NCBI RefSeq assembly: GCF_023148685.1
Contig: NZ_JAHXNL010000007.1
Location: 62,001 to 126,000, forward strand
DNA from: Georgenia sp. EYE_87
Lineage (GTDB): Bacteria > Actinomycetota > Actinomycetes > Actinomycetales > Actinomycetaceae
DNA: 64,000 bases
Direction: 5' to 3'
The notes under the pieces were generated by a model, which saw nothing but the letters and a program-made list of their open reading frames with translations, was not told the DNA's origin and did no database searches. Numbering within the stretch: the stretch's first letter is position 1; the number at the start of each line of letters is the position of its first letter. A program made the translations under genes and the position numbers. This document shows positions 1 through 64,000 of the stretch, piece after piece.

Positions 1-661
1 CGTGGAGGGCATCCCCCGGGCCGGTAACCACAACGGCGGGCGCCTGGCGTTCGGGCCCGACGGGTTCCTCTACGTCACCACCGGGGACGCCGGTGAGCCG
101 TCGAGCGCGCAGGACGTCGCCTCCCTCGGCGGGAAGATCCTCCGCGTCGACGCCGACGGCCGGCCGGCGCCCGGCAACCCGTTCGACGGCTCCCCGGTCT
201 GGTCCTACGGCCACCGCAACGTCCAGGGCCTCGGGTGGGACGCGGACGGGAGGATGTACGCCAGCGAGTTCGGGCAGAACACCTACGACGAGCTCAACCT
301 CGTGAAGCCGGGCGGCAACTACGGCTGGCCCGAGGTAGAGGGCGTGGGCGCTGTGGAAGGGTTCGTCGACCCGCTGCGCCAGTGGTCCACGGCCGAGGCC
401 TCGCCCAGCGGGATCGCCGTCACGGGCGGGCAGGTCTACCTGGCCGCGCTGCGCGGGGAGTCGCTGTGGCGGGTGCCGCTGACCGGGAACGGCGGCACGG
501 GCGAGCCGGCCCGGCTCCTGCAGGCGGAGTACGGGCGGCTGCGGGCGGTCGAGCCGGACGCGGCGGGCAACCTCTGGCTGCTCACGTCGAACCGGTCCCG
601 CGGCGAGCCGACGCCCGAGGACGACCGGATCGTGGTGGTGGATCCGGCCGACCTCGGCTGA
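1..661 (+). CDS. PQQ-dependent glucose/sorbosone dehydrogenase, C-terminal part (5' truncated by window)
   Basis: This is the C-terminal 219 residues of a soluble aldose dehydrogenase of the GSDH/sorbosone dehydrogenase beta-propeller family, which oxidises sugars using PQQ. Visible family motifs are HNGGRLAFGPDG with YVTTGD at the start, YGHRNVQGLGWD in the middle (the Arg-Asn pair contacts PQQ in the family) and GGNYGWPEVEG. The reading frame is open at the window edge, so the start, any signal peptide and the first propeller blades lie outside. Family assignment is firm; the sugar is unknown. Confidence 0.85.
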   Translation, partial: VEGIPRAGNHNGGRLAFGPDGFLYVTTGDAGEPSSAQDVASLGGKILRVDADGRPAPGNPFDGSPVWSYGHRNVQGLGWDADGRMYASEFGQNTYDELNLVKPGGNYGWPEVEGVGAVEGFVDPLRQWSTAEASPSGIAVTGGQVYLAALRGESLWRVPLTGNGGTGEPARLLQAEYGRLRAVEPDAAGNLWLLTSNRSRGEPTPEDDRIVVVDPADLG

Positions 662-711
662 GCAGAGGAGCAGCCGATTTCTGCTGACGCGTCAGGGGCT
701 CGGCGGGCTGC

Positions 712-1830
712 TTACTCGTCGTCGTGCCGGCGTCGGGCGGCGCGGTCACGCTTCGCCGGGACGTCCTCGGGCTTGGCGGAGGTCTCGTCGAGGTCCTGCG
801 TGCGTCCGCGGGATATGCGCAGGGCCCGGCCCTTCTCGATGTCCTCCTCGGCCTTCTCGGCCTTCTTGTCGCTGGCCCTGGTGTCCCGCGGCGGCAGCTG
901 GACGGACTCCTCGGCGGGGATGCCGGCCTGAAGCTGACGGCCGCGCTCGAGCTCGGCGTCGAACTCGGCGCCGAAGAGCAGCGCGAGGTTCAGAATCCAG
1001 AGCAGCAGCAGGAAGATGATGACGCCGGCCAGCGCGCCGTACGTCTCGCCGTAGCTCTCGCCGCCGATGGCACTGACGTACAGGCCCAGGGCGAGGGCGG
1101 CCAGGGCCGCCACGACGATCGCGATGAGGGCGCCGGGGCTGACCCACCGGAACTTCGGCATCTGCACGTTCGGGGTGACGTAGTACAGCAGGGCGATCGT
1201 GACCACCACGATGAGCAGCAGGACCGGCCACTTCGCGATGCCCCACACCAGGAGGGCCTGGTCGCCGAGCCCCATGAGCCCGCCGATCGCCTCGGCGACC
1301 GGTCCGGAGACCACGAGGATCACCGCGGCCATGGCGACGAGGATCAGCATCGCGAGGGTGAGCAGGTACATCACCGGGCGGAGCTTCCAGATCGGCCTGC
1401 CCTCGGGAACCTCGTACATGCGGTTCATCGCCCGGGAAAACGCGTTGACGTAGTTCGAGGCCGTCCACAGGGCCACCAGCAGACCGAGGAAGAGGCCCCA
1501 TCCTGCTCCCTCCACGGAGGTGATGCTCTCAAGGATCGGCTGGAGGCGCTCCATAGACTCCTGAGGGATGAACTCCGAGGCCATGTCGATGATCGTCTGC
1601 GTGCTCTGGCCCTGGCCCACGAGGCTCAGGATCGAGGCGAGCGCGATCAGCGCGGGGAAGAGCGACAGGATCGCGTAGTAGGTGAGGGCGGCCGCCAGGT
1701 CGGTGCACTGGTCGTCCAGGAACTCCCGGACGGTCTTGCGCAGGACATAGCCCCAGGAAGGTTTGCGGATGTCGCCGAGGGAGCCCGGCTTGGCCGGGTG
1801 GTCGGCATCCACTGTGCTCTTGCTGCTCAT
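712..1830 (-). CDS. YihY/virulence factor BrkB family inner-membrane protein
   Basis: A 372-residue polytopic membrane protein of the YihY/BrkB family, whose transport role is not settled. The N-terminus carries the family signature (DLAAALTYYAILSLFPALI), followed by about six hydrophobic segments and a charged, Lys/Glu/Arg-rich cytoplasmic tail of about 80 residues. I start it at the ATG at 1830, preceded by a strong GGAGGAGAA ribosome site, rather than at the longer open frame reaching 1914. It is divergent from the APC permease at 1965. The tail is longer than in minimal family members; its function is unknown. Confidence 0.88.
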   Translation of the reverse strand: MSSKSTVDADHPAKPGSLGDIRKPSWGYVLRKTVREFLDDQCTDLAAALTYYAILSLFPALIALASILSLVGQGQSTQTIIDMASEFIPQESMERLQPILESITSVEGAGWGLFLGLLVALWTASNYVNAFSRAMNRMYEVPEGRPIWKLRPVMYLLTLAMLILVAMAAVILVVSGPVAEAIGGLMGLGDQALLVWGIAKWPVLLLIVVVTIALLYYVTPNVQMPKFRWVSPGALIAIVVAALAALALGLYVSAIGGESYGETYGALAGVIIFLLLLWILNLALLFGAEFDAELERGRQLQAGIPAEESVQLPPRDTRASDKKAEKAEEDIEKGRALRISRGRTQDLDETSAKPEDVPAKRDRAARRRHDDE

Positions 1831-1964
1831 CGACGTTCTCCTCCGGTGGGCGGTCGCACCCCGCGTGGGCGCCCTGCTTGCTGAAAGCGTGCGGGGCGCC
1901 GCCAGGCGCGGCAACCGGAGCGGTCCCGCTTGCGGCGGTCCGCAGGCGGCCTCAACCTGTGCCG

Positions 1965-3326
1965 ATGACGACCAGCGCGCCCGCGGCCGGGCAGACCTCC
2001 CGACTGCGGAAGGGCATCACGCCCGCCCTCCTCTTCCTGTTCATCCTCGGAGACGTCCTCGGCGCCGGCGTCTACGCCCTCGTGGGCGTCCTGGCCGAGG
2101 AGGCGGGCGGGATGATGTGGGCGCCCCTGCTCCTCGCGATGGCCATGGCCCTCCTGACGGCGTCGAGCTACGCCGAGCTCGTGACCAAGTACCCCAAGGC
2201 CGGCGGCGCGGCGGTCTTCGCGCGCCGGGCCTTCGGCCGCCCGGTCATCTCCTTCCTCGTCGGCTTCTCGATGCTCGCGGCCGGGGTGACGAGCGCGGCC
2301 GGACTCGCGATCGCCTTCTCCGGCGACTACCTCTCCACCTTCGTCGACATGCCGACCGCGGTGGCCGCCCCCGTGTTCCTCGTCCTGCTCGCCCTGCTCA
2401 ACGCCCGCGGGATCAAGGAGTCCGTGCGCTCCAACGTGGTCATGACCGTCATCGAGGTCTCCGGCCTCGTGCTGGTCGTCGTCCTGGGCGCCGTCGCCGT
2501 CGGCGGCGGGCAGGGATCCCCCGGCCGGCTCACCGAGCTGCCCGACGGCGTGGGGCTCGGGGCCGCGGTGCTCGGCGGCGCGCTGATCGCCTTCTACTCC
2601 TTCGTCGGCTTCGAGGTCTCGGCCAACGTCGCCGAGGAGGTCCACGACGTCAGCCGCGTCTACCCGCGTGCCCTGTTCGGCGCGCTCGCCGTGGCCGGCG
2701 TCGTGTACCTGCTGATCGCCGTCGTCTCCGCGCTCGTCATCGACCCGGGCGACCTCGCCGGGTCCACCAGTCCGCTGCTCGACGTCGTCGCGGCCACCGG
2801 GATCGGCCTGCCCCCGTGGGCGTTCAGCGCGATCGCCCTCGTCGCCGTGGCGAACGGGGCGCTGCTGACGATGATCATGTCCAGCCGCATGGCGTACGGC
2901 ATGGCGGACGAGGGGCTGCTGCCCCACCCGCTGACCCGCGTGCTGCCGAACCGGCGCACGCCGTGGCTCGCCATCGTGCTCACCACGGCCCTCGCCGTCG
3001 GGCTCACGCTCGTCGGTGACCTGGCGGTGCTGGCCGAGACCGTGGTGCTCCTGCTGCTGTTCGTCTTCCTCAGCACCAACGTCGCGGTGCTCGTGCTGCG
3101 CAGGGACCGTGTCGACCACCAGCACTTCCGCACCCCGGCCGCTCTGCCGGTGCTCGCGGTGGTGTCCTGCCTCGTCCTCCTGACCCAGCAGTCGCTGGAG
3201 GTCTGGACCTACGGGCTGGCCATGCTCACCCTGGGCGTCGTGCTCCACCTGGTCACGCGGCGCACCGCCCACGCCCGCACCGTGCGGGCCGAGCAGGCAG
3301 AGGCCAGGGCCGCGGCCCGGAGGTGA
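1965..3326 (+). CDS. APC superfamily amino acid permease
   Basis: A 453-residue permease of the amino acid-polyamine-organocation superfamily, probably importing an amino acid or related compound. About 12 hydrophobic helices are visible, and TM1 has the typical unwound glycine motif (ILGDVLGAGVYALVG). The ATG at 1965 begins MTTSAPAAG, just before TM1; an in-frame extension back to 1878 is not protein-like. There is no Shine-Dalgarno; CAACCT lies 6 bases upstream, consistent with a leaderless start. The C-terminus is short and Arg/Ala-rich. The substrate cannot be told from the sequence. Confidence 0.86.
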   Translation: MTTSAPAAGQTSRLRKGITPALLFLFILGDVLGAGVYALVGVLAEEAGGMMWAPLLLAMAMALLTASSYAELVTKYPKAGGAAVFARRAFGRPVISFLVGFSMLAAGVTSAAGLAIAFSGDYLSTFVDMPTAVAAPVFLVLLALLNARGIKESVRSNVVMTVIEVSGLVLVVVLGAVAVGGGQGSPGRLTELPDGVGLGAAVLGGALIAFYSFVGFEVSANVAEEVHDVSRVYPRALFGALAVAGVVYLLIAVVSALVIDPGDLAGSTSPLLDVVAATGIGLPPWAFSAIALVAVANGALLTMIMSSRMAYGMADEGLLPHPLTRVLPNRRTPWLAIVLTTALAVGLTLVGDLAVLAETVVLLLLFVFLSTNVAVLVLRRDRVDHQHFRTPAALPVLAVVSCLVLLTQQSLEVWTYGLAMLTLGVVLHLVTRRTAHARTVRAEQAEARAAARR

Positions 3327-3406
3327 CCTCGGACGGCCGAACGCTGGCGAAGGTCGCCGCGGCAGGAGAAGGTGGACCTGTCGGACGGCGACGAGAGGTG
3401 GTGGGG

Positions 3407-4186
3407 ATGGCCCTCCTTCCCAGGCTGGCGGCCGTGGCCGCGGCGGGTGCGGGTGTTGCGCTCGGCGGCGTCGCCGCGGCCCTCGGCGTGATGCGCGGGG
3501 CGAAGCCGCTGCACCCCCGCGGCGCCGTGGTGCGCGCCCATCTCCACCTGCACTCCCGGCCCCCCGAGCTCGGCCTGGCGCTCGGCGTCCCGGGCCGCCG
3601 CGAGGCGCAGGTGCGGTTCTCCCGGGCGATCGGGCTGCCGGAGCTCCTGCCGGACATCCAGGGCCTGGCGATGCGGGTGCACGATCCGGACGGCCCCATC
3701 GACGTGCTGCTCGCCTCGACCGGGCGCGGGCCGCTGTCCCGGTTCGTCCTGACCATGAGGCGGCGGCCGGAGGACGGCGCCTTCACCAGCCTCATGCCGT
3801 ACCGGGGGCCGCGCGGTCCTGTGCTGCTCGGCGCCGAGCCGTCCCAGGACCCGCGGATCTACGTCCTCGAGTGGGCGACGCCGCAGGGCCCGTGGCGCAC
3901 CTTCGCCACGTTGGAGTGCGAGCAGCTCCCCGCCGACGCCGACGACGCCCCCATCCGGTTCCGGCCGCTCGCCAACGCCCCGCGCGGCCTCGGGACGTAC
4001 GAGTGGACGGAGCAGCTGCGTCGCTACGGCTACCGGTGGGCCGCGGCGGTCTCGCCCGCCCTGCCCAGGAGCGCGACGAGGAAGTCCGAGCCCTGGCCGA
4101 ACGGGCGGACGTCCCACGCGGAGAGCAGCACCTCCGGCTCCAGCCCGGCCGCTCCGGCGTCGGCCAGGAACTCCTCGAAGGCGTAG
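3407..4186 (+). CDS. Conserved actinobacterial protein (often labelled phosphodiesterase), with an odd C-terminal extension
   Basis: A 259-residue protein with an N-terminal membrane-like segment (LAAVAAAGAGVALGGVAAAL), then a conserved core: KPLHPRG, VRFSRAIGLPE, DIQGLAMRVHD, DVLLASTGRG. It resembles a conserved actinobacterial family of unknown activity, possibly related to the catalase-like fold. The ATG at 3407 follows a G-rich site; a GTG at 3323 would overlap the permease stop by 4 bases but adds a non-conserved leader. Similarity seems to stop near YEWTEQLRRYGYR, after which about 50 residues are antisense to the convergent methyltransferase (157-base overlap). A lost stop or a frameshift near 4030 is plausible. 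Confidence 0.6.
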   Translation: MALLPRLAAVAAAGAGVALGGVAAALGVMRGAKPLHPRGAVVRAHLHLHSRPPELGLALGVPGRREAQVRFSRAIGLPELLPDIQGLAMRVHDPDGPIDVLLASTGRGPLSRFVLTMRRRPEDGAFTSLMPYRGPRGPVLLGAEPSQDPRIYVLEWATPQGPWRTFATLECEQLPADADDAPIRFRPLANAPRGLGTYEWTEQLRRYGYRWAAAVSPALPRSATRKSEPWPNGRTSHAESSTSGSSPAAPASARNSSKA

Positions 4187-4659
4187 CCGCGCCCCGCGCC
4201 GAAGCCGACCGCCGCCCGGCCACCGGCCCGCAGGTGGGCGGCGAAGCGGCGCAGCACCTCACGGCGGGTGCTCGGCGCGAGGAAGGTCATGACGTTGCCC
4301 GCGCACACGATCGCGTCGAAGCCCTCGGTGATCCCGCGGGCCGGCAGGTCGAGCTCGGCGAGGTCACCCACGAGCCAGGTGGGACCCGGGTGGTCCTCCT
4401 CCGCGGCCGCGACCAGCACCGGGTCGACGTCGACGCCGACCACCTCGTGACCGGCGGCGGCGAGCGCGGAGCCCACCCGGCCGGGCCCGCAGCCGGCGTC
4501 GAGGATCCGTGCGCCGCGCGGCACCATCGCGTCCACCAGCCGCGCCTCGCCCGCCAGGTCGGCCCCGGCGGCCGCCATGGTGCGGAACCGCTGGACGTAC
4601 CAGTGCGAGTGGTCGGGGTTGGACTCCGTGATGCGCTGCCAGCCGCTCGGCTCGGGCAT
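4030..4659 (-). CDS. Class I SAM-dependent methyltransferase
   Basis: A 209-residue methyltransferase with a single Rossmann-like domain. Motif I, DAGCGPG, is at residues 54-60; the acidic strand-2 end (GVDVDP) and the post-motif WLVGDLAELDLP follow, placing it with Methyltransf_11/25-type enzymes that act on small molecules. A strong purine-rich ribosome site (GGAGAAGAAGGAG) precedes the ATG. It converges on the preceding plus-strand gene with a 157-base overlap, and the HAD phosphatase gene lies 39 bases upstream in the same direction. The methyl acceptor is unknown. Confidence 0.88.
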   Translation of the reverse strand: MPEPSGWQRITESNPDHSHWYVQRFRTMAAAGADLAGEARLVDAMVPRGARILDAGCGPGRVGSALAAAGHEVVGVDVDPVLVAAAEEDHPGPTWLVGDLAELDLPARGITEGFDAIVCAGNVMTFLAPSTRREVLRRFAAHLRAGGRAAVGFGAGRGYAFEEFLADAGAAGLEPEVLLSAWDVRPFGQGSDFLVALLGRAGETAAAHR

Positions 4660-4698
4660 GGGATCTCCTTCTTCTCCGGTCGCGCGGTCAGCCCGACG

Positions 4699-5493
4699 CT
4701 ACCCCTCGAGCCCGCGCTGCCATCCCGGCAGGTCCGCGACGCCGTCGAGGACGGCGTCCGGTGCGACCGCTGACCGCTCGAGCAACTCCGGCCGGAACTT
4801 GCCGGTGCGCACCAGCACGCCGGTGAGCCCGAGCGCCTGGGCGGCGAGCACGTCGGAGTCGAGGTCGTCGCCGACCATCACCGCCTCGGCGGCATCGGCA
4901 CCGAGCATGCCGAGCGCCGCGTCGAACAGGCCGCGCGCGGGCTTGCCCACCACCACCGCCTCGACGTCCGCCGCCGCCTCGAGCGCCGCGACGAACGCCC
5001 CGGCGTCGAGCTGGAGCCCGGCGTCGGTGCGCCAGTACATGCTCCGGTGCATGGCGACCAGCGGCGCGCCCTCGTGGAGCGCCGCGAAGGCCCGGTTGAG
5101 CGCCGCGTAGCCGAGCTCGGGGCCGCCGCCACCCAGGACGACGACGTCGATCTCCCGGTCCTCCGGCCCGACCAGGCGCACGCCGGGGAGGTCGGCTGCG
5201 ACGTCGCCGCTGCTCAGGAGCAGGCACCGGGCGCCGGGGTGGTGCTCGGCCAGGTACGCGGCCGTGGCGATCGGGGCGGTGACGATCAGCTGGTCCTCGA
5301 CGTCGAAGCCGGCCTTGCGCAGCTCCTCACCGATGGCGGCCCGGGTCCGGGAGGTGGTGTTGGTGACCAGCGCGACCCCCAGTCCGGCGGCGCGCAGGGC
5401 GTCGTACGCCTCGACCGCGCCGGGCAGCGCGCGCCACGAGACGGTCAGGACGCCGTCGATGTCGAGCAGCACGGCACGCATGTTCTCGGCCAT
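4699..5493 (-). CDS. HAD-IIA family sugar/nucleotide phosphatase (NagD/LHPP-like)
   Basis: A 264-residue haloacid dehalogenase-superfamily hydrolase, subfamily IIA. Motif I LLDIDGVL gives the nucleophile Asp11 and acid/base Asp13; motif II is VTNTTS; the motif III lysine is in GKPA; motif IV is GDDLDSD. The long cap inserted between motifs II and III is typical of NagD and LHPP-like enzymes. MAENMRAVLL starts at 5493. It lies 39 bases upstream of the methyltransferase on the same strand, so co-transcription is possible. Substrate unknown. Confidence 0.88.
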   Translation of the reverse strand: MAENMRAVLLDIDGVLTVSWRALPGAVEAYDALRAAGLGVALVTNTTSRTRAAIGEELRKAGFDVEDQLIVTAPIATAAYLAEHHPGARCLLLSSGDVAADLPGVRLVGPEDREIDVVVLGGGGPELGYAALNRAFAALHEGAPLVAMHRSMYWRTDAGLQLDAGAFVAALEAAADVEAVVVGKPARGLFDAALGMLGADAAEAVMVGDDLDSDVLAAQALGLTGVLVRTGKFRPELLERSAVAPDAVLDGVADLPGWQRGLEG

Positions 5494-5557
5494 GGCGTCC
5501 TCCCTCTCGGGCCAACTCTGCCATCTGGCCGGGCGGTCCGACCGGGGCGTCGCCCCG

Positions 5558-6559
5558 TCAGACGAAGCGGATGTGCTGCTGCAGACGCGTGCGGATCTCG
5601 AAGAACGCGGCGTCGGGCAGCCGGCCCGTGCCGGGGAGGCCGACCGTCAGCAGGAAGCTCAGGGAGCTGCGCCGCACCGCGAGCCGGGCGGGCCGGCGCC
5701 CGCTGCCCCGACGCAGCAGGACGACGTCCTCACCGAGCGCGTCGTCGGGCAGCACGAGCACCACCGCCGTGACGGCGACCCGCCACGACCGCGTGATGCG
5801 AGCCCGGCGGGCCAACGACCGCACCGGACGCTCGCCCGCCGGCAGCGCGTCGCTGACCAGGTCGGTACCGCGGGGCCGTGCCGGCGCGCCCCAGTCCTCG
5901 GACTGCAGGACGAACACCCCGGTCGGCCCGAGGACGACGTGGTCGATCTTGGCGGACTCGGAGGGGCCGAGCCCGGCACTGCGCGTCCAGGCCCCGCTGT
6001 CGGGGGCGGTCGCGACGTCGTGCCAGACGGCGAAGGACGGGCCGAGGTTGCTCAGGATCCGGGCGGTCGCCTCCTCGGCGAGCGCGTCCGCGAGGGCGTG
6101 CCGGACCTCGCGGGGCGCACGCCGGACCAGGTCCTCCTCGTAGGGGTCGGCCAGGTCGACGCCACGACCGGCCCACTCGCGCACGAGCGTGAGGTAGCGC
6201 TGCCGTGACGCCCCGCCCGGGTGGCCGTACGACCGGGCGGGGGAGGGCGGGCGTGCGCTGCCCCGGCTCGTCCCGGTCGTCCACACCCGCGTGCCCTCGT
6301 CCTCGGCGGCGGTCGACCGGGCGGACCGGGCGGACCGCGGGGCGCCGGCGGCCAGGTGGTCGTACTCGGCCCGGCCCGCCGGGGTCCCGATGCGCTCCCA
6401 GGCGATCTGCACCGCGTGGAACGCGGCCGGGTCGCCGCCCAGGTCGGGGTGCGTCTGGCGCTGCCGGCGCCGGTACGCGCGGCGCAGCTCCTCGGCGGAC
6501 GCGTGGCGGTCGACACCGAGGACGTCGTAGGGCGTGGAACCAGGTGCGGCGTCGGTCAT
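5558..6559 (-). CDS. J-domain protein fused to a degenerate NERD-like domain
   Basis: A 333-residue protein with an N-terminal DnaJ domain (YDVLGVDRHASAEELRRAYR; HPD at 37-39, intact), a Ser/Arg-rich linker to about residue 120, and a C-terminal domain that looks like a NERD nuclease-related domain (IDHVVLGPTGVFVLQ near 205-219). The HPD motif should stimulate an Hsp70 ATPase. In NERD proteins the strand after GVFV normally carries (D/E)xK; here it reads QSEDW, so the catalytic acid and lysine are missing. Thus it is probably a binding module rather than a nuclease. I start at the ATG at 6559, in front of the J-domain; the open frame extends further without protein-like sequence. Confidence 0.75.
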   Translation of the reverse strand: MTDAAPGSTPYDVLGVDRHASAEELRRAYRRRQRQTHPDLGGDPAAFHAVQIAWERIGTPAGRAEYDHLAAGAPRSARSARSTAAEDEGTRVWTTGTSRGSARPPSPARSYGHPGGASRQRYLTLVREWAGRGVDLADPYEEDLVRRAPREVRHALADALAEEATARILSNLGPSFAVWHDVATAPDSGAWTRSAGLGPSESAKIDHVVLGPTGVFVLQSEDWGAPARPRGTDLVSDALPAGERPVRSLARRARITRSWRVAVTAVVLVLPDDALGEDVVLLRRGSGRRPARLAVRRSSLSFLLTVGLPGTGRLPDAAFFEIRTRLQQHIRFV

Positions 6560-6693
6560 GGTGGTCTGTGTGGTGGCGTAGCGGCCTTCACCGTACCCGC
6601 CCCGGACCCTCTCCGTGCCGTCCCCGCGTGGCAGGTCGCCGCCGCACGTTCTACGGTCGGACTGACGCTGACAGGCGAGCGAAGGGGCCCACC

Positions 6694-7401
6694 ATGAGCA
6701 CCGCACCAGAGGCGAGGCACGCGCAGGAACCGGCCGAGCCCCACCCGCGGCGTGAGGAGCCGGTCGATGCCCACCGGCGGCGTGAGGAGCCGGTGGATGC
6801 CCACCGGCGGCGCGAGGAGCCGGCCGATCCCCATCGGCGCCAGCTGGCCCGGGAGAAGGAGGCGTTCGGGGGGATGAAGCTGGGGTCGGGTTTCTTCGGC
6901 TGGCTGGCGGCCACCGGGACGGCCGCGCTGCTGCTCGCCGTCGCCGCTGCCGCAGGGTTCGGCGCAGGTGCCGCTCGCTCGAGCGGGGTCGAGGACGCCG
7001 CTGAGGAGGCGAGCCAGAACCTCGCATCCGTGGCGACCGCCGGCGGCATCGTCCTGCTCGTCGTCCTCTTCGTCGCCTACTTCTGCGGCGGGTACGTCGC
7101 CGGGCGGATGGCCCGCCTGGACGGGGTCAAGCAGGGTCTCGCCGTCTGGCTCTGGGCCGTGATCTTCGCTGTCGTGGGTGGCGTGCTCGTCGCCGTCGCG
7201 GGCGACCGGTTCGACCTCGGGGCGCAGCTCGACGACCTCGGACTGCCGATCGCCGTGGACGAGGGGACCATCGCCGGGCTCGTGGGCCTGCTGGCCGTCG
7301 CCCTCGTCACCCTGCTGGGCGCGGTGCTCGGCGGCAGGGCGGGCATGCACTATCACCGCAAGCTCGACCGGGCGGGCCACCACTACCCCGCCACCCGCTG
7401 A
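6694..7401 (+). CDS. Four-helix membrane protein with N-terminal 10-residue repeats (TIGR04086/YrzE-like)
   Basis: A 235-residue membrane protein. Residues 18-47 are three near-identical 10-residue repeats (R-R-R-E-E-P-V-D-A-H type), a charged cytoplasmic arm rich in His, Arg and Glu. Four hydrophobic helices follow, with FCGGYVAGRMAR between helices, as in TIGR04086/YrzE-type proteins of unknown function, and a His-rich tail (MHYHRKLDRAGHHY). The ATG at 6694 lies after AAGGGGCC. It is divergent from the J-domain gene. The last codons and stop are echoed in downstream repeats (see 7391-7445). Confidence 0.7.
   Translation: MSTAPEARHAQEPAEPHPRREEPVDAHRRREEPVDAHRRREEPADPHRRQLAREKEAFGGMKLGSGFFGWLAATGTAALLLAVAAAAGFGAGAARSSGVEDAAEEASQNLASVATAGGIVLLVVLFVAYFCGGYVAGRMARLDGVKQGLAVWLWAVIFAVVGGVLVAVAGDRFDLGAQLDDLGLPIAVDEGTIAGLVGLLAVALVTLLGAVLGGRAGMHYHRKLDRAGHHYPATR
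6745..6834 (+). repeat. Three in-frame 30-bp tandem repeats
   Basis: Three contiguous 30-bp units (6745-6774, 6775-6804, 6805-6834) encode residues 18-47 of the membrane protein. Units differ at only a few bases, so the duplication is recent or homogenised and copy number is likely to vary between strains. Confidence 0.9.
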
Positions 7402-7445
7402 CGACATCCCCTGACGACATCCGCCGACGCCACCCACTGACGTAT
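7391..7445 (+). repeat. Degenerate repeats containing the gene's stop codon
   Basis: The end of the preceding gene, CCACCCGCTGACG at 7391, recurs as CCACCCACTGACG at 7430, and TGACGACATCC recurs at 7399 and 7412 (period 13). Each copy contains the TGA. This is one of several gene-end repeat sets in the window. Confidence 0.75.
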
Positions 7446-7494
7446 GCGACCGCCCGGGCGACGCGCGCATCAGTCGGGCGGCCCGCCCAGCGGG

Positions 7495-9492
<1,998 letters not shown>

Positions 9493-9587
9493 CCGTCCAC
9501 CGTAGGACGTGACGCAACACCGGGCACCTGTTCTCGGTGCGGGATCGACGCGTGCGCGCCGGCTCCCCGGGCGTGCACACTCGCTGC

Positions 9588-10154
9588 GTGACCGGGACGG
9601 AGAGGCGGCGACCGAGCCGCGAGGAGCTCCTGGCCTGCGCGGGGCGCAGCATCCCTCCGGTGATCGCCCCGGGGCTGACGATCCTCCTGTGCGGGATCAA
9701 CCCCGGGCTGTACTCGGCGTGGACGGGCCATCACTTCGCCCGGCCGGGCAACCGGTTCTGGCCGGCGCTGCACCGCTCGGGCCTGACACCGCGGCTCCTC
9801 GCGCCCTCGGAGCAGCACGAGCTGCCGACCTACGGGCTGGGCATCACCAACGTCGTCGACCGCGCCACCGCGACGGCTGCCGAGCTGAGCCCGGCCGAGC
9901 TCCGCGAGGGCGGGGAGCGGCTCACGGAGGAGGTGCTGCGGTACACGCCCGGGTGGCTCGCGGTGCTCGGGGTCACCGCCTACCGGGTGGCGTTCGGAGA
10001 GCCGAGGGCCGCCCTCGGCCCGCAGGAGCGGACGCTGGGGTCGACCCGGGTCTGGGTTCTGCCCAACCCGAGCGGGCTGAACGCGCACTACCAGCTGGCC
10101 GGCCTGGCGGAGAAGTTCGGTGAGCTGCGCACCGCCGCGACGGCGGGCGACTGA
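9588..10154 (+). CDS. mug: G/U mismatch-specific uracil-DNA glycosylase
   Basis: A 188-residue uracil-DNA glycosylase-superfamily enzyme of the Mug/TDG branch, which removes uracil or related lesions from G:U mismatches in base-excision repair. Motif 1 is [11 protein letters not shown] (Asn replaces the Asp of UNG, as in Mug); motif 2 is [10 protein letters not shown] place the start at the GTG at 9588, with CACACT 6 bases upstream (leaderless pattern); a longer frame from 9537 adds a non-conserved Arg-rich leader. It is divergent from the YyaL gene. Confidence 0.88.
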
Positions 10155-10174
10155 CGGCACCGTGGAGGGTGCGG

Positions 10175-11665
10175 TCAGCGCTCGCGCTCGAGCGTGCGCA
10201 GCGCGCAGGTGGCGGGCCCCTCGAGGACCTGCCCGTCCGCGGCGAACCGGGAGCCGTGGAGCGGGCAGTCCCACGTGTGCTCGGCGTCGTTCCAGGACAC
10301 GACGCCGCCGAGGTGCGTGCACGCGGCGGCCAGCCGCCGGGTGACGCCGTCCACCGTGCTCACGGCCACGTCGCGGCCGGCTTCCCGCTCCACCCGGCCC
10401 TGCCCCTCGGGCGGGACGACGGCGGAGGAGTGGACCCGCGGGCTCAGCTTGTCCCGGGCTAGACGAGAGGCGACGCCGGCGTTGAGGGCGACCACCCTGT
10501 CGAGGCCGACGAGGCCGCCGGGCCGCCACGTGCGCAGCGGGTGCGTCCAGATCATCTGGCCCTCGAGGACGGCCGAGGAGATCGCCAGCGCGGCGGCCGG
10601 CCCCATGGCCAGGCCCCACTTGTCGAAGCCGGTGGCCACCAGCACCCGGTCCGACCGGGGCAGCAGCGGCCCCACCGACGGAAGCTCGTCGGTGCCGCGG
10701 TAGTCCTGGGCGGCCCACACGTGCGTCGGCACGGCGCCCGGGAAGAGCTCGGTGACCCAGCGGGTGAGCTCCATGACGAGCTCGCGCGTGGACACCGCCC
10801 GTCCCACAGGGCGGCCGGCCCCCGCCACGACCAGCCGCTCGCCGGCGGCCGTCGGGGCGGTGCGCAGGGAGCGGAACGGCTGGTCGCCGGTGATGGCCAT
10901 GACCTGCGGGAGCGGCCCGGGGACGTCCAGGGCCAGGGCGTGGGTGCGGTGCGGCGACAGCCGCGCGAAGAAGGCGCCGCGGTCGAGCACGGGCGTGCCC
11001 GTGGCCAGCACGACCCGGTCGGCCGCGACCTCGACCTCGCCCACGGCGACCCGGTTCGGCGAGCCGTGGTGCAGCCCGTGGACGCGGCTGTTCTCGAAGA
11101 TCTCCCCGCCGTGACGCTCGATGTCGCGGGCCAGCGCGAGGACGAGGTCCATGGTGTCGAGCTGCGCCTGGTCCGGCAGGCGGGCCACGCCGAAGGTGGG
11201 GAACGGCAGGCCGGCGTCCTCGAGCCACTCCACCGGCAGGTGCGCCTCGTGGGCGGCGTCGTGGACCTCACCGACCCGGTCGCGGCCCTCGGGGGTCTGC
11301 GCGACCACGAGGTCGGGCCGGGTCTGGAACGGGACGTCGTGCTCGGCGCAGTAGCGCAGCAGCCACTGCTGCCCCTCCCGGTTCGCCTCGACGTAGGTGC
11401 GCAGGGTGCTCGTGGAGTGGCGGCGGGCGACACGGGCCAGCTTGGTCCCCTGCAGCAGGGTGACCTTCCCGGTGCTGTTGCCGGTGGTCACCGCCCCGAG
11501 ACGCCTGGCCTCGAGCAGCGCGACGGAGGCGCCCGCGCGGGCGAGGAGCAGCGCCGTGGTCAGCCCGGTCAGGCCCCCGCCCACCACGGCCACGTCGAAG
11601 GAGCGTCCCGCCGGGACGGCGGGGTAGCCCGGGAGGTCGGGACGGTCCAGCCAGAGCGAGGTCAT
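10175..11665 (-). CDS. FAD-dependent oxidoreductase with C-terminal Rieske [2Fe-2S] domain
   Basis: A 496-residue fusion. The N-terminus has a DAO-type FAD-binding motif (VAVVGGGLTGLTTALLLARAG), with an ATGTPV-type strand later. The C-terminal 100 residues are a Rieske domain with all four cluster ligands: CTHLGG (Cys, His) and CPLHGSRF (Cys, His). This architecture is widespread in actinobacteria and usually annotated only as a Rieske/FAD oxidoreductase; the substrate is unknown. The ATG at 11665 follows GGAGGT; the longer frame to 11863 is Arg/Pro-rich and non-coding in style. Confidence 0.9.
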   Translation of the reverse strand: MTSLWLDRPDLPGYPAVPAGRSFDVAVVGGGLTGLTTALLLARAGASVALLEARRLGAVTTGNSTGKVTLLQGTKLARVARRHSTSTLRTYVEANREGQQWLLRYCAEHDVPFQTRPDLVVAQTPEGRDRVGEVHDAAHEAHLPVEWLEDAGLPFPTFGVARLPDQAQLDTMDLVLALARDIERHGGEIFENSRVHGLHHGSPNRVAVGEVEVAADRVVLATGTPVLDRGAFFARLSPHRTHALALDVPGPLPQVMAITGDQPFRSLRTAPTAAGERLVVAGAGRPVGRAVSTRELVMELTRWVTELFPGAVPTHVWAAQDYRGTDELPSVGPLLPRSDRVLVATGFDKWGLAMGPAAALAISSAVLEGQMIWTHPLRTWRPGGLVGLDRVVALNAGVASRLARDKLSPRVHSSAVVPPEGQGRVEREAGRDVAVSTVDGVTRRLAAACTHLGGVVSWNDAEHTWDCPLHGSRFAADGQVLEGPATCALRTLERER

Positions 11666-11816
11666 CGCACACCTCCGGTGTCGGGTGCCCCCATCGTGGC
11701 CGGGCGAGGCGGCCCGAGCCACCGGAACGGCGGTTCGCCGCGAGATGTCCGCCGAGCTGGTGCCCCGTCTGCGACGACCGGCCGGGCGAGGTGCTCCGGG
11801 CCGGGCCGCCGGGTTC

Positions 11817-12044
11817 TCAGGCCTTGATGCGCGAGGCCAGGAACTTCTTCCCCATCTCCGCACCCTTGCGGCTGTCCGCCTGGGCCTTGCGGAAGAAGTC
11901 CGCGACCTCGTTGTCGCCGTCGCGCTCCGCGTCCTTGATGTAGGTCTCCAGGCGCAGGGCGTTCTCGAGACACGCCTGGGTGAACCACAGAAGGTTGTAG
12001 TCCTTGTCCTTGGTGCCGGTGACGGCGCCCGTCTCGCTGCTCAT
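11817..12044 (-). CDS. Small helical protein of unknown function
   Basis: A 75-residue acidic/helical protein: MSSETGAVTG, then a conserved-looking core (YNLLWFTQACLENALR) and an amphipathic C-terminal helix rich in Lys, Arg, Glu and Asp. It has no membrane segment or cysteine pair apart from one Cys. A purine-rich AGAGAGGGAGAC precedes the ATG at 12044. Similar small proteins occur in other actinobacteria, but I know of no function. It sits between the Rieske oxidoreductase and PfkB genes in the same direction, separated by more than 100 bases on each side. Confidence 0.6.
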   Translation of the reverse strand: MSSETGAVTGTKDKDYNLLWFTQACLENALRLETYIKDAERDGDNEVADFFRKAQADSRKGAEMGKKFLASRIKA

Positions 12045-12155
12045 GCTCGTCTCCCTCTCTTTCTCGCTGCTGCTCGATCGGTCGGGTCGTGCAACATCCA
12101 CGGTGCCCGGACGGCCCGGGGCCTCGCAACCGGAGGGCCTCCCGGGCCGGCAGGG

Positions 12156-13124
12156 TCAGACGTCCTCGACCTCGACCCGCTCCGCGAAGGCCTCGATCTG
12201 GTCGCGCCGCCCCGTGCCCAGCCCGCGGCGGGTGACGTTCAGGGCGCCGGCGGCCGCGCCGAGCCGGACCGCCTCGTCGAGTCCGGCGCCCCGGGCCAGG
12301 GCGACGGCGATACCGGCCGTCATGGAGTCCCCGGCGCCCTTGTTCTCGCGCGTGCTCACCGTCGGGGCGGTGAAGAGGCGCGCCTCCTCGCCGGTGACGA
12401 CGAGGGTCGGGTCGCCGGCGCGGGAGACGACGAGGGCGTGCAGGCCCTCCGCGAGCATCCGTCGGCCGGCGTCCCGGAGGGTCTCGACGTCGGCGTCCTC
12501 GGCGAAACCGCCGTCGAGCATCTCCTCGTGGCTGATCTTCAGGACCACGCCCTCCGCCTCCAGGATCTGCCGCACATGGTCGCCGGAGAGGTCGGCCACC
12601 ACGGGCCTGCCCGCGGCCCGCAGGTCCTTGGCGAGCCGGCCGAAAAAGTCGTCGGGGACGCCGAGGTCGGCGTCGGCACCCGTGAGGACGGCGAGGTCGG
12701 CGTCCATCGCGTGGACCAGCATGGTGCCGTAGAGGTCGTCCTGCGCGTGGCGGTCGAGGGCGGGGCTGCGCATGACCACCAGCTCCTCGCGCTCACCGCC
12801 GCGGTAGTCGAGGACGTGGGCGGAGATGCCGGGTGTGCTCGTGGTCCGCAGGTCCAGGCCCTCCGCCCGGGCGAGCGCCGCGGCCGCGACGCCGGTCTCG
12901 CCGCCGAACGGGGCGCAGACGACGGCGCGGGCCCCGAGCGTGGTCGCCATCCGGGCGACCCAGAGGCCCTGCCCGCCGGCGTGGACGTGCACCTGAGGTT
13001 CGTCGTCGCCGCGGAGGGTCTCGATCGTCACCTCGAGCAGCGGGGCGACCGCCAGCACGCAGAGATCGACGGCGTCCGCCGGTGTCCCGGTGCGGTCCTC
13101 GGCGGTGGGCGCGGGCTCGCTCAT
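12156..13124 (-). CDS. PfkB family carbohydrate kinase (1-phosphofructokinase-like)
   Basis: A 322-residue ribokinase-superfamily enzyme that phosphorylates a sugar or sugar phosphate with ATP. The catalytic C-terminal motif NKGAGDSMTAG contains the base Asp, and the layout matches the hexose-6-phosphate/1-phosphofructokinase branch. The N-terminal di-glycine motif reads GGQGLWVAR, where family members typically have GGKGxNVAR, so the sugar-contacting Asn is replaced by Trp. The start follows GAGGAG at 13124. It diverges from the sugar ABC importer at 13414 and is probably co-regulated with it. Confidence 0.85.
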   Translation of the reverse strand: MSEPAPTAEDRTGTPADAVDLCVLAVAPLLEVTIETLRGDDEPQVHVHAGGQGLWVARMATTLGARAVVCAPFGGETGVAAAALARAEGLDLRTTSTPGISAHVLDYRGGEREELVVMRSPALDRHAQDDLYGTMLVHAMDADLAVLTGADADLGVPDDFFGRLAKDLRAAGRPVVADLSGDHVRQILEAEGVVLKISHEEMLDGGFAEDADVETLRDAGRRMLAEGLHALVVSRAGDPTLVVTGEEARLFTAPTVSTRENKGAGDSMTAGIAVALARGAGLDEAVRLGAAAGALNVTRRGLGTGRRDQIEAFAERVEVEDV

Positions 13125-13272
13125 GTGGGTGCTCTCCTCGGTGCTCGGTGGGGTCCCTTCGTGAGTATCACGGCCGCCCGGCACGGTCGCATCGCGTCGT
13201 CGGGCCGCGACCTCTCCCAGCCCCCGGGCGGTAGGAAGCAGCGGCACCTTTCCGCGCCAGGACGCGGGAGTG

Positions 13273-13286
13273 GAAAAGCGCTTCTC
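13273..13286. promoter_or_regulatory. Candidate LacI-family operator
   Basis: GAAAAGCGCTTCTC is a near-perfect palindrome centred on AGCGCT, the classic core of LacI/GalR-family sugar operators. It lies between the divergent PfkB and sugar ABC genes, 128 bases before the binding-protein start. No LacI regulator gene is inside the window, so the repressor must be encoded elsewhere. Confidence 0.65.
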
Positions 13287-13413
13287 GTGCGGGGGGAGGG
13301 CTTCTATGTCACTGTGAGGCGTCTGACGACGTCGTCGGACCAATACCCGGCGGCAGGGGATCGCCGGGAGGACGCGGGCAGCAGTGCCCCACGGACCTGG
13401 AAGGTGTGGGTCG

Positions 13414-14823
13414 ATGAGGAGATCGGTCGCTCGTCTGGTGGTCAGCGCCTCCGCCGTCGCTCTGGTGCTCGGGGCGTGCGCGCAGGGGACCGGAGGCGGT
13501 TCCGACGGCGGGACCGGGGCCGGCGGGGACGGTGCGGGGGAGTTCGACCCCGAGGCCGAGCTCAGCGGCCCGCTCGACGTCATGGGCTTCGGTGCGGGCG
13601 ACGAGATCGCCACGACCCGCGTGGAACGCGCGGAGGAGGCCCTCGGCGAGGACGTCGAGGTGCAGCTGATCGAGGGCGACCTCGACATCCAGCAGTTCCT
13701 CTCCGCCGTCGCCTCCGGGGAGCCGCCGGAGCTCATCTACGCCAACCGCGACCAGATCGGCACGTTCGCCTCCCGCGGCGCGATCATCCCGCTCACCCGG
13801 TGCATCGCCGGGGAGGGCATCGTCACGGAGGACTTTCGCGAGCCGGCCCTGGACCAGGTCACGTTCGACGACGAGGTCTACGGCATCCCCGAGTTCAACG
13901 CCGTCCAGGTCACCATGGCCAACTCCGAGCTGCTCGACGCCGCCGGGCTGGGCATCGAGGACGTCAACGGCTCGGACTGGGAGGCCGTCAGCGCCGCCAA
14001 CGAGGCCCTGAAGCAGGGCGACGGGAACTCGCTGAGTGTCATCGGGTACGACTCCAAGCTGCCCGAGTTCCTGCCCCTGTGGGCGCACGCGAACGGCACC
14101 GACCTCATCTCCGAGGACGGCAGGACGGCCCAGCTGAACGACCCCAAGGTGGTCGAGGCGCTCGAGTGGGCGCTGTCGATCTACGACGACCAGGGCGGGT
14201 TCGCGGCCGTCAAGGCCTTCCGCGACTCGGCGGACTTCTTCGGCGCCGGCAACCAGTTCGCCACGAACACCCTCGGGGCGATGCCGATGGAGCAGTGGTA
14301 CATCAACGTCCTCAACGACGTCTCTCCCGACGCCCCGATGGCGTTCGACGCGGTGCACGACAAGAACGGCGACCCGGTCGCGTACGCCAGCGGGTCGGCG
14401 TGGGCCATCCCGAAGGGCACCGAGAACCCCGGCGCCGCGTGCCGCTGGGCGCGCGTGATGACCGAGGTCGACAGCTGGGTGGCGGCCGCCGAGGAGCGCA
14501 AGCGGCTGCGCGCCGAGGAGGGCAAGCCGTTCACGGGTGTGCTGACCGGGAACGAGGCCGCCGACGAGGCGGTGCGCGAGCTCGTCGAGCCGAGCGGCGA
14601 CGAGGACTGGGACGCCGGGGTGACGGCCATGTACGAGGCGAACGACAACACCTTCTCGCTGCCGGCCAACCCGGCCGACGCCGAGTTCAAGACCGCCTGG
14701 CAGGACGCGGTCAACAGCGTGCTGAACGGGCAGGCCGAGCCGCAGGAGGCCCTGGACGCGGCACAGGCCACGGCCCAGGCCGCGCTCGACGACGCCTGGG
14801 AGAAGTGGGAGCAGGAGGGCTAG
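13414..14823 (+). CDS. Sugar ABC transporter substrate-binding lipoprotein
   Basis: A 469-residue extracytoplasmic solute-binding protein, family 1. It has a lipoprotein signal: Arg-Arg start, hydrophobic stretch, and lipobox LGAC with the lipidated Cys, then a Gly/Asp-rich linker. The mature part shows SBP_1 features (ELIYANRDQIGTFASRGAIIPL, YGIPEFNAVQVTMANSELLDAAGL). AAGGTG precedes the ATG at 13414. Two permease genes follow at 3 bases and with a 4-base overlap, forming an operon without its ATPase, which is usually the shared MsiK in actinobacteria. The nearby glucuronidase suggests, but does not prove, an oligosaccharide or glucuronide substrate. Confidence 0.9.
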   Translation: MRRSVARLVVSASAVALVLGACAQGTGGGSDGGTGAGGDGAGEFDPEAELSGPLDVMGFGAGDEIATTRVERAEEALGEDVEVQLIEGDLDIQQFLSAVASGEPPELIYANRDQIGTFASRGAIIPLTRCIAGEGIVTEDFREPALDQVTFDDEVYGIPEFNAVQVTMANSELLDAAGLGIEDVNGSDWEAVSAANEALKQGDGNSLSVIGYDSKLPEFLPLWAHANGTDLISEDGRTAQLNDPKVVEALEWALSIYDDQGGFAAVKAFRDSADFFGAGNQFATNTLGAMPMEQWYINVLNDVSPDAPMAFDAVHDKNGDPVAYASGSAWAIPKGTENPGAACRWARVMTEVDSWVAAAEERKRLRAEEGKPFTGVLTGNEAADEAVRELVEPSGDEDWDAGVTAMYEANDNTFSLPANPADAEFKTAWQDAVNSVLNGQAEPQEALDAAQATAQAALDDAWEKWEQEG

Positions 14824-14826
14824 GCC

Positions 14827-15783
14827 ATGGCCGCCGTCGTCGACTCCGCCGCGGCGGAGGAGCGAGCCCGGGCGGTGGCACGGCGGAGGAGGGGGCGGCG
14901 CGAGACGCGCGCCGCCCTGCTCTTCATCAGCCCGTGGATCGTCGGGTTCCTCGTCTTCACCGCCTGGCCCGTGCTCAACAGCGCCTACCTGTCCCTGACG
15001 GACTACGACGTCATCAACGACCCGAACTTCGTCGGGCTGGACAACTACCGTCGTCTCTTCGAGGACGAGAAGATCGCGCTGGCGCTGGGCAACACCTTCT
15101 TCTACGCCGCGATCCAGGTGCCGCTGTACATCGTGGTCTCCCTCGGGCTGGCCATGCTGCTCAACCAGGCGGGCCGGGCGGCCGGCTTCTTCCGGACCGC
15201 GTTCTACCTGCCGAACATGACCCCGCCCGTCGCCGTCGGCGTGCTGCTGCTCCTGGTGTTCAACGGGCAGAACGGGCTGATCAACGAGGTGCTGGGGTTC
15301 TTCGGCATCGACGGGCCGAACTGGACCACCGACCAGATGTGGATCAAGCCGGCCATCATCCTCACGAGCCTGTGGTCGGTGGGCTCGTCCGTGATCATCC
15401 TGCTCGCTGCGCTCCGCAACGTGCCGCAGGAGCTCTACGACGCCGCCCGCGTCGACGGCGCGAACGGGTGGCAGCGCACCGTGCGGATCACCATCCCGAT
15501 GATCTCCGGCGCCCTGTTCTTCGTGTTCATCGTCAACTCGATCGCCGCCTTCCAGACCTTCACCGAGGCGTACACGGCGTTCTTCGGCTCGGGCAACACG
15601 ACGTACAGCAACGACGCGGCGCTGTTCTACGTGATCTACCTGTTCCAGCAGGCGTTCGAGTTCCTCAACATGGGCTACGCCTCGGCGATGGCCTGGGTGC
15701 TCTTCGTGATCATCCTGATCATCACCCTCATCCAGCTGAAGGTGTCCAAGCGGTTCGTCTACCTCGAGGGGGAGCAGCGATGA
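14827..15783 (+). CDS. Sugar ABC transporter permease (MalF/UgpA type)
   Basis: A 318-residue permease of a CUT1-type carbohydrate importer. A basic N-terminus is followed by six predicted helices. The EAA loop that contacts the ATPase is ELYDAARVDGANGWQRT followed by ITIPM. It starts 3 bases after the binding-protein stop and ends in a 4-base ATGA overlap with the next permease, so translation is probably coupled. It works as a heterodimer with the product of 15780-16736. Confidence 0.93.
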   Translation: MAAVVDSAAAEERARAVARRRRGRRETRAALLFISPWIVGFLVFTAWPVLNSAYLSLTDYDVINDPNFVGLDNYRRLFEDEKIALALGNTFFYAAIQVPLYIVVSLGLAMLLNQAGRAAGFFRTAFYLPNMTPPVAVGVLLLLVFNGQNGLINEVLGFFGIDGPNWTTDQMWIKPAIILTSLWSVGSSVIILLAALRNVPQELYDAARVDGANGWQRTVRITIPMISGALFFVFIVNSIAAFQTFTEAYTAFFGSGNTTYSNDAALFYVIYLFQQAFEFLNMGYASAMAWVLFVIILIITLIQLKVSKRFVYLEGEQR

Positions 15784-16736
15784 GTACCCCGTCCCTCGAC
15801 CTCGATCGGGTCCGCGAGGCGCCCGTCGTCCCGACCGCCGGCGGCCCCGCCGGGACGCCGGGCGCGGGCTCGCCCGGCCCCCGGCGCAACGGGGACCGCC
15901 GCCCGACCCGGTGGACGGCCGGGCGGGTCGCGATCGTCGCGGCGCTCGTCGCCCTCACGGTCGTCTTCGTCTACCCGTTCGTGTGGCTGGTCAGCGCCTC
16001 GTTCAAGCCGCGCGGGGAGGTCTTCGACAACAAGCTGATCCCGGAGACCTTCACCTTCCAGAACTACCTCGACGTGTGGGCCGAGGCGCCGATGCTCCTC
16101 TGGCTCGGCAACACCCTGCTCGTCACGGTCCTCGCGGCGGTCTCGGTGACCCTCTCCAGCGCCCTGGTGGCGTGGGGGTTCGCCTACTTCCGGTTCAGGG
16201 GGCGCGACGCGCTCTTCGGCCTGGTGCTGGCCACGATGATGCTGCCCGGCGCGGTGACGATGGTGCCGGTCTTCCTCATCTGGAACTCGCTCGGCATGGT
16301 CAACACCCTCACGCCGCTGTGGGCCGGCAACCTCTTCGGCAGCGCCTTCTACATCTTCCTGCTCCGGCAGTTCTTCATGGGGCTGCCGCGGGAGACGTTC
16401 GAGGCGGCGAAGATCGACGGCGCGAACAACTGGACCATGTTCACCCGCATCGCCCTGCCGCTGACCCGGCCGGCGATGATCGTCACCCTCATCTTCGAGT
16501 TCCAGGCGGCGTGGACCGACCTCATGCGGCCGCTGATCTACCTGCGCGACTCGGACAAGTTCACGATCCCGCGTGGCCTCAAGGCGCTGCTGGACCAGTT
16601 CGGCTTCGGCGGCGAGTGGCACTGGGAGATCGTCATCACCGCCAGCGTCATCACGACCGTCCCGATGATCGTGCTGTTCTTCATCGGCCAGCGGCACTTC
16701 GTGCAGGGGATCGCCACCACGGGCGCGAAGGGCTGA
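15780..16736 (+). CDS. Sugar ABC transporter permease (MalG/UgpE type)
   Basis: A 318-residue second permease. The N-terminal 45 residues are a Pro/Gly/Arg-rich cytoplasmic tail, then six helices. The EAA motif ETFEAAKIDGANNWTM followed by IALPL is intact, and VSASFKPRGEVFDNKLIP before the second helix is typical of CUT1 MalG-like subunits. The ATG overlaps the stop of the partner gene. The gene ends 9 bases from the convergent uidA stop. Confidence 0.93.
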   Translation: MSTPSLDLDRVREAPVVPTAGGPAGTPGAGSPGPRRNGDRRPTRWTAGRVAIVAALVALTVVFVYPFVWLVSASFKPRGEVFDNKLIPETFTFQNYLDVWAEAPMLLWLGNTLLVTVLAAVSVTLSSALVAWGFAYFRFRGRDALFGLVLATMMLPGAVTMVPVFLIWNSLGMVNTLTPLWAGNLFGSAFYIFLLRQFFMGLPRETFEAAKIDGANNWTMFTRIALPLTRPAMIVTLIFEFQAAWTDLMRPLIYLRDSDKFTIPRGLKALLDQFGFGGEWHWEIVITASVITTVPMIVLFFIGQRHFVQGIATTGAKG

Positions 16737-16745
16737 GCCGGCCGC

Positions 16746-18515
16746 TCATCCCTTCCAGCGCCTGCGCAGCGCGTGGGCCGCCGCCTTGGGCTGCCGGTCG
16801 CGGGTGAAGGCGCCCTTCTTGTTCCCGCCCACCCGCATGATCCCCGACGTGGTGGCGAAGTCGGCGAAGTTCCATACGTGCTCGCCGACGACGGCCTCGA
16901 CGCTGTCGAACACCCGGTGGTTGGTGTCGAGGTAGGCGATCTGGTACTCCTCGGACCACGGCTCGGGGACGATGCTGTGCTGGCCCGGATAGGTGTCGGC
17001 GCCGTACTCGGTGATGATGATGGGTTTGCCCTCGGTGGACCACCCGTCGAGCTCGGCCTTGAAGTCGTGCTCGGCCGCCTCGAGGTCGCCGGTGTTGACG
17101 TACCAGCCGTAGTACCGGTTGAGCATGAGGACGTCGCCGAACTGGGAGACGCGGCACTTGCCGTGCGGCGCGAGCATGACGTTGACGAACCCGACGGGGC
17201 GGGTCGGGTCGGCCTGGCGGGCGACGTCGAAGAGCGGGCGGAAGTAGTTCTCGGCCGCCTCGGTCTCGGACTCCGGCTCGTTGGCGATGCTCCAGAGCAC
17301 GACGCTGGGGTGATTCTTGTCGCGGGCGATCAGCTCGCGGATGGCCTGGGCGTGGACCTCCTGGGTGGCGTCGTTGGCGGTCTCCGGTGAGAAGGTGGTG
17401 TAGCCCTGGCCGCCGAAGATTCCGCCGCCGATCCCCATGTTGAGCCCGACCGCGGCGGTCTCGTCGATGACGACGACGCCCAGGCGGTCGGCGTGCTCGA
17501 GGACGTCCTCGGAGTAGGGGTAGTGGGAGGTGCGGAAGGAGTTGGCGCCGATCCAGTCCAGCAGCTGGAAGTCGTTGACGAGGTGGGCGTCGTTGTGGGC
17601 CTTGCCGATGACCGCGTGGTCCTCGTGCATGCCGAAACCCTTGAAGTAGAACGGCTCGCCGTTGATGAGGAACTCGGTGCCGCGCACCTCCACGGTTCGC
17701 ACGCCCACCTTCAGGTGGTAGCTGTCCGCCGTCGCGCCGCCGTCGTCGAGCCTGACCTCCAGGTCGTAGAGGTACCCGTCGCCGGGGGCCCAGCGGTGCA
17801 CGTCCGCCACGCTGAGGGTGCCGGAGGCGCCCGAGCCCGCGGCCACCTCGGCGCCGTCGGCGTCGCGCAGCACGACGGCGACGGCGGCGCTGCCGCCCTC
17901 GGTCTCCACGGTGTACTCCACCGTGCCGGTGGTGCCGTCCAGCCCCGTGACCACGGTGATGTCGGAGACGAACGCCCGCGGGGTGCTGTACAGCCAGACC
18001 GAGCGGTGCAGGCCGGCGTAGTTGAAGAAGTCGTGCCAGTACCGCTGCTTCCTGCCGCTGGCGGTCTCCTCGATCGCGCCGGGGGGGATGGACTGGAAGC
18101 TGAGCGTGTTGTTGACGACGGCGGTGATGCGCACCTCCTCCCCGGGGGTGACCAGGTCGGTGATGTCCGCCTCGAAGGGGGTGTAGCCGCCCTCGTGCTC
18201 GGCGACCTGGGTGTCGCCCACCCACACCACCGCCCGGTGGGTGGCGGACTCGAAGTTGAGCACGATGCGCTCGCCCGCCCAGCCGCGCGGCACGCGGACC
18301 ACGGTCTGGTACCAGAGGTCGCCGAAGTAGTCGCGCACCGCGGCGTCGGCGACGACGTCGTTGAAGCTCGCCGGCACGGCCATCAGCTGCGTGCCGGGCA
18401 GCGGGCCGCGGTACCAGCCAGCCCGACGCCCCTCGCCGTCCGGGTCGAGGGCGAACCTCCACAGCCCGTCGAGCCGTTTCTTCTCCCGGCTGGCGGTGTC
18501 CTGAGGGCGCAGCAT
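16746..18515 (-). CDS. uidA: Beta-glucuronidase (GH2)
   Basis: A 589-residue GH2 enzyme that hydrolyses beta-D-glucuronides, close in length to E. coli UidA (603). The N-terminus (MLRPQDTASREKKRLDGLW) matches the family start. The acid/base Glu is in NEPE at residue 413 and the nucleophile in ITEYGAD at residue 503, almost the same numbering as E. coli E413/E504. The NxK motif that reads the glucuronate carboxylate is present (NKK, near VGGNKKGAFTRDR). There is no signal peptide, so it acts in the cytoplasm on imported glucuronides. It lies 44 bases downstream of the carrier gene; the stop faces the ABC operon. Confidence 0.95.
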   Translation of the reverse strand: MLRPQDTASREKKRLDGLWRFALDPDGEGRRAGWYRGPLPGTQLMAVPASFNDVVADAAVRDYFGDLWYQTVVRVPRGWAGERIVLNFESATHRAVVWVGDTQVAEHEGGYTPFEADITDLVTPGEEVRITAVVNNTLSFQSIPPGAIEETASGRKQRYWHDFFNYAGLHRSVWLYSTPRAFVSDITVVTGLDGTTGTVEYTVETEGGSAAVAVVLRDADGAEVAAGSGASGTLSVADVHRWAPGDGYLYDLEVRLDDGGATADSYHLKVGVRTVEVRGTEFLINGEPFYFKGFGMHEDHAVIGKAHNDAHLVNDFQLLDWIGANSFRTSHYPYSEDVLEHADRLGVVVIDETAAVGLNMGIGGGIFGGQGYTTFSPETANDATQEVHAQAIRELIARDKNHPSVVLWSIANEPESETEAAENYFRPLFDVARQADPTRPVGFVNVMLAPHGKCRVSQFGDVLMLNRYYGWYVNTGDLEAAEHDFKAELDGWSTEGKPIIITEYGADTYPGQHSIVPEPWSEEYQIAYLDTNHRVFDSVEAVVGEHVWNFADFATTSGIMRVGGNKKGAFTRDRQPKAAAHALRRRWKG

Positions 18516-18559
18516 GACGATCCTCTCCGTAGGTGGCGGCTTGTCGGTGGGAGGGGTGG

Positions 18560-19993
18560 TCAGGGACCCGTCGCGGCGGCGGCGCGCCGGCTGGCGATCT
18601 CCGCGGTGATCTCGCGGAACTTGGCCTCGGTGAGCGGGTAGAAGAACATGACCGAGATCGACAGCAGGGCGAACCCGGCGATGATGCCCCCCGTCCAGAG
18701 CTGGATGTTCTCGGCCACCCCGGGCTCCTGGGGCTCGCTGGCCGAGGCCCGGGCCGCGCTGAAACCGGCCCAGGTGAGGGCGAAGCCACCGACGAACCCG
18801 CCGATCGCCTGGCCCATCTTGCGGGTGAAGGAGAACACCGCGTAGGTGGTCCCCTCGGTGCGGTTGCCGGTGCGCCACTCGCCGTACTCGACGGTGTCCG
18901 CCTCCAACGCCCAGGTGAGCGTGTTGGCGCCGTTGATACCCAGCCCCATGAGGAAGAACGCCACCGGCCCGAGCAGCGGCACCGACGACAGGGGCGAGAA
19001 CGCGAGCACGGCGGCGCCGACGATCACCGCGACACCGAAGATCACGAACCCGGAGCGCTTGCCGATGGTGCGCACGAGCGTCGGGATGAGCGGGCCGACG
19101 ACGAGGATGGCGATGGTCTGGGCCAGGATGTTCCAGGCGATGTACTGCGCGTTCTGCTGGACGTAGATGGCGATGTAGGAGCCCAGCGTGCTGAGCGCGG
19201 TCACGGCGGTGAGGAAGAGGACCGCCCCCAGGGAGAGCCACATCAGCGGCTTGTTGGTGGTCAAGGTCCGCAGGCTGTCCCTGAGGGAGACGGGCGTCGC
19301 CGGCCGGGCGACCTGCTCGCGCGTGCTGGAGACCAGGAACAGGTACAGGACCATGCCGATGACCACGAAGGCGGCCGTGGTGAGGAACAACGACCTCTGG
19401 AGCGCCACCGGGTTGTCCACGTTCGCCCGGATCTGCGGGGCGATGGCGAAGGCGAGGCCGAGGATGGCCAGTGCGGCACCGTACCCCCGGAAGACGGCGA
19501 GCCGAGAGCGCTCGACCGGGTCCTGGGTCAGGGCAGGCGCCATCGACCCGTAGGCGATGTTCACGAGGGTGTAGAACACCGAGCCCATCAGCAGGTAGGT
19601 GGCATACATGTAGGCGACCGCGGCGCCGCCGGAGATCTCGGGGAAGAACGTCCTCGCCGAGTAGATGGCCATGCTCGCCAGCAGCAGGGGCAGGGAGAAC
19701 CAGAGGATGAACGGGCGAAACTTGCCCAGCTTCCCGGGCCGCTTGGCGTCGACGAGACGTCCGGCGATGAGATCCGTGAAGGCGTCGACGAACCGCACGA
19801 CCAGGAACATCGTGCCGACCACGGCGCCCTCGATCCCGACGACGTTCGTGTAGTACAGAATCAGGAAGAACGACGCCATCGTGAAGGACAGGTTGTTCGC
19901 CGCGTCCCCTGCCGCGTACGCGAGGTAGTTGCGGACCGTGAGCTTCCTGGGGGCGACGATCCCGCCCGCCGCGGGTGACGCCGTGGTGTCCAT
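18560..19993 (-). CDS. uidB: Glycoside-pentoside-hexuronide:cation symporter (glucuronide carrier)
   Basis: A 477-residue MFS transporter of the GPH family (MelB/XylP/UidB). Family marks are NYLAYAAGDAANNLSFTMASF in TM1, the Asp-rich RFVDAFTDLIAGRLVDAKRPGKLGKFRPFILW loop after TM2, and 12 hydrophobic segments. Pairing directly upstream of uidA, as in E. coli, identifies it as the likely glucuronide importer. The ATG at 19993 follows CAGGAG. The kinase gene at 20037 lies 43 bases upstream and may share the transcript, though it is functionally unrelated. Confidence 0.9.
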   Translation of the reverse strand: MDTTASPAAGGIVAPRKLTVRNYLAYAAGDAANNLSFTMASFFLILYYTNVVGIEGAVVGTMFLVVRFVDAFTDLIAGRLVDAKRPGKLGKFRPFILWFSLPLLLASMAIYSARTFFPEISGGAAVAYMYATYLLMGSVFYTLVNIAYGSMAPALTQDPVERSRLAVFRGYGAALAILGLAFAIAPQIRANVDNPVALQRSLFLTTAAFVVIGMVLYLFLVSSTREQVARPATPVSLRDSLRTLTTNKPLMWLSLGAVLFLTAVTALSTLGSYIAIYVQQNAQYIAWNILAQTIAILVVGPLIPTLVRTIGKRSGFVIFGVAVIVGAAVLAFSPLSSVPLLGPVAFFLMGLGINGANTLTWALEADTVEYGEWRTGNRTEGTTYAVFSFTRKMGQAIGGFVGGFALTWAGFSAARASASEPQEPGVAENIQLWTGGIIAGFALLSISVMFFYPLTEAKFREITAEIASRRAAAATGP

Positions 19994-20036
19994 GCTCAGC
20001 TCCTGTCAGCTCGTCGCCCTTGACGAACGGGTCCGG

Positions 20037-20693
20037 TCAGGCCCGCCGGGGCCTGATGGCGTTGACGATGGCCTCCGCGGCGGCGTCGAGCGTGATCCTG
20101 CTCGTGTTGATGACGAGGTCGTAGCGGTCGGGGAGGCGGGGGTCCCAGCCGTAGAGCGCCTTGGACATCTCGGCCCGGACGTCGTCCTCCCGCTTCTGGC
20201 GCCGCGCCGCGCGCTCGACCGGGATGCCGGCCTCCTCCGCGGCCCGCCGGACGCGGTCCTCGACGGAGCCCGTGAGCAGGACGTTGAGCGTGTTGGGCCG
20301 GTCCCCGAGGATCACCGCGGCGTTGCGCCCGACGATGACGCCGCCCTCGTCCGCGTAGCCGCGCACGACCCGGTTGTTCTCCATGACGAGGTCGTACTTC
20401 TGCTGCTGGGTGGCGACGACGTCGCGGGTGTCGAAGCCGCCGTAGGCCCCGCCCATCGCCGAGTAGACGGTCGCCAGCACGGCGTTGCGCTGCAGAGTGG
20501 CGTCCTCGCCGGCCTCCAGCTCCTCGGAGCTGAAGGCCTGGCGGTGGAAGGGCAGGCCCAGCGCCTCGGCCACCTTCTGCCCCACGGCGGTCGCGCCCGC
20601 GCCGTAGAGCTCGAAGATCGTGACGACCGGTCTGTCGGACGCGGTACGGGCCGCGTGCCCCGCCGGATCTCCCACGGCTGCACGGTCGGACAT
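20037..20693 (-). CDS. Cytidylate kinase-like family protein
   Basis: A 218-residue P-loop kinase of the Cytidylate_kin2 type. After a non-conserved leader come VVTIFELYGAGATAVGQKVA (a modified Walker A in which the usual GSGG-type loop reads YGAGATAVG), VIVGRNAAVILGDRPNTLNV, then an Arg-rich lid (ERAARRQKREDDVRAEMSKA) and DRYDLVINTSRI. Such proteins are common stand-alone kinases of unknown substrate. The start follows GAGGAGGT. I am sure of the family but not of a CMP substrate. Confidence 0.8.
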   Translation of the reverse strand: MSDRAAVGDPAGHAARTASDRPVVTIFELYGAGATAVGQKVAEALGLPFHRQAFSSEELEAGEDATLQRNAVLATVYSAMGGAYGGFDTRDVVATQQQKYDLVMENNRVVRGYADEGGVIVGRNAAVILGDRPNTLNVLLTGSVEDRVRRAAEEAGIPVERAARRQKREDDVRAEMSKALYGWDPRLPDRYDLVINTSRITLDAAAEAIVNAIRPRRA

Positions 20694-20789
20694 CGCGACC
20701 TCCTCGTCGAAGTCTGCTGCACCCAGGGTAGCCACCCGGGGCGGGATGATGCGCGCCTGATTGCGGTGCACGGGCAGAGGGCTGACGCG

Positions 20790-20865
20790 GTCCCGGATGT
20801 CGAGGACGCCGCCCGGCGTCCGTGCCGAGCCCCGTCCCGGATGCCGACGACGCCGCCCGGCGTCC
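20790..20865. repeat. Two 32-bp direct repeats, each with a hairpin
   Basis: Two copies at 20790-20821 and 20834-20865 differ at 2 of 32 bases. Each ends in an inverted repeat GACGCC-GCCC-GGCGTC (7-bp stem with flanking G/C in the first copy). They lie between the divergent kinase genes, 5' of the uridine kinase-like gene. They could act in a leader transcript; no T-tract follows. Confidence 0.6.
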
Positions 20866-20961
20866 TCCACAGCGTGAGACGGTGTCGGAGTCGCCGGGGA
20901 AAGGCCCCCGGCGCGGTAGCGCCGCCGTCCACGAGGTTGCGGCACGACAGAGGAGAAGCGC

Positions 20962-21585
20962 ATGGAGCCGACACCCACTCCCCGCAGCGACGTCGTGGGC
21001 AGCCTCGCACGAGCGCTCGCGCAACGCGCCGGCGGCGGCATGGTCAGGGTGGCGATCGACGGGCCGGACGGTGCCGGCAAGACGACGTTCTCCCGCGACC
21101 TCGACGATGCGCTCCGGCCCCTGCTGGGCGACAGCGCCGAGGTGCGCCGGTTCAGCGCCGACCATCTGCTCATCCCGACCTCGCTCCGTCGCTCCGACAA
21201 GGCGGCCGACCCCCGATGGCTCTACGAGCACATCTACGACTGGGCGCGGATCCGGGAGATCGCGGCGGGCGCCCCCGAGTTCGACGCCCGCACGTCCGTC
21301 CTCCTCGTCGACGGCATGACGCTCCAGCGTCCGGAGCTGGCCGACCTGTGGGACGTGACGGTCTACCTCACCGTTCCCGAGGAGGTCACGGTCCAGCGCA
21401 TCGTTGCAGTCACCTCCACGCGCGACGAGCCCGACTCGGCGATCGAGGCGCTCTACACCGAGCGGTACCTGCCTGCCCAACGGACCTACGTCGACACGGT
21501 GGATCCCATGTCCCGGTCCGACATCGTCCTGGAGATGAGCGATCCCGAGCGGCCCACCGTCCTGCGCTGGAACCTGCCCCGGTAG
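20962..21585 (+). CDS. Uridine kinase-like P-loop protein
   Basis: A 207-residue nucleoside kinase-like protein. Walker A is GPDGAGKTTFS (residues about 36-46). The Asp-His of FSADHLLIP fits the uridine/phosphoribulokinase branch, with LVDGMTLQRPELADLWD as the later conserved segment and YLPAQRTYVD near the end. The ATG at 20962 follows AGGAGAAG. It is probably one of the actinobacterial UDK-like proteins of untested substrate. A perfect 7-bp stem hairpin lies 56 bases after the stop. Confidence 0.8.
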   Translation: MEPTPTPRSDVVGSLARALAQRAGGGMVRVAIDGPDGAGKTTFSRDLDDALRPLLGDSAEVRRFSADHLLIPTSLRRSDKAADPRWLYEHIYDWARIREIAAGAPEFDARTSVLLVDGMTLQRPELADLWDVTVYLTVPEEVTVQRIVAVTSTRDEPDSAIEALYTERYLPAQRTYVDTVDPMSRSDIVLEMSDPERPTVLRWNLPR

Positions 21586-21640
21586 TCGGCCGGGCTTACC
21601 AGACGACGGCGTGTACCACAAGGTCCAAACGGCCGCGACT

Positions 21641-21658
21641 TTCGCCTCAGCAGGCGAA
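21641..21658. terminator. Perfect 7-bp inverted repeat downstream of the kinase gene
   Basis: TTCGCCT-cagc-AGGCGAA is a perfect stem with a 4-base loop, between the kinase-like gene and the envelope operon. It may terminate the first transcript or be an operator for the operon; there is no T-run. Confidence 0.45.
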
Positions 21659-21729
21659 CTTGCGTGACGTGACCCACGATGAGTCCGAGCGCTCCATCAG
21701 GACCGGACCGTACGAGAAGAGGACACGCC

Positions 21730-22593
21730 ATGACGCAAGGACCGACCCCACCCACTGGTTCCGTCGGGAACCCGTTGGGCGAGCCCGTACCCACGACGTC
21801 GGGAACGACCGGCTACTCCGACACCTCGGGCACGTCGTCCACCAAGGACGCGGCCAAGCAGGAGGCCTCCCACCTGGCGCACACCGCCGGACAGGACGCC
21901 CAGCAGGTCAAGGAGACCGCCAAGGAGACGGCGAAGGAGACCGTGGCCGAGGCCAAGGGGCAGGCCCGGTACGCGGTGGCCGAGGCCAAGTACCAGGCGC
22001 GGGACCTGTTCGACCAGACCCGCCGTGAGATGACCGACCAGTCGAGCCAGCAGCAGCACCGGCTGGCCGGCGGCCTGCGCTCGTTCTCCGGAGAGCTCGA
22101 CTCCCTGGCCTCCGGCACACCGCAGGAGGGCCTGGCGGCCGACCTCGCCCGGCAGGCCTCGTCCTACGCCGACAGGGTCGGGCGTTGGCTCGACGAGCGC
22201 GAGCCTGCCGACGTGCTCGACGAGGTGAGCCGCTACGCCCGCCGTCACCCCGGCACCTTCATCGCGATCGCGGCGGGCCTGGGCCTGCTCGCCGGCCGCG
22301 TGGCCCGCAGCCTGAAGGACGAGTCCGCCGAGGACACCGGCACGGCCCGCGGCGCCTACGCGCCGCCGTCGTACCCGCCGGTCTCGACCTACCCGCCCGC
22401 ACCGGCCCCGGACTACGGCACGGAGTACCAGGCCGGGTACGGCACGCCCACGACCGGCACCACGGGGGTCGCGGGCGGCGCCTACGGCGCCCAGCCCGGC
22501 ACCTCCGCCACGGGCGCGCAGGGCGGTGTCTACGGCACCGAGCCCGGCACCTACAGCACCGGCGAGACGTTCGGCACGGGTGAGCAGCGATGA
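21730..22593 (+). CDS. Helical envelope-stress-type protein with Gly/Tyr-rich tail
   Basis: A 287-residue protein. Residues about 40-110 form a long amphipathic helix with repeated Ala-Lys-Glu units (KETAKETAKETVAEAKGQAR), LEA-like in style. A middle helical region ends in one membrane segment (TFIAIAAGLGLLAGRVA), followed by a low-complexity Gly/Thr/Tyr/Pro tail. It heads a three-gene set with 4-base overlaps. Such clusters (helical protein, holin-like protein, DUF3618) are common in actinobacteria; a role in membrane organisation or stress is inferred only. The ATG at 21730 follows GAAGAGGA. Confidence 0.7.
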   Translation: MTQGPTPPTGSVGNPLGEPVPTTSGTTGYSDTSGTSSTKDAAKQEASHLAHTAGQDAQQVKETAKETAKETVAEAKGQARYAVAEAKYQARDLFDQTRREMTDQSSQQQHRLAGGLRSFSGELDSLASGTPQEGLAADLARQASSYADRVGRWLDEREPADVLDEVSRYARRHPGTFIAIAAGLGLLAGRVARSLKDESAEDTGTARGAYAPPSYPPVSTYPPAPAPDYGTEYQAGYGTPTTGTTGVAGGAYGAQPGTSATGAQGGVYGTEPGTYSTGETFGTGEQR

Positions 22594-23024
22594 GCACCCC
22601 GATCGAGCCCGGGCGGACTGAACCGCCGCCGCAGGCGTCGGTCGGTGAGCTCTTCGGCGAGATCTCCAAGGATCTCTCGACGCTGATCCGCCAGGAGATC
22701 GCCCTGGCGAAGGCGGAGACCACCGAATCGGCGAAGAAGGCCGGTGCCGGGGCCGGGATGTTCGGCGGCGCGGGCGTCGCCGGGCACTTCGTGCTCCTCT
22801 TCCTCTCGCTCGCCCTGTGGTGGGCGCTGGGAGGGCTGCTCGGTGGCGAGGGCCTGCCCGCACTGGGCTGGTCCGGCCTCATCGTGGCCGTGCTGTGGGC
22901 GATCGTGGCGGCCGTGCTCGCCGCGATGGGCAGGAACAAGATGAAGCAGGTCCGCGGCGTGCCCCAGACCGCGGAGACCGTCAAGAAGATTCCGGACGCT
23001 CTCAAGGGAGAGGACAGGCCATGA
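22590..23024 (+). CDS. Phage holin family/Actinobacterial holin-X-like membrane protein
   Basis: A 144-residue protein with the Phage_holin_3_6 layout: an amphipathic N-terminal segment (GELFGEISKDLSTLIRQEIALAKAE) and two transmembrane helices separated by a short Gly-rich turn, then a basic tail. Despite the family name these are chromosomal envelope proteins; nothing phage-like surrounds it. The ATG overlaps the previous stop by 4 bases (ATGA) and its own stop overlaps the next ATG. Confidence 0.85.
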   Translation: MSTPIEPGRTEPPPQASVGELFGEISKDLSTLIRQEIALAKAETTESAKKAGAGAGMFGGAGVAGHFVLLFLSLALWWALGGLLGGEGLPALGWSGLIVAVLWAIVAAVLAAMGRNKMKQVRGVPQTAETVKKIPDALKGEDRP

Positions 23025-23719
23025 CCACGAGCAGCAACGACCCTGACCAGATTCGCGCCGACATCGAGCGCACCCGCGCCGAGCTCAGCGACGACGTGGA
23101 CGCGCTCACCGAGAAGGTCAGCCCGTCCCGCGTCGCGGAGCGGCAGACCCAGAAGGTCAAGGACGCCGTCGGCGGCGTCAAGGACAAGGTCTTCGGCGCC
23201 GCCGACGACGCCCGCGGCTCCGTCGGCGACAAGGCCGGATCCGTCCGGGAAGGAGCCGGATCGGTGAAGGAGAGTGCCATGGGAGCCCCGCACCAGGTCA
23301 AGCGCAAGGCTGAGGGCAACCCCCTCGCCGCCGGTCTCGTCGCCTTCGGCCTCGGCCTGCTCGCCTCCTCCCTGATCCCGTCCACGCGCAAGGAGCGCGA
23401 GGTCGTGGCCCAGGCGAAGGAGAGCGACGCCCTGCAGGGCGTCGCCGAGGGGGCGAAGGGGCTGGGCCAGGAGATGGCCGACCACCTGCGCGAGCCGGCC
23501 CGCGAGGCGGCTGAGCAGGTGAAGGTCACCGCCACCGAGGGTGCCGAGCAGGTGAAGGACACCGCGGCCAGCGGCGCCCAGGACGTCAAGGCCGAGGCGC
23601 GTGGCGCGGCCGAGGACGTCAAGGGCGAGGCCCAGGCCTCCAAGGACCGGGTCCAGGGCCCCGGCACCGGCTCGGGCACCGGCACGGACTACCCGCCCAC
23701 CACGGGCGCCGGGTACTGA
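23021..23719 (+). CDS. DUF3618 domain protein
   Basis: A 232-residue protein starting with the DUF3618 signature (QIRADIERTRAELSDDVDAL), followed by helical repeats (VKDAVGGVKDKV, EGAGSVKESA), one membrane segment (PLAAGLVAFGLGLLASSLIP), and a second LEA-like helical tract. It is the third gene of the envelope operon, with ATGA overlap. The family is restricted mainly to actinobacteria and proteobacteria and has no proven function. Confidence 0.88.
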   Translation: MTTSSNDPDQIRADIERTRAELSDDVDALTEKVSPSRVAERQTQKVKDAVGGVKDKVFGAADDARGSVGDKAGSVREGAGSVKESAMGAPHQVKRKAEGNPLAAGLVAFGLGLLASSLIPSTRKEREVVAQAKESDALQGVAEGAKGLGQEMADHLREPAREAAEQVKVTATEGAEQVKDTAASGAQDVKAEARGAAEDVKGEAQASKDRVQGPGTGSGTGTDYPPTTGAGY

Positions 23720-23735
23720 CCCCACGGGGCGCGCG

Positions 23736-24452
23736 GTGTCCGGCCGGTCGCCCGACCGACAGGTCGAGCACCCGCTGAGCCTCCAGCGCTGGGAGGACCT
23801 GACCTTCCTGCACTGGGCCGTCCCGCCCGCCACCGTTCAGGCAGCGCTCCCGCCAGGCCTGGCCGTCGACACCTTCGACGGCCAGGCCTGGCTCGGTGTC
23901 ACGCCCTTCCGCGTGCACGCCCGGCCCGCGCACGGGCCGGCACTGCCCAGGCTGTCCACGTTCGTCGAGGTCAACCTCCGCACCTACGTCCGGGGGCCCG
24001 ACGGCGGGGACGGGATCTGGTTCTTCTCCCTCGAGTGCCCGCGCCTCCCGGTCGTGCTCGCCCTGCGCGCCGCAGGGGTCCCCTACGTCCGGGCCGAGGC
24101 CGAGGTCCACACCGCGCCGGGACACCTCCACTACCGCACCCGTCGGCCCGGGAGCGGGGTGGGCATGCACGCGAGCGTCGAGACCGGCGGCCCGCTCGAG
24201 CCGGACCCGCTCACCGACTTCCTCACGGGGCGCTGGTCGGCCTACGTCCGCCGTTTCGGCCGGCTCTGGCGGTTCGACGTCGAGCACGAACCGTGGCCGC
24301 TCCGGACGGCCCGGGCGCGCACCGCCGTCGCCGGTCTGGTGACGGCCGCGGGGCTGCCCGCGGTGACCGGGGAGCCCCTCGCCCACTACTCGCCGGGGGT
24401 CCGTTCGCGGGTCGGTCGGCCTGTGCACGTAAGCGCGAGCAGGAGGGCCTGA
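23736..24452 (+). CDS. DUF2071 (YqjF-like) protein
   Basis: A 238-residue YqjF/DUF2071 protein. Core motifs are LTFLHWAVPPATVQAALPPGL, FDGQAWLGVTPFRV and the TFVEVNLRTYV segment. The fold is an acetoacetate decarboxylase-like beta barrel, but activity is unknown. I take the GTG at 23736, 17 bases after DUF3618; upstream in-frame sequence is an out-of-frame copy of the DUF3618 tail. The ribosome site is weak. Confidence 0.82.
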   Translation: MSGRSPDRQVEHPLSLQRWEDLTFLHWAVPPATVQAALPPGLAVDTFDGQAWLGVTPFRVHARPAHGPALPRLSTFVEVNLRTYVRGPDGGDGIWFFSLECPRLPVVLALRAAGVPYVRAEAEVHTAPGHLHYRTRRPGSGVGMHASVETGGPLEPDPLTDFLTGRWSAYVRRFGRLWRFDVEHEPWPLRTARARTAVAGLVTAAGLPAVTGEPLAHYSPGVRSRVGRPVHVSASRRA

Positions 24453-24567
24453 CGGTCCCCCACGCTGCGGCGCTCCCGCGCCGGGCACTCAGCTGTCGAG
24501 CGCCCCGAGGGACGCCTGCCCGGCCGAGCGCGGGCGGGGCGCCGGCGGTTGTCGGCACAATGGGGCG

Positions 24568-25785
24568 ATGCGAGAACGACGCTGGCAGGACGTCGCGCGG
24601 GCCACCGGCCTTGTCAGGGCCGACGGCACCGTCGCCGCCACGATCTTCGCCGAGATGTCCGCGCTCGCGACCCGCACCGGCGCGGTCAACCTCGGCCAGG
24701 GCTTCCCCGACGTCGACGGGCCCGCCCACGTCCGGGACGCGGCCGTCGCCGCCGTCCTCGAGGGCCACAACCAGTACCCGCCCGGCCCCGGCGTCCCCGC
24801 GCTCCGAGAGGCCGTCGCCGCCCACCAGCGCCGTCACTACGGCCTCGTCGTCGACCCCGAGACGGAGGTGCTCGTCACCGCGGGGGCCACCGAGGCGATC
24901 ACCGCCGCCGTCCTGGCCCTGGCCGGACCGGGCGACGAGGTGCTCACCCTCGAGCCGTTCTACGACTCCTACGCCGCCACCGTCGCGCTCGCCGGGGCCA
25001 CCCACCGCACGATCCCGCTGCGCCCTCGCCCCGACGGGTTCCACCTCGACCGCGACGACGTCGCCGCCGCCTTCACCGACCGCACCCGCCTGGTCCTGGT
25101 CAACTCCCCCCACAACCCCACGGGCACCGTGCTCACCCGCGAGGAGCTCACCCTGCTCGGCGAGCACGCCCGCGCCCGCGACGCGCTCGTCGTCACCGAC
25201 GAGGTCTACGAGCACCTCACCTACGGGGCCGAGCACGCCCCCATGGCCACGCTGCCCGGCATGGCCGAGCGCACCCTGACGATCTCCTCGGCGGGCAAGA
25301 CGTTGTCCTTCACCGGCTGGAAGGTCGGGTGGGTCCACGGCCCCGCGGAGCTCGTCACCGCCGTGCGCACGGTCAAGCAGTTCCTCACGTACGTGGCCTC
25401 CGGCCCCTTCCAGCACGCCGTCGCCACCGCCCTCGCGGACGAGGACGGCCGCACCGCCGCCTACGTCACCGGGCTCGCCGACTCGCTGCGGCAGCGCCGC
25501 GACACCCTGGTGGACGCCCTCACCGCGGCCGGGTTCACCCCGTCGGTGCCCCGCGGGACCTACTTCGTCGTGGCCGACGGCGCCGGGCTGGGCTACGCGG
25601 ACGCGGCCGAGCTGTGCCGCGACCTGCCGGCTCGTGCGGGGGTGGTGGCCATCCCCGTCTCCGCCTTCTGCACGCCCGGCGGCCCGGTGGCGCAGGAGCT
25701 CGCGTCGTGGGTGCGGTTCACGTACGTGAAGTCGCCGGACGTCCTGGCGCGCGCCGCGGCGGGGCTGCGCCGGCTCCGCGATTGA
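24568..25785 (+). CDS. Class I/II PLP-dependent aminotransferase (DapC/kynurenine aminotransferase-like)
   Basis: A 405-residue fold-type I aminotransferase. Key features: NLGQGFPDVDGP, NQYPPGPGVPALREAVA, the TAGATEAI PLP-phosphate region, NSPHNPTGTVL with the Asn that contacts PLP, DEVYEHLTY, and SSAGKTLSFTGWKVGW with the Schiff-base Lys at residue 244; the substrate carboxylate Arg is in SWVRFTY. It fits the group often annotated as N-succinyldiaminopimelate or methionine/kynurenine aminotransferase. CACAAT lies 6 bases before the ATG without a ribosome site. The 3' end is repeated downstream. Confidence 0.9.
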   Translation: MRERRWQDVARATGLVRADGTVAATIFAEMSALATRTGAVNLGQGFPDVDGPAHVRDAAVAAVLEGHNQYPPGPGVPALREAVAAHQRRHYGLVVDPETEVLVTAGATEAITAAVLALAGPGDEVLTLEPFYDSYAATVALAGATHRTIPLRPRPDGFHLDRDDVAAAFTDRTRLVLVNSPHNPTGTVLTREELTLLGEHARARDALVVTDEVYEHLTYGAEHAPMATLPGMAERTLTISSAGKTLSFTGWKVGWVHGPAELVTAVRTVKQFLTYVASGPFQHAVATALADEDGRTAAYVTGLADSLRQRRDTLVDALTAAGFTPSVPRGTYFVVADGAGLGYADAAELCRDLPARAGVVAIPVSAFCTPGGPVAQELASWVRFTYVKSPDVLARAAAGLRRLRD

Positions 25786-25867
25786 GCGGCGCCGCAGCGG
25801 GGCTGCGCCAGCTCCGCGGCCGAGCTGCGCCGGCTCCGCGGCCGAGCTGCGCCGGCTCCGCGGCCGA
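25764..25867 (+). repeat. 22-bp tandem repeats derived from the aminotransferase 3' end
   Basis: Three contiguous 22-bp units (25802-25823, 25824-25845, 25846-25867) nearly match each other, and their first 17 bases also match 25764-25780, the last sense codons of the aminotransferase. The array continues past the stop codon at 25783-25785. The rest of the interval to 26033 shows only the ribosome site of the next gene. Confidence 0.85.
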
Positions 25868-26033
25868 GCGTGGCGCAGTTCCGCTCGGGCGCTCTCGGGG
25901 TGCTTGCCCGGAGGTCCGCTCGGGCCCTCTTCACCCTTCCCGATCGCGCGACGGCGGAGTAGACCTGAGGGTCCGAGCGGGTCCGCGGCGCGGCGACCGG
26001 GCTCCGGGCCCCAGGGACACACGGAGGTGTGCG

Positions 26034-26438
26034 GTGCGGGACTTCAGCAAGCAGACGTGGGTGCGGGAGACGGTCCAGGCCTCGCCCATGACACGGATGC
26101 AGAAATCGCGGGGACCTGCGCCCCGCGGGCCGGCCTTCCGGAAGCAGGCCGCGCACGGGCCGGGACAGCTGCACCCGACGGTGAGCGGGCCGCACGCGAT
26201 GCCGGCGCTCGCGATCGGGGGGTTCGCGACGGGCGCGCGGAGCATCGCCGCCGCCAGCCTCCTCGCGACGGCGATGGGGGCGACGGCCCTGGGCGTCGTC
26301 GCGGTCTGGCGGCTGAAGGTGAGCAAGGCGGTCATCAACCAGCTCCGGATCCGCGAGCTGGAGGTCGACGAGCTCACCGTGCGCAGGCTCAACGTCGTCG
26401 AGAGCGCCTCACCGGCGACCGAGCAGCCCGGCATCTGA
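26034..26438 (+). CDS. Small membrane protein of unknown function
   Basis: A 134-residue protein starting at a GTG with a good GGAGGT 5 bases upstream. The N-terminal 60 residues are basic (VRETVQASPMTRMQKSRG), then a hydrophobic region (ASLLATAMGATALGVVAVW) forms one helix, then a regular alternating stretch (LRIRELEVDELTVRRLNVVE) that looks like beta strands or a short LxV repeat. I do not recognise the family. Its stop is 10 bases from the convergent ATPase gene end. Confidence 0.6.
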   Translation: MRDFSKQTWVRETVQASPMTRMQKSRGPAPRGPAFRKQAAHGPGQLHPTVSGPHAMPALAIGGFATGARSIAAASLLATAMGATALGVVAVWRLKVSKAVINQLRIRELEVDELTVRRLNVVESASPATEQPGI

Positions 26439-26448
26439 CCTCGCCGCC

Positions 26449-27441
26449 TCAGCCCCCGTCGGTCTGCACGGCCCGCCGGAGGGCGGCGTGCAGCCCGGCC
26501 GGGCCGAGCGTGCCCACGGCCGCCCCGCCGTCGTCCGTCACGCCCACCACGCCGTCGGGGCTCGCCGCGAGGGCGGAGAACGCCGCCTCGAGGGGCTCCC
26601 CGAGGCGGACGACGACGGCCCGGTCGGCCCGGCCCGGCTCGACGTCGGCGCGCGCCAGCCGCGCGACCCGGAGCAGCTTGACGGCGCGCGCGTCCCCGAC
26701 GAACCGCTCGACGAACGGGTTGGCCGGGCGCGAGAGCACCGCCGCGGGCGGCGCGAGCTGCTCGAGCCGGCCGCCCTGGCTGAGGACGGCGACCCGGTCG
26801 CCGAGCAGGAAGGCCTCGTCGATGTCGTGGGTGACCATGAGGACGGTGGTGCCCAGCTCGTCGTGGATGCGGCGGAACTCGGTCTGCAGGGACCGCCGTC
26901 CCTCGGGGTCGACGGCGCCGAACGGCTCGTCCATGAGCATCACCTTCGGGTGCGTGGCCAGCGCGCGCGCCACCCCCACGCGCTGCCGCTGACCGCCCGA
27001 GAGCTCGTGCGGGTAGCGCGGGCCGTGCACGGCGGGGTCGAGGCGCACCAGCGTCAGCAGCTCCTCGACCCGCTCGCGGGTGCGCCGCCGGTCCCACCCG
27101 AGCAGGCCCGGCACGGTGGCCACGTTCTGCGCGACCGTGCGGTGCGGGAAGAGCCCGACGTCCTGGATGACGTAGCCGATGCCGCGTCGCAGTCGCGCGG
27201 CGTCGACCCGGGCGACGTCCTCGCCCTCGAGCAGCACCCGCCCGCTGGTCGGCTCGACCAGGCGGTTGACCATGCGCAGCAGGGTGGACTTGCCCGAGCC
27301 CGACGGCCCGACGAGCGTCAGCAGCTCGTGCGCCGCCACGTCGAGGTCGAGGTGGTCGACGGCGACCGTGCCGTCGGAATAGGTCATCCCCACGCCGTCG
27401 AAGCGGATCAGCGCCACGTTCGGGGTCTCGGTCTCCGGCAC
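26449..27441 (-). CDS. Osmoprotectant/glycine betaine ABC transporter ATPase (OpuCA/ProV-like)
   Basis: A 330-residue ATPase with Walker [11 protein letters not shown]-loop [10 protein letters not shown], signature [15 protein letters not shown], Walker [13 protein letters not shown] and switch THDIDEAF. The loop [21 protein letters not shown] is typical of quaternary-amine importers. The C-terminus holds about one CBS-like module, less than the pair in OpuCA (about 380 residues). It is on the opposite strand from the two permeases and binding protein that should complete the importer. The GTG at 27441 has GGAGG immediately adjacent, so a start at a later GTG (VALIRFDG) is possible. Confidence 0.85.
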
Positions 27442-27522
27442 CCTCCGACGGTACCGGGCGGCGGACGGATCGGCGCCGCACCGCGAGGACCTGCCACGAT
27501 GCCGGGCGACGGGAGGAGGCGC

Positions 27523-28407
27523 GTGTCCACAGGTGTGCTGCTGTCGGTGCTCGCCTCGGCGATGTTCGGGGCGCTGTACGTCCTCCCGCCCCTGCTGGAG
27601 CCGCTCACCGGGCTCGAGATCTTCGGCTGGCGGGTGGTCCTCACCGCTCCGCTGGTCACCGTGCTGCTGATGCTCACGCGGCAGTGGCGGACGGTCGCCA
27701 CGATGGCCGCCCGGGTCCGCACGCGCCCGGCGACGGCGGGCGTCCTCGTGCTCGCCGCTGCCCTCCTCGGCGTGCAGCTGTGGCTCTTCACCTGGGCGCC
27801 CGCCCACGGGCACGCGCTGGACGTGGCGCTCGGGTACTTCCTCATGCCGCTGGTGATGGTCGTCGTGGGCGTGGCGGCCTTCGGCGAGAGACTCTCCCGC
27901 GCCCGGCTGGCCGCCGTCCTGCTCGCCGCCGGCGGGGTCGCGCACGAGCTGGTGCGCGTGGGGACGCTGAGCTGGTCCACGCTGCTCGTCGCCCTGGGCT
28001 ACCCCGCGTACTTCGTGCTGCGCCGGCGTGCTGGCACGGCGACGACCGGGGCGATGTGGTTCGAGTTCGTGATCCTCCTGCCGGTGGCGCTCGTCCTGGT
28101 GCTGACCGGGCCGTCGCTCGCCGTCGTGCCCGACCTGGCGCCGCTCCTCGCGCTGCTCGGCGTGCTCAGCTCCGCGGCGCTGGTCTGCTACGTCGTCGCC
28201 TCCCAGCTCCTCTCCTTCAGCCTCTTCGGGCTGCTCAGCTACCTCGAGCCCGTGCTGCTCGCGCTGGTCTCGGTCGCCCTGCTGGGGCAGGGCATCGCCC
28301 CGGACGAGTGGTGGACGTACGCGCCCATCTGGGCCGCCGTGCTGCTGCTCGCGCTCGAGGGCGCGGTCCAGGGCTCCCGGCTGCGTCGCCTGCGCCGGCC
28401 CCGGTAG
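27523..28407 (+). CDS. EamA/RarD-like drug/metabolite transporter
   Basis: A 294-residue DMT-superfamily membrane protein with about ten helices and the RarD opening (FGALYVLPPLLEPLTGLEIFGWR). FGERLSRARLAAVLLAAGGV ends the first EamA half. The GTG at 27523 has a perfect GGGAGGAGG 5 bases upstream; an ATG at 27499 is in frame but worse placed. It separates the osmoprotectant ATPase from its permeases and ends 10 bases before the first one. Cargo unknown. Confidence 0.85.
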   Translation: MSTGVLLSVLASAMFGALYVLPPLLEPLTGLEIFGWRVVLTAPLVTVLLMLTRQWRTVATMAARVRTRPATAGVLVLAAALLGVQLWLFTWAPAHGHALDVALGYFLMPLVMVVVGVAAFGERLSRARLAAVLLAAGGVAHELVRVGTLSWSTLLVALGYPAYFVLRRRAGTATTGAMWFEFVILLPVALVLVLTGPSLAVVPDLAPLLALLGVLSSAALVCYVVASQLLSFSLFGLLSYLEPVLLALVSVALLGQGIAPDEWWTYAPIWAAVLLLALEGAVQGSRLRRLRRPR

Positions 28408-28410
28408 CGT
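28405..28410 (+). promoter_or_regulatory. -10-like hexamer of a leaderless start
   Basis: TAGCGT ends 7 bases before the GTG at 28418, with no ribosome site between; the hexamer overlaps the stop codon of the upstream gene. Confidence 0.5.
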
Positions 28411-28417
28411 CACCGGC

Positions 28418-29089
28418 GTGAGGCCGATGCAGACGGGCGCGGACAACCCCTGGTTCTCCTGGCGGTACCTGGAGAACAACTGGCGCACGCTCGTCGAGCT
28501 GACCGGGCAGCACGTCAGCCTCACCGTCCAGGCCGTCCTCCTCGCCCTCGTGCTCGCGGTGCCCCTGGCGGTGCTCGCCCGCAACCGGCCAGCCCTGTCC
28601 GGGGCGGTCCTCGGGACCTCCGCCGTGCTCTACACGGTGCCCTCGCTCGCCCTGTTCGGGCTGCTCGCCCCGTTCACCGGCATCGGCCGGACCACAGTGC
28701 TCATCGGTCTCGTCGCGTACGCGCTGCTCGTCCTGGTCCGCAACACCCTCGTGGGGCTGCGGGGCGTCCCGGCGTCCGTCGTCGACGCGGCGGACGGCAT
28801 GGGCTACCCGCCGGTGCGGCGGCTGCTCACCGTCGAGCTGCCCCTCGCGCTCCCCGCGATCATCACCGGGGTGCGTCTCGCCACGGTCACCACGGTCGCG
28901 CTGGTCACGGTGGGGGTCGTCGTCGGCTACGGGGGCCTCGGCCAGGCGATGTACCGCGGGTTCACCTCCTCCTACCGGGCCGAGATCATGACCGCCGCGG
29001 TGCTGTGCGTGGCCATCGCGCTGGTCGCGGACCTGCTCCTGCTGGCCCTCGGCCGCCTCGTCACCCCGTGGCTGCGGAGGCGGGCGTGA
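28418..29089 (+). CDS. Osmoprotectant ABC transporter permease (OpuCB-like)
   Basis: A 223-residue permease of the ProW/OpuC class with five or six helices and the BPD loop SVVDAADGMGYPPVRRLL followed by VELPLALP, typical of glycine betaine/choline importers. GTG start at 28418 with TAGCGT 7 bases upstream. It overlaps the next permease by 4 bases (GTGA). It should pair with the ATPase at 26449-27441, the permease at 29086 and the binding protein at 31574. Confidence 0.9.
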   Translation: MRPMQTGADNPWFSWRYLENNWRTLVELTGQHVSLTVQAVLLALVLAVPLAVLARNRPALSGAVLGTSAVLYTVPSLALFGLLAPFTGIGRTTVLIGLVAYALLVLVRNTLVGLRGVPASVVDAADGMGYPPVRRLLTVELPLALPAIITGVRLATVTTVALVTVGVVVGYGGLGQAMYRGFTSSYRAEIMTAAVLCVAIALVADLLLLALGRLVTPWLRRRA

Positions 29090-29817
29090 ACGGCGGCTCG
29101 GCGCTGGGCGACGCCTTCGTCTACCTCAACGACCCGCTCAGCTGGACCGAGCAGGGCGGGATCCTCGACCTGCTGCGCGACCACCTGTGGATGACATTCG
29201 TCGCCGTGCTGCTGGCCGCCGCCGTCGCCCTGCCGCTCGGGCTGTGGTTCGGGCACGCCGGCCGCGGCGGGCAGGTGGTGGTGGCGACGGCGAACCTCAC
29301 CCGGGCGCTGCCGACGCTCGCCCTGCTGTACATCCTCACCGCCTGGCTCGGGCTCGGGCAGTGGCCGACCATCCTCGCCGTCGCCGTCTTCGCGGTCCCG
29401 CCGATCCTGTCGAACACCTGGACCGGCCTGCGCGAGGTGGACCCCGCCGCCCGGGACGCCGGCACCGGCATGGGGATGTCCCCGGCCCGGCTGCTGCGGG
29501 ACGTGGAGCTGCCGCTGGCGCTGCCGCTGATCGCCGCCGGCGTGCGCACCGCCGTCGTCCAGGTGGTCGCGACGGTCTCCCTCGCCTCGCTCGTGGGCGG
29601 GGGTGGGCTTGGCCTGATCATCTCCAACGGCATCTTCACCCAGCGCTACGGCCAGGCGCTGGCCGGGGCGCTGATCGTCGTCGCCGTGTGCCTGGGGCTC
29701 GAGGGGCTCCTCGCCGCCCTCCAGCGGGTGCTCACCCCGGCCGCGATGCGCAGGGGAGGACGACGGCGCCCGCGGCCGGTCTCCGTCGCCGACCCGACGC
29801 CGCACGCGGCGACGTAG
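29086..29817 (+). CDS. Osmoprotectant ABC transporter permease (OpuCD-like)
   Basis: A 243-residue second permease. The N-terminus includes WTEQGGILDLLRDHLWMTF, as in OpuC-type subunits; the coupling loop is AARDAGTGMGMSPARLL followed by VELPLALP; GGGGLGLIISNGI is the family's C-terminal motif. The GTG overlaps the partner's stop and follows GGAGG. Its downstream neighbour is the convergent CDF gene, with a duplicated segment between them. Confidence 0.9.
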   Translation: MNGGSALGDAFVYLNDPLSWTEQGGILDLLRDHLWMTFVAVLLAAAVALPLGLWFGHAGRGGQVVVATANLTRALPTLALLYILTAWLGLGQWPTILAVAVFAVPPILSNTWTGLREVDPAARDAGTGMGMSPARLLRDVELPLALPLIAAGVRTAVVQVVATVSLASLVGGGGLGLIISNGIFTQRYGQALAGALIVVAVCLGLEGLLAALQRVLTPAAMRRGGRRRPRPVSVADPTPHAAT

Positions 29818-29828
29818 GCCCGCGGGGC

Positions 29829-29914
29829 GTCAGCCCGTGCGCGTCCGGGTGCCGACGGGCTCGGCCGGGTGACTCAGGTCGTCAGTCCGCGAACGTCCGG
29901 GTGCCGGCGGGCTC
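29829..29914. repeat. Duplicated 34-bp segment including the CDF stop codon
   Basis: 29829-29862 and 29881-29914 are about 85% identical over 34 bases. The second copy is the end of the CDF gene (stop complement at 29882-29884); the first, in the intergenic gap, also contains a TCA at the same place. Confidence 0.75.
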
Positions 29915-31012
29915 CGGGGCGGCCGGCCCGGTGGCGGCGGGCTCCGCATGCCCCGACCGCGCGCGGTCCGGCACCGGCGAGACCGCGACCGTGCCGACCC
30001 CGGGCAGCGCCCGGCGCAGGGCCCGGGCCGCCCGGTCCTGGACCGCCACGAAGTCGCCGACGGTCGTCTCGGCGGCGAGGGCGACGGCGGCGGTGACGTC
30101 GAGCCGGTGCCCGTTCCAGCGCAGGCGCAGGTCCGCGACGTCGCCGACGCCCGGGACGGCCCGCAGCGCCTCCTCGGCGCGGTCGGTGAGGTCCGGGTCG
30201 ACGCCGTCGAGGAGGCGACGGCCGACGTCGCGGGCGGTGCCCCACAGCAGCACCCCGATCATGGCGGAGATGATCAGGCCGACGACGGGGTCCGCCTGGG
30301 GGAAGCCCAGCCAGACCCCGATGACGCCGGCGACCACGGCGAGCGAGGTGAAGCCGTCGGTGCGGGCGTGCACGCCGTCGGCCACCAGGGCCGCGGAGCC
30401 GATCCGCCGGCCCACCCGGATCCGGTAGACGGCCACCGCCTCGTTCCCGGCGAACCCGATGATCCCCGCCGCGAGCACCCAGCCGAGGTGGTCCAGCTGC
30501 ACCGGGTCCACCAGGCGACGGACGGACTCCACCGCGGCCACCACCGCGGACAGCGCGATCATCGCGACGATGAAGAGCCCGGCCAGGTCCTCCGCTCGCC
30601 CGAGGCCGTGGGTGAAGCGGCGGGTCGGTGCGCGCCGCCCGAGCACGAAGGCGATCCACAGCGGGACGGCGGTCAGGGCGTCGGAGAAGTTGTGGACGGT
30701 GTCCGCCGCGAGGGCGACGGAGCCGCTGACCGCGACGATGACCAGCTGCAGCGCCGCCGTGACGCCGAGCGCGACCAGGCTGAACTTCACGGCCCGGATG
30801 CCCTGGGCGCTGGCCTCGAGCGCGTCGTCGATCGAGTCGGCGGCGTCGTGGCTGTGCGGGACGAAGAGGTGCTGAAGGAACCCCCTCAGGCCGCCGTGGT
30901 GGTGGTGGTCGTGGTCGTGCTGGTGGGCGTGGTCGTCGTGGTGACCGTGCGCGTGCGGGTCGTCGTGGCCGTGACCGTCGTCGTGGCCGTGCTGGTGCCG
31001 GACCGCGCTCAT
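29882..31012 (-). CDS. Cation diffusion facilitator metal exporter with His-rich arm
   Basis: A 376-residue CDF transporter, a proton-coupled divalent metal exporter. Residues 7-40 are very His/Asp-rich, a cytoplasmic metal-buffering arm. Six helices follow with the two HxxxD metal-site signatures, HNFSD (TM2) and HARTD (TM5), and a C-terminal CDF cytoplasmic domain. Its start overlaps the stop of the ArsR-type regulator gene by 4 bases, forming an operon. The regulator's KmtR-like ligand set suggests nickel/cobalt, although HxxxD is also common in zinc exporters. Confidence 0.9.
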   Translation of the reverse strand: MSAVRHQHGHDDGHGHDDPHAHGHHDDHAHQHDHDHHHHGGLRGFLQHLFVPHSHDAADSIDDALEASAQGIRAVKFSLVALGVTAALQLVIVAVSGSVALAADTVHNFSDALTAVPLWIAFVLGRRAPTRRFTHGLGRAEDLAGLFIVAMIALSAVVAAVESVRRLVDPVQLDHLGWVLAAGIIGFAGNEAVAVYRIRVGRRIGSAALVADGVHARTDGFTSLAVVAGVIGVWLGFPQADPVVGLIISAMIGVLLWGTARDVGRRLLDGVDPDLTDRAEEALRAVPGVGDVADLRLRWNGHRLDVTAAVALAAETTVGDFVAVQDRAARALRRALPGVGTVAVSPVPDRARSGHAEPAATGPAAPEPAGTRTFAD

Positions 31013-31386
31013 GACGCCTCGGTGGTCGGCTCGACGGCGACCGGGCGGTGGTGCCGCGGGGTGGCCTCCAGGGCGTGCTCCGCCTGGAAGATCGCGTCGT
31101 TGACGAGCTGGCTGGCGTGCTCGTTCTGCAGGCTGTAGAAGACGCGCGTGCCCTGCTGGCGAGGCGCCACGATCCGGGCCAGACGCAGCTTGGCGAGGTG
31201 CTGGGAGACGGCGGCGGGCGACTTCTCGACGAGCTCCGCGAGCTCGTTGACCGACCGCTCGCCGTCCCGCAGCGCGAGGATGATCCGGATCCGCGTGACG
31301 TCGGCGAGCATCGCGAAGATGTCCGCCGCCACCTCGAAGTACTGCGGATCGGGCTCTGTCCCGCGAGCCTGCTTATCTGCATGCAT
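31009..31386 (-). CDS. ArsR/SmtB family metal sensor with KmtR-type ligands
   Basis: A 125-residue winged-helix repressor. The recognition helix is SPAAVSQHLAKLRLARIV. The C-terminal region has His90, Glu103, His104, His112 and His113, whose spacing (0, 13, 14, 22, 23) matches exactly the nickel/cobalt ligands reported for M. tuberculosis KmtR (His88, Glu101, His102, His110, His111). KmtR also controls a CDF exporter. I start at the ATG at 31386; a GTG/ATG further up at 31422 is possible. It overlaps the CDF gene by 4 bases. Confidence 0.85.
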   Translation of the reverse strand: MHADKQARGTEPDPQYFEVAADIFAMLADVTRIRIILALRDGERSVNELAELVEKSPAAVSQHLAKLRLARIVAPRQQGTRVFYSLQNEHASQLVNDAIFQAEHALEATPRHHRPVAVEPTTEAS

Positions 31387-31394
31387 GCGTAGAT
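31375..31394. promoter_or_regulatory. Candidate operator of the ArsR-type sensor
   Basis: ATCT and AGAT half-sites flank 12 bases containing GCATGCATGC, right across the regulator's start codon. This position suits autorepression. The half-sites are short, so this is tentative. Confidence 0.4.
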
Positions 31395-31573
31395 TCTTGC
31401 GTACGGCCGTCCCGAGGGTCAATGCCCCGGCCCGGGCGGCCGGTTCTTCGTCGTCGGGTCACGATCGGGTCACCGACACCGGCAGGCCACCCGATGGGGT
31501 TGCGCGGCCGGGCCCGCCACGGTCGAATGGCCGACGACGCCCGGGGGGTCGCCCCCAGCACAGGAGGAGCAGC

Positions 31574-32593
31574 ATGCGCCGTTCAGTCACCGCCGTCCTG
31601 GGCGGCCTCGCCGTCCTCGCCCTCGCCGCGTGCGGCGACCCCGGCTCCGCGGGCGGGGGAGGCGGGGGAGGTGGCGCGACGTCCGGCGGCGGCACGGGCA
31701 CGTCGGCCGCCGCGGCCTGCGACCCGGTGGCGGGCGACCAGCTCGTGGTCCTGGAGGACGACAAGAACCTGCAGACCGTGGACAACGTCATCCCGGCCGT
31801 CAACGCCGAGGCTGCGCAGCCGCCCATGATCGCCGCGCTGGACGCCGTCTCTGCCGCCCTCGACACCGACAAGCTCATTGAGCTCAACAAGCAGGTCGAC
31901 GTCGAGCGCAACACCTCCACCCAGGCGGCGGCGGAGTTCTACGAGTCCGCGGGCATCGAGGTCACCGACACCTCCGGCTCCGGCCAGGTCGTGGTCGGGG
32001 CGGCCAACTTCTCCGAGTCCGCCACCCTGGCCGAGCTCTACGCGCTCGCCCTCGAGGACGCCGGCTACGACGCCGAGGTGCGCACCATCGGCAACCGCGA
32101 GACCTACGAGCCGGCGCTGGAGTCCGGCGAGCTGACGGTCGTGCCCGAGTACGTCGGCACCCTCACCGAGTTCCTCAACGTCAAGGTCAACGGCCCCGAC
32201 GCGACCGCCGAGGACCCGAAGGCCAGCCCCGACCTCGAGGCCACCACGGAGAACCTCACCGCGCTCGGCGAGGAGGTCGGCCTCGTGTTCGGCGAGCCCT
32301 CGGAGGCGGCCGACCAGAACGCGTACGCCGTGACGACGGCCTTCGCCGAGGAGCACGACGTGACCACGCTGTCCGAGCTTGCCGAGGCGTGCGGCGAGCT
32401 GACGCTCGGCGGCCCGGTGGAGTGCCCCGACCGGCCCTTCTGCCAGCCCGGCCTCGAGGAGACCTACGGCCTGACGTTCTCCGAGTTCGTCGCGCTCGAC
32501 GCCGGCGGGCCGCTGACCAAGCAGGCCCTCACCGCGGGCGACATCGCCCTCGGGATGGTGTTCTCCTCGGACGCGGCGCTGGCCACCGAGTAG
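31574..32593 (+). CDS. Osmoprotectant-binding lipoprotein, circularly permuted OpuCC/ProX-like
   Basis: A 339-residue lipoprotein: signal with lipobox LAAC (Cys20), then a Gly-rich linker to about residue 48. Residues 57-127 (LVVLEDDKNLQTVDNVIPAVN through LDTDKLIELNKQVD) match what is normally the C-terminal lobe segment of OpuCC-type proteins. Residues 138-339 (VVVGAANFSESATLAELYAL, PEYVGTLTEFL, LDAGGPLTKQAL, GMVFSSDAAL) match the normal N-terminal part and end exactly where the usual protein would continue into GFVVLED. So the gene order of segments is rotated, joined by a 10-residue linker. AGGAGGAG precedes the ATG. The cognate permeases are at 28418-29817. Confidence 0.82.
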   Translation: MRRSVTAVLGGLAVLALAACGDPGSAGGGGGGGGATSGGGTGTSAAAACDPVAGDQLVVLEDDKNLQTVDNVIPAVNAEAAQPPMIAALDAVSAALDTDKLIELNKQVDVERNTSTQAAAEFYESAGIEVTDTSGSGQVVVGAANFSESATLAELYALALEDAGYDAEVRTIGNRETYEPALESGELTVVPEYVGTLTEFLNVKVNGPDATAEDPKASPDLEATTENLTALGEEVGLVFGEPSEAADQNAYAVTTAFAEEHDVTTLSELAEACGELTLGGPVECPDRPFCQPGLEETYGLTFSEFVALDAGGPLTKQALTAGDIALGMVFSSDAALATE

Positions 32594-32647
32594 CCACCGA
32601 GCGGCGACAGAGTGGTCACCGAGCAGTCGCCGAGCAGCTGGCCGAGG
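32582..32647 (+). repeat. Six 11-bp tandem units across the stop codon
   Basis: Contiguous 11-bp units starting GCCACCGAGTA (containing the TAG-start), GCCACCGAGCG, then decayed copies to GCTGGCCGAGG. The first unit is the gene's last sense codons and part of its stop. The period equals roughly one helical turn. Confidence 0.75.
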
Positions 32648-32689
32648 CGGCGTGGCCCGCGCGCCGCTGCGCCTCCGGGTGTGGGTCCG

Positions 32690-33298
32690 TCAGCTCGTGG
32701 CCGAGGGGGCTCCTGACCGCGGTCGCGCGCGCAGGTGGGCGCGCTCGCCCTGGCGGCCGAACAGGCTCAGGAACTCGACCGCCTGACCGTCGGCGCCGCC
32801 GAACCAGTGCGGGACGCGGGTGTCGAACTCGGCCGCCTCGCCCGGGGTGAGCACCAGGTCGTGCTCGCCCAGGACCACGCGCAGCCGGCCGTCGAGCACG
32901 TAGATCCACTCGTACCCCTCGTGCGTCTGCAGGTCGGGCTCCGCCGGGCGGCTGGTCGCGGGGATCACGAGTTTGTAGGCCTGGATGCCGCCCGACCTGC
33001 GGGTGAGCGGGAGCATCGTCATGCCGTGCTTCGTCACCGGGCGCAGGTGGACGCGCGGGTCCCCGGTGGGCGGGGCGTCCACGAGCTCGTCGAGCGTGAC
33101 ACCGTGCGCGCGGGCGATCGGGAGCAGCAGCTCGAGCGTGGGGCGCCGCGACCCGGACTCGAGCCGCGACAGCGTGCTCACCGAGACGCCGGTCGCCGCG
33201 GACAGGGCGGCCAGCGTGGTCTCCCTCTGCTGGCGCAGCATGCGCAGCCTCGGCCCGACGGAGCTCAGGGCGCGGTCGAGATCCTGCGTGCTGTCCAC
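32690..33298 (-). CDS. XRE-family HTH regulator with cupin domain
   Basis: A 202-residue regulator. An HTH_3 domain (RLRMLRQQRETTLAALSAATG, VSVSTLSRLESG) occupies about residues 17-72 and a cupin_2 domain about 105-185 (HEGYEWIYVLDGRLRVVLGEH, FDTRVPHWFGG). Such SutR/PuuR-like proteins sense a small molecule in the cupin. It diverges from the thioredoxin reductase-like gene with an 80-base gap containing a perfect palindrome, its likely operator. Confidence 0.88.
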   Translation of the reverse strand: MDSTQDLDRALSSVGPRLRMLRQQRETTLAALSAATGVSVSTLSRLESGSRRPTLELLLPIARAHGVTLDELVDAPPTGDPRVHLRPVTKHGMTMLPLTRRSGGIQAYKLVIPATSRPAEPDLQTHEGYEWIYVLDGRLRVVLGEHDLVLTPGEAAEFDTRVPHWFGGADGQAVEFLSLFGRQGERAHLRARPRSGAPSATS

Positions 33299-33307
33299 GA
33301 GATGCAG

Positions 33308-33324
33308 TTTGCCATAGCGGCAAA
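33308..33324. promoter_or_regulatory. Perfect palindrome, likely operator of the XRE-cupin regulator
   Basis: TTTGCC-ATAGC-GGCAAA is a perfect 6-bp inverted repeat in the divergent promoter region, 10 bases before the regulator start. It is AT-richer than its surroundings. Confidence 0.6.
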
Positions 33325-33378
33325 AGCGCTTGCCTCCGGGAGCTGGTTGGTCGCACCGTGGTCGGGGAGGTGGTCACG

Positions 33379-34344
33379 GTGACCCAGGAGCTGGAGAGTC
33401 GGTTCGACGTGGTGGTGGTCGGCGGCGGGGCCGCCGGCCTGAGCGGGGCGCTCATGCTGGCGCGGGCCCGCAGGTCGGTGCTGGTGGTCGACGGCGGGCG
33501 TCCCCGCAACGCGCCGGCCGCTGCCGTGCACGGGCTGCTGGCCCGGGACGGCGTGCCGCCGGCCGAGCTCCTCGAGCGCGGCCGCGAGGAGGTGGCGCGC
33601 TACGGCGGCCAGCTGACCCGCGGCGAGGTTCGCGCGGTCGACGCGGACGGCGACCGCTTCGTCGTCGGCCTGGCCGACGGGCGCGCGGTCCGGGCCCGCC
33701 GGCTGCTGGTGGCGACCGGCGCCGTCGACGACCTGCCCGACGTCGCCGGGCTGAGGGACCGGTGGGGCCGAGACGTCCTGCACTGCCCGTACTGCCACGG
33801 CTGGGAGGTGCGGGACCGGGCGCTCGGCGTGCTGGCCCGGGGGCCGATGTCTGTGCACCAGGCGCTGCTCTTCCGGCAGTGGAGCGACGACGTGACGCTC
33901 TTCGCCCACACCGCTCCGGCGCCCACCGCGGAGCAGGCGGAGCAGCTCGCGGCCCGCGGCATCGCCGTGGTGACGGGTGAGGTGACCGCCGTCGAGGTCG
34001 TCGACGGCCGGCTGACGGGCGTCCGGCTCGCCGACGGCACCGTGGTGGCGCGCGAGGCCGTCGTCGTCGCCACGCGGATGCTGGTCCGCGCGCCGTTCCT
34101 GGAGGGGCTCGGGCTGCGGGCCGTCGAGCACCCCTCGGGGCTCGGTGAGCACGTTCCGGCCGAGCCGGGCGGCCGGACCGAGGTGCCCGGGGTGTGGGTC
34201 GCGGGGAACGTGACGGACCTGGCGGCGCAGGTCGGCGCGGCCGCGGCGGCCGGCGCCACCGCGGCGGCCCAGCTCAACGCCGACCTGGTCGAGGAGGACG
34301 TGCGCCTCGCCGTCGAGGCCTACCGGGGCGCCGTCGTGCGCTGA
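33379..34344 (+). CDS. Thioredoxin reductase-like NAD(P)/FAD oxidoreductase
   Basis: A 321-residue flavoprotein of the thioredoxin reductase-like group. FAD motif VVVGGGAAGLSGALMLARA near the N-terminus, a redox CPYC in HCPYCHGWEVRD, and a C-terminal VWVAGNVTD FAD-closing motif. The NADPH-domain glycine motif is poor (LGVLARGPMSVHQALLF), unlike true TrxB, which fits the paralogous group paired with XRE-cupin regulators. GGGGAGG lies 8 bases before the GTG at 33379. It overlaps the convergent TetR gene by 25 bases at the 3' end. Confidence 0.87.
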   Translation: MTQELESRFDVVVVGGGAAGLSGALMLARARRSVLVVDGGRPRNAPAAAVHGLLARDGVPPAELLERGREEVARYGGQLTRGEVRAVDADGDRFVVGLADGRAVRARRLLVATGAVDDLPDVAGLRDRWGRDVLHCPYCHGWEVRDRALGVLARGPMSVHQALLFRQWSDDVTLFAHTAPAPTAEQAEQLAARGIAVVTGEVTAVEVVDGRLTGVRLADGTVVAREAVVVATRMLVRAPFLEGLGLRAVEHPSGLGEHVPAEPGGRTEVPGVWVAGNVTDLAAQVGAAAAAGATAAAQLNADLVEEDVRLAVEAYRGAVVR

Positions 34345-35132
34345 GGAGAGGGTGTCGCAGCCGGCCCGGGCTCCTCGATGATCGCGGCCAGCCCGTCGAG
34401 CACGCGGGCGAGGCCGAAGTCGAACGCACGCCCGGCCTCCCACGCGGCCCCCTGCGCCTCGCCGGCCGCGGTGCCGACCCGCGACGCGAGCGGGAACGCC
34501 CCGGGGTCGAGGGCCTGGGCCAGCAGCGGCCCGGCCGACGCCCACCACTGCTCCTCGTCCAGTGCGGACTCGCTCCGTGCGGCGGCCGCGTCGGCCGCCG
34601 TTCGCGCCCAGCCCTGCACGAACGCCAGCACCCACGCCAGTGCCGCGTCCATCGTGACGTCGTCGAGGCCGAGCCCGTCGAGCGCGGCGAGCTCGTGGTC
34701 GTACTTGGCCAACGCCCCGGGGCCCAGGGCCGGCCTCGTGGTCGAGACGCCGGCCGCCCACGGGTGGCGCTCGAACAGCTCCCGGTTCTCGAGCGCGACG
34801 GCGCTCACCCGCTCGCGCCAGGGCCGCTCCGCCGTCGTCCGCCGCGGCATCTGGGCGTAGACGTGGTCGAGCAGGAGGTCGAGCAGCTCGGCCTTGCCCG
34901 GCACGTAGGTGTACAGCGTCATCGGTGCGGTCCCGACGGCTCCCGCGACCCGACGCATGGTCACGGCGTCCAGCCCCTCGGCGTCCGCCAGGGCCACCGC
35001 CCGCTCAACGATGGCGTCGACGCTCAGCCCCTGCCGCGGCCCGCGGGCGGGTGACCGGTCCGGCAGGGAGTGGCGCCAGAGCAGGGCGATCGTGCGGGCG
35101 GGATCGCCGGTGCTCGTGCGCGGAGAGGCCAT
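34320..35132 (-). CDS. TetR/AcrR family transcriptional repressor
   Basis: A 270-residue regulator with an N-terminal TetR HTH (LSVDAIVERAVALADAEGLDAVTMRRVA, GTAPMTLYTYVPGKAELLD) after a 30-residue leader, and a TetR_C_1-type ligand domain (tetracyclin repressor-like: EQWWASAGPLLAQAL). The ATG at 35132 follows CGAGGA; an alternative ATG at 35150 is in frame. It diverges from a VOC-family gene, with four spaced GTAC elements between. Its ligand is unknown; control of the neighbouring VOC protein is inferred from position. Confidence 0.88.
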   Translation of the reverse strand: MASPRTSTGDPARTIALLWRHSLPDRSPARGPRQGLSVDAIVERAVALADAEGLDAVTMRRVAGAVGTAPMTLYTYVPGKAELLDLLLDHVYAQMPRRTTAERPWRERVSAVALENRELFERHPWAAGVSTTRPALGPGALAKYDHELAALDGLGLDDVTMDAALAWVLAFVQGWARTAADAAAARSESALDEEQWWASAGPLLAQALDPGAFPLASRVGTAAGEAQGAAWEAGRAFDFGLARVLDGLAAIIEEPGPAATPSPQRTTAPR

Positions 35133-35151
35133 GGGAATATCCTCGTGCATC

Positions 35152-35176
35152 GTACGTTGTACGACGTACGCTGTAC
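35152..35176. promoter_or_regulatory. Four GTAC elements at exact 7-bp spacing (TetR operator candidate)
   Basis: GTAC occurs at 35152, 35159, 35166 and 35173, each separated by 3 bases, immediately upstream of the divergent TetR and VOC genes. GTACnnnGTAC is self-palindromic, so three overlapping dyads are present. Confidence 0.6.
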
Positions 35177-35216
35177 CGAAAGGTTCGCACAGTCCAGACC
35201 ACCGCGAGGAGCACGC

Positions 35217-35606
35217 ATGAACATCACCGCCTCCGCCGTCAGCCTCAACGTCGCCGACCCGGCGGCGTCCGCCCGCTTCCTCGTCGACCACTTCGGGTTC
35301 ACCGAGGAGATGGCGGCCGACGGCTTCCACTCGTTGAGCCGTCCGGACGCGGGCTTCAACGTGGCGTACCTGCGGGTCGGCCTGCCGACGCTGCCGGACG
35401 ACCAGCGCGACGTCCACGCCCAGGGGCAGATCCTCGCCTTCGTCGTCGACGACCTCGAGGGCGAGCTGGCCCGCCTCCAGCAGGAGGGGGTCGAGATCAC
35501 CATGCCGCTGACCGTGGAGGAGTGGGGCGAGCGCGCCTTCCAGGTCCGCGACCCCAACGGCGTCATCGTCCAGCTGGTCGACTGGAACGGCCCGACGACC
35601 GCCTGA
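35217..35606 (+). CDS. VOC superfamily (glyoxalase/bleomycin resistance-like) protein
   Basis: A 129-residue protein with two beta-alpha-beta-beta-beta modules of the vicinal oxygen chelate fold: VSLNVADPAASARFLVDHFGF at the start and AFQVRDPNGVIVQLVDWNG at the end. GAGGAG precedes the ATG. It is divergent from the TetR gene and closed by a strong terminator. VOC genes controlled by TetR regulators are often resistance or detoxification proteins; the substrate is unknown. Confidence 0.88.
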   Translation: MNITASAVSLNVADPAASARFLVDHFGFTEEMAADGFHSLSRPDAGFNVAYLRVGLPTLPDDQRDVHAQGQILAFVVDDLEGELARLQQEGVEITMPLTVEEWGERAFQVRDPNGVIVQLVDWNGPTTA

Positions 35607-35616
35607 TGAGAACAGA

Positions 35617-35655
35617 CCGAAGGGTTCGTACCGAGATCCGGTACGAACCCTTCGG
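35617..35655. terminator. Perfect 16-bp stem terminator
   Basis: CCGAAGGGTTCGTACC pairs perfectly with GGTACGAACCCTTCGG across a 7-base loop. It lies 10 bases after the VOC stop and before the convergent ABC permease end, so it probably serves both directions. Confidence 0.85.
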
Positions 35656-35703
35656 GTTGTCCTGGGCTGGTGCCGGGCACGGACTGTGCGGGCGGCACGC
35701 CCC

Positions 35704-36498
35704 TCAGATGCTGTTGCGCATCGCCCGGATCCCGACCGCAAGTCCGACGACGGCGACGACCGCCGCCGCAAGCCCGCCCTGCCACACCGCCGTGTCACCG
35801 AACGCCCCGTTGAACAGCGCCCGCTCCGCGTCGACCATGTACGTCAGCGGGTTGAACCGGGCGAGCACCTGCATCCACCCCGGACCCGACTCCAGCGGCA
35901 GCAGCATCCCGGAGAGCAGCATGAGCGGGAACAGCAGCCCCTGCTGCACGGTCCAGAACATCCAGTCGCGCTCGCGGCTGACGATGCCGAGCGCGTAGCT
36001 CAGCGCCCCGAGGCCCATCCCGAAGACGGCGAGCATCGCCAGCCCCACCGCCATGCCCGGGAGCGACGGCCGGAAGCCGAACAGCGCGGCGATCCCGGAG
36101 ATCACCAGCGACTGCAGCACGAGCGGGACCATCTCCTTGCACGCGCGCCCGATCATCAGCGCCGGCCGCGACACCGGCGCGACCAGCACCCGCTCGTGCG
36201 CGCCGGACTGGATCTCGTAGAGCAGGTTCGACCCCGTCATCGCCGTGCCGAAGAGCGCGATCATCACCACGATGCCCGGGACGAACCACTGGAACGCCTC
36301 GGCGATCGGCAGCCCGGTCATGCCGCCGAGCAGCGGGCCGAACAGGGCCAGGAACATCAGCGGCTGCATCAGTGAGAACACGAGGCTGAAGGGGTCGCGC
36401 AGCATCGGGCGCAGCTCGCGCACGAAGACGCTGACGGAGTCGTGCACGACGCCCGACGGGCGGGGCGCGACGGTGGTCGGTGCGGTCACGGCGGTCAT
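35704..36498 (-). CDS. ABC-2 type exporter permease (DrrB-like)
   Basis: A 264-residue ABC-2 membrane subunit with six helices. Family marks: LRDPFSLVFSLMQPLMFLALFG, FVPGIVVMIALFGTA, RVLVAPVSRPALMIGRACKE and FNPLTYMVDAERALFNG. The start overlaps the stop of the ATPase gene by 4 bases. It forms a DrrAB-type multidrug or lipid exporter with that ATPase; cargo unknown. Confidence 0.92.
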   Translation of the reverse strand: MTAVTAPTTVAPRPSGVVHDSVSVFVRELRPMLRDPFSLVFSLMQPLMFLALFGPLLGGMTGLPIAEAFQWFVPGIVVMIALFGTAMTGSNLLYEIQSGAHERVLVAPVSRPALMIGRACKEMVPLVLQSLVISGIAALFGFRPSLPGMAVGLAMLAVFGMGLGALSYALGIVSRERDWMFWTVQQGLLFPLMLLSGMLLPLESGPGWMQVLARFNPLTYMVDAERALFNGAFGDTAVWQGGLAAAVVAVVGLAVGIRAMRNSI

Positions 36499-37538
36499 CG
36501 CGGGGCTCCTGCGGTGGCGGGTTCTGGGGCGGTGGTCTCGGCGGCCTCGTTCTCCTCGCGCAGGCTGCGGCCGGTGAGGGCGAGGAAGACGTCGTCGAGG
36601 GTGGGCCGGGCCAGCTCGGCCGCGAGCACGGTGCTCCCGTGCGCGTCCAGCTCGCGCAGCAGGCGCGGGAGCACCCGGTCGCCGTGGTGGACCGCCACGG
36701 TCAGGCGCGTGCCCTCGGCGGTCGGCTCCGCCGTCGGCTCGGGGCTCGCAGCCCCGGACTTCTCGGCCGCGCGCCGCGCGATCGCCACGGCGCCGGCGGG
36801 GTCGCCGCCCACGACGACGGTGATGCGGTCACCCGCGAGGGTCGCCTTCAGGCGCGGGGCGGTGTCGTCGGCGATGAGCTCGCCGTGGTCCATGACCATC
36901 ACCCGCTCGGCGAACTGGTCCGCCTCGTCGAGGTAGTGCGTGGTGAGCAGCAGCGTCATCCCGTACCGCTCGCGCAGCCGCAGGATGTGCTCCCACAGGT
37001 TCGCGCGCGACTGCGGGTCCAGGCCGGTGGACGGCTCGTCGAGGAAGAGCAGGCCCGGGCCGGGGATGAGGCCGAGGGCGATGTCGACGCGGCGGCGCTG
37101 TCCGCCGGACAGCTTCATCGTCGGCCGGTCCGCCACCTCGCCCAGGCCGAGCGCCTCGACGAGCTCGTCGGCCCGGCGGCGGGTCTCGGCGCGGCTCAGC
37201 CCGTAGAGCGCGCCCTGGCTGAGGAGCTCGTCGCGGACCCGCTGGTACTGCCCCGCGCCGTTCTTCTGGCCGATGTAGCCGATGCGGGCCCTGACCTCCG
37301 CGGGCTCCCGGGCGACGTCGTGCCCGCAGACCGTGGCGGTGCCGCTGGTCGGCTCCAGCAGGGTGGTGAGCATGCGCAGGGAGGTGGACTTGCCCGCCCC
37401 GTTGGGGCCCAGGAAGGCGGTGACCGAGCCCGGCTCGACGTCCATGGTCAGGTCGCTCACCGCGACGACGGTGCGTCCTCCCGCGCCGCGGAACTCCTTC
37501 CGCAGCCCGCGGGAACTGATGATCGGTGGAATAGCCAT
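36495..37538 (-). CDS. DrrA-type ABC exporter ATPase
   Basis: A 347-residue ATPase: Walker A GPNGAGKST, Q-loop YIGQKNGAG, signature LSGGQRRRVDIALGL, Walker B LLFLDEPSTGLD, H-loop TTHYLDEAD, and the DrrA C-terminal extension ending in ARPTLDDVFLALTGRSL. The ATG at 37538 has TAGCGT 7 bases upstream and no ribosome site (leaderless). It diverges from the WYL regulator gene at 37602, which may control it. Confidence 0.93.
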   Translation of the reverse strand: MAIPPIISSRGLRKEFRGAGGRTVVAVSDLTMDVEPGSVTAFLGPNGAGKSTSLRMLTTLLEPTSGTATVCGHDVAREPAEVRARIGYIGQKNGAGQYQRVRDELLSQGALYGLSRAETRRRADELVEALGLGEVADRPTMKLSGGQRRRVDIALGLIPGPGLLFLDEPSTGLDPQSRANLWEHILRLRERYGMTLLLTTHYLDEADQFAERVMVMDHGELIADDTAPRLKATLAGDRITVVVGGDPAGAVAIARRAAEKSGAASPEPTAEPTAEGTRLTVAVHHGDRVLPRLLRELDAHGSTVLAAELARPTLDDVFLALTGRSLREENEAAETTAPEPATAGAPR

Positions 37539-37545
37539 GACCAGC

Positions 37546-37551
37546 ACGCTA
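37546..37551 (-). promoter_or_regulatory. -10-like hexamer of a leaderless start (ABC ATPase)
   Basis: TAGCGT on the minus strand, 7 bases before the ATG at 37538. It lies only 37 bases from the divergent hexamer at 37589. Confidence 0.55.
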
Positions 37552-37588
37552 CGGAGCATCGCGGTCAGATCCTGGCCGCATGGGAGCG

Positions 37589-37594
37589 TAGATT
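37589..37594 (+). promoter_or_regulatory. -10-like hexamer of a leaderless start (WYL regulator)
   Basis: TAGATT, 7 bases before the GTG at 37602, without a ribosome site. Confidence 0.55.
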
Positions 37595-37601
37595 CTCAGC
37601 C

Positions 37602-38558
37602 GTGTCAGATCCCACCGCCCGCGCCCTGAGGCTGCTGTCGCTGCTCCAGACGCACCGCTTCTGGTCCGGTCCCGAGCTGGCCGGCCGGCTCGGGGTGTCC
37701 GAGCGGACGCTGCGCCGCGACGTCGACCGGCTGCGCGAGCTCGGCTACCGAGTGGCCGCCCAGCCCGGTGCGGCCGGCGGGTACCAGCTCGAGGGCGGCG
37801 CCTCCGTGCCCCCGCTCCTCCTGGACGACGACGAGGCGGTCGCCATCGCCGTCGGGCTGCGGACCGCCGCCGTGCAGGGGGTCGGGGAGGGGGAGCAGAC
37901 CTCGCTGCGGGCGCTGGCGAAGATCGAGCAGGTGCTCCCGCGGAACCTTCGCCGCCGCGTCTCGGCGCTGCAGGAGCACACGATCCCGGCGGTGCGGTCG
38001 GACGCGCGGGTGGCGGCCGACGTGCTCGCGCAGCTCGCGCTGGCCTGCCGCGACCACGAGCGCGTGCGCTTCCGCTACACCGCCCGCAGCGGGACGGAGA
38101 CGTCCCGGCTCGTCGAGCCGCACTCGCTGGTCCCGCGCGACCGGCGCTGGTACCTCGTGGCGTGGGACGTCGCCCGGGCCGACTGGCGCACCTTCCGCAT
38201 CGACCGCCTCACCGACCTGTTCAGCACGGGCGCGCGCGTGGCCCCGCGCGAGCTGCCGGCCGAGGACGCGGCCGAGTTCGTGCTCGCCGCGCACGCCGGG
38301 GCGGCGCGCCGCTACGAGGCCACGGTCCGCATGCGCGCCACGATGGGGCAGGTCCGCGCCCACTTCGGGGTCTGGGCCGCGGACGCCGTCGAGGGGCCCG
38401 GCGGCACGGTCGACTGGCCGATCGGTGGCCCCTCCGTCCCGGAGCTCCTCATGGCCCTGCTCTGGATCCCGGCCGACTACGAGTGGACCCTGCTCTGCGA
38501 CGACGACGTGGCCGCCGCCGTCCGCACCTTCCGCGACCGGCTGGCGCGCGCGCTGTGA
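37602..38558 (+). CDS. WYL-domain transcriptional regulator
   Basis: A 318-residue YafY-like regulator. The N-terminal HTH_11 domain (RALRLLSLLQTHRFWSGPEL, GVSERTLRRDVDRLRELG) is followed by the PafC-type AGGYQLE strand, a WYL domain (RFRYTARSG, EPHSLVPRDRRWYLVAWD, RTFRIDRL) and a WCX domain at the C-terminus. WYL domains bind nucleotide or small-molecule ligands. GTG start with TAGATT 7 bases upstream. Divergent from the ABC exporter genes. Confidence 0.92.
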   Translation: MSDPTARALRLLSLLQTHRFWSGPELAGRLGVSERTLRRDVDRLRELGYRVAAQPGAAGGYQLEGGASVPPLLLDDDEAVAIAVGLRTAAVQGVGEGEQTSLRALAKIEQVLPRNLRRRVSALQEHTIPAVRSDARVAADVLAQLALACRDHERVRFRYTARSGTETSRLVEPHSLVPRDRRWYLVAWDVARADWRTFRIDRLTDLFSTGARVAPRELPAEDAAEFVLAAHAGAARRYEATVRMRATMGQVRAHFGVWAADAVEGPGGTVDWPIGGPSVPELLMALLWIPADYEWTLLCDDDVAAAVRTFRDRLARAL

Positions 38559-38569
38559 GCGGCGGCCCG

Positions 38570-39172
38570 TCAGTCCGCCGCGCGCAGCGGCACGAAGCTG
38601 AACCAGCCCGCCTTCCGCGTGCTGACGCCCTCGCCGCGGCGGTCCACGACCAGGAGCCGCCCGCGCACCGGGACCACCATGCGGCCGCCGTCGGCCAGCT
38701 GGTCCACCAGCGCCTGGGGGAGCCGCCGCGCCTCCGCGGAGACGAGGATCCGGTCGAACGGCGCGTCCTGCGGCCGGCCCAGGCGCCCCGGCTCCGCCTG
38801 CTCGATCCGCGCGCCCTGCACCTCCGCGCCCAGCAGGTGCCGGCGGCCCATGCTCACGAGCTCCGGCTCGAGCTCCACGCCCACCACCGAGCCACCGGGG
38901 GCGACGAGGCGGGCGAGCAGCGCGGTGGTCCAGCCGGACCCCGAGCCGACGTCGAGCGCGCGGCAGCCCGGGCGCGGGTCCAGCTCCTCGAGCATCGCCG
39001 CCACGGTGCTCGGCTGCGAGCACGTCGCCCCGTGGCCGATGCGCAGGGGCATGTCGGCGTGCGCGAAGCGGAGCTGGGGCTTGGGCAGGAAGTCGCGGCG
39101 GTCGACCGCGGCCATCGCCGCGCGTACGCGGTCTGCGGCCCGCGCGTCGGCCGGGATCGGCTTGTCGGACAC
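38570..39172 (-). CDS. Protein-L-isoaspartate O-methyltransferase-like protein
   Basis: A 200-residue methyltransferase of the PCMT family. RDFLPKPQLRFAHADMPLRIG and GATCSQPSTVAAMLEELD match the substrate-side segment of Pcm; motif I is ALDVGSGSGWTTALLARL. Such proteins methylate damaged isoaspartyl residues or are used as domains in other pathways. I take the GTG at 39172. It converges with the WYL gene (11-base gap). Family clear; repair activity inferred. Confidence 0.85.
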   Translation of the reverse strand: MSDKPIPADARAADRVRAAMAAVDRRDFLPKPQLRFAHADMPLRIGHGATCSQPSTVAAMLEELDPRPGCRALDVGSGSGWTTALLARLVAPGGSVVGVELEPELVSMGRRHLLGAEVQGARIEQAEPGRLGRPQDAPFDRILVSAEARRLPQALVDQLADGGRMVVPVRGRLLVVDRRGEGVSTRKAGWFSFVPLRAAD

Positions 39173-39283
39173 CTGCCCACCCCCTCGACCGGATCTGTCG
39201 CGCCCGCCGTCCCGATCCTCCCGCCGACAGCGGCAGCGCGCCTCCGCGCCGTGGACCGGTCCGCGGGCCCGCGGAGGGCCCGG

Positions 39284-39289
39284 TAGCGT
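39284..39289 (+). promoter_or_regulatory. -10-like hexamer of a leaderless start (Gfo/Idh/MocA)
   Basis: TAGCGT, 6 bases before the ATG at 39296; no ribosome site between. Confidence 0.55.
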
Positions 39290-39295
39290 GCGCTC

Positions 39296-40327
39296 ATGAC
39301 ACCTCCACCGCTTCCGCACGTCCGCTGGGGCATCATCGGCGTCGGAGCGGTGACGGAGCGCAAGTCCGGACCCGGCCTGCAGCGCGCCGACGGGTCCTCC
39401 CTCGTGGCGGTGATGCGCCGCGACGGCGCCAAGGCCGCCGACTACGCCCGCCGGCACGGCGTGCCGCGCTGGTACGACGACGCCGACGCCCTCATCGCGG
39501 ACCCGCAGGTCGACGCCGTCTACATCGCCACCCCGCCCAACAGCCACCGCGACTACACCTTGCGCGCCGCCGCCGCCGGCAAGCCCGTGTACGTGGAGAA
39601 GCCGATGGCGCGCACCGCCGCCGAGTGCGAGGACATGATCGCCGCGTGCGACCGAGCCGGCGTGCCGCTCTTCGTGGCGTACTACCGCCGCGCGATGCCG
39701 CGGTTCGTCCGCGTCAAGGAGCTTCTCGACGGCGGGGCCGTGGGCGAGGTCCGGGCGGTCACCGTGCGTCTGCACGCACCGGCCGGGACGTGGGAGCCCG
39801 ACCACCTCCCGTGGCGGGTCCGGCCCGAGATCTCCGGCGGCGGCCTGTTCGTCGACCTGGGCTCGCACACCCTCGACCTGCTCGACCACCTGCTCGGCCC
39901 GATCGAGGGCGTCACCGGCGTCGCGACGAACCAGGCCGGGCGCTACCCCGCCGAGGACCACGTCGCCGCCACGTTCCGCTTCGCGTCCGGGGCCGTCGGA
40001 ACCGGCCTGTGGGCCTTCGACGCCGCGCTGCGCCAGGACGAGGTCGAGGTCGTCGGCACCGGGGGCACGCTGACCTTCTCCAGCTTCGGCGAGGAACCCC
40101 TCGCGCTACGCACCCCGGCCGGGGAGGAGCTGATCGAGGCGCCCTACCCCGAGGTGGTGCAGCAGCCGCTCATCCAGCTGGTCGTCGACGAGCTGACGGG
40201 CCGCGGGACCTCGCCGAGCACCGGGGCGAGCGCGCTGCGCACCGCCCGCGTCGTCGACGCGGTGCTCGCCGACCACCGCGCGGGTGCCGCCCGGAAGGCG
40301 GCGGCGCACGAGGACGCCGCGCGGTAG
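39296..40327 (+). CDS. Gfo/Idh/MocA family oxidoreductase
   Basis: A 343-residue NAD(P)-dependent sugar/polyol dehydrogenase family protein. N-terminal Rossmann motif WGIIGVGAVTE, the EKP motif in VYVEKPMARTAAECEDM (Lys is the usual catalytic residue), and a C-terminal GFO_IDH_MocA_C barrel containing GGGLFVDLGSHTLDLLDHLLG with a conserved His. Leaderless-type start. Convergent with the DUF488 gene (5-base gap). Substrate unknown. Confidence 0.92.
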   Translation: MTPPPLPHVRWGIIGVGAVTERKSGPGLQRADGSSLVAVMRRDGAKAADYARRHGVPRWYDDADALIADPQVDAVYIATPPNSHRDYTLRAAAAGKPVYVEKPMARTAAECEDMIAACDRAGVPLFVAYYRRAMPRFVRVKELLDGGAVGEVRAVTVRLHAPAGTWEPDHLPWRVRPEISGGGLFVDLGSHTLDLLDHLLGPIEGVTGVATNQAGRYPAEDHVAATFRFASGAVGTGLWAFDAALRQDEVEVVGTGGTLTFSSFGEEPLALRTPAGEELIEAPYPEVVQQPLIQLVVDELTGRGTSPSTGASALRTARVVDAVLADHRAGAARKAAAHEDAAR

Positions 40328-40332
40328 GCGCC

Positions 40333-40887
40333 TCAGCCGGACGGGCCGTCCCAGACCACCGTGCCCGGCTCCGCGAGCCGGGCGCCCTCGGCCACCCGGT
40401 GCTCCCGGAGCCCGCCGTCGTGCATGAGGTGGCGGACGGTCACGCCGTGCGCGACGGTCGCGACGTCGGCGATCAGCCGCCGGTGGCAGCGCCACCACAC
40501 CGCCTCCGAGCACATCACCGCGGCCCGGCCGCGCTCGGCCCCGGCGAGCAGCTCGCCCATGGCGTCGCGGAAGTCCGGTTCGCGGGTCCAGCCGGCGTAG
40601 GCCCGGAAGGCGTCCACCTGCCACCAGGTGTCCGGGGACGGCGTGCCCTTCGGCAGGTGACGGCGACCGCCGAGGCGTTCCTCCCAGCGGTAGGCGACGC
40701 CGGCCTCGGGCAGCCACCGAGCCAGCGCCTCCCGCTTCACGTCCGGGTTGCTCCGCGACCCGGGGAAGCGCCGCACGTCCACGAGGTCGGTCACCCCGGC
40801 GCCCCGCAGCAGCCCGGCGAGGGCGGCGCGGTCCAGGGCCGCGTGCCCGACCGTCAGCAGGTGCGGGGCTTTCTGGTCCGAGCTCAT
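40333..40887 (-). CDS. DUF488 family protein
   Basis: A 184-residue DUF488 protein. LTVGHAALDRAALAGLLRGAGV, DVRRFPGSRSNPDV and the CSEAVWWRCHRRLIAD motif (Cys and CHR) are all present. The fold is rhodanese-related in some descriptions, but no activity is established. The start at 40887 lies 56 bases from the divergent phosphoglycerate mutase-like gene. Confidence 0.9.
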   Translation of the reverse strand: MSSDQKAPHLLTVGHAALDRAALAGLLRGAGVTDLVDVRRFPGSRSNPDVKREALARWLPEAGVAYRWEERLGGRRHLPKGTPSPDTWWQVDAFRAYAGWTREPDFRDAMGELLAGAERGRAAVMCSEAVWWRCHRRLIADVATVAHGVTVRHLMHDGGLREHRVAEGARLAEPGTVVWDGPSG

Positions 40888-40943
40888 GGGCCGGATCGTA
40901 GGCAGTTACCGCCGACCTTCGCCCGCCGTGCCACAGTGGTGCC

Positions 40944-41702
40944 GTGGATCCGTTCGGCTCTCTGGTGCTCGTCCGGCACGGCGAGTCGGTCGGGAACGCC
41001 CGCGGCCTGTTCTCCGGCATGCTCGACGTCGACCTCACGCCGGCGGGCGAGGAGGCCTGCCGCGTGGCCGGCGCCCGGCTGGCGGGTTCGGGCTGGACCC
41101 CGGACGTGGTCATCACCTCCGAGCTCACACGCGGCTGGCGCACCGCCGAGCTGATCATGGCCGCGCTGCTCTCGCCCGCGCCGATCGTCCGGACCTGGCG
41201 GTTGAACGAGCGCAGCTACGGGGCGCTGTCGGGGTACTCGAAGGCCGAGGTCCTCGAGGAGCACGGGCCCGAGCTCTTCCGCCACTGGCGACGCTCCTAC
41301 GAGGGGCGCCCTCCGGCCCTGGACCGGCACACCCTCGCGGTGTGGCGGGGACTCAGCCCGTTCGACCGGCTCCCCGCCGAGGCGCTCGCGGCGACCGAGT
41401 CGCTGGCCGACGTCGTCGCCCGCCTCCGTCTCTGGCTGCCGGAGCTTCACGCGGAGCTCCGCGCCGGACGCGACGTGCTCGTCGTGGCGCACGGGAACTC
41501 CCTGCGGGCGCTGTGCGCGCTGCTCGACGACCTGACGCCGGAGGAGCTGTCCGCGCTCAACCTGCCCAACGCCCGGCCGCTGCGCTACGACCTCGTCGAG
41601 GGCGGCGACGGGCTGCGGCCCCGCGTGCGCGGCGGGCGCTACCTCGACCCCGAGGCGGCGCACGCCGAGGCGCTCGTCATCGCCCGCCAGGGCGGCACCT
41701 GA
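40944..41702 (+). CDS. Phosphoglycerate mutase-like histidine phosphatase
   Basis: A 252-residue member of the histidine phosphatase superfamily close to cofactor-dependent phosphoglycerate mutase. Catalytic LVRHGESVGN near the N-terminus, then FSGMLDVDLTPAGEE, LNERSYGALSGYSKAEV (as in GpmA, where E89 is catalytic) and VAHGNSLRAL with the second His. GTG start with CACAGT 6 bases upstream (leaderless pattern). Whether it is the glycolytic mutase or a paralogue cannot be told here. The stop overlaps the next ATG by one base. Confidence 0.88.
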   Translation: MDPFGSLVLVRHGESVGNARGLFSGMLDVDLTPAGEEACRVAGARLAGSGWTPDVVITSELTRGWRTAELIMAALLSPAPIVRTWRLNERSYGALSGYSKAEVLEEHGPELFRHWRRSYEGRPPALDRHTLAVWRGLSPFDRLPAEALAATESLADVVARLRLWLPELHAELRAGRDVLVVAHGNSLRALCALLDDLTPEELSALNLPNARPLRYDLVEGGDGLRPRVRGGRYLDPEAAHAEALVIARQGGT

Positions 41703-42352
41703 TGGACCGGCGCGAGCTGCGACCGGTCCCCCCGGTCACCGGCCCCACGGAGGGCACCGTCGCGGGGGCGGTGCCCGGCTTCCGCCTGCTCGTCGTCGGA
41801 GAGTCGACGGCGGCCGGCACCGGCGCCCCGGACCACGACACCTCGCTCGTCGGGCACCTCGCCCGCGAGCTCGCCGCGGACGGCCAGCAGGTGGTCTGGC
41901 GGGCGGCCGGCCGCAACGGGGCGCGCGCCCGGGCCGTGGCTCGCGAGCTCGTGCCGACGGCGGCGGACTGGGACCCCACCCACGTCGTCGTGCTCACCGG
42001 TATCAACGACCTCCAGCTCGGCTGGCGGCCCGGCGCCTGGGCGACCGACGTCGCGGCGCTCCTGCGCGAGATCGCCGCCACCTGGCCCGCGGCCCGCGTC
42101 GTCATCAGCGGACTGCCCGACGTCACCGCCATCCCCGCGATCCCTGCGCCGTTGCGCCGCGTCCTCGCGCGCAAGGCCCGCCGGTTCGGGTGGGCTACGG
42201 AGCGGGCGGCCGCGGGGACCGGCGCGGTGTACGTCCCGGTGGACCACCTGCCGCTGACCCGGGATGACTTCTCGAGCGACGGGATGCACCCCGGCCCCGC
42301 CGGGTATGCGCGCTGGGCCCGGGCCCTCGCCCCGGCGGTCGCCAATTCCTGA
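41702..42352 (+). CDS. SGNH/GDSL hydrolase
   Basis: A 216-residue serine esterase-like enzyme. The blocks are GESTAAGTG (nucleophile Ser), AAGRNGARA (Gly), TGINDLQLG (Asn in GxND) and DGMHPGPAGY (Asp-His pair). It has no signal peptide, so it is cytoplasmic. The ATG shares a base with the previous stop (TGATG), so translation is coupled. Substrate unknown. Confidence 0.9.
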   Translation: MDRRELRPVPPVTGPTEGTVAGAVPGFRLLVVGESTAAGTGAPDHDTSLVGHLARELAADGQQVVWRAAGRNGARARAVARELVPTAADWDPTHVVVLTGINDLQLGWRPGAWATDVAALLREIAATWPAARVVISGLPDVTAIPAIPAPLRRVLARKARRFGWATERAAAGTGAVYVPVDHLPLTRDDFSSDGMHPGPAGYARWARALAPAVANS

Positions 42353-42429
42353 GGCGAACTTACCGAGCCGAGCCCGGTCTTACGAGACTTAAGCCTCCGA
42401 TTTTGGGGACGGGGGACTCGCGGGCTCAC

Positions 42430-42456
42430 TAGCCTGGTTCGGATCGGCAAAGGAGC
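42430..42456 (+). promoter_or_regulatory. Promoter and ribosome site of the PD-(D/E)xK-like gene
   Basis: TAGCCT at 42430-42435 is a plausible -10, and AAAGGAG just before 42456 is a strong ribosome site 7 bases before the ATG at 42463. The surrounding 110 bases are more AT-rich than the flanking genes. Confidence 0.45.
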
Positions 42457-42462
42457 TGGCAA

Positions 42463-43866
42463 ATGACCGAGGAAACGTGGCACGAGGCGCGTCTGATTCC
42501 CACGTCTGGAATTAATGGTGCGGAAGAGCAGGAGCGCCGGGCGACGTCTGCCCTGCTTGCTGTCATGACGGCCGTGAAGGAGTTCGGGCGGACGCTGACG
42601 AAATCCCTTGGCGCGCCCGCAGGGACCTTGGAGACCTACATCGAGGTGCCGTTCCAGCTGGGAGAGCGCCGTCTCTACCCCGACGGCCTGATCCGGGTGC
42701 GCCGCGGGCCACGGTCCTGGACCGCGCTGGTCGAGGTGAAGACTTCCAGCAACCCTCTGCAGTCCGAGCAGCTGGAGAACTATCTGGATATCGCCAAGGA
42801 GAACGGGTTCGACGCCGTCCTGACCATCTCGAACGAGATCGCTGCCGTTGAGGGGCAGCATCCGACGAGGGTGGACAAGCGAAAGCTTCGAAAGGTTGCG
42901 CTCCACCACCTGTCGTGGACGAAGATCCTCACCGAGGCGGTGATGCAGAAGGAGTTCCGCGGCGTCGCAGATCATGATCAGGCCTGGATCCTCGGCGAGC
43001 TGATCCGCTATCTGGAGCACCCGCGCTCTGGCGCGATGGAGTTCGAGGACATGGGCGATTCCTGGGTACAGACGCGAGATGCCGTGCGGGCGGGGACACT
43101 CCGCGTCACGGACAAGGGGCTCGCCGAGACGGTCGCCAGATTCGATGCCCTGCTTCGATACGTGAGTCTTCAGCTCGGGCGGCGTCTGGGTGCCGAAGTC
43201 ACACCGGTTGTGTCAAGGAAGGAGCTCGCGGAACCAGCGATCAGGTCGAGCGCCTTGGCGGCGAGCCTGGTGGAGACCGGCACCTTGTGCGGCGAGATTC
43301 GCATTCCTGACACAGTGGGAAACCTGGTGGTGACCGCCGATCTGCGAGCTCGGAGCCTGACGTGCCACGTCGACATCGAGGCGCCCAAGGAGGGGCGGCC
43401 GAAGACTCGGGTGAACTGGCTTCTGCGCCAGCTCAAGGAGGCGCCCGGACACATCCGGGTGGAGGTCTTCTCCGCCCGAAGCCGCGGCGCCGGCGCCGCG
43501 GACCTTCTGGTCGCGGCCCGCGAGGACCCGATGCGGCTTCTGCCCGACCCGGCCCGTGAGCCCCGGTCCTTCCGCGTTGCTCTGTCGGCCCCCATGGGGA
43601 CGAAGCGAGGGCGCGGGCGCGGATCCTTCATCGACTCCGTCAGTGACCTGATCGACGACTTCTACGGAGAGGTGATGCAGCACCTGAAGGCATGGTCGGC
43701 CGCACCTCCCCGGATGCGGTCGGAGGCGGGCCTGTCTGCCGAGGAGCCCAGTGTGGCCGGCTCCGGCCTGTCCTCGACGGCGTTCTCCTCACAGGACGGA
43801 CCGGAGATGCCCGAGTCCCCGGCGGAGGTGCCGGAACTCGAACCTGCGCGTTCCCTCTCTGGTTGA
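42463..43866 (+). CDS. Unknown 467-residue protein with an N-terminal PD-(D/E)xK nuclease-like core
   Basis: I do not recognise a named family. Residues 57-125 look like a restriction-endonuclease fold: TYIEVPF (Glu61), LYPDGLIRV (Asp74), then LVEVKTSSNPLQSEQLENYL (Glu91, Lys93), the typical acid-(acid)xK arrangement, followed by DAVLTISNE. Residues about 145-330 are mixed alpha/beta with a PRSGAMEFEDMGDSW segment; 330-420 contains basic PKTRVNWLLRQLKEAPG and GTKRGRGRGSFIDSV; the last 45 residues are low-complexity. Codon choice is less G/C-biased than its neighbours (ATT, AAA, TCT, GGA appear), suggesting transfer or relaxed selection. It could be a nuclease in defence or repair. It stands alone. 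Confidence 0.6.
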   Translation: MTEETWHEARLIPTSGINGAEEQERRATSALLAVMTAVKEFGRTLTKSLGAPAGTLETYIEVPFQLGERRLYPDGLIRVRRGPRSWTALVEVKTSSNPLQSEQLENYLDIAKENGFDAVLTISNEIAAVEGQHPTRVDKRKLRKVALHHLSWTKILTEAVMQKEFRGVADHDQAWILGELIRYLEHPRSGAMEFEDMGDSWVQTRDAVRAGTLRVTDKGLAETVARFDALLRYVSLQLGRRLGAEVTPVVSRKELAEPAIRSSALAASLVETGTLCGEIRIPDTVGNLVVTADLRARSLTCHVDIEAPKEGRPKTRVNWLLRQLKEAPGHIRVEVFSARSRGAGAADLLVAAREDPMRLLPDPAREPRSFRVALSAPMGTKRGRGRGSFIDSVSDLIDDFYGEVMQHLKAWSAAPPRMRSEAGLSAEEPSVAGSGLSSTAFSSQDGPEMPESPAEVPELEPARSLSG

Positions 43867-43900
43867 GGAGCCGGCAAGGCTGCAACTGGCGGCAAGGCGT

Positions 43901-43919
43901 GGCCCCGCGGGGCGGGGCC
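43901..43919. terminator. 8-bp perfect stem hairpin
   Basis: GGCCCCGC-GGG-GCGGGGCC lies 34 bases after the stop of the PD-(D/E)xK-like gene; no T-tract. TACGTT at 43924 is a possible -10 for the gluconokinase gene. Confidence 0.55.
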
Positions 43920-43964
43920 CGGGTACGTTCTGGGAAGCATCAGCCACCCGACGGGAGCGTCACC

Positions 43965-44519
43965 ATGACCGAGGCCACCACCACCGAACTGTCCCCGTGG
44001 CCGAAGAAGGCCCGCGGACCCCGGCACCTCGTGGTCATGGGAGTCTCCGGCGGCGGCAAGTCGACCATCGCGATGATGCTGGCCGGAAAGCTCGGGTACA
44101 TCTTCGCCGAGGGCGACGAGTTCCACAGCGAGGCCAACCGCGACAAGATGCGCTCCGGCACGCCCCTGAACGACGACGACCGCGCCCCGTGGCTGCAGTC
44201 CATCCAGGAGTGGATGACCGCCGAGGCCCGTGTGGGCCACTCCACCGTGGTCACCTGCTCCGCCCTGCGGCGCAAGTACCGCGACGTGCTCCGCGGCGCC
44301 GAGGGCAGCACGATCTTCGTCCACATGGCCCCGCCGGTGGACCTCACGCTTGAGCGTATGGAGGCGCGGCAGGGCCACTACATGCCGCCCAGCCTCCTGA
44401 CCTCCCAGATCGACACGCTCGAGGAGCTCGAGCCCGACGAGGACGGCTTCAAGGTCTTCAACGTCGGCACGCCCACGCAGGTCCTCGGCGAGGTCCTCGA
44501 GCACCTCAAGGACCGCTGA
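43965..44519 (+). CDS. gntK: Gluconokinase
   Basis: A 184-residue GntK-type kinase that phosphorylates gluconate to 6-phosphogluconate. Walker A is MGVSGGGKST, followed by FAEGDEFHSEANRDKMRSG, TPLNDDDRAPWLQSI and VVTCSALRRKYRD, all diagnostic of gluconokinase. GGGAG precedes the ATG at 43965. It gives entry into the pentose phosphate pathway. No gluconate transporter is adjacent. Confidence 0.92.
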   Translation: MTEATTTELSPWPKKARGPRHLVVMGVSGGGKSTIAMMLAGKLGYIFAEGDEFHSEANRDKMRSGTPLNDDDRAPWLQSIQEWMTAEARVGHSTVVTCSALRRKYRDVLRGAEGSTIFVHMAPPVDLTLERMEARQGHYMPPSLLTSQIDTLEELEPDEDGFKVFNVGTPTQVLGEVLEHLKDR

Positions 44520-44581
44520 CCTCCGTTCCCGTCCGCTGACCGCGGGTTCCGGCTGCGGCGGCCATCGGTGATGATGGCTGC

Positions 44582-45250
44582 ATGCGACTGATCCTCGTGC
44601 GCCACGGCCAGACCAGCTCCAACGTCGGCGGACTGCTCGACACCGCCGAGCCCGGAGCCGACCTCACCGACCTCGGCCGAGAGCAGGCCGCAGCCCTGCC
44701 CGCGGCGCTGGACGGCGAACCGATCGACCTGATCGTCGCGTCCACCCTGGTGCGCACCCAGCAGACCGCCTTCCCCCTCGCCACCGCGACCGGGCTGGAG
44801 ACGCTCGTGCGACCGGGCGTGCGCGAGATTCGGGCCGGCGACCTGGAGATGCGCGGCGACCTGCCGTCCGTCCGGACGTACCTCGGGACCATCTTCGAGT
44901 GGAGCGCGGGCAACCTGGACGTGCGGGTGCCCGGCGGCGAGAGCGGGACGGAGTTCTTCGCCCGCTACGACGAGGTGGTCGCGGAGGTCGCCGCCACCGG
45001 CGTGAGCACCGCGGTGGTCGTCAGCCACGGGGCGGCGATCCGCTCGTGGGTCGCCGCCCGCACGGACAACGTCAGCATCGAGCACGCCGCGACGAACCCT
45101 GTGACGAACACGGGCGCCGTCGTCGTCGAGGGCAGCCCGGCCGAGGGTTGGACCACGCTGACGTGGGAGGGGCACGCCCTCGGCGGGCCCGCCGTCGAGG
45201 AGCTGGCGGCCGACGGCGCAGCCGCCGACACCGTCGACGTGCAGGGCTGA
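44582..45250 (+). CDS. Histidine phosphatase family protein
   Basis: A 222-residue phosphatase: LILVRHGQTSSN at the N-terminus, the Arg in STLVRTQQTAF, Glu in IRAGDLEMRGD, and VVSHGAAIRSW. This belongs to the broad-specificity branch rather than the mutase branch. GATGAT lies 6 bases before the ATG with no ribosome site. Substrate unknown. Confidence 0.88.
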   Translation: MRLILVRHGQTSSNVGGLLDTAEPGADLTDLGREQAAALPAALDGEPIDLIVASTLVRTQQTAFPLATATGLETLVRPGVREIRAGDLEMRGDLPSVRTYLGTIFEWSAGNLDVRVPGGESGTEFFARYDEVVAEVAATGVSTAVVVSHGAAIRSWVAARTDNVSIEHAATNPVTNTGAVVVEGSPAEGWTTLTWEGHALGGPAVEELAADGAAADTVDVQG

Positions 45251-45387
45251 GACGCCCTCGTGACGGCTGCGTGACGTCGCCGTCCCGGCCTTGGCGTACG
45301 TACTTGTGCGTATGGTCGGCGCCGCCCGGACTCACGAGACTCCGTGTGAGGCCGCCACCGGGGCGGCACGCCACCAAGGAGGACCCC

Positions 45388-45864
45388 GTGACCGGGACTC
45401 GTCACCGCAATGTGTGGGGCCGCAGGGCGGGCGCCGTCGCCGCCACCGTCGCCGCGCTCGGCATCGCGACAGCGACCACCGCCTCGGCGCACCACTGCTA
45501 CAAGATCGACTGGAACGACAGCGCGCGCGAGCAGCTCGCCAAGAACCGCACCGCCTGGATGCCGCTCTCGGACCTGGGCGCGATGATCATCGGTGCCCCC
45601 GTCGATCAGGGCGGCTACGGACGGCCGGACTGCGCGGCGTCGGCGGACACCGCCGTCGCGGCCTGGATGACCCAGACCGGCGCGACGCAGGAGCCGCTCA
45701 TCCACTCGAAGGCCACCGTCGGGTCGGGCGCGGCGTACCAGGGCAAGGCCCCCAAGGGCTTCGCCTACCTCGGCGAGGAGGACTTCATGGTGCTCGTGAT
45801 GGCGATCGAGGCCGACCTCGCGGAGACCTGCGACGGCTTCCAGCCGCTCGATCCGCCGGCCTAG
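45388..45864 (+). CDS. Secreted protein of unknown function
   Basis: A 158-residue protein with a clear Sec signal peptide: basic WGRRAG, a hydrophobic AVAATVAALGIATA core and a TASA cleavage site before HHCYK. The mature protein has three cysteines (HHCYK, PDCAAS, ETCDGF), giving at most one disulfide and one free thiol. No family recognised. The GTG at 45388 follows AAGGAGGA. A possible promoter -10, TATGGT, is at 45311-45316. A strong hairpin follows downstream. Confidence 0.65.
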   Translation: MTGTRHRNVWGRRAGAVAATVAALGIATATTASAHHCYKIDWNDSAREQLAKNRTAWMPLSDLGAMIIGAPVDQGGYGRPDCAASADTAVAAWMTQTGATQEPLIHSKATVGSGAAYQGKAPKGFAYLGEEDFMVLVMAIEADLAETCDGFQPLDPPA

Positions 45865-45885
45865 GCCGGTCGGGCTCTGAGGGAT

Positions 45886-45978
45886 CCCGCCCAACCTAAC
45901 CCCCCAACAGGCGGGTCCCGAGAAGCCCGGACGGGCGGCCCCCCGCGCGCCAGATCCGCGCGCGGGAGGCCGTCCGTC
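45886..45978. terminator. Two GC-rich hairpins after the secreted-protein gene
   Basis: First, CCCGCC pairs with GGCGGG across about 18 bases (45886-45917). Second, a long stem (around CCCCGCGCG and CGCGCGCGGG, 45929-45975) is followed by TCTCTGTGTCTT. The second is the likely terminator; its position between convergent genes suits bidirectional use. Confidence 0.6.
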
Positions 45979-46033
45979 TCTGTGTCTTGCGCGGGTGGCT
46001 GCCCGTCTCTGTGTCTTGCGCGGGTGGCTGCCC
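45976..46033. repeat. 29-bp tandem duplication
   Basis: 45976-46004 and 46005-46033 are identical 29-bp units (GTCTCTGTGTCTTGCG...). A decayed third copy may extend to about 46070. It lies between convergent genes. Confidence 0.85.
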
Positions 46034-46070
46034 TCCTCGCGGGTTGCCGCCGTCTCTCGGGTCTCGCGTG

Positions 46071-47012
46071 TCAGGGGGCGACGACGTTGCGCAGCTGCCC
46101 GCCCGCTCGCAGGGCGGCGAGGTTCTCCCCGACGAGCTCGTCCGCCCCGACCGGCCGCCCGCCCGCGGCGTGCGGCGTGATCAGCAGGTTGGGCACGTCC
46201 CACAGGGCGGAGTCCGCGGGCAGCGGCTCGACCGCGGTCACGTCGACGGCGGCGCCGGCGATCTTTCCCGACGTCAGCGCGTCGGCGAGGGCGTCCTCGT
46301 CGACAGTCGACCCGCGGCCCACGTTGACGACGAACGCGTGCGCCGGGAGCGCGGCCAGCCGGTCCGCGTCGAGGGCGCGCTCCGTCTGCGGCGTGGCGGG
46401 GAGGATCATGATCAGCACGTCGGTGCGGGCCAGCTCGGCGTCCAGGTCCTTCTCGGCGACGACGTCGAACCCGTCGCGCCGGCCGGCCGTGCGCGCCACC
46501 CCGCGCACCTCGGCGCCGAGGCCGCGCAGCAGCGGGGCCAGGGTGCGTCCGATGTTGCCGAAGCCCCACACGAGCACCCGGGCGCCGATGAGCGAGGTGA
46601 CCGCGCCGTCCGGCCGCAGCGGCTGGAGGCCGCCGATCTCGTCGGCCCACCGGTGCTCGGCCTGCGCCGCAGCGGCCTGCGGCAGCCGCCGGAGGAGGGC
46701 GAGGGTCAGCGCCAGGGCGTGCTCGGTCACCGTGGCGTCGTGGAGGCCGACGCCGGAGGTGACGACCACCCCGGGCGGGAAGCCCGCCGCCAGCACCGCG
46801 TCCGGGCCCGCGGCCAACGTCTGCACCCAGCGCAGGTTCGGCATCCGGCCGGCGACGGCCGCGAGGTGCTCGGGCCGGTTGCCCCACACGACCAGCGCCT
46901 CGGCGTCGAGGTGCTCCTCGGGCACCGGGGCGGCCGCGTCGTAGACGACGGCGGAGACGTCGTCGGGCAGCGACGGCGCGAGCGGGACGGAGCTGGGCAG
47001 CAGGATCTTCAT
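46071..47012 (-). CDS. D-isomer-specific 2-hydroxyacid dehydrogenase
   Basis: A 313-residue NAD(P)-dependent dehydrogenase. NAD motif GARVLVWGFGNIGRTLAPLLRG, catalytic Arg in VVNVGRGSTVDEDAL, Glu in TAVEPLPADSALW and His in LITPHAAGG. It resembles the hydroxypyruvate/glyoxylate reductase-like group. ATG at 47012 follows GAGGAGAAC. The substrate is unknown. Confidence 0.9.
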   Translation of the reverse strand: MKILLPSSVPLAPSLPDDVSAVVYDAAAPVPEEHLDAEALVVWGNRPEHLAAVAGRMPNLRWVQTLAAGPDAVLAAGFPPGVVVTSGVGLHDATVTEHALALTLALLRRLPQAAAAQAEHRWADEIGGLQPLRPDGAVTSLIGARVLVWGFGNIGRTLAPLLRGLGAEVRGVARTAGRRDGFDVVAEKDLDAELARTDVLIMILPATPQTERALDADRLAALPAHAFVVNVGRGSTVDEDALADALTSGKIAGAAVDVTAVEPLPADSALWDVPNLLITPHAAGGRPVGADELVGENLAALRAGGQLRNVVAP

Positions 47013-47093
47013 GGTTCTCCTCGGGGGTCGGCCCTTGGGAGCCTAACCGGCGGACCGGGTGCGGGGCCGCGCCGGTCCGTCGCTCCCGCGCAG

Positions 47094-47156
47094 GCGCGCG
47101 AGGACGTCCGTCCCGTGCGCGCGAGGCCGTCCGTCCCCTGCGGGCGCGCGAGGCGG
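47094..47156. repeat. Degenerate 23-27 bp direct repeats
   Basis: GCGCGCGAGG followed by a CGTCCGTCCC motif recurs at 47094 and 47117, with a shorter copy at 47144. They lie between a dehydrogenase gene start and the LuxR regulator's end. Confidence 0.65.
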
Positions 47157-47167
47157 CGACGGGGCGG

Positions 47168-48022
47168 CTACCCTCCGGCCGCCCGCCCAGCAGACTGACC
47201 CGCGACGGCCGGCGTCCCGGCCTTCCCGGTCCCGCGGGCGGGGCCGAGGGTCACCGTCGGACCGACCGGCAGCAGGCCGGCCCGCTGCGCCTCCAGGACC
47301 GCCGAGAGTCGGTCCACGGCGCCGAGCTTGCGGTAGAGGTTCTCCTGGTGCTTGTGCACGGTGCGGGGCGAGATCGCCAGCCGCGCCGCGATGCCCTCCG
47401 CGGTGCTGCCGCCGGCGATGCCGTGCAGGACCAGGCGCTCCCGCGGGGTGAGCGCGGGCGCCGTGGTCACCGTGCGGGCCGTCGCCTCGACCCGCGCCAG
47501 CAGGGTGATGTGGCGGTCCAGGCCCCCGAGCATCGGCTGGAGCAGCCGGGCCGCCTCGCGCGCCTCGGGGCCGATCGGGTGGTCCGCGACGAGGGCGAAC
47601 ACCTCGCCGGGTCCACCAGGCATGGGTACGGCGAGCTGGTGGACGGTGAGGCCCAGGGCCTCGATCAGCTCGCGGGTGGCGCCCGAGAGCGGGCGGCCGG
47701 CGTCGACGGCGTCGGTGAGCGTCACCGGGACGGTCGGCCGGTCGTGGACGAGGTGGGCGACGAGCGGGTGCTCCTCGACCCGGGCGAGGGCCTCGGGCCA
47801 GGAACGCAGCGTGCCGGCGACGCCGGGTCGCGCGAGGGCGTCGGGCCCGTATCGGGCGACCGGGGTGCCGGTCGGGCCGGACAGGGTGCGGACGACGAAG
47901 AACGCGTCGAACTCCTCCGACAGCGCCCGCACGAGCCGGGCGTGCGCGGAGCGCGCGTCGGGTGCGGCGAGGACGTCCGCGCTGACGTCCATCCAGCGAA
48001 GCGCGCGGCTGCTCGCGCCCAT
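47168..48022 (-). CDS. LuxR-family transcriptional regulator
   Basis: A 284-residue regulator. The N-terminal 180 residues look like a GAF-type sensory domain without recognisable ligand residues; the C-terminal GerE/LuxR helix-turn-helix is clear (LTPRERLVLHGIAGGSTAEGIA, ISPRTVHKHQENLYRKLG). No receiver domain, so it is not a classic response regulator. Position 48022 is an ATG. A 30-residue Gly/Ala-rich tail follows the HTH. Target genes unknown. Confidence 0.85.
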   Translation of the reverse strand: MGASSRALRWMDVSADVLAAPDARSAHARLVRALSEEFDAFFVVRTLSGPTGTPVARYGPDALARPGVAGTLRSWPEALARVEEHPLVAHLVHDRPTVPVTLTDAVDAGRPLSGATRELIEALGLTVHQLAVPMPGGPGEVFALVADHPIGPEAREAARLLQPMLGGLDRHITLLARVEATARTVTTAPALTPRERLVLHGIAGGSTAEGIAARLAISPRTVHKHQENLYRKLGAVDRLSAVLEAQRAGLLPVGPTVTLGPARGTGKAGTPAVAGQSAGRAAGG

Positions 48023-48085
48023 CCTGCCTCCCAGGCCCCTTCAGGAGGCTCAGGCTAGCGACGGCCGGTCCGGTTTGGGACGGTT

Positions 48086-48724
48086 TCAGCCCTGGTCGCG
48101 CCACCGGCGGACCGCCAGGGCCACGACGGCGCCGGCCACCCCGGCGGCCACCAGGATCACGAGCCAGGCCGGCACGCCGGAGAGCATCCCGCCCTGGTCG
48201 GCGTCCGCTCCCGAGTCCCCGGTCGCCGTCTCGTCCGCGGCGGTCGCGTCGTCGGGAGTCGTGAGCTGGTCCGGCGTCGTCAGCTGGTCCGGCGAGGGTG
48301 CGTCCGCCGACGTCGGGGCGGCCGGCTCCGCCGTCGTCGGTCCCGCCGGCTGGGCCACCGAGAAGGCGAGCTCGCCGCCGATCCGGTGGCCGTCGGAGGA
48401 GACCACGGACCACGTCACCGCGTACTGCCCGCCGCCGAGCTCGGGGAGCGCGAGGGTAGCGGTGCTGCCGTCGACCTGCGGCGACCCCTCGGCCACGGTC
48501 GCGCCGGCGGCGTCGGTGACGACGACGGCCTGGGCGCTGTCGAGCAGCTCGTTGTTGAAGGTCAGGACCAGCTCGTCCGGGGCGGCCTCCAGCTGTGCGC
48601 CGTCCGCCGGCTCCGAACTGGTGAGGGCGTCGTGCGCGTGCGCGGGGGTGGCGAGCGCCGCGACGGCCATCAGGAGGGCGAGCAGGGGGAGCAGGAGGGC
48701 ACGGCGGGCGGCGCGGGTTGACAC
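48086..48724 (-). CDS. CopC-domain copper-binding protein, membrane-anchored
   Basis: A 212-residue secreted protein: signal peptide ending PAHA before HDAL (the N-terminal His is the Cu(II) ligand in CopC), a CopC beta-barrel to about residue 120 with SDGHRIGGELAF carrying the second His, then a low-complexity Thr/Asp/Ala linker and a C-terminal helix (WLVILVAAGVAGAVVALAV) plus RRWRDQ stop-transfer. GTG start with TATGGT 6 bases upstream (leaderless). It fits extracytoplasmic copper handling; the CopA/CsoR locus is 9 kb away. Confidence 0.88.
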   Translation of the reverse strand: MSTRAARRALLLPLLALLMAVAALATPAHAHDALTSSEPADGAQLEAAPDELVLTFNNELLDSAQAVVVTDAAGATVAEGSPQVDGSTATLALPELGGGQYAVTWSVVSSDGHRIGGELAFSVAQPAGPTTAEPAAPTSADAPSPDQLTTPDQLTTPDDATAADETATGDSGADADQGGMLSGVPAWLVILVAAGVAGAVVALAVRRWRDQG

Positions 48725-48730
48725 CGGGCC

Positions 48731-48736
48731 ACCATA
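48731..48736 (-). promoter_or_regulatory. -10-like hexamer of a leaderless start (CopC)
   Basis: TATGGT on the minus strand, 6 bases before the GTG at 48724. Confidence 0.5.
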
Positions 48737-48788
48737 GGCCGCGGCGGCGCGCCGCCGGAAAACCGGTGCCGGGCGGCCAGCCGGCTCG

Positions 48789-50243
48789 CTATCCGGTCCG
48801 GTCGGCCACCTGGAACCCGTCGACGTCGACAACCACCTCGTACGACGTCCCCGGGTGGCGGCTCTCGGCGAGCGCCGCGGCGTCGGTGACCAGGTCGGGC
48901 CAGGTCCGGCCCTGGGTGTCGAGCACCACATGGTCCGGGGCGGGGTTGCCGTCGTTCCCCACCCAGTACACCTGCGCCCGCGGCACGAGGTAGGCCATGA
49001 GGTAGATGTCGGCCTCCACCGTGGTGCCCGGCCCGACCGCCGCCAGCGCGGCGCGCGCGCCCTCAGCCCGGGCCGACGGCCGGTAGGTGGCCGGGTCGGC
49101 CAGCCGGGCGATCGGCGTCTGAAGAGTCATGGCGAGCGTCGTCGCCAGGGCCAGGACGACAGCGGCGCCCGCCCACCGCTCGTGGGACACTCCCCGTCGG
49201 GCGGGCGTGGCGCCGCGGCCCGGTGCGGCGCTGCGGCCGGGTGCCGGGCCGGTGACGGCGTCCAGCAGCGCGGCGGTCGCCACAGGCATGAGCACCGCCG
49301 AGTAGTGCCACTCCCAGCCCCAGTAGTGCTCGACGTTTCCGACGAAGCGCCACGCGAGGGTGGGCACCCACAGCCACACCAGCGGCGAGCGGACGCCGAC
49401 CACGCCGGCGGCGAGGACGAGGAGCAGGAGCGTCACGTACTTCTCGCCGGGGACGAAGGCGCCCAGGAGCGCGCTCAGCAGCCCGGGCTGCTCCTCGGTG
49501 CCCACCCGGTCGTAGTAGTCGTACGTCCCGCGCGGGTTCAGCGCCGGCAGAACGACGACGATCGTCAGCACGAACCACGCCGCGCCCCACACGGCGAGAC
49601 CGGCCCCGTCCCGCGCGGCGCCGCGCCACCACAGCACCAGCCCGAGCGCCGCGACCGTCAGGCCCAGGTCCTCCTTGACGAGAACCAGCGGCGCCGCCCA
49701 GAGCGCGCACGACCACCACCGGCCGCGCAGGAACGCGGCGAGGGACAGCGCGAGCAACGGGACCGCGAGGGCGATCTCGTGGAACTGTGCCGCCACCGCG
49801 CCCTGCAGCCCCCAGCTGAACGCGTACGCCACCCCGAGCGCCGTGCCGCGCCACGGGCCCAGCAGCTCGCGAGCCACGGCCGTGAGCGGGACGGCCGAGA
49901 GGGCGAGGAGCACCGCCTGGACCATCAGCAGCGTGAGCCCGGACGGGAAGAGCCGGTACACCGGGCCGAGCAGCGCGAGGAGAGGATGGAAGTGGTCTCC
50001 GAGGAGGTTGAAGCCTTCCCCCTTGATCGTGACGACCGGGGCCTCGAGGCGGGCGTACGCCTGGGCGAGCTGGGTGAAGATGCCGAGGTCCCAGGACGGC
50101 ACCTCGAGCAGGCGCCACTGCGTCACGGCGAAGGTGACGTAGACGGCGGCGGCGACGGCGGAGACGAGCCAGGGGACCCACCCGGCGCGGGCGGGGCGCA
50201 CCGTGGCGGACCGGCCCCGGACGCGCGCCATCCCCACTCCCAC
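48789..50243 (-). CDS. DUF2079 polytopic membrane protein
   Basis: A 484-residue DUF2079 protein, related in style to GT-C glycosyltransferases. About ten helices; VPSWDLGIFTQLAQAYARLEAPV near the N-terminus carries the conserved Asp (D-x-G-I-F), and HFHPLLALLGPVYRLFPS follows, as in the family. The C-terminal 120 residues are extracytoplasmic (TTVEADIYLMAYLVPRAQVYW). I use the GTG at 50243, preceded by GGAGGAGG; ATG at 50231 is an alternative. Function unknown; a role in glycan assembly is only inferred. Confidence 0.85.
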   Translation of the reverse strand: MGVGMARVRGRSATVRPARAGWVPWLVSAVAAAVYVTFAVTQWRLLEVPSWDLGIFTQLAQAYARLEAPVVTIKGEGFNLLGDHFHPLLALLGPVYRLFPSGLTLLMVQAVLLALSAVPLTAVARELLGPWRGTALGVAYAFSWGLQGAVAAQFHEIALAVPLLALSLAAFLRGRWWSCALWAAPLVLVKEDLGLTVAALGLVLWWRGAARDGAGLAVWGAAWFVLTIVVVLPALNPRGTYDYYDRVGTEEQPGLLSALLGAFVPGEKYVTLLLLVLAAGVVGVRSPLVWLWVPTLAWRFVGNVEHYWGWEWHYSAVLMPVATAALLDAVTGPAPGRSAAPGRGATPARRGVSHERWAGAAVVLALATTLAMTLQTPIARLADPATYRPSARAEGARAALAAVGPGTTVEADIYLMAYLVPRAQVYWVGNDGNPAPDHVVLDTQGRTWPDLVTDAAALAESRHPGTSYEVVVDVDGFQVADRTG

Positions 50244-50361
50244 CGACCGCCTCCTCCGCCGCCGTATCGCCCCTCAGCGTCCGCGCCACAGTAACCCGAG
50301 CCGTCGGCGACGCCCGGGGAACGGCTCCCCGCCACGCTCCGCGTCCCGCGCGTCGGACCGG

Positions 50362-51759
50362 CTACGGGGTCGGCAGCTGCACCCGGGTGCCGGCACCCTC
50401 GTCCGAGGAGTGCACCACGAGCGTGGCGGGCACGGTCCCCGAAGGGACGTCGAAGACGACGACGCCCTCGGCGCTCTCGCCGCCGTCGAGCTCGGCGAAC
50501 CACAGCCGGTTTCCGTCGACCGCCATCGCCGCAGCGGGGTCGGGTGCGTGCTCGCCGCCGGCGGGGTCGAGCAGCCGCTGGTCGATGTCGACGAAGTAGG
50601 CGGGCCCCGGCCGCGTGGCCGTCACGCGCAGGCGCACGACGACGAACTCGCCCTCCGCCGTCGCCGCGGCGGTCGCGCCCGCCAGCTTCTCCAGCCCGGC
50701 GGAGACGCCGAGCACCTCGACGTCGAACGGTCCCTCGGACACCGTCGTGCCCACCGCGACCTCGCCCGGCGGCGGCGTCACGACGGTCGGGGAGGGGAGC
50801 GGGTCGGGCGTCGGCCCGGGCGTCGCGGGCGCGGTGGGGGAGGCGGTCGGGGCCGGGTCCGCGGCGGGCGGGGCGGGGTCGCGTGCGACCAGCATCGCGA
50901 CGACGACGCCGACGGCCACGGTGCCGACGACCACCAGCGCCGCGAGCCACGCGCCCGGTCGTTGCTGGGGGGAGGCGGAGCCGTCGCGGCCCGTGCGGCC
51001 GGTGGGGTCGTCCGGCTGGGAAGGGCCGTCCCTGCGGCCGGTGGCGTCGTCCGGCTGGGGAGGGCCGTCCCTGCGGTCGATGAGGCCGGCGAGGCGGCCA
51101 CCGAGGGTGCTGAGGAAGCCGGCGACGGTGCTCGGCGACGTGTCGCGGTCCGCCTCGCTCGTGGCGCCTGCACCGCCCGCGGTACCACCCGGTACTACGG
51201 TGATGCGCCCAGGGGGGTCCGCGACCTGCGCGGCGTCCGCTGTGTCCGCGATATCCGACCCTGGGGTGCCCGAGCGCCGCGTCTTCCTCCCGGCGGTCTG
51301 CCCCCGAGGGCCGTGCCGACGCCCCGAGCGGCGTCGCCGCCCGGGCCGCCTCAGGTGGGACCGGGTCACGGTTCCCGGCTCGTAGAAGTCCTCGTAGCCG
51401 GTGGCCGGTCCGGGCGCCGTCCCGCGCCCGTCCTCTCCGGCTGTTGGCGCGGCTTCGTCGCCTCCGACCGCTCGCGCAGCTCCGGTGCCCATGGCGCCCC
51501 AGGCGGCTCCGCCGTCGACACCCCGGCCGGCTCCGCCGTCGGCGAGCCAGGATGCGGCGTCCGGTGCGGAGGGTGGTGGCGCGGGGACCTCGCCGTATGG
51601 GTCGGTGACCTGACCGGGCAGCGCCGCCGGGGCGTACGGCTCGGCCGCGGTGGGCTCGGCGTAGGGATCACCGGTGTAGGGGGCGCCGGCGCCAAGGGGC
51701 GCCCCGCTGTCGGGCCGTCCGAACTGCCCGGGGAACCAGGGCGGACTGGGCTCGCTCAC
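50362..51759 (-). CDS. Membrane-anchored DUF4352-like protein with a long disordered cytoplasmic arm
   Basis: A 465-residue protein. The first 265 residues are Pro/Gly/Ala-rich and disordered, with Arg-rich [17 protein letters not shown] and two copies of a DxPxQPDD motif near 225-250. One transmembrane helix (WLAALVVVGTVAVGVVVAML) follows, then a Pro/Thr-rich linker and a C-terminal DUF4352 (immunoglobulin-like) domain containing FVVVRLRVTA and DIDQRLLDPAGG. It is 13 bases upstream of the end of the 901-residue fusion gene in the same direction, probably one operon. Function unknown. Confidence 0.7.
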   Translation of the reverse strand: MSEPSPPWFPGQFGRPDSGAPLGAGAPYTGDPYAEPTAAEPYAPAALPGQVTDPYGEVPAPPPSAPDAASWLADGGAGRGVDGGAAWGAMGTGAARAVGGDEAAPTAGEDGRGTAPGPATGYEDFYEPGTVTRSHLRRPGRRRRSGRRHGPRGQTAGRKTRRSGTPGSDIADTADAAQVADPPGRITVVPGGTAGGAGATSEADRDTSPSTVAGFLSTLGGRLAGLIDRRDGPPQPDDATGRRDGPSQPDDPTGRTGRDGSASPQQRPGAWLAALVVVGTVAVGVVVAMLVARDPAPPAADPAPTASPTAPATPGPTPDPLPSPTVVTPPPGEVAVGTTVSEGPFDVEVLGVSAGLEKLAGATAAATAEGEFVVVRLRVTATRPGPAYFVDIDQRLLDPAGGEHAPDPAAAMAVDGNRLWFAELDGGESAEGVVVFDVPSGTVPATLVVHSSDEGAGTRVQLPTP

Positions 51760-51772
51760 CCGGCCGCCGGGG

Positions 51773-54478
51773 TCACAGGGCGTCCCTGTGCTGGAGGAAA
51801 CGCAGCGCCGCCCAGCCCAGCGGGACGCGGCCCCAGAACGTGAGCACGCGGAAGAGGATCGCCACGGAGACGGCGGTCGCGGCCGGGATGCCGGCCAGCG
51901 TGAGGCCGGCGGTCAGCGCCGCCTCGACGGGGCCGATGCCGCCGGGGGAGGGGACGACCGCGCCGATGGAGTTCGACGCGAGGTAGGTGATCGCGAGGTT
52001 CGTGAGCGGGAGCGTGTGCCCGAACGCGGCCAGCGACGCCCCGAAGGCGGCGACGTACCCGGCGGTCATGATGAGGTTGCCGGCGATCCCCATGACCAGC
52101 CGCCGCGGGTTCGACACCACCCACACCACGCGGGGCCAGACCTGCTGCAGGGTCGGTGCGACCTTCTCCCACACCCAGGCGCGCACCGCCGGGACGATGA
52201 GGACGACGCCGATGGTCACCAGCACCATCGCGACGGCGAGGATCACCGACCCCGACGGCGCGCTCAGCGTGCCCGCCGAGCCCGTCAGCAGCGCGACCGC
52301 CACGAGCAGCAGCACCGTGGTGATGAACTGCGAGAGCTGGACCAGGCCGACGGTGGCGACGGCGAGCGGCGTGGAGATGCGCGCCTTGTTGAGGAAGCGG
52401 AGGTTCAGGGCGGCCGGCCCGATGCCCGCGGGAGCGACCAGCGACACCACCGAGGCGGCCACCTGCACGAGGGTCGTCCGCCACAGGCCGAGGCGCTTGG
52501 GGGCGAACGCCGCCAGGCCCATCGCGGACCCGACGTAGGTGAGCAGCCCCATGCCGAAGGCCACGAGTATCCAGACCGGGTTGGCCGCGGCGACGGCCGC
52601 CGTCACCTCCTCGATGTTCAGCCAGGACAGCAGCGCCCACACCGCCACCACCGCCACGGTCAGCGTGACGACCGTGCGCACGGAGAACCGGTTGAGCTGC
52701 AGCGGCGCGACGTCGGCGCGGGGGATGAGCTCGACCAGCTCCTCGCGCAGGGTGGCGAGGAGGTCCTTGAGGTTCGAGGCGGCGGCGCGCGTGGTGGCGG
52801 GCATGGCCACCGGCTGCAGGAGCGGGGCCATCGAGGCGAGCTGGTCGCGGGTGAGGACGCGCGCGGCGGACGCCAGCGCGCGCTCGGTGCCCACCAGGAC
52901 CGCGAGCATCGCAAGCAGCTGCGCCAGGTCGATGCGGCGGGACAGCTCGGAGGAGACGATCTCGCCGTTCTCCCACGAGATGATCCGTACCTGGCCGGTC
53001 CCGTCCACCAGCACCGCCTCGGCGCTGAGGTCACGGTGGGCCAGCCCCTTGGCGTGGGCGGCGCGCAGCTGGGCCCAGATCTGCTCGAGCAGCTCGTCGT
53101 CGAGCTCGTCGGGGGAGAGCTCGTCGAGCCGGCGGGCGTGGATGTGCTCGTGGACGATGAGGACCGAGTCGCGGGACTCGGTGATGCCGACGAGCTCGGG
53201 CGTGCGGACCCCGGCCGCCCGGGTGGCGAACGCCATGAGCGCCGCCCGGTTGGCCGCCTCGCGCAGCGTCGTGGCGGGGCGCCGGTCGATGCCCCGCAGC
53301 CGGACGCTCTCCCACAGCGAGGCCAGCACGCCCACCACGTGCCGGTCGCCGTCGAGCACCGTGACGTCGTGGCGGCGGCCCTCGGTGTCCCAGATCGCGT
53401 AGAGCCGGTGCGCCGACTCCACGTCGAGGGTCAGCACCGCCGAGGAGGAGACCTCCTGCAGGACCTGCCCCGGGTCGGTGAGCGGGTCGGGGATGATCGT
53501 GTCGCCGGTCGCCCCCTCCTGGTCGACGGCGGCGAGCAGGTCCGCCGGCGTGGTCGGCTCCGGCGGTGCCGGCCGGTGGCGGTGCCGGGCCGCGTCGTCG
53601 TCCGCAGTGATCCCCGAGGGTTCGCGAAGCCGTTCGGTGTAGCCGATGGGCGAGGAGGTGGTCACCGTCCAGGCCTGCGCGTGGGTGCCGGTGAGCACCG
53701 GGTCCATGCGCACCACCTTCGCCGGGTCCAGCCCGGCCCGCCGCAGGCCGCGCACCAGGTGGACACCGGTGGCGCGCTCGTGCGCGACCCCCGAGGCGTA
53801 CCGCATGCCCAGCCCGGCCACGCGGCCGAGAAGCACCGCGACCAGTGCGCCGGGCAGCGTCTGGTCGCCCTGCACCACCGAGAGGGCCAGCACGATCCAC
53901 AGCAGGTTCCACGACCACTTCAGCATGCGGCTGTGGGAGCGGTCGCCCACGGCGGTGAGCACGCCGGCGATGCCCGCGGCGTAGACGTTCAGGCCGATGA
54001 CGGTGTCGCCCTCGGAGGTGATCGTCAGGCCTCGGGTGAGGGAGGCGGGCGCGACGGTGTCGAGCAGCCAGAGCGCCCCGACGGCGAGCAGGACGGCCGC
54101 GGCGCCCGTGGCGAGGGCCTCGAGCGCGGAGCGCCAGCTGCGGCGCACCACCCGGTCCACGAGCACGACGAGCGGGACGAAGAAGGAGACGAGGCCCTCG
54201 AGCACGGTGACCGGGATCAGCAGCACCTGGCGCAGCACGTTCGCGACGGCGGACTGGACGTCCTCGGTCACGCCCTGCGTGGTGGCGTGGGCGTAGACGG
54301 CCAGCACGAGGACGAACCCGATGCCGAGCAGCGAGGCCACGAGGGCGAGAAGGTCGCCCGGGCGGCGCACGCGCGTCTGCGGGGCGTCGACGAGCAGCAC
54401 CTCACGCCTCGGGGGCGCGTCCTCCACCGGGGCTGTCGCGGGCATCGTGGCGCCGCCGTCCCCCGGATGCAGGCTCAT
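51773..54478 (-). CDS. Kinase-like domain fused to a flippase-like LPG synthase TM domain
   Basis: A 901-residue membrane protein. Residues about 40-250 contain roughly six helices; 280-345 is a His/Pro-rich linker; 370-590 is an ABC1/aminoglycoside-kinase-like domain; 610-890 is a LPG_synthase_TM (UPF0104, AglD/MprF flippase-like) domain of about eight helices with SNSIGAVVPSPGGIGPVEAAL. The catalytic loop HRDL is present (Asp483), but the DFG position reads Ser501-Trp502-Glu503, so the metal-binding Asp is lost. A lipid-related function is inferred. TAGACT lies 7 bases upstream of the ATG. Confidence 0.85.
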   Translation of the reverse strand: MSLHPGDGGATMPATAPVEDAPPRREVLLVDAPQTRVRRPGDLLALVASLLGIGFVLVLAVYAHATTQGVTEDVQSAVANVLRQVLLIPVTVLEGLVSFFVPLVVLVDRVVRRSWRSALEALATGAAAVLLAVGALWLLDTVAPASLTRGLTITSEGDTVIGLNVYAAGIAGVLTAVGDRSHSRMLKWSWNLLWIVLALSVVQGDQTLPGALVAVLLGRVAGLGMRYASGVAHERATGVHLVRGLRRAGLDPAKVVRMDPVLTGTHAQAWTVTTSSPIGYTERLREPSGITADDDAARHRHRPAPPEPTTPADLLAAVDQEGATGDTIIPDPLTDPGQVLQEVSSSAVLTLDVESAHRLYAIWDTEGRRHDVTVLDGDRHVVGVLASLWESVRLRGIDRRPATTLREAANRAALMAFATRAAGVRTPELVGITESRDSVLIVHEHIHARRLDELSPDELDDELLEQIWAQLRAAHAKGLAHRDLSAEAVLVDGTGQVRIISWENGEIVSSELSRRIDLAQLLAMLAVLVGTERALASAARVLTRDQLASMAPLLQPVAMPATTRAAASNLKDLLATLREELVELIPRADVAPLQLNRFSVRTVVTLTVAVVAVWALLSWLNIEEVTAAVAAANPVWILVAFGMGLLTYVGSAMGLAAFAPKRLGLWRTTLVQVAASVVSLVAPAGIGPAALNLRFLNKARISTPLAVATVGLVQLSQFITTVLLLVAVALLTGSAGTLSAPSGSVILAVAMVLVTIGVVLIVPAVRAWVWEKVAPTLQQVWPRVVWVVSNPRRLVMGIAGNLIMTAGYVAAFGASLAAFGHTLPLTNLAITYLASNSIGAVVPSPGGIGPVEAALTAGLTLAGIPAATAVSVAILFRVLTFWGRVPLGWAALRFLQHRDAL

Positions 54479-54485
54479 GGGGGCG

Positions 54486-54491
54486 AGTCTA
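54486..54491 (-). promoter_or_regulatory. -10-like hexamer of a leaderless start (901-residue fusion)
   Basis: TAGACT on the minus strand, 7 bases before the ATG at 54478. Confidence 0.5.
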
Positions 54492-54575
54492 CGGCGGGCC
54501 CCCCGGGCCGACGGCGACCCTTCGACCGCGGTGCGCCGCGGATCTCAGGGCCTCGGGGTGAGGCGGAACCCGCGG

Positions 54576-54598
54576 TATAGTTGGTTGGGTAAAACCAA
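54576..54598 (+). promoter_or_regulatory. TATAGT promoter overlapping an inverted repeat
   Basis: TATAGT at 54576-54581 is a good -10; it runs into TTGGTT-GGGTAA-AACCAA (54581-54598), an inverted repeat placed where a repressor would block transcription of the gene at 54641. Confidence 0.5.
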
Positions 54599-54640
54599 GA
54601 GCTGAGCGTCGTGCCCAGCCGGCCACCGTCGGGAGGTGCG

Positions 54641-55231
54641 ATGTCCTGGACCGGTCCGCGCTCGCGGCTGCGTGACGAGCTCGCGCGGTACACCGCCCGC
54701 ACCTGGCGGGTGCCGCTGGGCCGGGGCGTGGTGACGCTGCTGGTGGGCGTGGCGCTCCTGCTCGCCCCGCTGACCTCCCTGGCGGCGGTCGTCACGGTGC
54801 TCGGCGTCGGGGTGCTGGCCGACGGGGTCGTCTCGGTCGTGCAGGGAGTCCTGGCGCGCGGCCAGTGGGGGTCGTCCTGGCGGCTTGCGCGCGGCCTGAT
54901 CGGCGTGCTCGCCGGTCTCTTCCTGGTCTGGCAGCCGTCGATCACCGCCAAGAGCCTCATCGTCCTGGCGGGGGGCGCCGCCCTCGTCAGTGGCGTCGTG
55001 ATGGTGGCCGTCTCGGTGCAGACCCGGGCTCTCGCACCGCGCACGTGGTCGGGCGGCGCCGTGGCGGGCACGCTGCTCGCCCTGCTGGGTGTGCTCCTCA
55101 TGCTCTTCCCGACGGCGGCGCTGCTGCTGGTCACGGTCGTCGTCGGGGCCGGCTCGCTGGTGACGGGAGCCGCGCTGGTCGCCCACGGCTGGCGGCTGCG
55201 CCGGGCGTGGCGGGAGCTCGAGCGGGTCTGA
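54641..55231 (+). CDS. HdeD-like/DUF308 membrane protein
   Basis: A 196-residue membrane protein with six helices, built from paired DUF308 units (RGVVTLLVGVALLLAPLTSL, and RGLIGVLAGLFLVWQPSITA). GGGAGGT lies 3 bases before the ATG at 54641, so I prefer it to GTG 54611. HdeD in E. coli is linked to acid resistance, but most DUF308 proteins are uncharacterised. The promoter region contains a repressor-like inverted repeat. Confidence 0.83.
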   Translation: MSWTGPRSRLRDELARYTARTWRVPLGRGVVTLLVGVALLLAPLTSLAAVVTVLGVGVLADGVVSVVQGVLARGQWGSSWRLARGLIGVLAGLFLVWQPSITAKSLIVLAGGAALVSGVVMVAVSVQTRALAPRTWSGGAVAGTLLALLGVLLMLFPTAALLLVTVVVGAGSLVTGAALVAHGWRLRRAWRELERV

Positions 55232-55284
55232 CTTCGCGCGTGGTCGCTCCGCTCGGCTCACGCGGCGCGGCCCCGCGCGCCTCG

Positions 55285-55430
55285 CGCGCGTTCGGGCTTA
55301 CGCCAGACCGGGGGCCTAGTGCGCGTTCGGGAGACTCAGGCCAGGCCCGGCGTCTCGTGCGCGTTCGGGAGACTCAGGCAGGCCGGGCGTCTCGTGCGCG
55401 TTCAGGAGACTCAGGCCAGGCCGAGCGCCG
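55285..55430. repeat. 37-38 bp tandem repeats derived from the CPBP gene 3' end
   Basis: Units at 55319-55356, 55357-55393 and 55394-55430 share GTGCGCGTTCGGGAGACTCA; a decayed copy starts near 55285. The last unit is the end of the CPBP gene, stop complement included (55411-55413). Confidence 0.85.
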
Positions 55431-56313
55431 CGAGCGCCCCGGCTGGCAGGAGTGCGTAGCCCACGAAGGCGACCACGTCGATGAGCGTGTGGGCCACGAC
55501 GAGCGGCATGGTGCGCCGTCGTCGCCGGTAGTACTCGCCGAAGATCAGGCCCATGACCAGGTTGCCGAGGAACGGCCCGAACCCCTGGTACAGGTGGTAG
55601 GCACCACGCATGACCGCGCTCGCGGCCAGGACGGCCGCCGGCCGCCAGCCCAGCTGCTCGAGGCGCTCGATGAGGTACCCGGCGACCACCACCTCCTCGA
55701 GCAGCGCGTTCTGCAGCGCGGCCAGGACGAGCACCGGCACGGTCCACCAGTGATCGTTCAGGGTGGCCGCCTGCACCTCGACCGTGATGCCCAGGGCGCG
55801 CCCGGCCAGGTACAGCCCCAGGCCCGGGACGCCGATCAACGCGGCGAGGCCCACGCCGGCGGCGAGGTTGCGCCAGGGCCGCCTCCAGTCCAGGCCGATG
55901 CGCGCCGTCGCCCGCCGGCCCGGCTCGGACAGCAGGTACAGGGCGAGCGCCACCGGCACCAGCGCGAACCCGATCGAGAGCAGCTGGTAGGTCAGATCGA
56001 GATACGGGCGCGGCGAGCGGGAGGGATTCATCGCCGTGCTCTGCTCGCCCAGCGGTGTGGTCAGGGTCAGTCGGGCGGCGATGTTGACCAGGGCGTAGAC
56101 CGCTGACTGGCCCAGCGAGAGACCAAGAACGATGAGCACCTCGGCGCGCAGGCGGGACCGCAGCGGGCCCGGTGCCACAGTCGGTGCTGTGCCCGGACCG
56201 TCGGCGGCCGTCGGCGCGCCCGTGCCGGCCGCGGGCGGTGCCGCCCCGGCGCGGGTGCTCGGAGCCCCCACCCCGGAGGAGGCGACGCCGGTCGGTCTCG
56301 TGCTGTCGTTCAC
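55411..56313 (-). CDS. CPBP family intramembrane metalloprotease
   Basis: A 300-residue CPBP (Abi/CAAX-like) protease. A 55-residue Pro/Ala/Gly-rich arm precedes about eight helices. Conserved motifs: NALLEEVVVAGYLIERL (EE with the R-type follow-up), MRGAYHLYQGFG (the second motif, His), and VAHTLIDVVAFVGY (His and Asp). The GTG at 56313 has CAGACT 6 bases upstream. It diverges from the HAD gene. In other bacteria such proteases process or protect against bacteriocins; the role here is unknown. Confidence 0.88.
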   Translation of the reverse strand: MNDSTRPTGVASSGVGAPSTRAGAAPPAAGTGAPTAADGPGTAPTVAPGPLRSRLRAEVLIVLGLSLGQSAVYALVNIAARLTLTTPLGEQSTAMNPSRSPRPYLDLTYQLLSIGFALVPVALALYLLSEPGRRATARIGLDWRRPWRNLAAGVGLAALIGVPGLGLYLAGRALGITVEVQAATLNDHWWTVPVLVLAALQNALLEEVVVAGYLIERLEQLGWRPAAVLAASAVMRGAYHLYQGFGPFLGNLVMGLIFGEYYRRRRRTMPLVVAHTLIDVVAFVGYALLPAGALAALGLA

Positions 56314-56374
56314 CGGCACAGTCTGCCTCAGGGCCGAGGCGGGGGTGGTGCGACCGGTACGGCACGATGGGGGC

Positions 56375-57049
56375 ATGAGTGATTCCGCCGTCTCCGCCGT
56401 CGTCTTCGACATGGACGGGGTCCTGACAGACACCGAGACCATCTGGGACGAGGTCCGCCGGGGCCTCGCCGCGCGCGACGGCGTGCCGTGGCCGGAGGAG
56501 GCCACCCGCGCGATGATGGGCATGTCCACCCCCGAGTGGTCGGAGTACATGGCGACGACGGTCGGGGTGGAAGGTGACGCGGCGGCGGTCGCCGAGCGCA
56601 CCATAGCCGCCATGGCGGCCCGCTACCACGAGCATCTCCCCACGCTGCCCGGCGCGGTCGAGGCGGTGCAGCGGCTCGCCGCACACTGGCCGCTCGGGCT
56701 CGCGTCGTCGTCGCCGCGGCGCCTCATCGACGCGGTGCTCAAGGAGCTGAACCTGACCCACCACTTCGGCGCCACCGTCTCCACCGAGGAGGTGGCGGCG
56801 GGCAAGCCAGCGCCGGACGGCTACGCGAAGGTCTGCGAGCTGCTCGGCGTGGACCCCGCGCGGGCGGTGGCCATCGAGGACTCCAGCAACGGGCTGCGGT
56901 CGGCGGCGGCCGCCGGCATGAAGGTCATCGCAGTGCCGCACGAGGCGTTCCCGCCCGCCGACGACGCCCTGGCGCTCGCCGCCGCGGTGGTCGGCAGCCT
57001 CGACGAGGTGACCGTCGAGCTCGTCGAGGGGCTGCTCCCCGCGCGCTGA
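56375..57049 (+). CDS. HAD family phosphatase (beta-phosphoglucomutase-like)
   Basis: A 224-residue HAD-IA enzyme: FDMDGVLTDTE (nucleophile Asp and second Asp), SSSPRRLID, GKPAPDGY (Lys) and IEDSSNGLRSA (acidic pair), with an alpha-helical cap between. The LTDTE-type sequence and SSN motif put it with beta-phosphoglucomutase-like phosphatases, but the substrate is unknown. CACGAT lies 6 bases upstream of the ATG, with no ribosome site. Confidence 0.88.
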   Translation: MSDSAVSAVVFDMDGVLTDTETIWDEVRRGLAARDGVPWPEEATRAMMGMSTPEWSEYMATTVGVEGDAAAVAERTIAAMAARYHEHLPTLPGAVEAVQRLAAHWPLGLASSSPRRLIDAVLKELNLTHHFGATVSTEEVAAGKPAPDGYAKVCELLGVDPARAVAIEDSSNGLRSAAAAGMKVIAVPHEAFPPADDALALAAAVVGSLDEVTVELVEGLLPAR

Positions 57050-57055
57050 GGGTCC

Positions 57056-57145
57056 CTCAGTCCCCGCGGCGCAGTGTCTCGCGGCGCAGTGTCACGCGGC
57101 CCCGAGCCGCCGCGACACTGCTCAGCCCGCGCGGCGCAGCCGCAG
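57056..57145. repeat. Repeats resembling the copA 3' end
   Basis: CTCAGTCCCCGCGGCGCAG at 57056 matches CTCAGCCCGCGCGGCGCAG at 57121, which is the end of copA including its stop complement. Further GCGGCGCAGTGTC copies lie at 57066 and 57081, and GACACTG at 57114 is an inverted match. Confidence 0.65.
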
Positions 57146-59974
57146 CGAGTTTCCGACGACGATGACCGAGCTGGCCGCCATCGCCGCCCCGGCGATCATC
57201 GGGTTGAGCAGCCCGAGCGCGGCCAGCGGGATCGCGGCCACGTTGTAGGCGAACGCCCAGAACAGGTTCTGCTTGATGATCCGCAGCGTCCCGCGCGAGA
57301 TGCGGATCGCCGTCGGGGCCGACCGGAGGTCGCCGCGCACGAGCGTGATGTCGGAGGCCTCGATGGCCACGTCGGTGCCGGTGCCCATGGCGAGCCCGAG
57401 CCCGCGCTGACCGGCCTGGGCGAGCGCGGCGGCGTCGTTCACGCCGTCGCCGACCACCCCGACCACCCGGCCGCGGTCCTGCAACTCCTTGACGACGTCG
57501 AGCTTCTGGTCCGGCAGCACCTCGGCGATGACGTTCTCGGGCGCGATGCCCACCTGCGCGGCCACGCGCTCGGCGGCCGCGCGGTTGTCCCCGGTCAGCA
57601 GGTGCGGGGTGATGCCCAGCTCCTTCAGCTGCGCCACGGCCTCGGCCGAGGTCGGCTTGACCTCGTCCCGCAGCGCGAGCACCCCGCGGGCCTCGCCGTC
57701 CCAGGCGACGACAACGGCGGTCGCGCCGTCGGACTCCGCGTGACGGTGGGCCCGGGCGACCTCGTCGTCCTCCCCGACGCCGGCCACGCCCTGGGTGGCG
57801 AGCCACGACGGGCGGCCGACGAGCACCTCACGGGGTGTCCCGCCGTCGTCGACCGTGGCGGAGACGCCGCGGCCGGCGTGGTTGGAGAACCCCGTGGTGC
57901 GGGGGAGGGAGGCGCCGCCCGTGCGGGCCGCCTCGGTGATCGCGCGGGCGATGGGGTGCTCGCTGCCGGACTCGACGGCGCCCGCCAGGTGCAGGACCTG
58001 GGCGCGCAGGTCGTCGACGCCGGTGTCCGCGGCCGCGCCGACGACGTGTCGGGTGGGTGCCATCGAAGGGGCGAGCACCTCGGCCAGCTGCATGCGACCC
58101 TCGGTGACGGTGCCGGTCTTGTCCAGCACCATCGTGTCCACCCGGCGGGTGGACTCGAGGATCTCCGGGCCCTTGATGAGGATGCCGAGCTGTGCGGCCC
58201 GGCCGGTGCCGACGAGCAGCGCCGTCGGCGTGGCCAGCCCCAGCGCGCACGGGCAGGCGATGATCAGTACCGCGACGGCCGCGGTGAACGCCGCCTGCAG
58301 CGGGTTGTCGAGCAGCAGCCAGACGGCGAACGTGAGGACCGCGAGCGAGATCACGATCGGCACGAAGACCGCGGAGATCCGGTCCGCGAGCCGTTGCACC
58401 GGCGCCTTGCCCGTCTGCGCCTGGCTGACCAGGCGGCCGATCTGGGCGAGCGTGGTCTCCTCGCCCACGCGGGTGGCGCGCACGAGCAGGTTTCCGGACG
58501 TGTTGACCGTCGCGCCGACGACGTCGTCGCCCGGCCCGGCGTCGACCGGCACCGGCTCGCCGGTCAGCAGGGAGGTGTCCAGCGCCGAGGTGCCCTCGAC
58601 GACGACGCCGTCGGTGGCCACCTTCTCGCCCGGCCGCACGACGAAGAGGTCCCCGACGGCGAGCGCGTCGATCGGGACGCGCTCCTCCGAGCGGCGGCCG
58701 TCGGCGTCGAGCGTGACCCGCGCGACGTCCTTCGCGCCCAGGGAGAGCAGCGAGCGCAGGGCGTCGCCGGCGCGGCGGCGGGAGCGGGACTCGGCGTAGC
58801 GGCCGGCGAGCAGGAACGTGGTGACCACCGCGGCCACCTCGAAGTACAGCTCGGGCATCATGCCGTGCCCGCCCTGGGCGGGGAACAGCGTGAACTGCAT
58901 CCGCATGCCGATCTCGCCGGCGCCGCCGAGGGTGATCGCCCACAGCGACCACAGGGTCGCCGCGGTGACGCCGAGCGAGACGAGGGTGTCCATCGTCGAG
59001 GCGCCGTGGCGGGCCGCCCGGAACGCGGAGAGGTGGAACGGCCAGGCGCCCCAGGTGACCACGGGCAGCGCCAGCGCGAGCACCACCCACTGCCAGCCCG
59101 GGAACTGCAGCGCCGGGATCATCGACAGCAGGACTACCGGCAGGGTGAGGACGGCGGAGACCTTCAGCCGGCGCCTGAGGTCCTCGGCGCGGCGCTCGGC
59201 GGGGGAGGAGGTGTCGTGGGCCTCGGGTCGGCCGGCGCCGGAGGCAGGGGCGTCGTGGGGCGCGGTCGGGCCCACGGCCCCGCTGGCCGCGTTGCCCGCG
59301 GCGTCGGTCTGCGGGCGGTCAGCCGGTGAGGCGGTTCCGGACGGGGCGGTCGTCGACGTGCCCCGCGAGCCGGTCACGCGGCCCTTGTAGCCCGCCGCCT
59401 CGACGGCGGCGACCAGGGCGGCGACGTCGACGTCCTCGGTCAGCGTCACGTGCGCCGACTCGGTGGCGAGGTTGACCGTGGCGGCTGCCCCGGGGACCTT
59501 GTTGAGCTTCTTCTCCACCCGTGCCACGCAGGATGAGCAGGTCATGCCGTCGACGGCGAGGTCCACCTCGCGCAGGACGGCGGGGGTGGCGGGGTCCGTC
59601 GTCCCGGGGTCTGTCTTCCCGCGGGTCGTCCCCGTAGCCGGCGTCGTCCCGCGGGCGGTCGTCGTCCGGGGGTCCGCCGTCGTCGTCAGGGCCGGCGTCG
59701 TCCCGGGGACCGGCGCCGTGGCGCGGCGCCGCGTGACCGTCCCGGCGTACCCGGCGGCCTGGATCGCGCCGACGAGGTCGGCGTCGCTGACGTCCTGAGT
59801 GAGCTCGACGTGCGCCGACTCGGTCGCCAGGTTCACCGTCGCGACGACGCCGGGCACCTTGTTCAGCTTCTTCTCCACGCGCGCCACGCAGGACGAGCAC
59901 GTCATGCCGTCGACGGCGAGATCGACCTCGGCGAGCGGTACGAGCGGTGCGTGGGGTTCGGTGGAGGTGGGCAC
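57122..59974 (-). CDS. copA: Copper-translocating P1B-type ATPase with two HMA domains
   Basis: A 950-residue heavy-metal ATPase that exports Cu(I). Two N-terminal HMA domains (GMTCSSC, near residues 23-29 and about 144-150) are almost identical over the first 40 residues, separated by a Thr/Pro-rich linker. Core marks: TGE actuator (SLLTGEPVP), [11 protein letters not shown] (CPC in TM6), DKTGT phosphorylation site, GSEHPIA and [10 protein letters not shown]. The GTG at 59974 follows AAAGG. It is 96 bases downstream of copZ on the same strand, so part of the CsoR regulon. The 3' end is echoed by downstream repeats. Confidence 0.95.
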
Positions 59975-60070
59975 GCCAGACCTTTCGAGGTGGGCGGCGG
60001 CCCGGCCGGCTGGTCGCCGGCCGGGACCGTCAGGGGGTGGGCGCCGGGGCGCCCCTACGGCTGTCGCGAC

Positions 60071-60319
60071 TCAGGCGTCGCGGCGGATCCCGGCCACGGT
60101 GTAGCCGGCCTCGTCCACGGCCGCCTTGAGCGCGGCGTCGTCCAGGACGGTGTCGGAGACGACGGTGACCGGCGAGACGCCGCCGGCGTTGAGCTGGATG
60201 GAGACGTTCTTGACGGCGGGCAGGGCCTCGAGCTCGCTGGTGACGTGCTGCACGCAGTGGCCGCAGGTCATGCCCTCGACGTCGACGACGGTGGTGCGGT
60301 CAATCTCGGTGGTGCTCAT
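60071..60319 (-). CDS. copZ: Copper chaperone (HMA domain)
   Basis: An 82-residue single HMA domain with the metal-binding GMTCGHCVQHV loop, delivering Cu(I) to CopA in the cytoplasm. A ribosome site (GCGAGGAGA) precedes the ATG. It lies 21 bases after the csoR stop and upstream of copA, so the order is csoR-copZ-copA. Confidence 0.93.
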   Translation of the reverse strand: MSTTEIDRTTVVDVEGMTCGHCVQHVTSELEALPAVKNVSIQLNAGGVSPVTVVSDTVLDDAALKAAVDEAGYTVAGIRRDA

Positions 60320-60340
60320 GGTTTCTCCTCGCGCGGTGGG

Positions 60341-60622
60341 TCAGGAACGGACGAGTCGGGCGATCGCCGCGGCGGCCTCGGTGACCTTCTCGTGGCCCTC
60401 CTCGTCGGAGGACCGTGCGGCCTCGACGACGCAGTGGCCGAGGTGGTCCTCGACCAGGCCGATGCCGACCGCCTGCAACGCCTTGGTGACCGCGGAGATC
60501 TGGGTGAGCACGTCGATGCAGTACGTGTCCTCGTCGACCATGCGCGCGATGCCGCGCACCTGGCCCTCGATGCGACGCAGCCGCCGGGCGTAGTCGTCCT
60601 TCGTGCCGCTGTAGCCGGCCAT
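60341..60622 (-). CDS. csoR: Copper-sensing repressor CsoR
   Basis: A 93-residue DUF156 regulator with an all-helical fold and the Cu(I) ligands Cys35, His60 and Cys64 (YCIDVL and EDHLGHCV), corresponding to Cys36/His61/Cys65 of M. tuberculosis CsoR. Typical RRIEGQVRGIARMV helix near the N-terminus. It represses its own operon; a perfect CsoR box lies 57 bases upstream. Confidence 0.94.
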   Translation of the reverse strand: MAGYSGTKDDYARRLRRIEGQVRGIARMVDEDTYCIDVLTQISAVTKALQAVGIGLVEDHLGHCVVEAARSSDEEGHEKVTEAAAAIARLVRS

Positions 60623-60678
60623 GACGCCCCTCCCCGTCCGTTCACACCGACCCCTGTGGTCGGCGTCCGTCGCTAACG

Positions 60679-60693
60679 GTACCCCCAGGGGGT
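60679..60693. promoter_or_regulatory. CsoR operator
   Basis: TACCCCC-A-GGGGGTA is a perfect palindrome around one central base, the classic actinobacterial CsoR site, upstream of csoR-copZ-copA. Confidence 0.88.
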
Positions 60694-60733
60694 ATCGGCG
60701 TCCAGAGGACAAAGGTCCTCCCCGGCCGTGGGT

Positions 60734-60800
60734 CCCGGTGGTCGTAGGTCTCCCGGTGGTCGTAGGTCTCCCGGTCGTCGGTCTACTGGTCGTCGGTTTG
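60734..60800. repeat. 18-bp tandem repeats
   Basis: CCCGGTGGTCGTAGGTCT occurs at 60734 and 60752, followed by shorter decayed copies to about 60800. This lies in the 382-base gene-free stretch 60623-61004, which also holds the CsoR box and the long hairpin; I see no ORF in it. Confidence 0.8.
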
Positions 60801-60853
60801 AGCGCCCCGTCGCACGCTGCCGGCCGGTCAGGCTGCCGGTGGACGGGACGGCA

Positions 60854-60911
60854 AAGTGCTCCTGGGCAGATGAAGTGGAGCCAGGTCCACTTCATCTGCT
60901 CAGGAGCACTT
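60854..60911. terminator. 26-bp stem hairpin between the YezG-like gene and csoR
   Basis: A 26-base arm (60854-60879) pairs with 60886-60911 across a 6-base loop with a single mismatch that is a G-U pair in RNA. It lies beyond the 3' end of the leftward gene at 61005 and upstream of csoR, so it probably terminates that gene. No clear T-tract follows in either direction. Confidence 0.7.
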
Positions 60912-61004
60912 CAGCGGCCGAGGGAGACCACCCCCGGGACCTCGAAGGCCCACCTGAGCGAGGACGAATCCCCAGCGAGGACCACTCGCGCGAGCGAGGT
61001 ACCC

Positions 61005-62534
61005 CTACGCTTCGGCGGGCGGCGTGGGCGTCCCGTCGGACCGGGTCCCGGACGCCTCGTCCTCCGCCAGGCGCTCGCGCAGCCAGTCGGGGATGTGCTC
61101 GTCGTCGCGCGGGTAGCGGCGCAGGTCCTCGGCGTACTGCCCGGGCTCGAGCGGCTTGGACCACTTCTGCTCGTGGGTGTAGTCCAGGTTCAGGGTCAGC
61201 TTGCCGGCCGGCTCGAGGGTGACCAGAGCGGCGAACCACGCGCCCTTGCCGGGCTCGAAGCTGGAGTGCCGCATCTCGGCCAGCGCCTTGCCGACGTCGC
61301 CGGGCAGACCGGGCAGACCGACCTCCTTGCCGTCGGGGCCGGTCGAGGCAGCGAGCAGCTCGCCACGCGTGCCGACCATCCGGCACAGCACCCGGGCGCG
61401 CGTCCACCCGGTCGGCGCGACGGAGACCAGGCCCTGGGCGACCCGCTGCAGGTAGGCCGCGTGCTTGGCCATGGGGCTCGCGGAGCCTTCCGCGCCGGCC
61501 CCGACGGTGACGACGGGCCGCCCCACCGTCGGTGTGGCACCGGCGGCCCCGCGCGCGGGCGCCGACGTCGCCGCCGGCTGCTGGGCGGCGGTCCTGAGCT
61601 GGCCCTCGCGCGCCCAGCCGCGCGGCACCCGCTGGGCGTAGACCACGTCGGTCAGCGCGGACAGCGCCACGGTCGTCTCGTAGACGCCCGCGTCGAGCTT
61701 GTCCATGTGGAGGCGCTCGGCGATGTCGGCGTCGTGCGCGAGAGAGGCGATGCGGCAGAACTGCTCGCCCTCCTTGTTCGGGCCCTGGTCGACGATCCGC
61801 ACCGGGATCCCGTGCCAGCGCGCGCTCGCGTGGATCTCGAAGATCTCCAGCGCGTCGGCGGCCGGGACCTTGCGCGCCCACATGCCCGCCTCGGTGCGGC
61901 TGAACCCGTGCTGCTCGGCTTCGCGCGAGGGCGTGACCAGGGTCAGCACCGTGGGGTTGCCGGCCTCGTCGGTCGCGACGTCGGCTGCGAACGTGCCGAC
62001 GTCGATCTTCGCCACATGACCGACGTACTTCGACGGCACGATCGCGTGGAAGCTGTCGCCGTCGAGGTGGTTCTGCCAGCCGAAGGCGACACCGTGGTAG
62101 GTGCCGATCAGCTCGGGCTCGGCCTCGCCGGGCGTGAAGCGCCACAGTCGCGCGCCGGGCGTGAGGCGGGTGTGCTCCACCCAGGACAGCGGGGCGACGA
62201 CGTCGTCCGCCGACGTGAACCCCGTGCCGGTGAACGGCGCGCGCTCGAGGAACGGCCCGCCGGTCCGGCGTCGGCCCTCCTCGTCCTGCCCCCCGGTAGC
62301 GGGCAGGACGACCGCCGTCGGGGAGACGGGCAGGTGCAGGACGTCGATCGGGGCGTCGGGGGAGAAGGGAGAGCCGGGGAACCCGAGACCGTGGAGCTCG
62401 AAGAGCGCCGCCGTCGAGGTCACTCCGGCGACGTCGGCAGCGGGCACCACGTAGCCGGCGACGCGGTCGAGTCCTCGTTCGAGGTACGCGGCGGACATCG
62501 GGGGCGTGATCGCCTTCTGCAGGATGGTGGCCAT
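61005..62534 (-). CDS. Unknown 509-residue protein with a YezG-like C-terminal domain
   Basis: The first 330 residues are unrecognised (LFELHGLGFPGSPFSPDAP, GVAFGWQNHLDGDSFHAIVP, SKYVGHVAKIDVGTFAADV); no signal peptide or membrane segment. The C-terminal about 110 residues resemble the YezG/DUF600 immunity-protein family, especially AEDLRRYPRDDEHIPDWL at the end and ARVLCRMVGTRGELLAAS at the start. YezG-type domains are known from polymorphic toxin systems. GGAGACC precedes the ATG at 62534. No toxin gene is nearby in the window; function unknown. Confidence 0.65.
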   Translation of the reverse strand: MATILQKAITPPMSAAYLERGLDRVAGYVVPAADVAGVTSTAALFELHGLGFPGSPFSPDAPIDVLHLPVSPTAVVLPATGGQDEEGRRRTGGPFLERAPFTGTGFTSADDVVAPLSWVEHTRLTPGARLWRFTPGEAEPELIGTYHGVAFGWQNHLDGDSFHAIVPSKYVGHVAKIDVGTFAADVATDEAGNPTVLTLVTPSREAEQHGFSRTEAGMWARKVPAADALEIFEIHASARWHGIPVRIVDQGPNKEGEQFCRIASLAHDADIAERLHMDKLDAGVYETTVALSALTDVVYAQRVPRGWAREGQLRTAAQQPAATSAPARGAAGATPTVGRPVVTVGAGAEGSASPMAKHAAYLQRVAQGLVSVAPTGWTRARVLCRMVGTRGELLAASTGPDGKEVGLPGLPGDVGKALAEMRHSSFEPGKGAWFAALVTLEPAGKLTLNLDYTHEQKWSKPLEPGQYAEDLRRYPRDDEHIPDWLRERLAEDEASGTRSDGTPTPPAEA

Positions 62535-62605
62535 GAGGTCTCCGGTCGGGTGCGAGGTCCACGTCGACAATAGGTGGTGCGGCGCTCGGCCGGGGACCGC
62601 GGCCG

Positions 62606-62611
62606 TACGGT
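62606..62611 (+). promoter_or_regulatory. -10-like hexamer of a leaderless start (Ppx/GppA)
   Basis: TACGGT, 6 bases before the ATG at 62618; no ribosome site. Confidence 0.5.
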
Positions 62612-62617
62612 AGGCCC

Positions 62618-63553
62618 ATGCGACTGGGCGTCCTGGACATCGGCTCCAACACGGTGCACCTGCTGGCCGTCGACGCCGAGCCGGCCGCCCGCCCGGACCC
62701 GGCCGCCGACGTCGGCAGCACCGTGCGGCTCATGCGCTACCTCGACGACGACGGCGCGATCACCGACGAGGGGATCGCGACCCTCGGGATCGCCGTCCGG
62801 AAGGCCGTCAAGGCCGCGGGGAAACTCGGGGTCGAGGAGATGGTCGGCCTCGCGACGTCGGCGATCCGGGAGGCGGCGAACGGCCCGGAGGTGCTCGCGC
62901 ACCTCTCGGAGCTGGCCGGCGTGGAGCTGCGGGTGCTCAGTGGGAAGCAGGAGGCCGAGCTGACGTTCCTGGCCGCCCGGCGCTGGCACGGCTGGGCCGC
63001 GGGGCGCCTCCTCGTCCTCGACATCGGCGGCGGTTCGCTGGAGATCGCCGCCGGGCTGGACGAGCGGCCCGAGTATGCGGTCTCCGTCCCGCTCGGAGCC
63101 GGCCGGCTCACGCGCAAGTTCCTGCACTCCGACCCGCCCAGCGAGAAGGAGGTCGACGCGCTGAAGGCCTACGTCAAGAAGACGCTCGCCGAGGTCGCCG
63201 ACGACCTCGCCGAGCTGCCGCCGCCCGACCACGTGGTGGCCACGTCGAAGACGTTCCGTTCGCTCGCCCGGCTGGCTGGCCAGCAGGTCGCCGTCGTCGG
63301 CCCGGAGGAACGACGGCGGATGCGCCTGGCCGACCTGGCGGACTGGACCCCGCGGCTGGCGAAGATCCCCGCCGAGCAGCGCATGGAGCTGCCCGGCATC
63401 ACCCCGGAGCGCACGTACCAGATCGTGGCCGGGGCGATCGTGGCGCAGCGCGCGATGAAGGCCCTCGGCGTCGAGGAGCTGGAGATCTGCCCCTGGGCGC
63501 TGCGTGAGGGCGTCCTCCTGCGCCGCCTGGACCAGCTGGCGCCGACGTCGTAG
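62618..63553 (+). CDS. Ppx/GppA family phosphatase
   Basis: A 311-residue actin-fold phosphatase acting on polyphosphate or (p)ppGpp in the wider family. Phosphate-1 motif LDIGSNTVHLLAVD, ATSAIREAANG, LSGKQEAELTFL and the phosphate-2 motif LDIGGGSLEIA are present. It is the short actinobacterial form (no C-terminal helical domain as in E. coli Ppx, 513 residues). Actinobacteria often have two such paralogues; this one's substrate is not determinable here. The 3' end is tandemly echoed downstream. Confidence 0.9.
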   Translation: MRLGVLDIGSNTVHLLAVDAEPAARPDPAADVGSTVRLMRYLDDDGAITDEGIATLGIAVRKAVKAAGKLGVEEMVGLATSAIREAANGPEVLAHLSELAGVELRVLSGKQEAELTFLAARRWHGWAAGRLLVLDIGGGSLEIAAGLDERPEYAVSVPLGAGRLTRKFLHSDPPSEKEVDALKAYVKKTLAEVADDLAELPPPDHVVATSKTFRSLARLAGQQVAVVGPEERRRMRLADLADWTPRLAKIPAEQRMELPGITPERTYQIVAGAIVAQRAMKALGVEELEICPWALREGVLLRRLDQLAPTS

Positions 63554-63693
63554 CGGCGGCCGGCGAGCCGCCTCCCTGACGTCGTGGGGGCCGCGGGTCG
63601 AGTCACCTCCCGACGTCGTAGGTGCCGCGGCCGGCGAGCCGCGCCGCCCACGTCGTGGCAGCTGCGGGTCGAGTCATCCCCGACGTCGGCAGG
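63542..63693. repeat. 68-70 bp tandem duplication containing the Ppx stop codon
   Basis: 63542-63609 and 63610-63679 are degenerate copies starting CCGACGTCGTAG (the gene's last codons plus TAG) and continuing with GCCGGCGAGCCGC and GGGTCGAGTCA; a third partial copy starts at 63680. Confidence 0.8.
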
Positions 63694-63718
63694 TGCCGGC
63701 GGGCGGGCGGACCGGCGG

Positions 63719-64000
63719 TCAGACGGCGGCGGCCTCGAACGCCGCAGCCTCCTCCTCGACCGGCCGCACCGTGCGCCGGACCCGCACCAGGACGCCCGCC
63801 AGCACCAGCGCGGTCACGGCCAGGCCCGCCCACGTGCTGGAGGTCAGCGCCAGGACGACGTACCCCGCCAGGGAGGCGCCGGCCGCGGTCAGGGCGTAGG
63901 GCAGCTGCGTCATGACGTGGTCGATGTGGTTGGCGCCGGCGCCGGTGGAGGACAGGATCGTCGTGTCGGAGATGGGGGAGCAGTGGTCGCCGAAGACCGC
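63719..64000 (-). CDS. Na+/H+ antiporter NhaC-like, C-terminal part (5' truncated by window)
   Basis: The last 93 residues of an NhaC-family antiporter. The frame is open to the window edge; beyond the apparent internal ATG at 63913 it reads DHCSPISDTTILSSTGAGAN, a motif diagnostic of NhaC proteins (CSPISDTT). Two final helices follow and a short acidic tail. It probably exchanges sodium or a related cation for protons at the membrane. Start lies outside. Confidence 0.85.
   Translation of the reverse strand, partial: AVFGDHCSPISDTTILSSTGAGANHIDHVMTQLPYALTAAGASLAGYVVLALTSSTWAGLAVTALVLAGVLVRVRRTVRPVEEEAAAFEAAAV

Follow-up and report, generated by a model that had tools for sequence, protein, structure and literature searches.

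The PD-(D/E)XK superfamily is recognised by motifs I to IV, as defined in PMC1913061. Closest in predicted structure to the protein considered here are AspBHI, MspJI, EcoT38I and FokI, which share a similar catalytic signature and are the best structural matches of its residues 1-168, yet the likeness stops at the nuclease core and a nuclease profile finds no sequence match in the PDB. VRR_NUC (PF08774), the Tn7 TnsA-like N-terminal domain (PF08722) and Tox-REase-7 (PF15649) overlap its motif region, residues 64-125, but all three fall below cut-off and leave the remainder of the protein uncovered. The low-confidence model of its C-terminal part resembles, in the order of helices and strands, the type III secretion chaperone/YbjN/TY-Chap superfamily. 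There are also the 'TerD family proteins' of Streptomyces and Rhodococcus, which are homologous to residues 3 or 4 to 408-435 of the protein (39-45% identity) and have the same catalytic residues; at the N-terminus they have in addition a TerD domain followed by a linker, about 250 residues in all, that our protein lacks.

It has long been puzzling what TerD proteins sense and what they do. TerD is listed among ligand-binding domains that possibly sense a nucleoside-type signal (PMC7824862), and a TerD-dependent anti-phage system with an McrBC-like part is mentioned in PMC3710099. The fused clade links a nuclease to the TerD of such Ter stress and anti-phage systems, whereas the lone form has no TerD.

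It is the lone form that is found in the window, by which we mean the whole stretch of 64,000 nucleotides of Georgenia sp. EYE_87 DNA that was analysed (Table 1). We propose that the product of this gene is a DNA nuclease under regulation, that the gene travels as lone cargo, and that it probably serves in conflict with mobile DNA such as phages, a reading to which we give about an even chance. Much firmer is the narrower statement that it encodes an acquired nuclease-fold protein of a family that has no name in four family libraries or in the open-access literature searched; of this we are nearly certain.

The 467-residue reading frame of the initial annotation is confirmed at its coordinates, with a start codon, a stop codon and a good Shine-Dalgarno site. 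The claim that its composition is distinct holds in part. GC at third codon positions (GC3) is 0.810, whereas the 14 other reading frames measured, all lying between 35.7 and 48.9 kb (picked by position, four of them with approximate starts), have values of 0.916-0.981; this is the claimed excess of A and T. The spacer on the 5' side is AT-richer, as claimed (42353-42462, GC 0.618), but the spacer on the 3' side is not, its GC being like that of the surroundings (43867-43964, 0.745). Elsewhere in the window a sugar-uptake cluster (13384-19993), partly of lower GC (0.67-0.72), looks ordinary; its genes presumably encode a solute-binding protein, two permeases, a beta-glucuronidase-like protein and a sugar-symporter-like protein.

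The gene is real, conserved and under purifying selection. Compared with one Jiangella, one Nocardioides and three other relatives, its dN/dS is well below 1, and in the nuclease core about 0.1 against Jiangella, ratios that are rough because dS is so high, at about 1 or above. The minimum of dN lies in the nuclease core and middle module, the maximum in the tail in four of the five pairwise comparisons.

Table 1. Features of the nuclease gene and its insertion, in positions of the window
Feature	Position	Strand	Basis
Complete CDS, lone PD-(D/E)xK protein, 467 aa	42463..43866	+	ORF of 467 codons, from the ATG at 42463 to the stop codon that closes at 43866, and homologues
Shine-Dalgarno-like AAGGAG, 7 bases 5' of ATG	42450..42455	+	Sequence
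Predicted nuclease core, residues 1-165: helix, three strands, helix, strand (full-length model)	42463..42957	+	Models, low pLDDT
E61, invariant acidic residue ahead of the PD motif	42643..42645	+	52/52 covering rows
P73-D74 (motif II)	42679..42684	+	52/52 covering rows
E91-V92-K93 (motif III)	42733..42741	+	E and K in 53/53 covering rows
Q103 and Y107, helix after motif III (motif IV position)	42769..42783	+	53/53 covering rows
Helical middle module, residues 166-215	42958..43107	+	Conservation about equal to that of the nuclease core; L177, E179, Y183 and W201 invariant
C-terminal alpha/beta domain, residues 216-412, type III chaperone/YbjN-like in the model	43108..43698	+	Model, with no sequence support
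Variable tail, residues 413-467, with no modelled structure	43699..43863	+	Full-length model, dN
Extent of insertion relative to the empty site of congener G002 (L105)	42320..43881	.	BLASTN blocks stop at 42319 and restart at 43882

The case for a nuclease begins with conservation. In an alignment of 54 rows, 23 of 412 core positions are invariant wherever they are covered, including E61, P73, D74, E91, K93, Q103 and Y107, and E24 of the first helix is glutamate in 51 of the 52 rows that cover it. The motif residues keep this invariance down to about 30% identity. From one alignment of the family (A1), ten of 52 homologue stretches, near-duplicates or truncated or broken, had been dropped (L003, L006, L007, L046, L047, L048, L062, L063, L066 and L082). 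Asp74 and Glu91-x-Lys93, in which the initial annotation saw the pattern of restriction endonucleases, lie where it placed them and vary in no covering row, a conservation well above what chance would give. P73-D74 supplies the acidic residue of motif II and E91-x-K93 makes up motif III, and the core residues fit the superfamily motifs as PMC1913061 defines them.

The structural models agree with this, and both are of low confidence, so that the fold is read from them with caution. The full-length model (mean pLDDT 55) has a helix at residues 19-48, strands at 57-66, 69-81 and 86-93, a helix at 101-113 and a strand at 117-123, with pLDDT there of about 40. The model of residues 1-168 (mean pLDDT 52) reaches block means of 66-82 for residues 91-150, stays below 50 for residues 40-84, D74 included, and lacks the first strand of the core. 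Foldseek places AspBHI at the top for this second model (E 4.1e-4, prob 0.99), and the seven best rows consist of AspBHI, three chains of EcoT38I, two of MspJI, and FokI, with query TM-scores of 0.34-0.44 and one row alone below E 0.001. Given the full-length model, Foldseek finds no match at E 0.001 or better, and the kinase and other rows that it returns are dismissed as chance. VIA-align pairs the nuclease core with EcoT38I (Z 7.0, rmsd 3.9, 97 residues) and AspBHI (Z 6.5, rmsd 4.6, 118 residues), Z up to 7 being middling for this tool. Motif conservation and the Foldseek match thus bear out the suggested nuclease core, and together with the low-confidence models the conservation supports a predicted PD-(D/E)xK nuclease fold.

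The protein was said to match no known family, and none has turned up. All its Pfam and NCBIfam matches are below the curated cut-offs, and neither PADLOC (PADLOC-DB 2.0.0) nor PHROGs yields a family at E up to 10. The three Pfam matches on residues 64-125 are sub-threshold; VRR_NUC, for instance, scores 15.3 bits against a gathering score of 23.8. Among members of the family (Pfam, E up to 1), VRR_NUC appears below threshold in 18 of 43, and Tox-REase-7 and TnsA-like in five each, while phrog_5702, a Holliday junction resolvase, matches weakly in 11 of 25. Amid some chance families, these sub-threshold Pfam and PHROG matches point to the nuclease fold. The nuclease parts of 25 members give one match in PADLOC (E 0.03). 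PDB sequence searches with the protein and with the family and nuclease profiles return chance-level rows or none, and 60 genomes searched for VRR_NUC members, for a profile comparison, contained none.

The C-terminal domain goes beyond the initial annotation. Its fold is read from the full-length model. There residues 216-412 (pLDDT about 75) begin with a helix and three strands, after which helices and strands alternate (helix, strand, helix, strand, helix); extra helices precede the first strand. The structure of AmyR runs helix, three strands, helix, two strands, helix (PMC5398634), an order that is alike apart from the additional helices of the model. VIA-align with the full-length model gives Spa15 at Z 6.3 (rmsd 3.8, 121 residues) and YbjN at Z 6.2 (rmsd 4.5, 127 residues), and the matches to these two, at Z 6.1-6.3, span residues 195-412. 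Type III secretion chaperones and YbjN proteins abound in the list, several of them near the top and all with Z below 8; the top row is an uncharacterised protein of B. subtilis (Z 6.8). Sequence profiles lend the link to actinobacterial YbjN no support: hhalign gives the C-terminal part a probability of 0.4% against 27 such sequences, where the nuclease part, as control, gives 0.1%, and the VIA-align Z is middling. A Pfam search of the C-terminal part finds no YbjN or TY-Chap match, and a PDB sequence search with its profile finds chance-level rows or none. We treat the type III chaperone/YbjN-like fold, which has low-confidence support from the model, as a lead.

How did the gene come to stand where it does? 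A homologue is absent from all 8 congeners and all 28 other family members searched. In the 59 genomes made up of these, the genome itself and 22 others of the order, it occurs only in the genome itself and in one of the same order (G042). It recurs in 56 of 394 genomes of a class sample, its own counted, and a profile search of a phylum sample finds it in 20 of 396, two of which (G519, G756) hold fragments only. Among named relatives of full length, those of Jiangella species are closest, with 71-74% identity; Marmoricola has a truncated sequence that is 77% identical across residues 1-269, and a Nocardioides homologue reaches 68%. In the nearest congener, G002, the genes for SGNH hydrolase and gluconokinase are adjacent, which constitutes an empty site. 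Between the BLASTN blocks there are 47 unmatched bases in that congener and 1,562 in the window; therefore the insertion is of about 1.5 kb and holds the nuclease gene alone, set between the SGNH hydrolase gene and the gluconokinase gene. On the grounds of absence from congeners and family, the empty site and GC3, the gene was acquired horizontally, as had been surmised. The initial annotation would have been contradicted by a gene of normal composition that is inherited vertically, or by a fold lacking the nuclease core, and neither is what we find.

The ends of the insertion have no long flanking repeats, only 9-base GC-rich matches, and an insertion with visible repeats is rejected. The sequence ATGACCGAGG, common to the starts of the nuclease gene and the gluconokinase gene, was considered as a junction mark and rejected, because the native upstream region of gluconokinase sits right of the insert. 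Recent transfer from a sampled Jiangella is also rejected, dS being 1.16 to L002, the sole Jiangella compared with the window. Another congener has a spacer of about 0.6 kb between its SGNH hydrolase and gluconokinase genes (G007:C1:3982101-3982718), longer than that of G002; insertions may recur at this place. Lone-form copies in two other genomes (G413:C165 and G359:C11; L062, L063) are broken by frame changes, and in one fusion (G310:C1, L080) TerD sits in another frame. Unless these are sequencing errors, they suggest a gene that cells can do without or that burdens them. L081 (G278, 30% identity) and L123 (G720), from two distant lineages, are joined in one deep branch of the family, and its placement is unsure because the branches are long.

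The TerD-fused sister form is likewise new with respect to the initial annotation. In one clade, comprising Streptomyces, Rhodococcus and others, a TerD domain stands N-terminal to the same protein within a single polypeptide. Pfam recognises it in six of eight homologues (E 1e-35 to 8e-49; L080 and L081 go unmatched), and a profile made from six TerD regions finds it in frame at all 21 loci labelled fused, those six included; at L080 the profile finds TerD, but in a different frame. Solved structures of TerD are matched, at E 1e-36, by the one such region compared with them. The profile finds no TerD at any of 29 lone loci (10 Jiangella, 18 others and the window), at 10 lone loci outside the class or on the viral contig L084. 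The window protein has no TerD match in Pfam, and a search of its genome (G000) finds none. Among 27 chosen genomes with the lone form, this genome included, as well as G413 and G359 with their broken copies, TerD is absent from 26, and so the lone form does not need TerD.

A tree of 54 rows explains the fused rows by one change of state, L080 excluded; the rows were cut at 440 residues, and the tree, made by a quick method, is unrooted and has long branches. The fusion is probably derived, because lone forms occur outside the class too, with the caveat of the unrooted tree. One genus (g96) has both forms, lone in G190 and G351 and fused in G133 and G200, which indicates separate acquisitions. 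The joining of TerD to the nuclease hints at how the nuclease may be controlled.

Homologues occur on 11 plasmid records, six of Streptomyces and five of Rhodococcus, each within a gene of about 2 kb, which ten of the records call 'TerD family protein'; the eleventh record has no annotation. In nine annotated plasmids examined, a gene set of ThiF, Mov34/JAB and DUF6602 lies near the fusion in two, both from Rhodococcus, and RES-domain genes lie near it in two. The fusion regions on Rhodococcus plasmids are L158:1832-9287, L041:9251-16148 and L159:4653-9284. Directly 5' of the fusion on pLP337 and pR8L1 are two hypothetical proteins, 86-87% identical between the plasmids, and those of pLP337 match no solved structure. 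The IMG/VR contig L084 (7 kb; 3-5167) holds a lone homologue at the contig end, where its reading frame is open. The opposite strand has a terminase-like gene, which is 34% identical to terminases of Arthrobacter phages (E 3e-49), and a capsid-like gene with 25-27% identity to capsids of Mycobacterium phages. This contig may be a phage, satellite or prophage edge carrying the nuclease. A protein query of the phage record collection finds no homologue, residues 56-210 find only chance-level rows in phage records at E up to 10, and three single-protein queries of viral contigs find nothing.

A conserved operon partner is rejected, for outside Jiangella the lone form has no general partner. The widest neighbour clusters there are an ORF group at five loci, 2.4-5.9 kb off, and a weak group at three, the first 25 clusters per group having been considered and the related pair L059/L060 set aside. 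The upstream neighbour in Jiangella resembles dTDP-4-dehydrorhamnose reductase and is rejected as a partner. At two loci from different families, L050 (7369-9117) and L061, a protein of 582-613 residues adjoins the lone form, in opposite orientations and with 55% identity between the pair. It appears at no other of 53 loci scanned, save for a short second match in L061; it has weak PADLOC matches to PDC-S41 and AbiO (E about 1e-5) and no match in a PDB search. It is a possible partner, or the pair possibly share an insertion habit.

Defence genes beside homologues, which the initial annotation proposed to look for, give a mixed picture. A PADLOC scan of 133 ORFs near the gene at 19 loci (L046, one of these, being Jiangella by genus code) gives 17 families with E of 1e-8 or lower, each matching one or two of the ORFs. 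Some are generic and a few are strong, such as PDC-S48 (E 6e-63), PDC-S09 (E 6e-36) and mad3 (E 6e-29); of ten of the ORFs looked at, three had PADLOC matches. Against defence, the neighbour Pfam families are mostly metabolic, judged by raw counts of the 25 commonest of 134 with no background set.

Our proposal may now be put more fully. The protein would be a metal-dependent PD-(D/E)xK DNA nuclease, with the D74/E91/K93 site, aided by E61, Q103 and Y107, in its core. The helical middle and the chaperone/YbjN-like domain would most likely restrain the nuclease and trigger it through the binding of a protein, a peptide or a small ligand, and in one clade the N-terminal TerD would add a further layer of control. 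The likeliest role would be lone-gene defence against phages or other mobile DNA; the plasmid records, the IMG/VR contig and the two forms within g96 are indications of mobility. What we infer is that the protein is catalytically active, that it acts on DNA, that TerD or the C-terminal domain controls it, and that it serves in defence. TY-Chap domains are reported from NAD+-ADP-ribose conflict systems (PMC9503650); this and the sensing role suggested for TerD in PMC7824862 fit a gated nuclease, and neither proves it. The boldest version, a single-gene immune nuclease family of Actinomycetota in which a chaperone-like domain gates a restriction-type nuclease, under TerD control in one lineage, we think unlikely as a whole.

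Repair is the main rival to defence. A DNA-repair or stress nuclease would process damaged or branched DNA in the service of genome maintenance, with TerD coupling the fused clade to chemical stress. The gene looks resident in Jiangella, because neighbours are shared at nine of ten loci and GC3 is near the local median at most, and this fits housekeeping or repair; the exception is L002, where GC3 is low relative to the surroundings. (To call a homologue lowest in GC3 within its locus is a biased comparison, the neighbour genes having been chosen by high GC3.) Purifying selection there, the weak likeness to the Holliday-junction-resolvase PHROG and to VRR_NUC, and the annotation of the fusions with 'response to stress' point the same way. 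A gene of genome maintenance sits poorly, however, with patchy presence across class and phylum, with carriage on plasmids, with frame-broken copies in G413 and G359, and with loci outside Jiangella that widely share no neighbour of any kind. We regard repair as doubtful, if worth serious weight.

Restriction that depends on modification, as in type IV-like systems, would have the C-terminal region read modified DNA and the core cut nearby, after the manner of AspBHI and MspJI. These two are respectively the top Foldseek match and one within the seven best. Such an enzyme would need no methyltransferase partner, and of the 134 families found in neighbouring genes the 25 commonest include no methyltransferase. 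The structural matches cover the nuclease core only, however, and the C-terminal model is chaperone-like, unlike a base-reading domain, of which SRA is an example; we consider this improbable. A member of the fold that is catalytically idle, or directed at RNA, and that acts by protein-protein contacts like the N-terminal domain of RPB5, is in our judgement more improbable still. RNA polymerase chains E are numerous in the VIA-align list, with Z up to 6.5, and we take them to be RPB5, as one row is titled. RPB5 is an inactive version of the fold, according to PMC1185551. The catalytic residues of our family are nevertheless invariant in 54 rows, which an idle fold would not require.

If the family does defend cells, then it is a compact, one-gene system that is missing from the four family libraries searched. 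Its occurrence with and without TerD, around a conserved nuclease, offers a direct test of the part that TerD plays. Should the proposal of a TerD-controlled nuclease be true, TerD in the fusion would be a sensor that directly switches the cutting of DNA, and the Ter system would gain a DNA-cutting output within one polypeptide.
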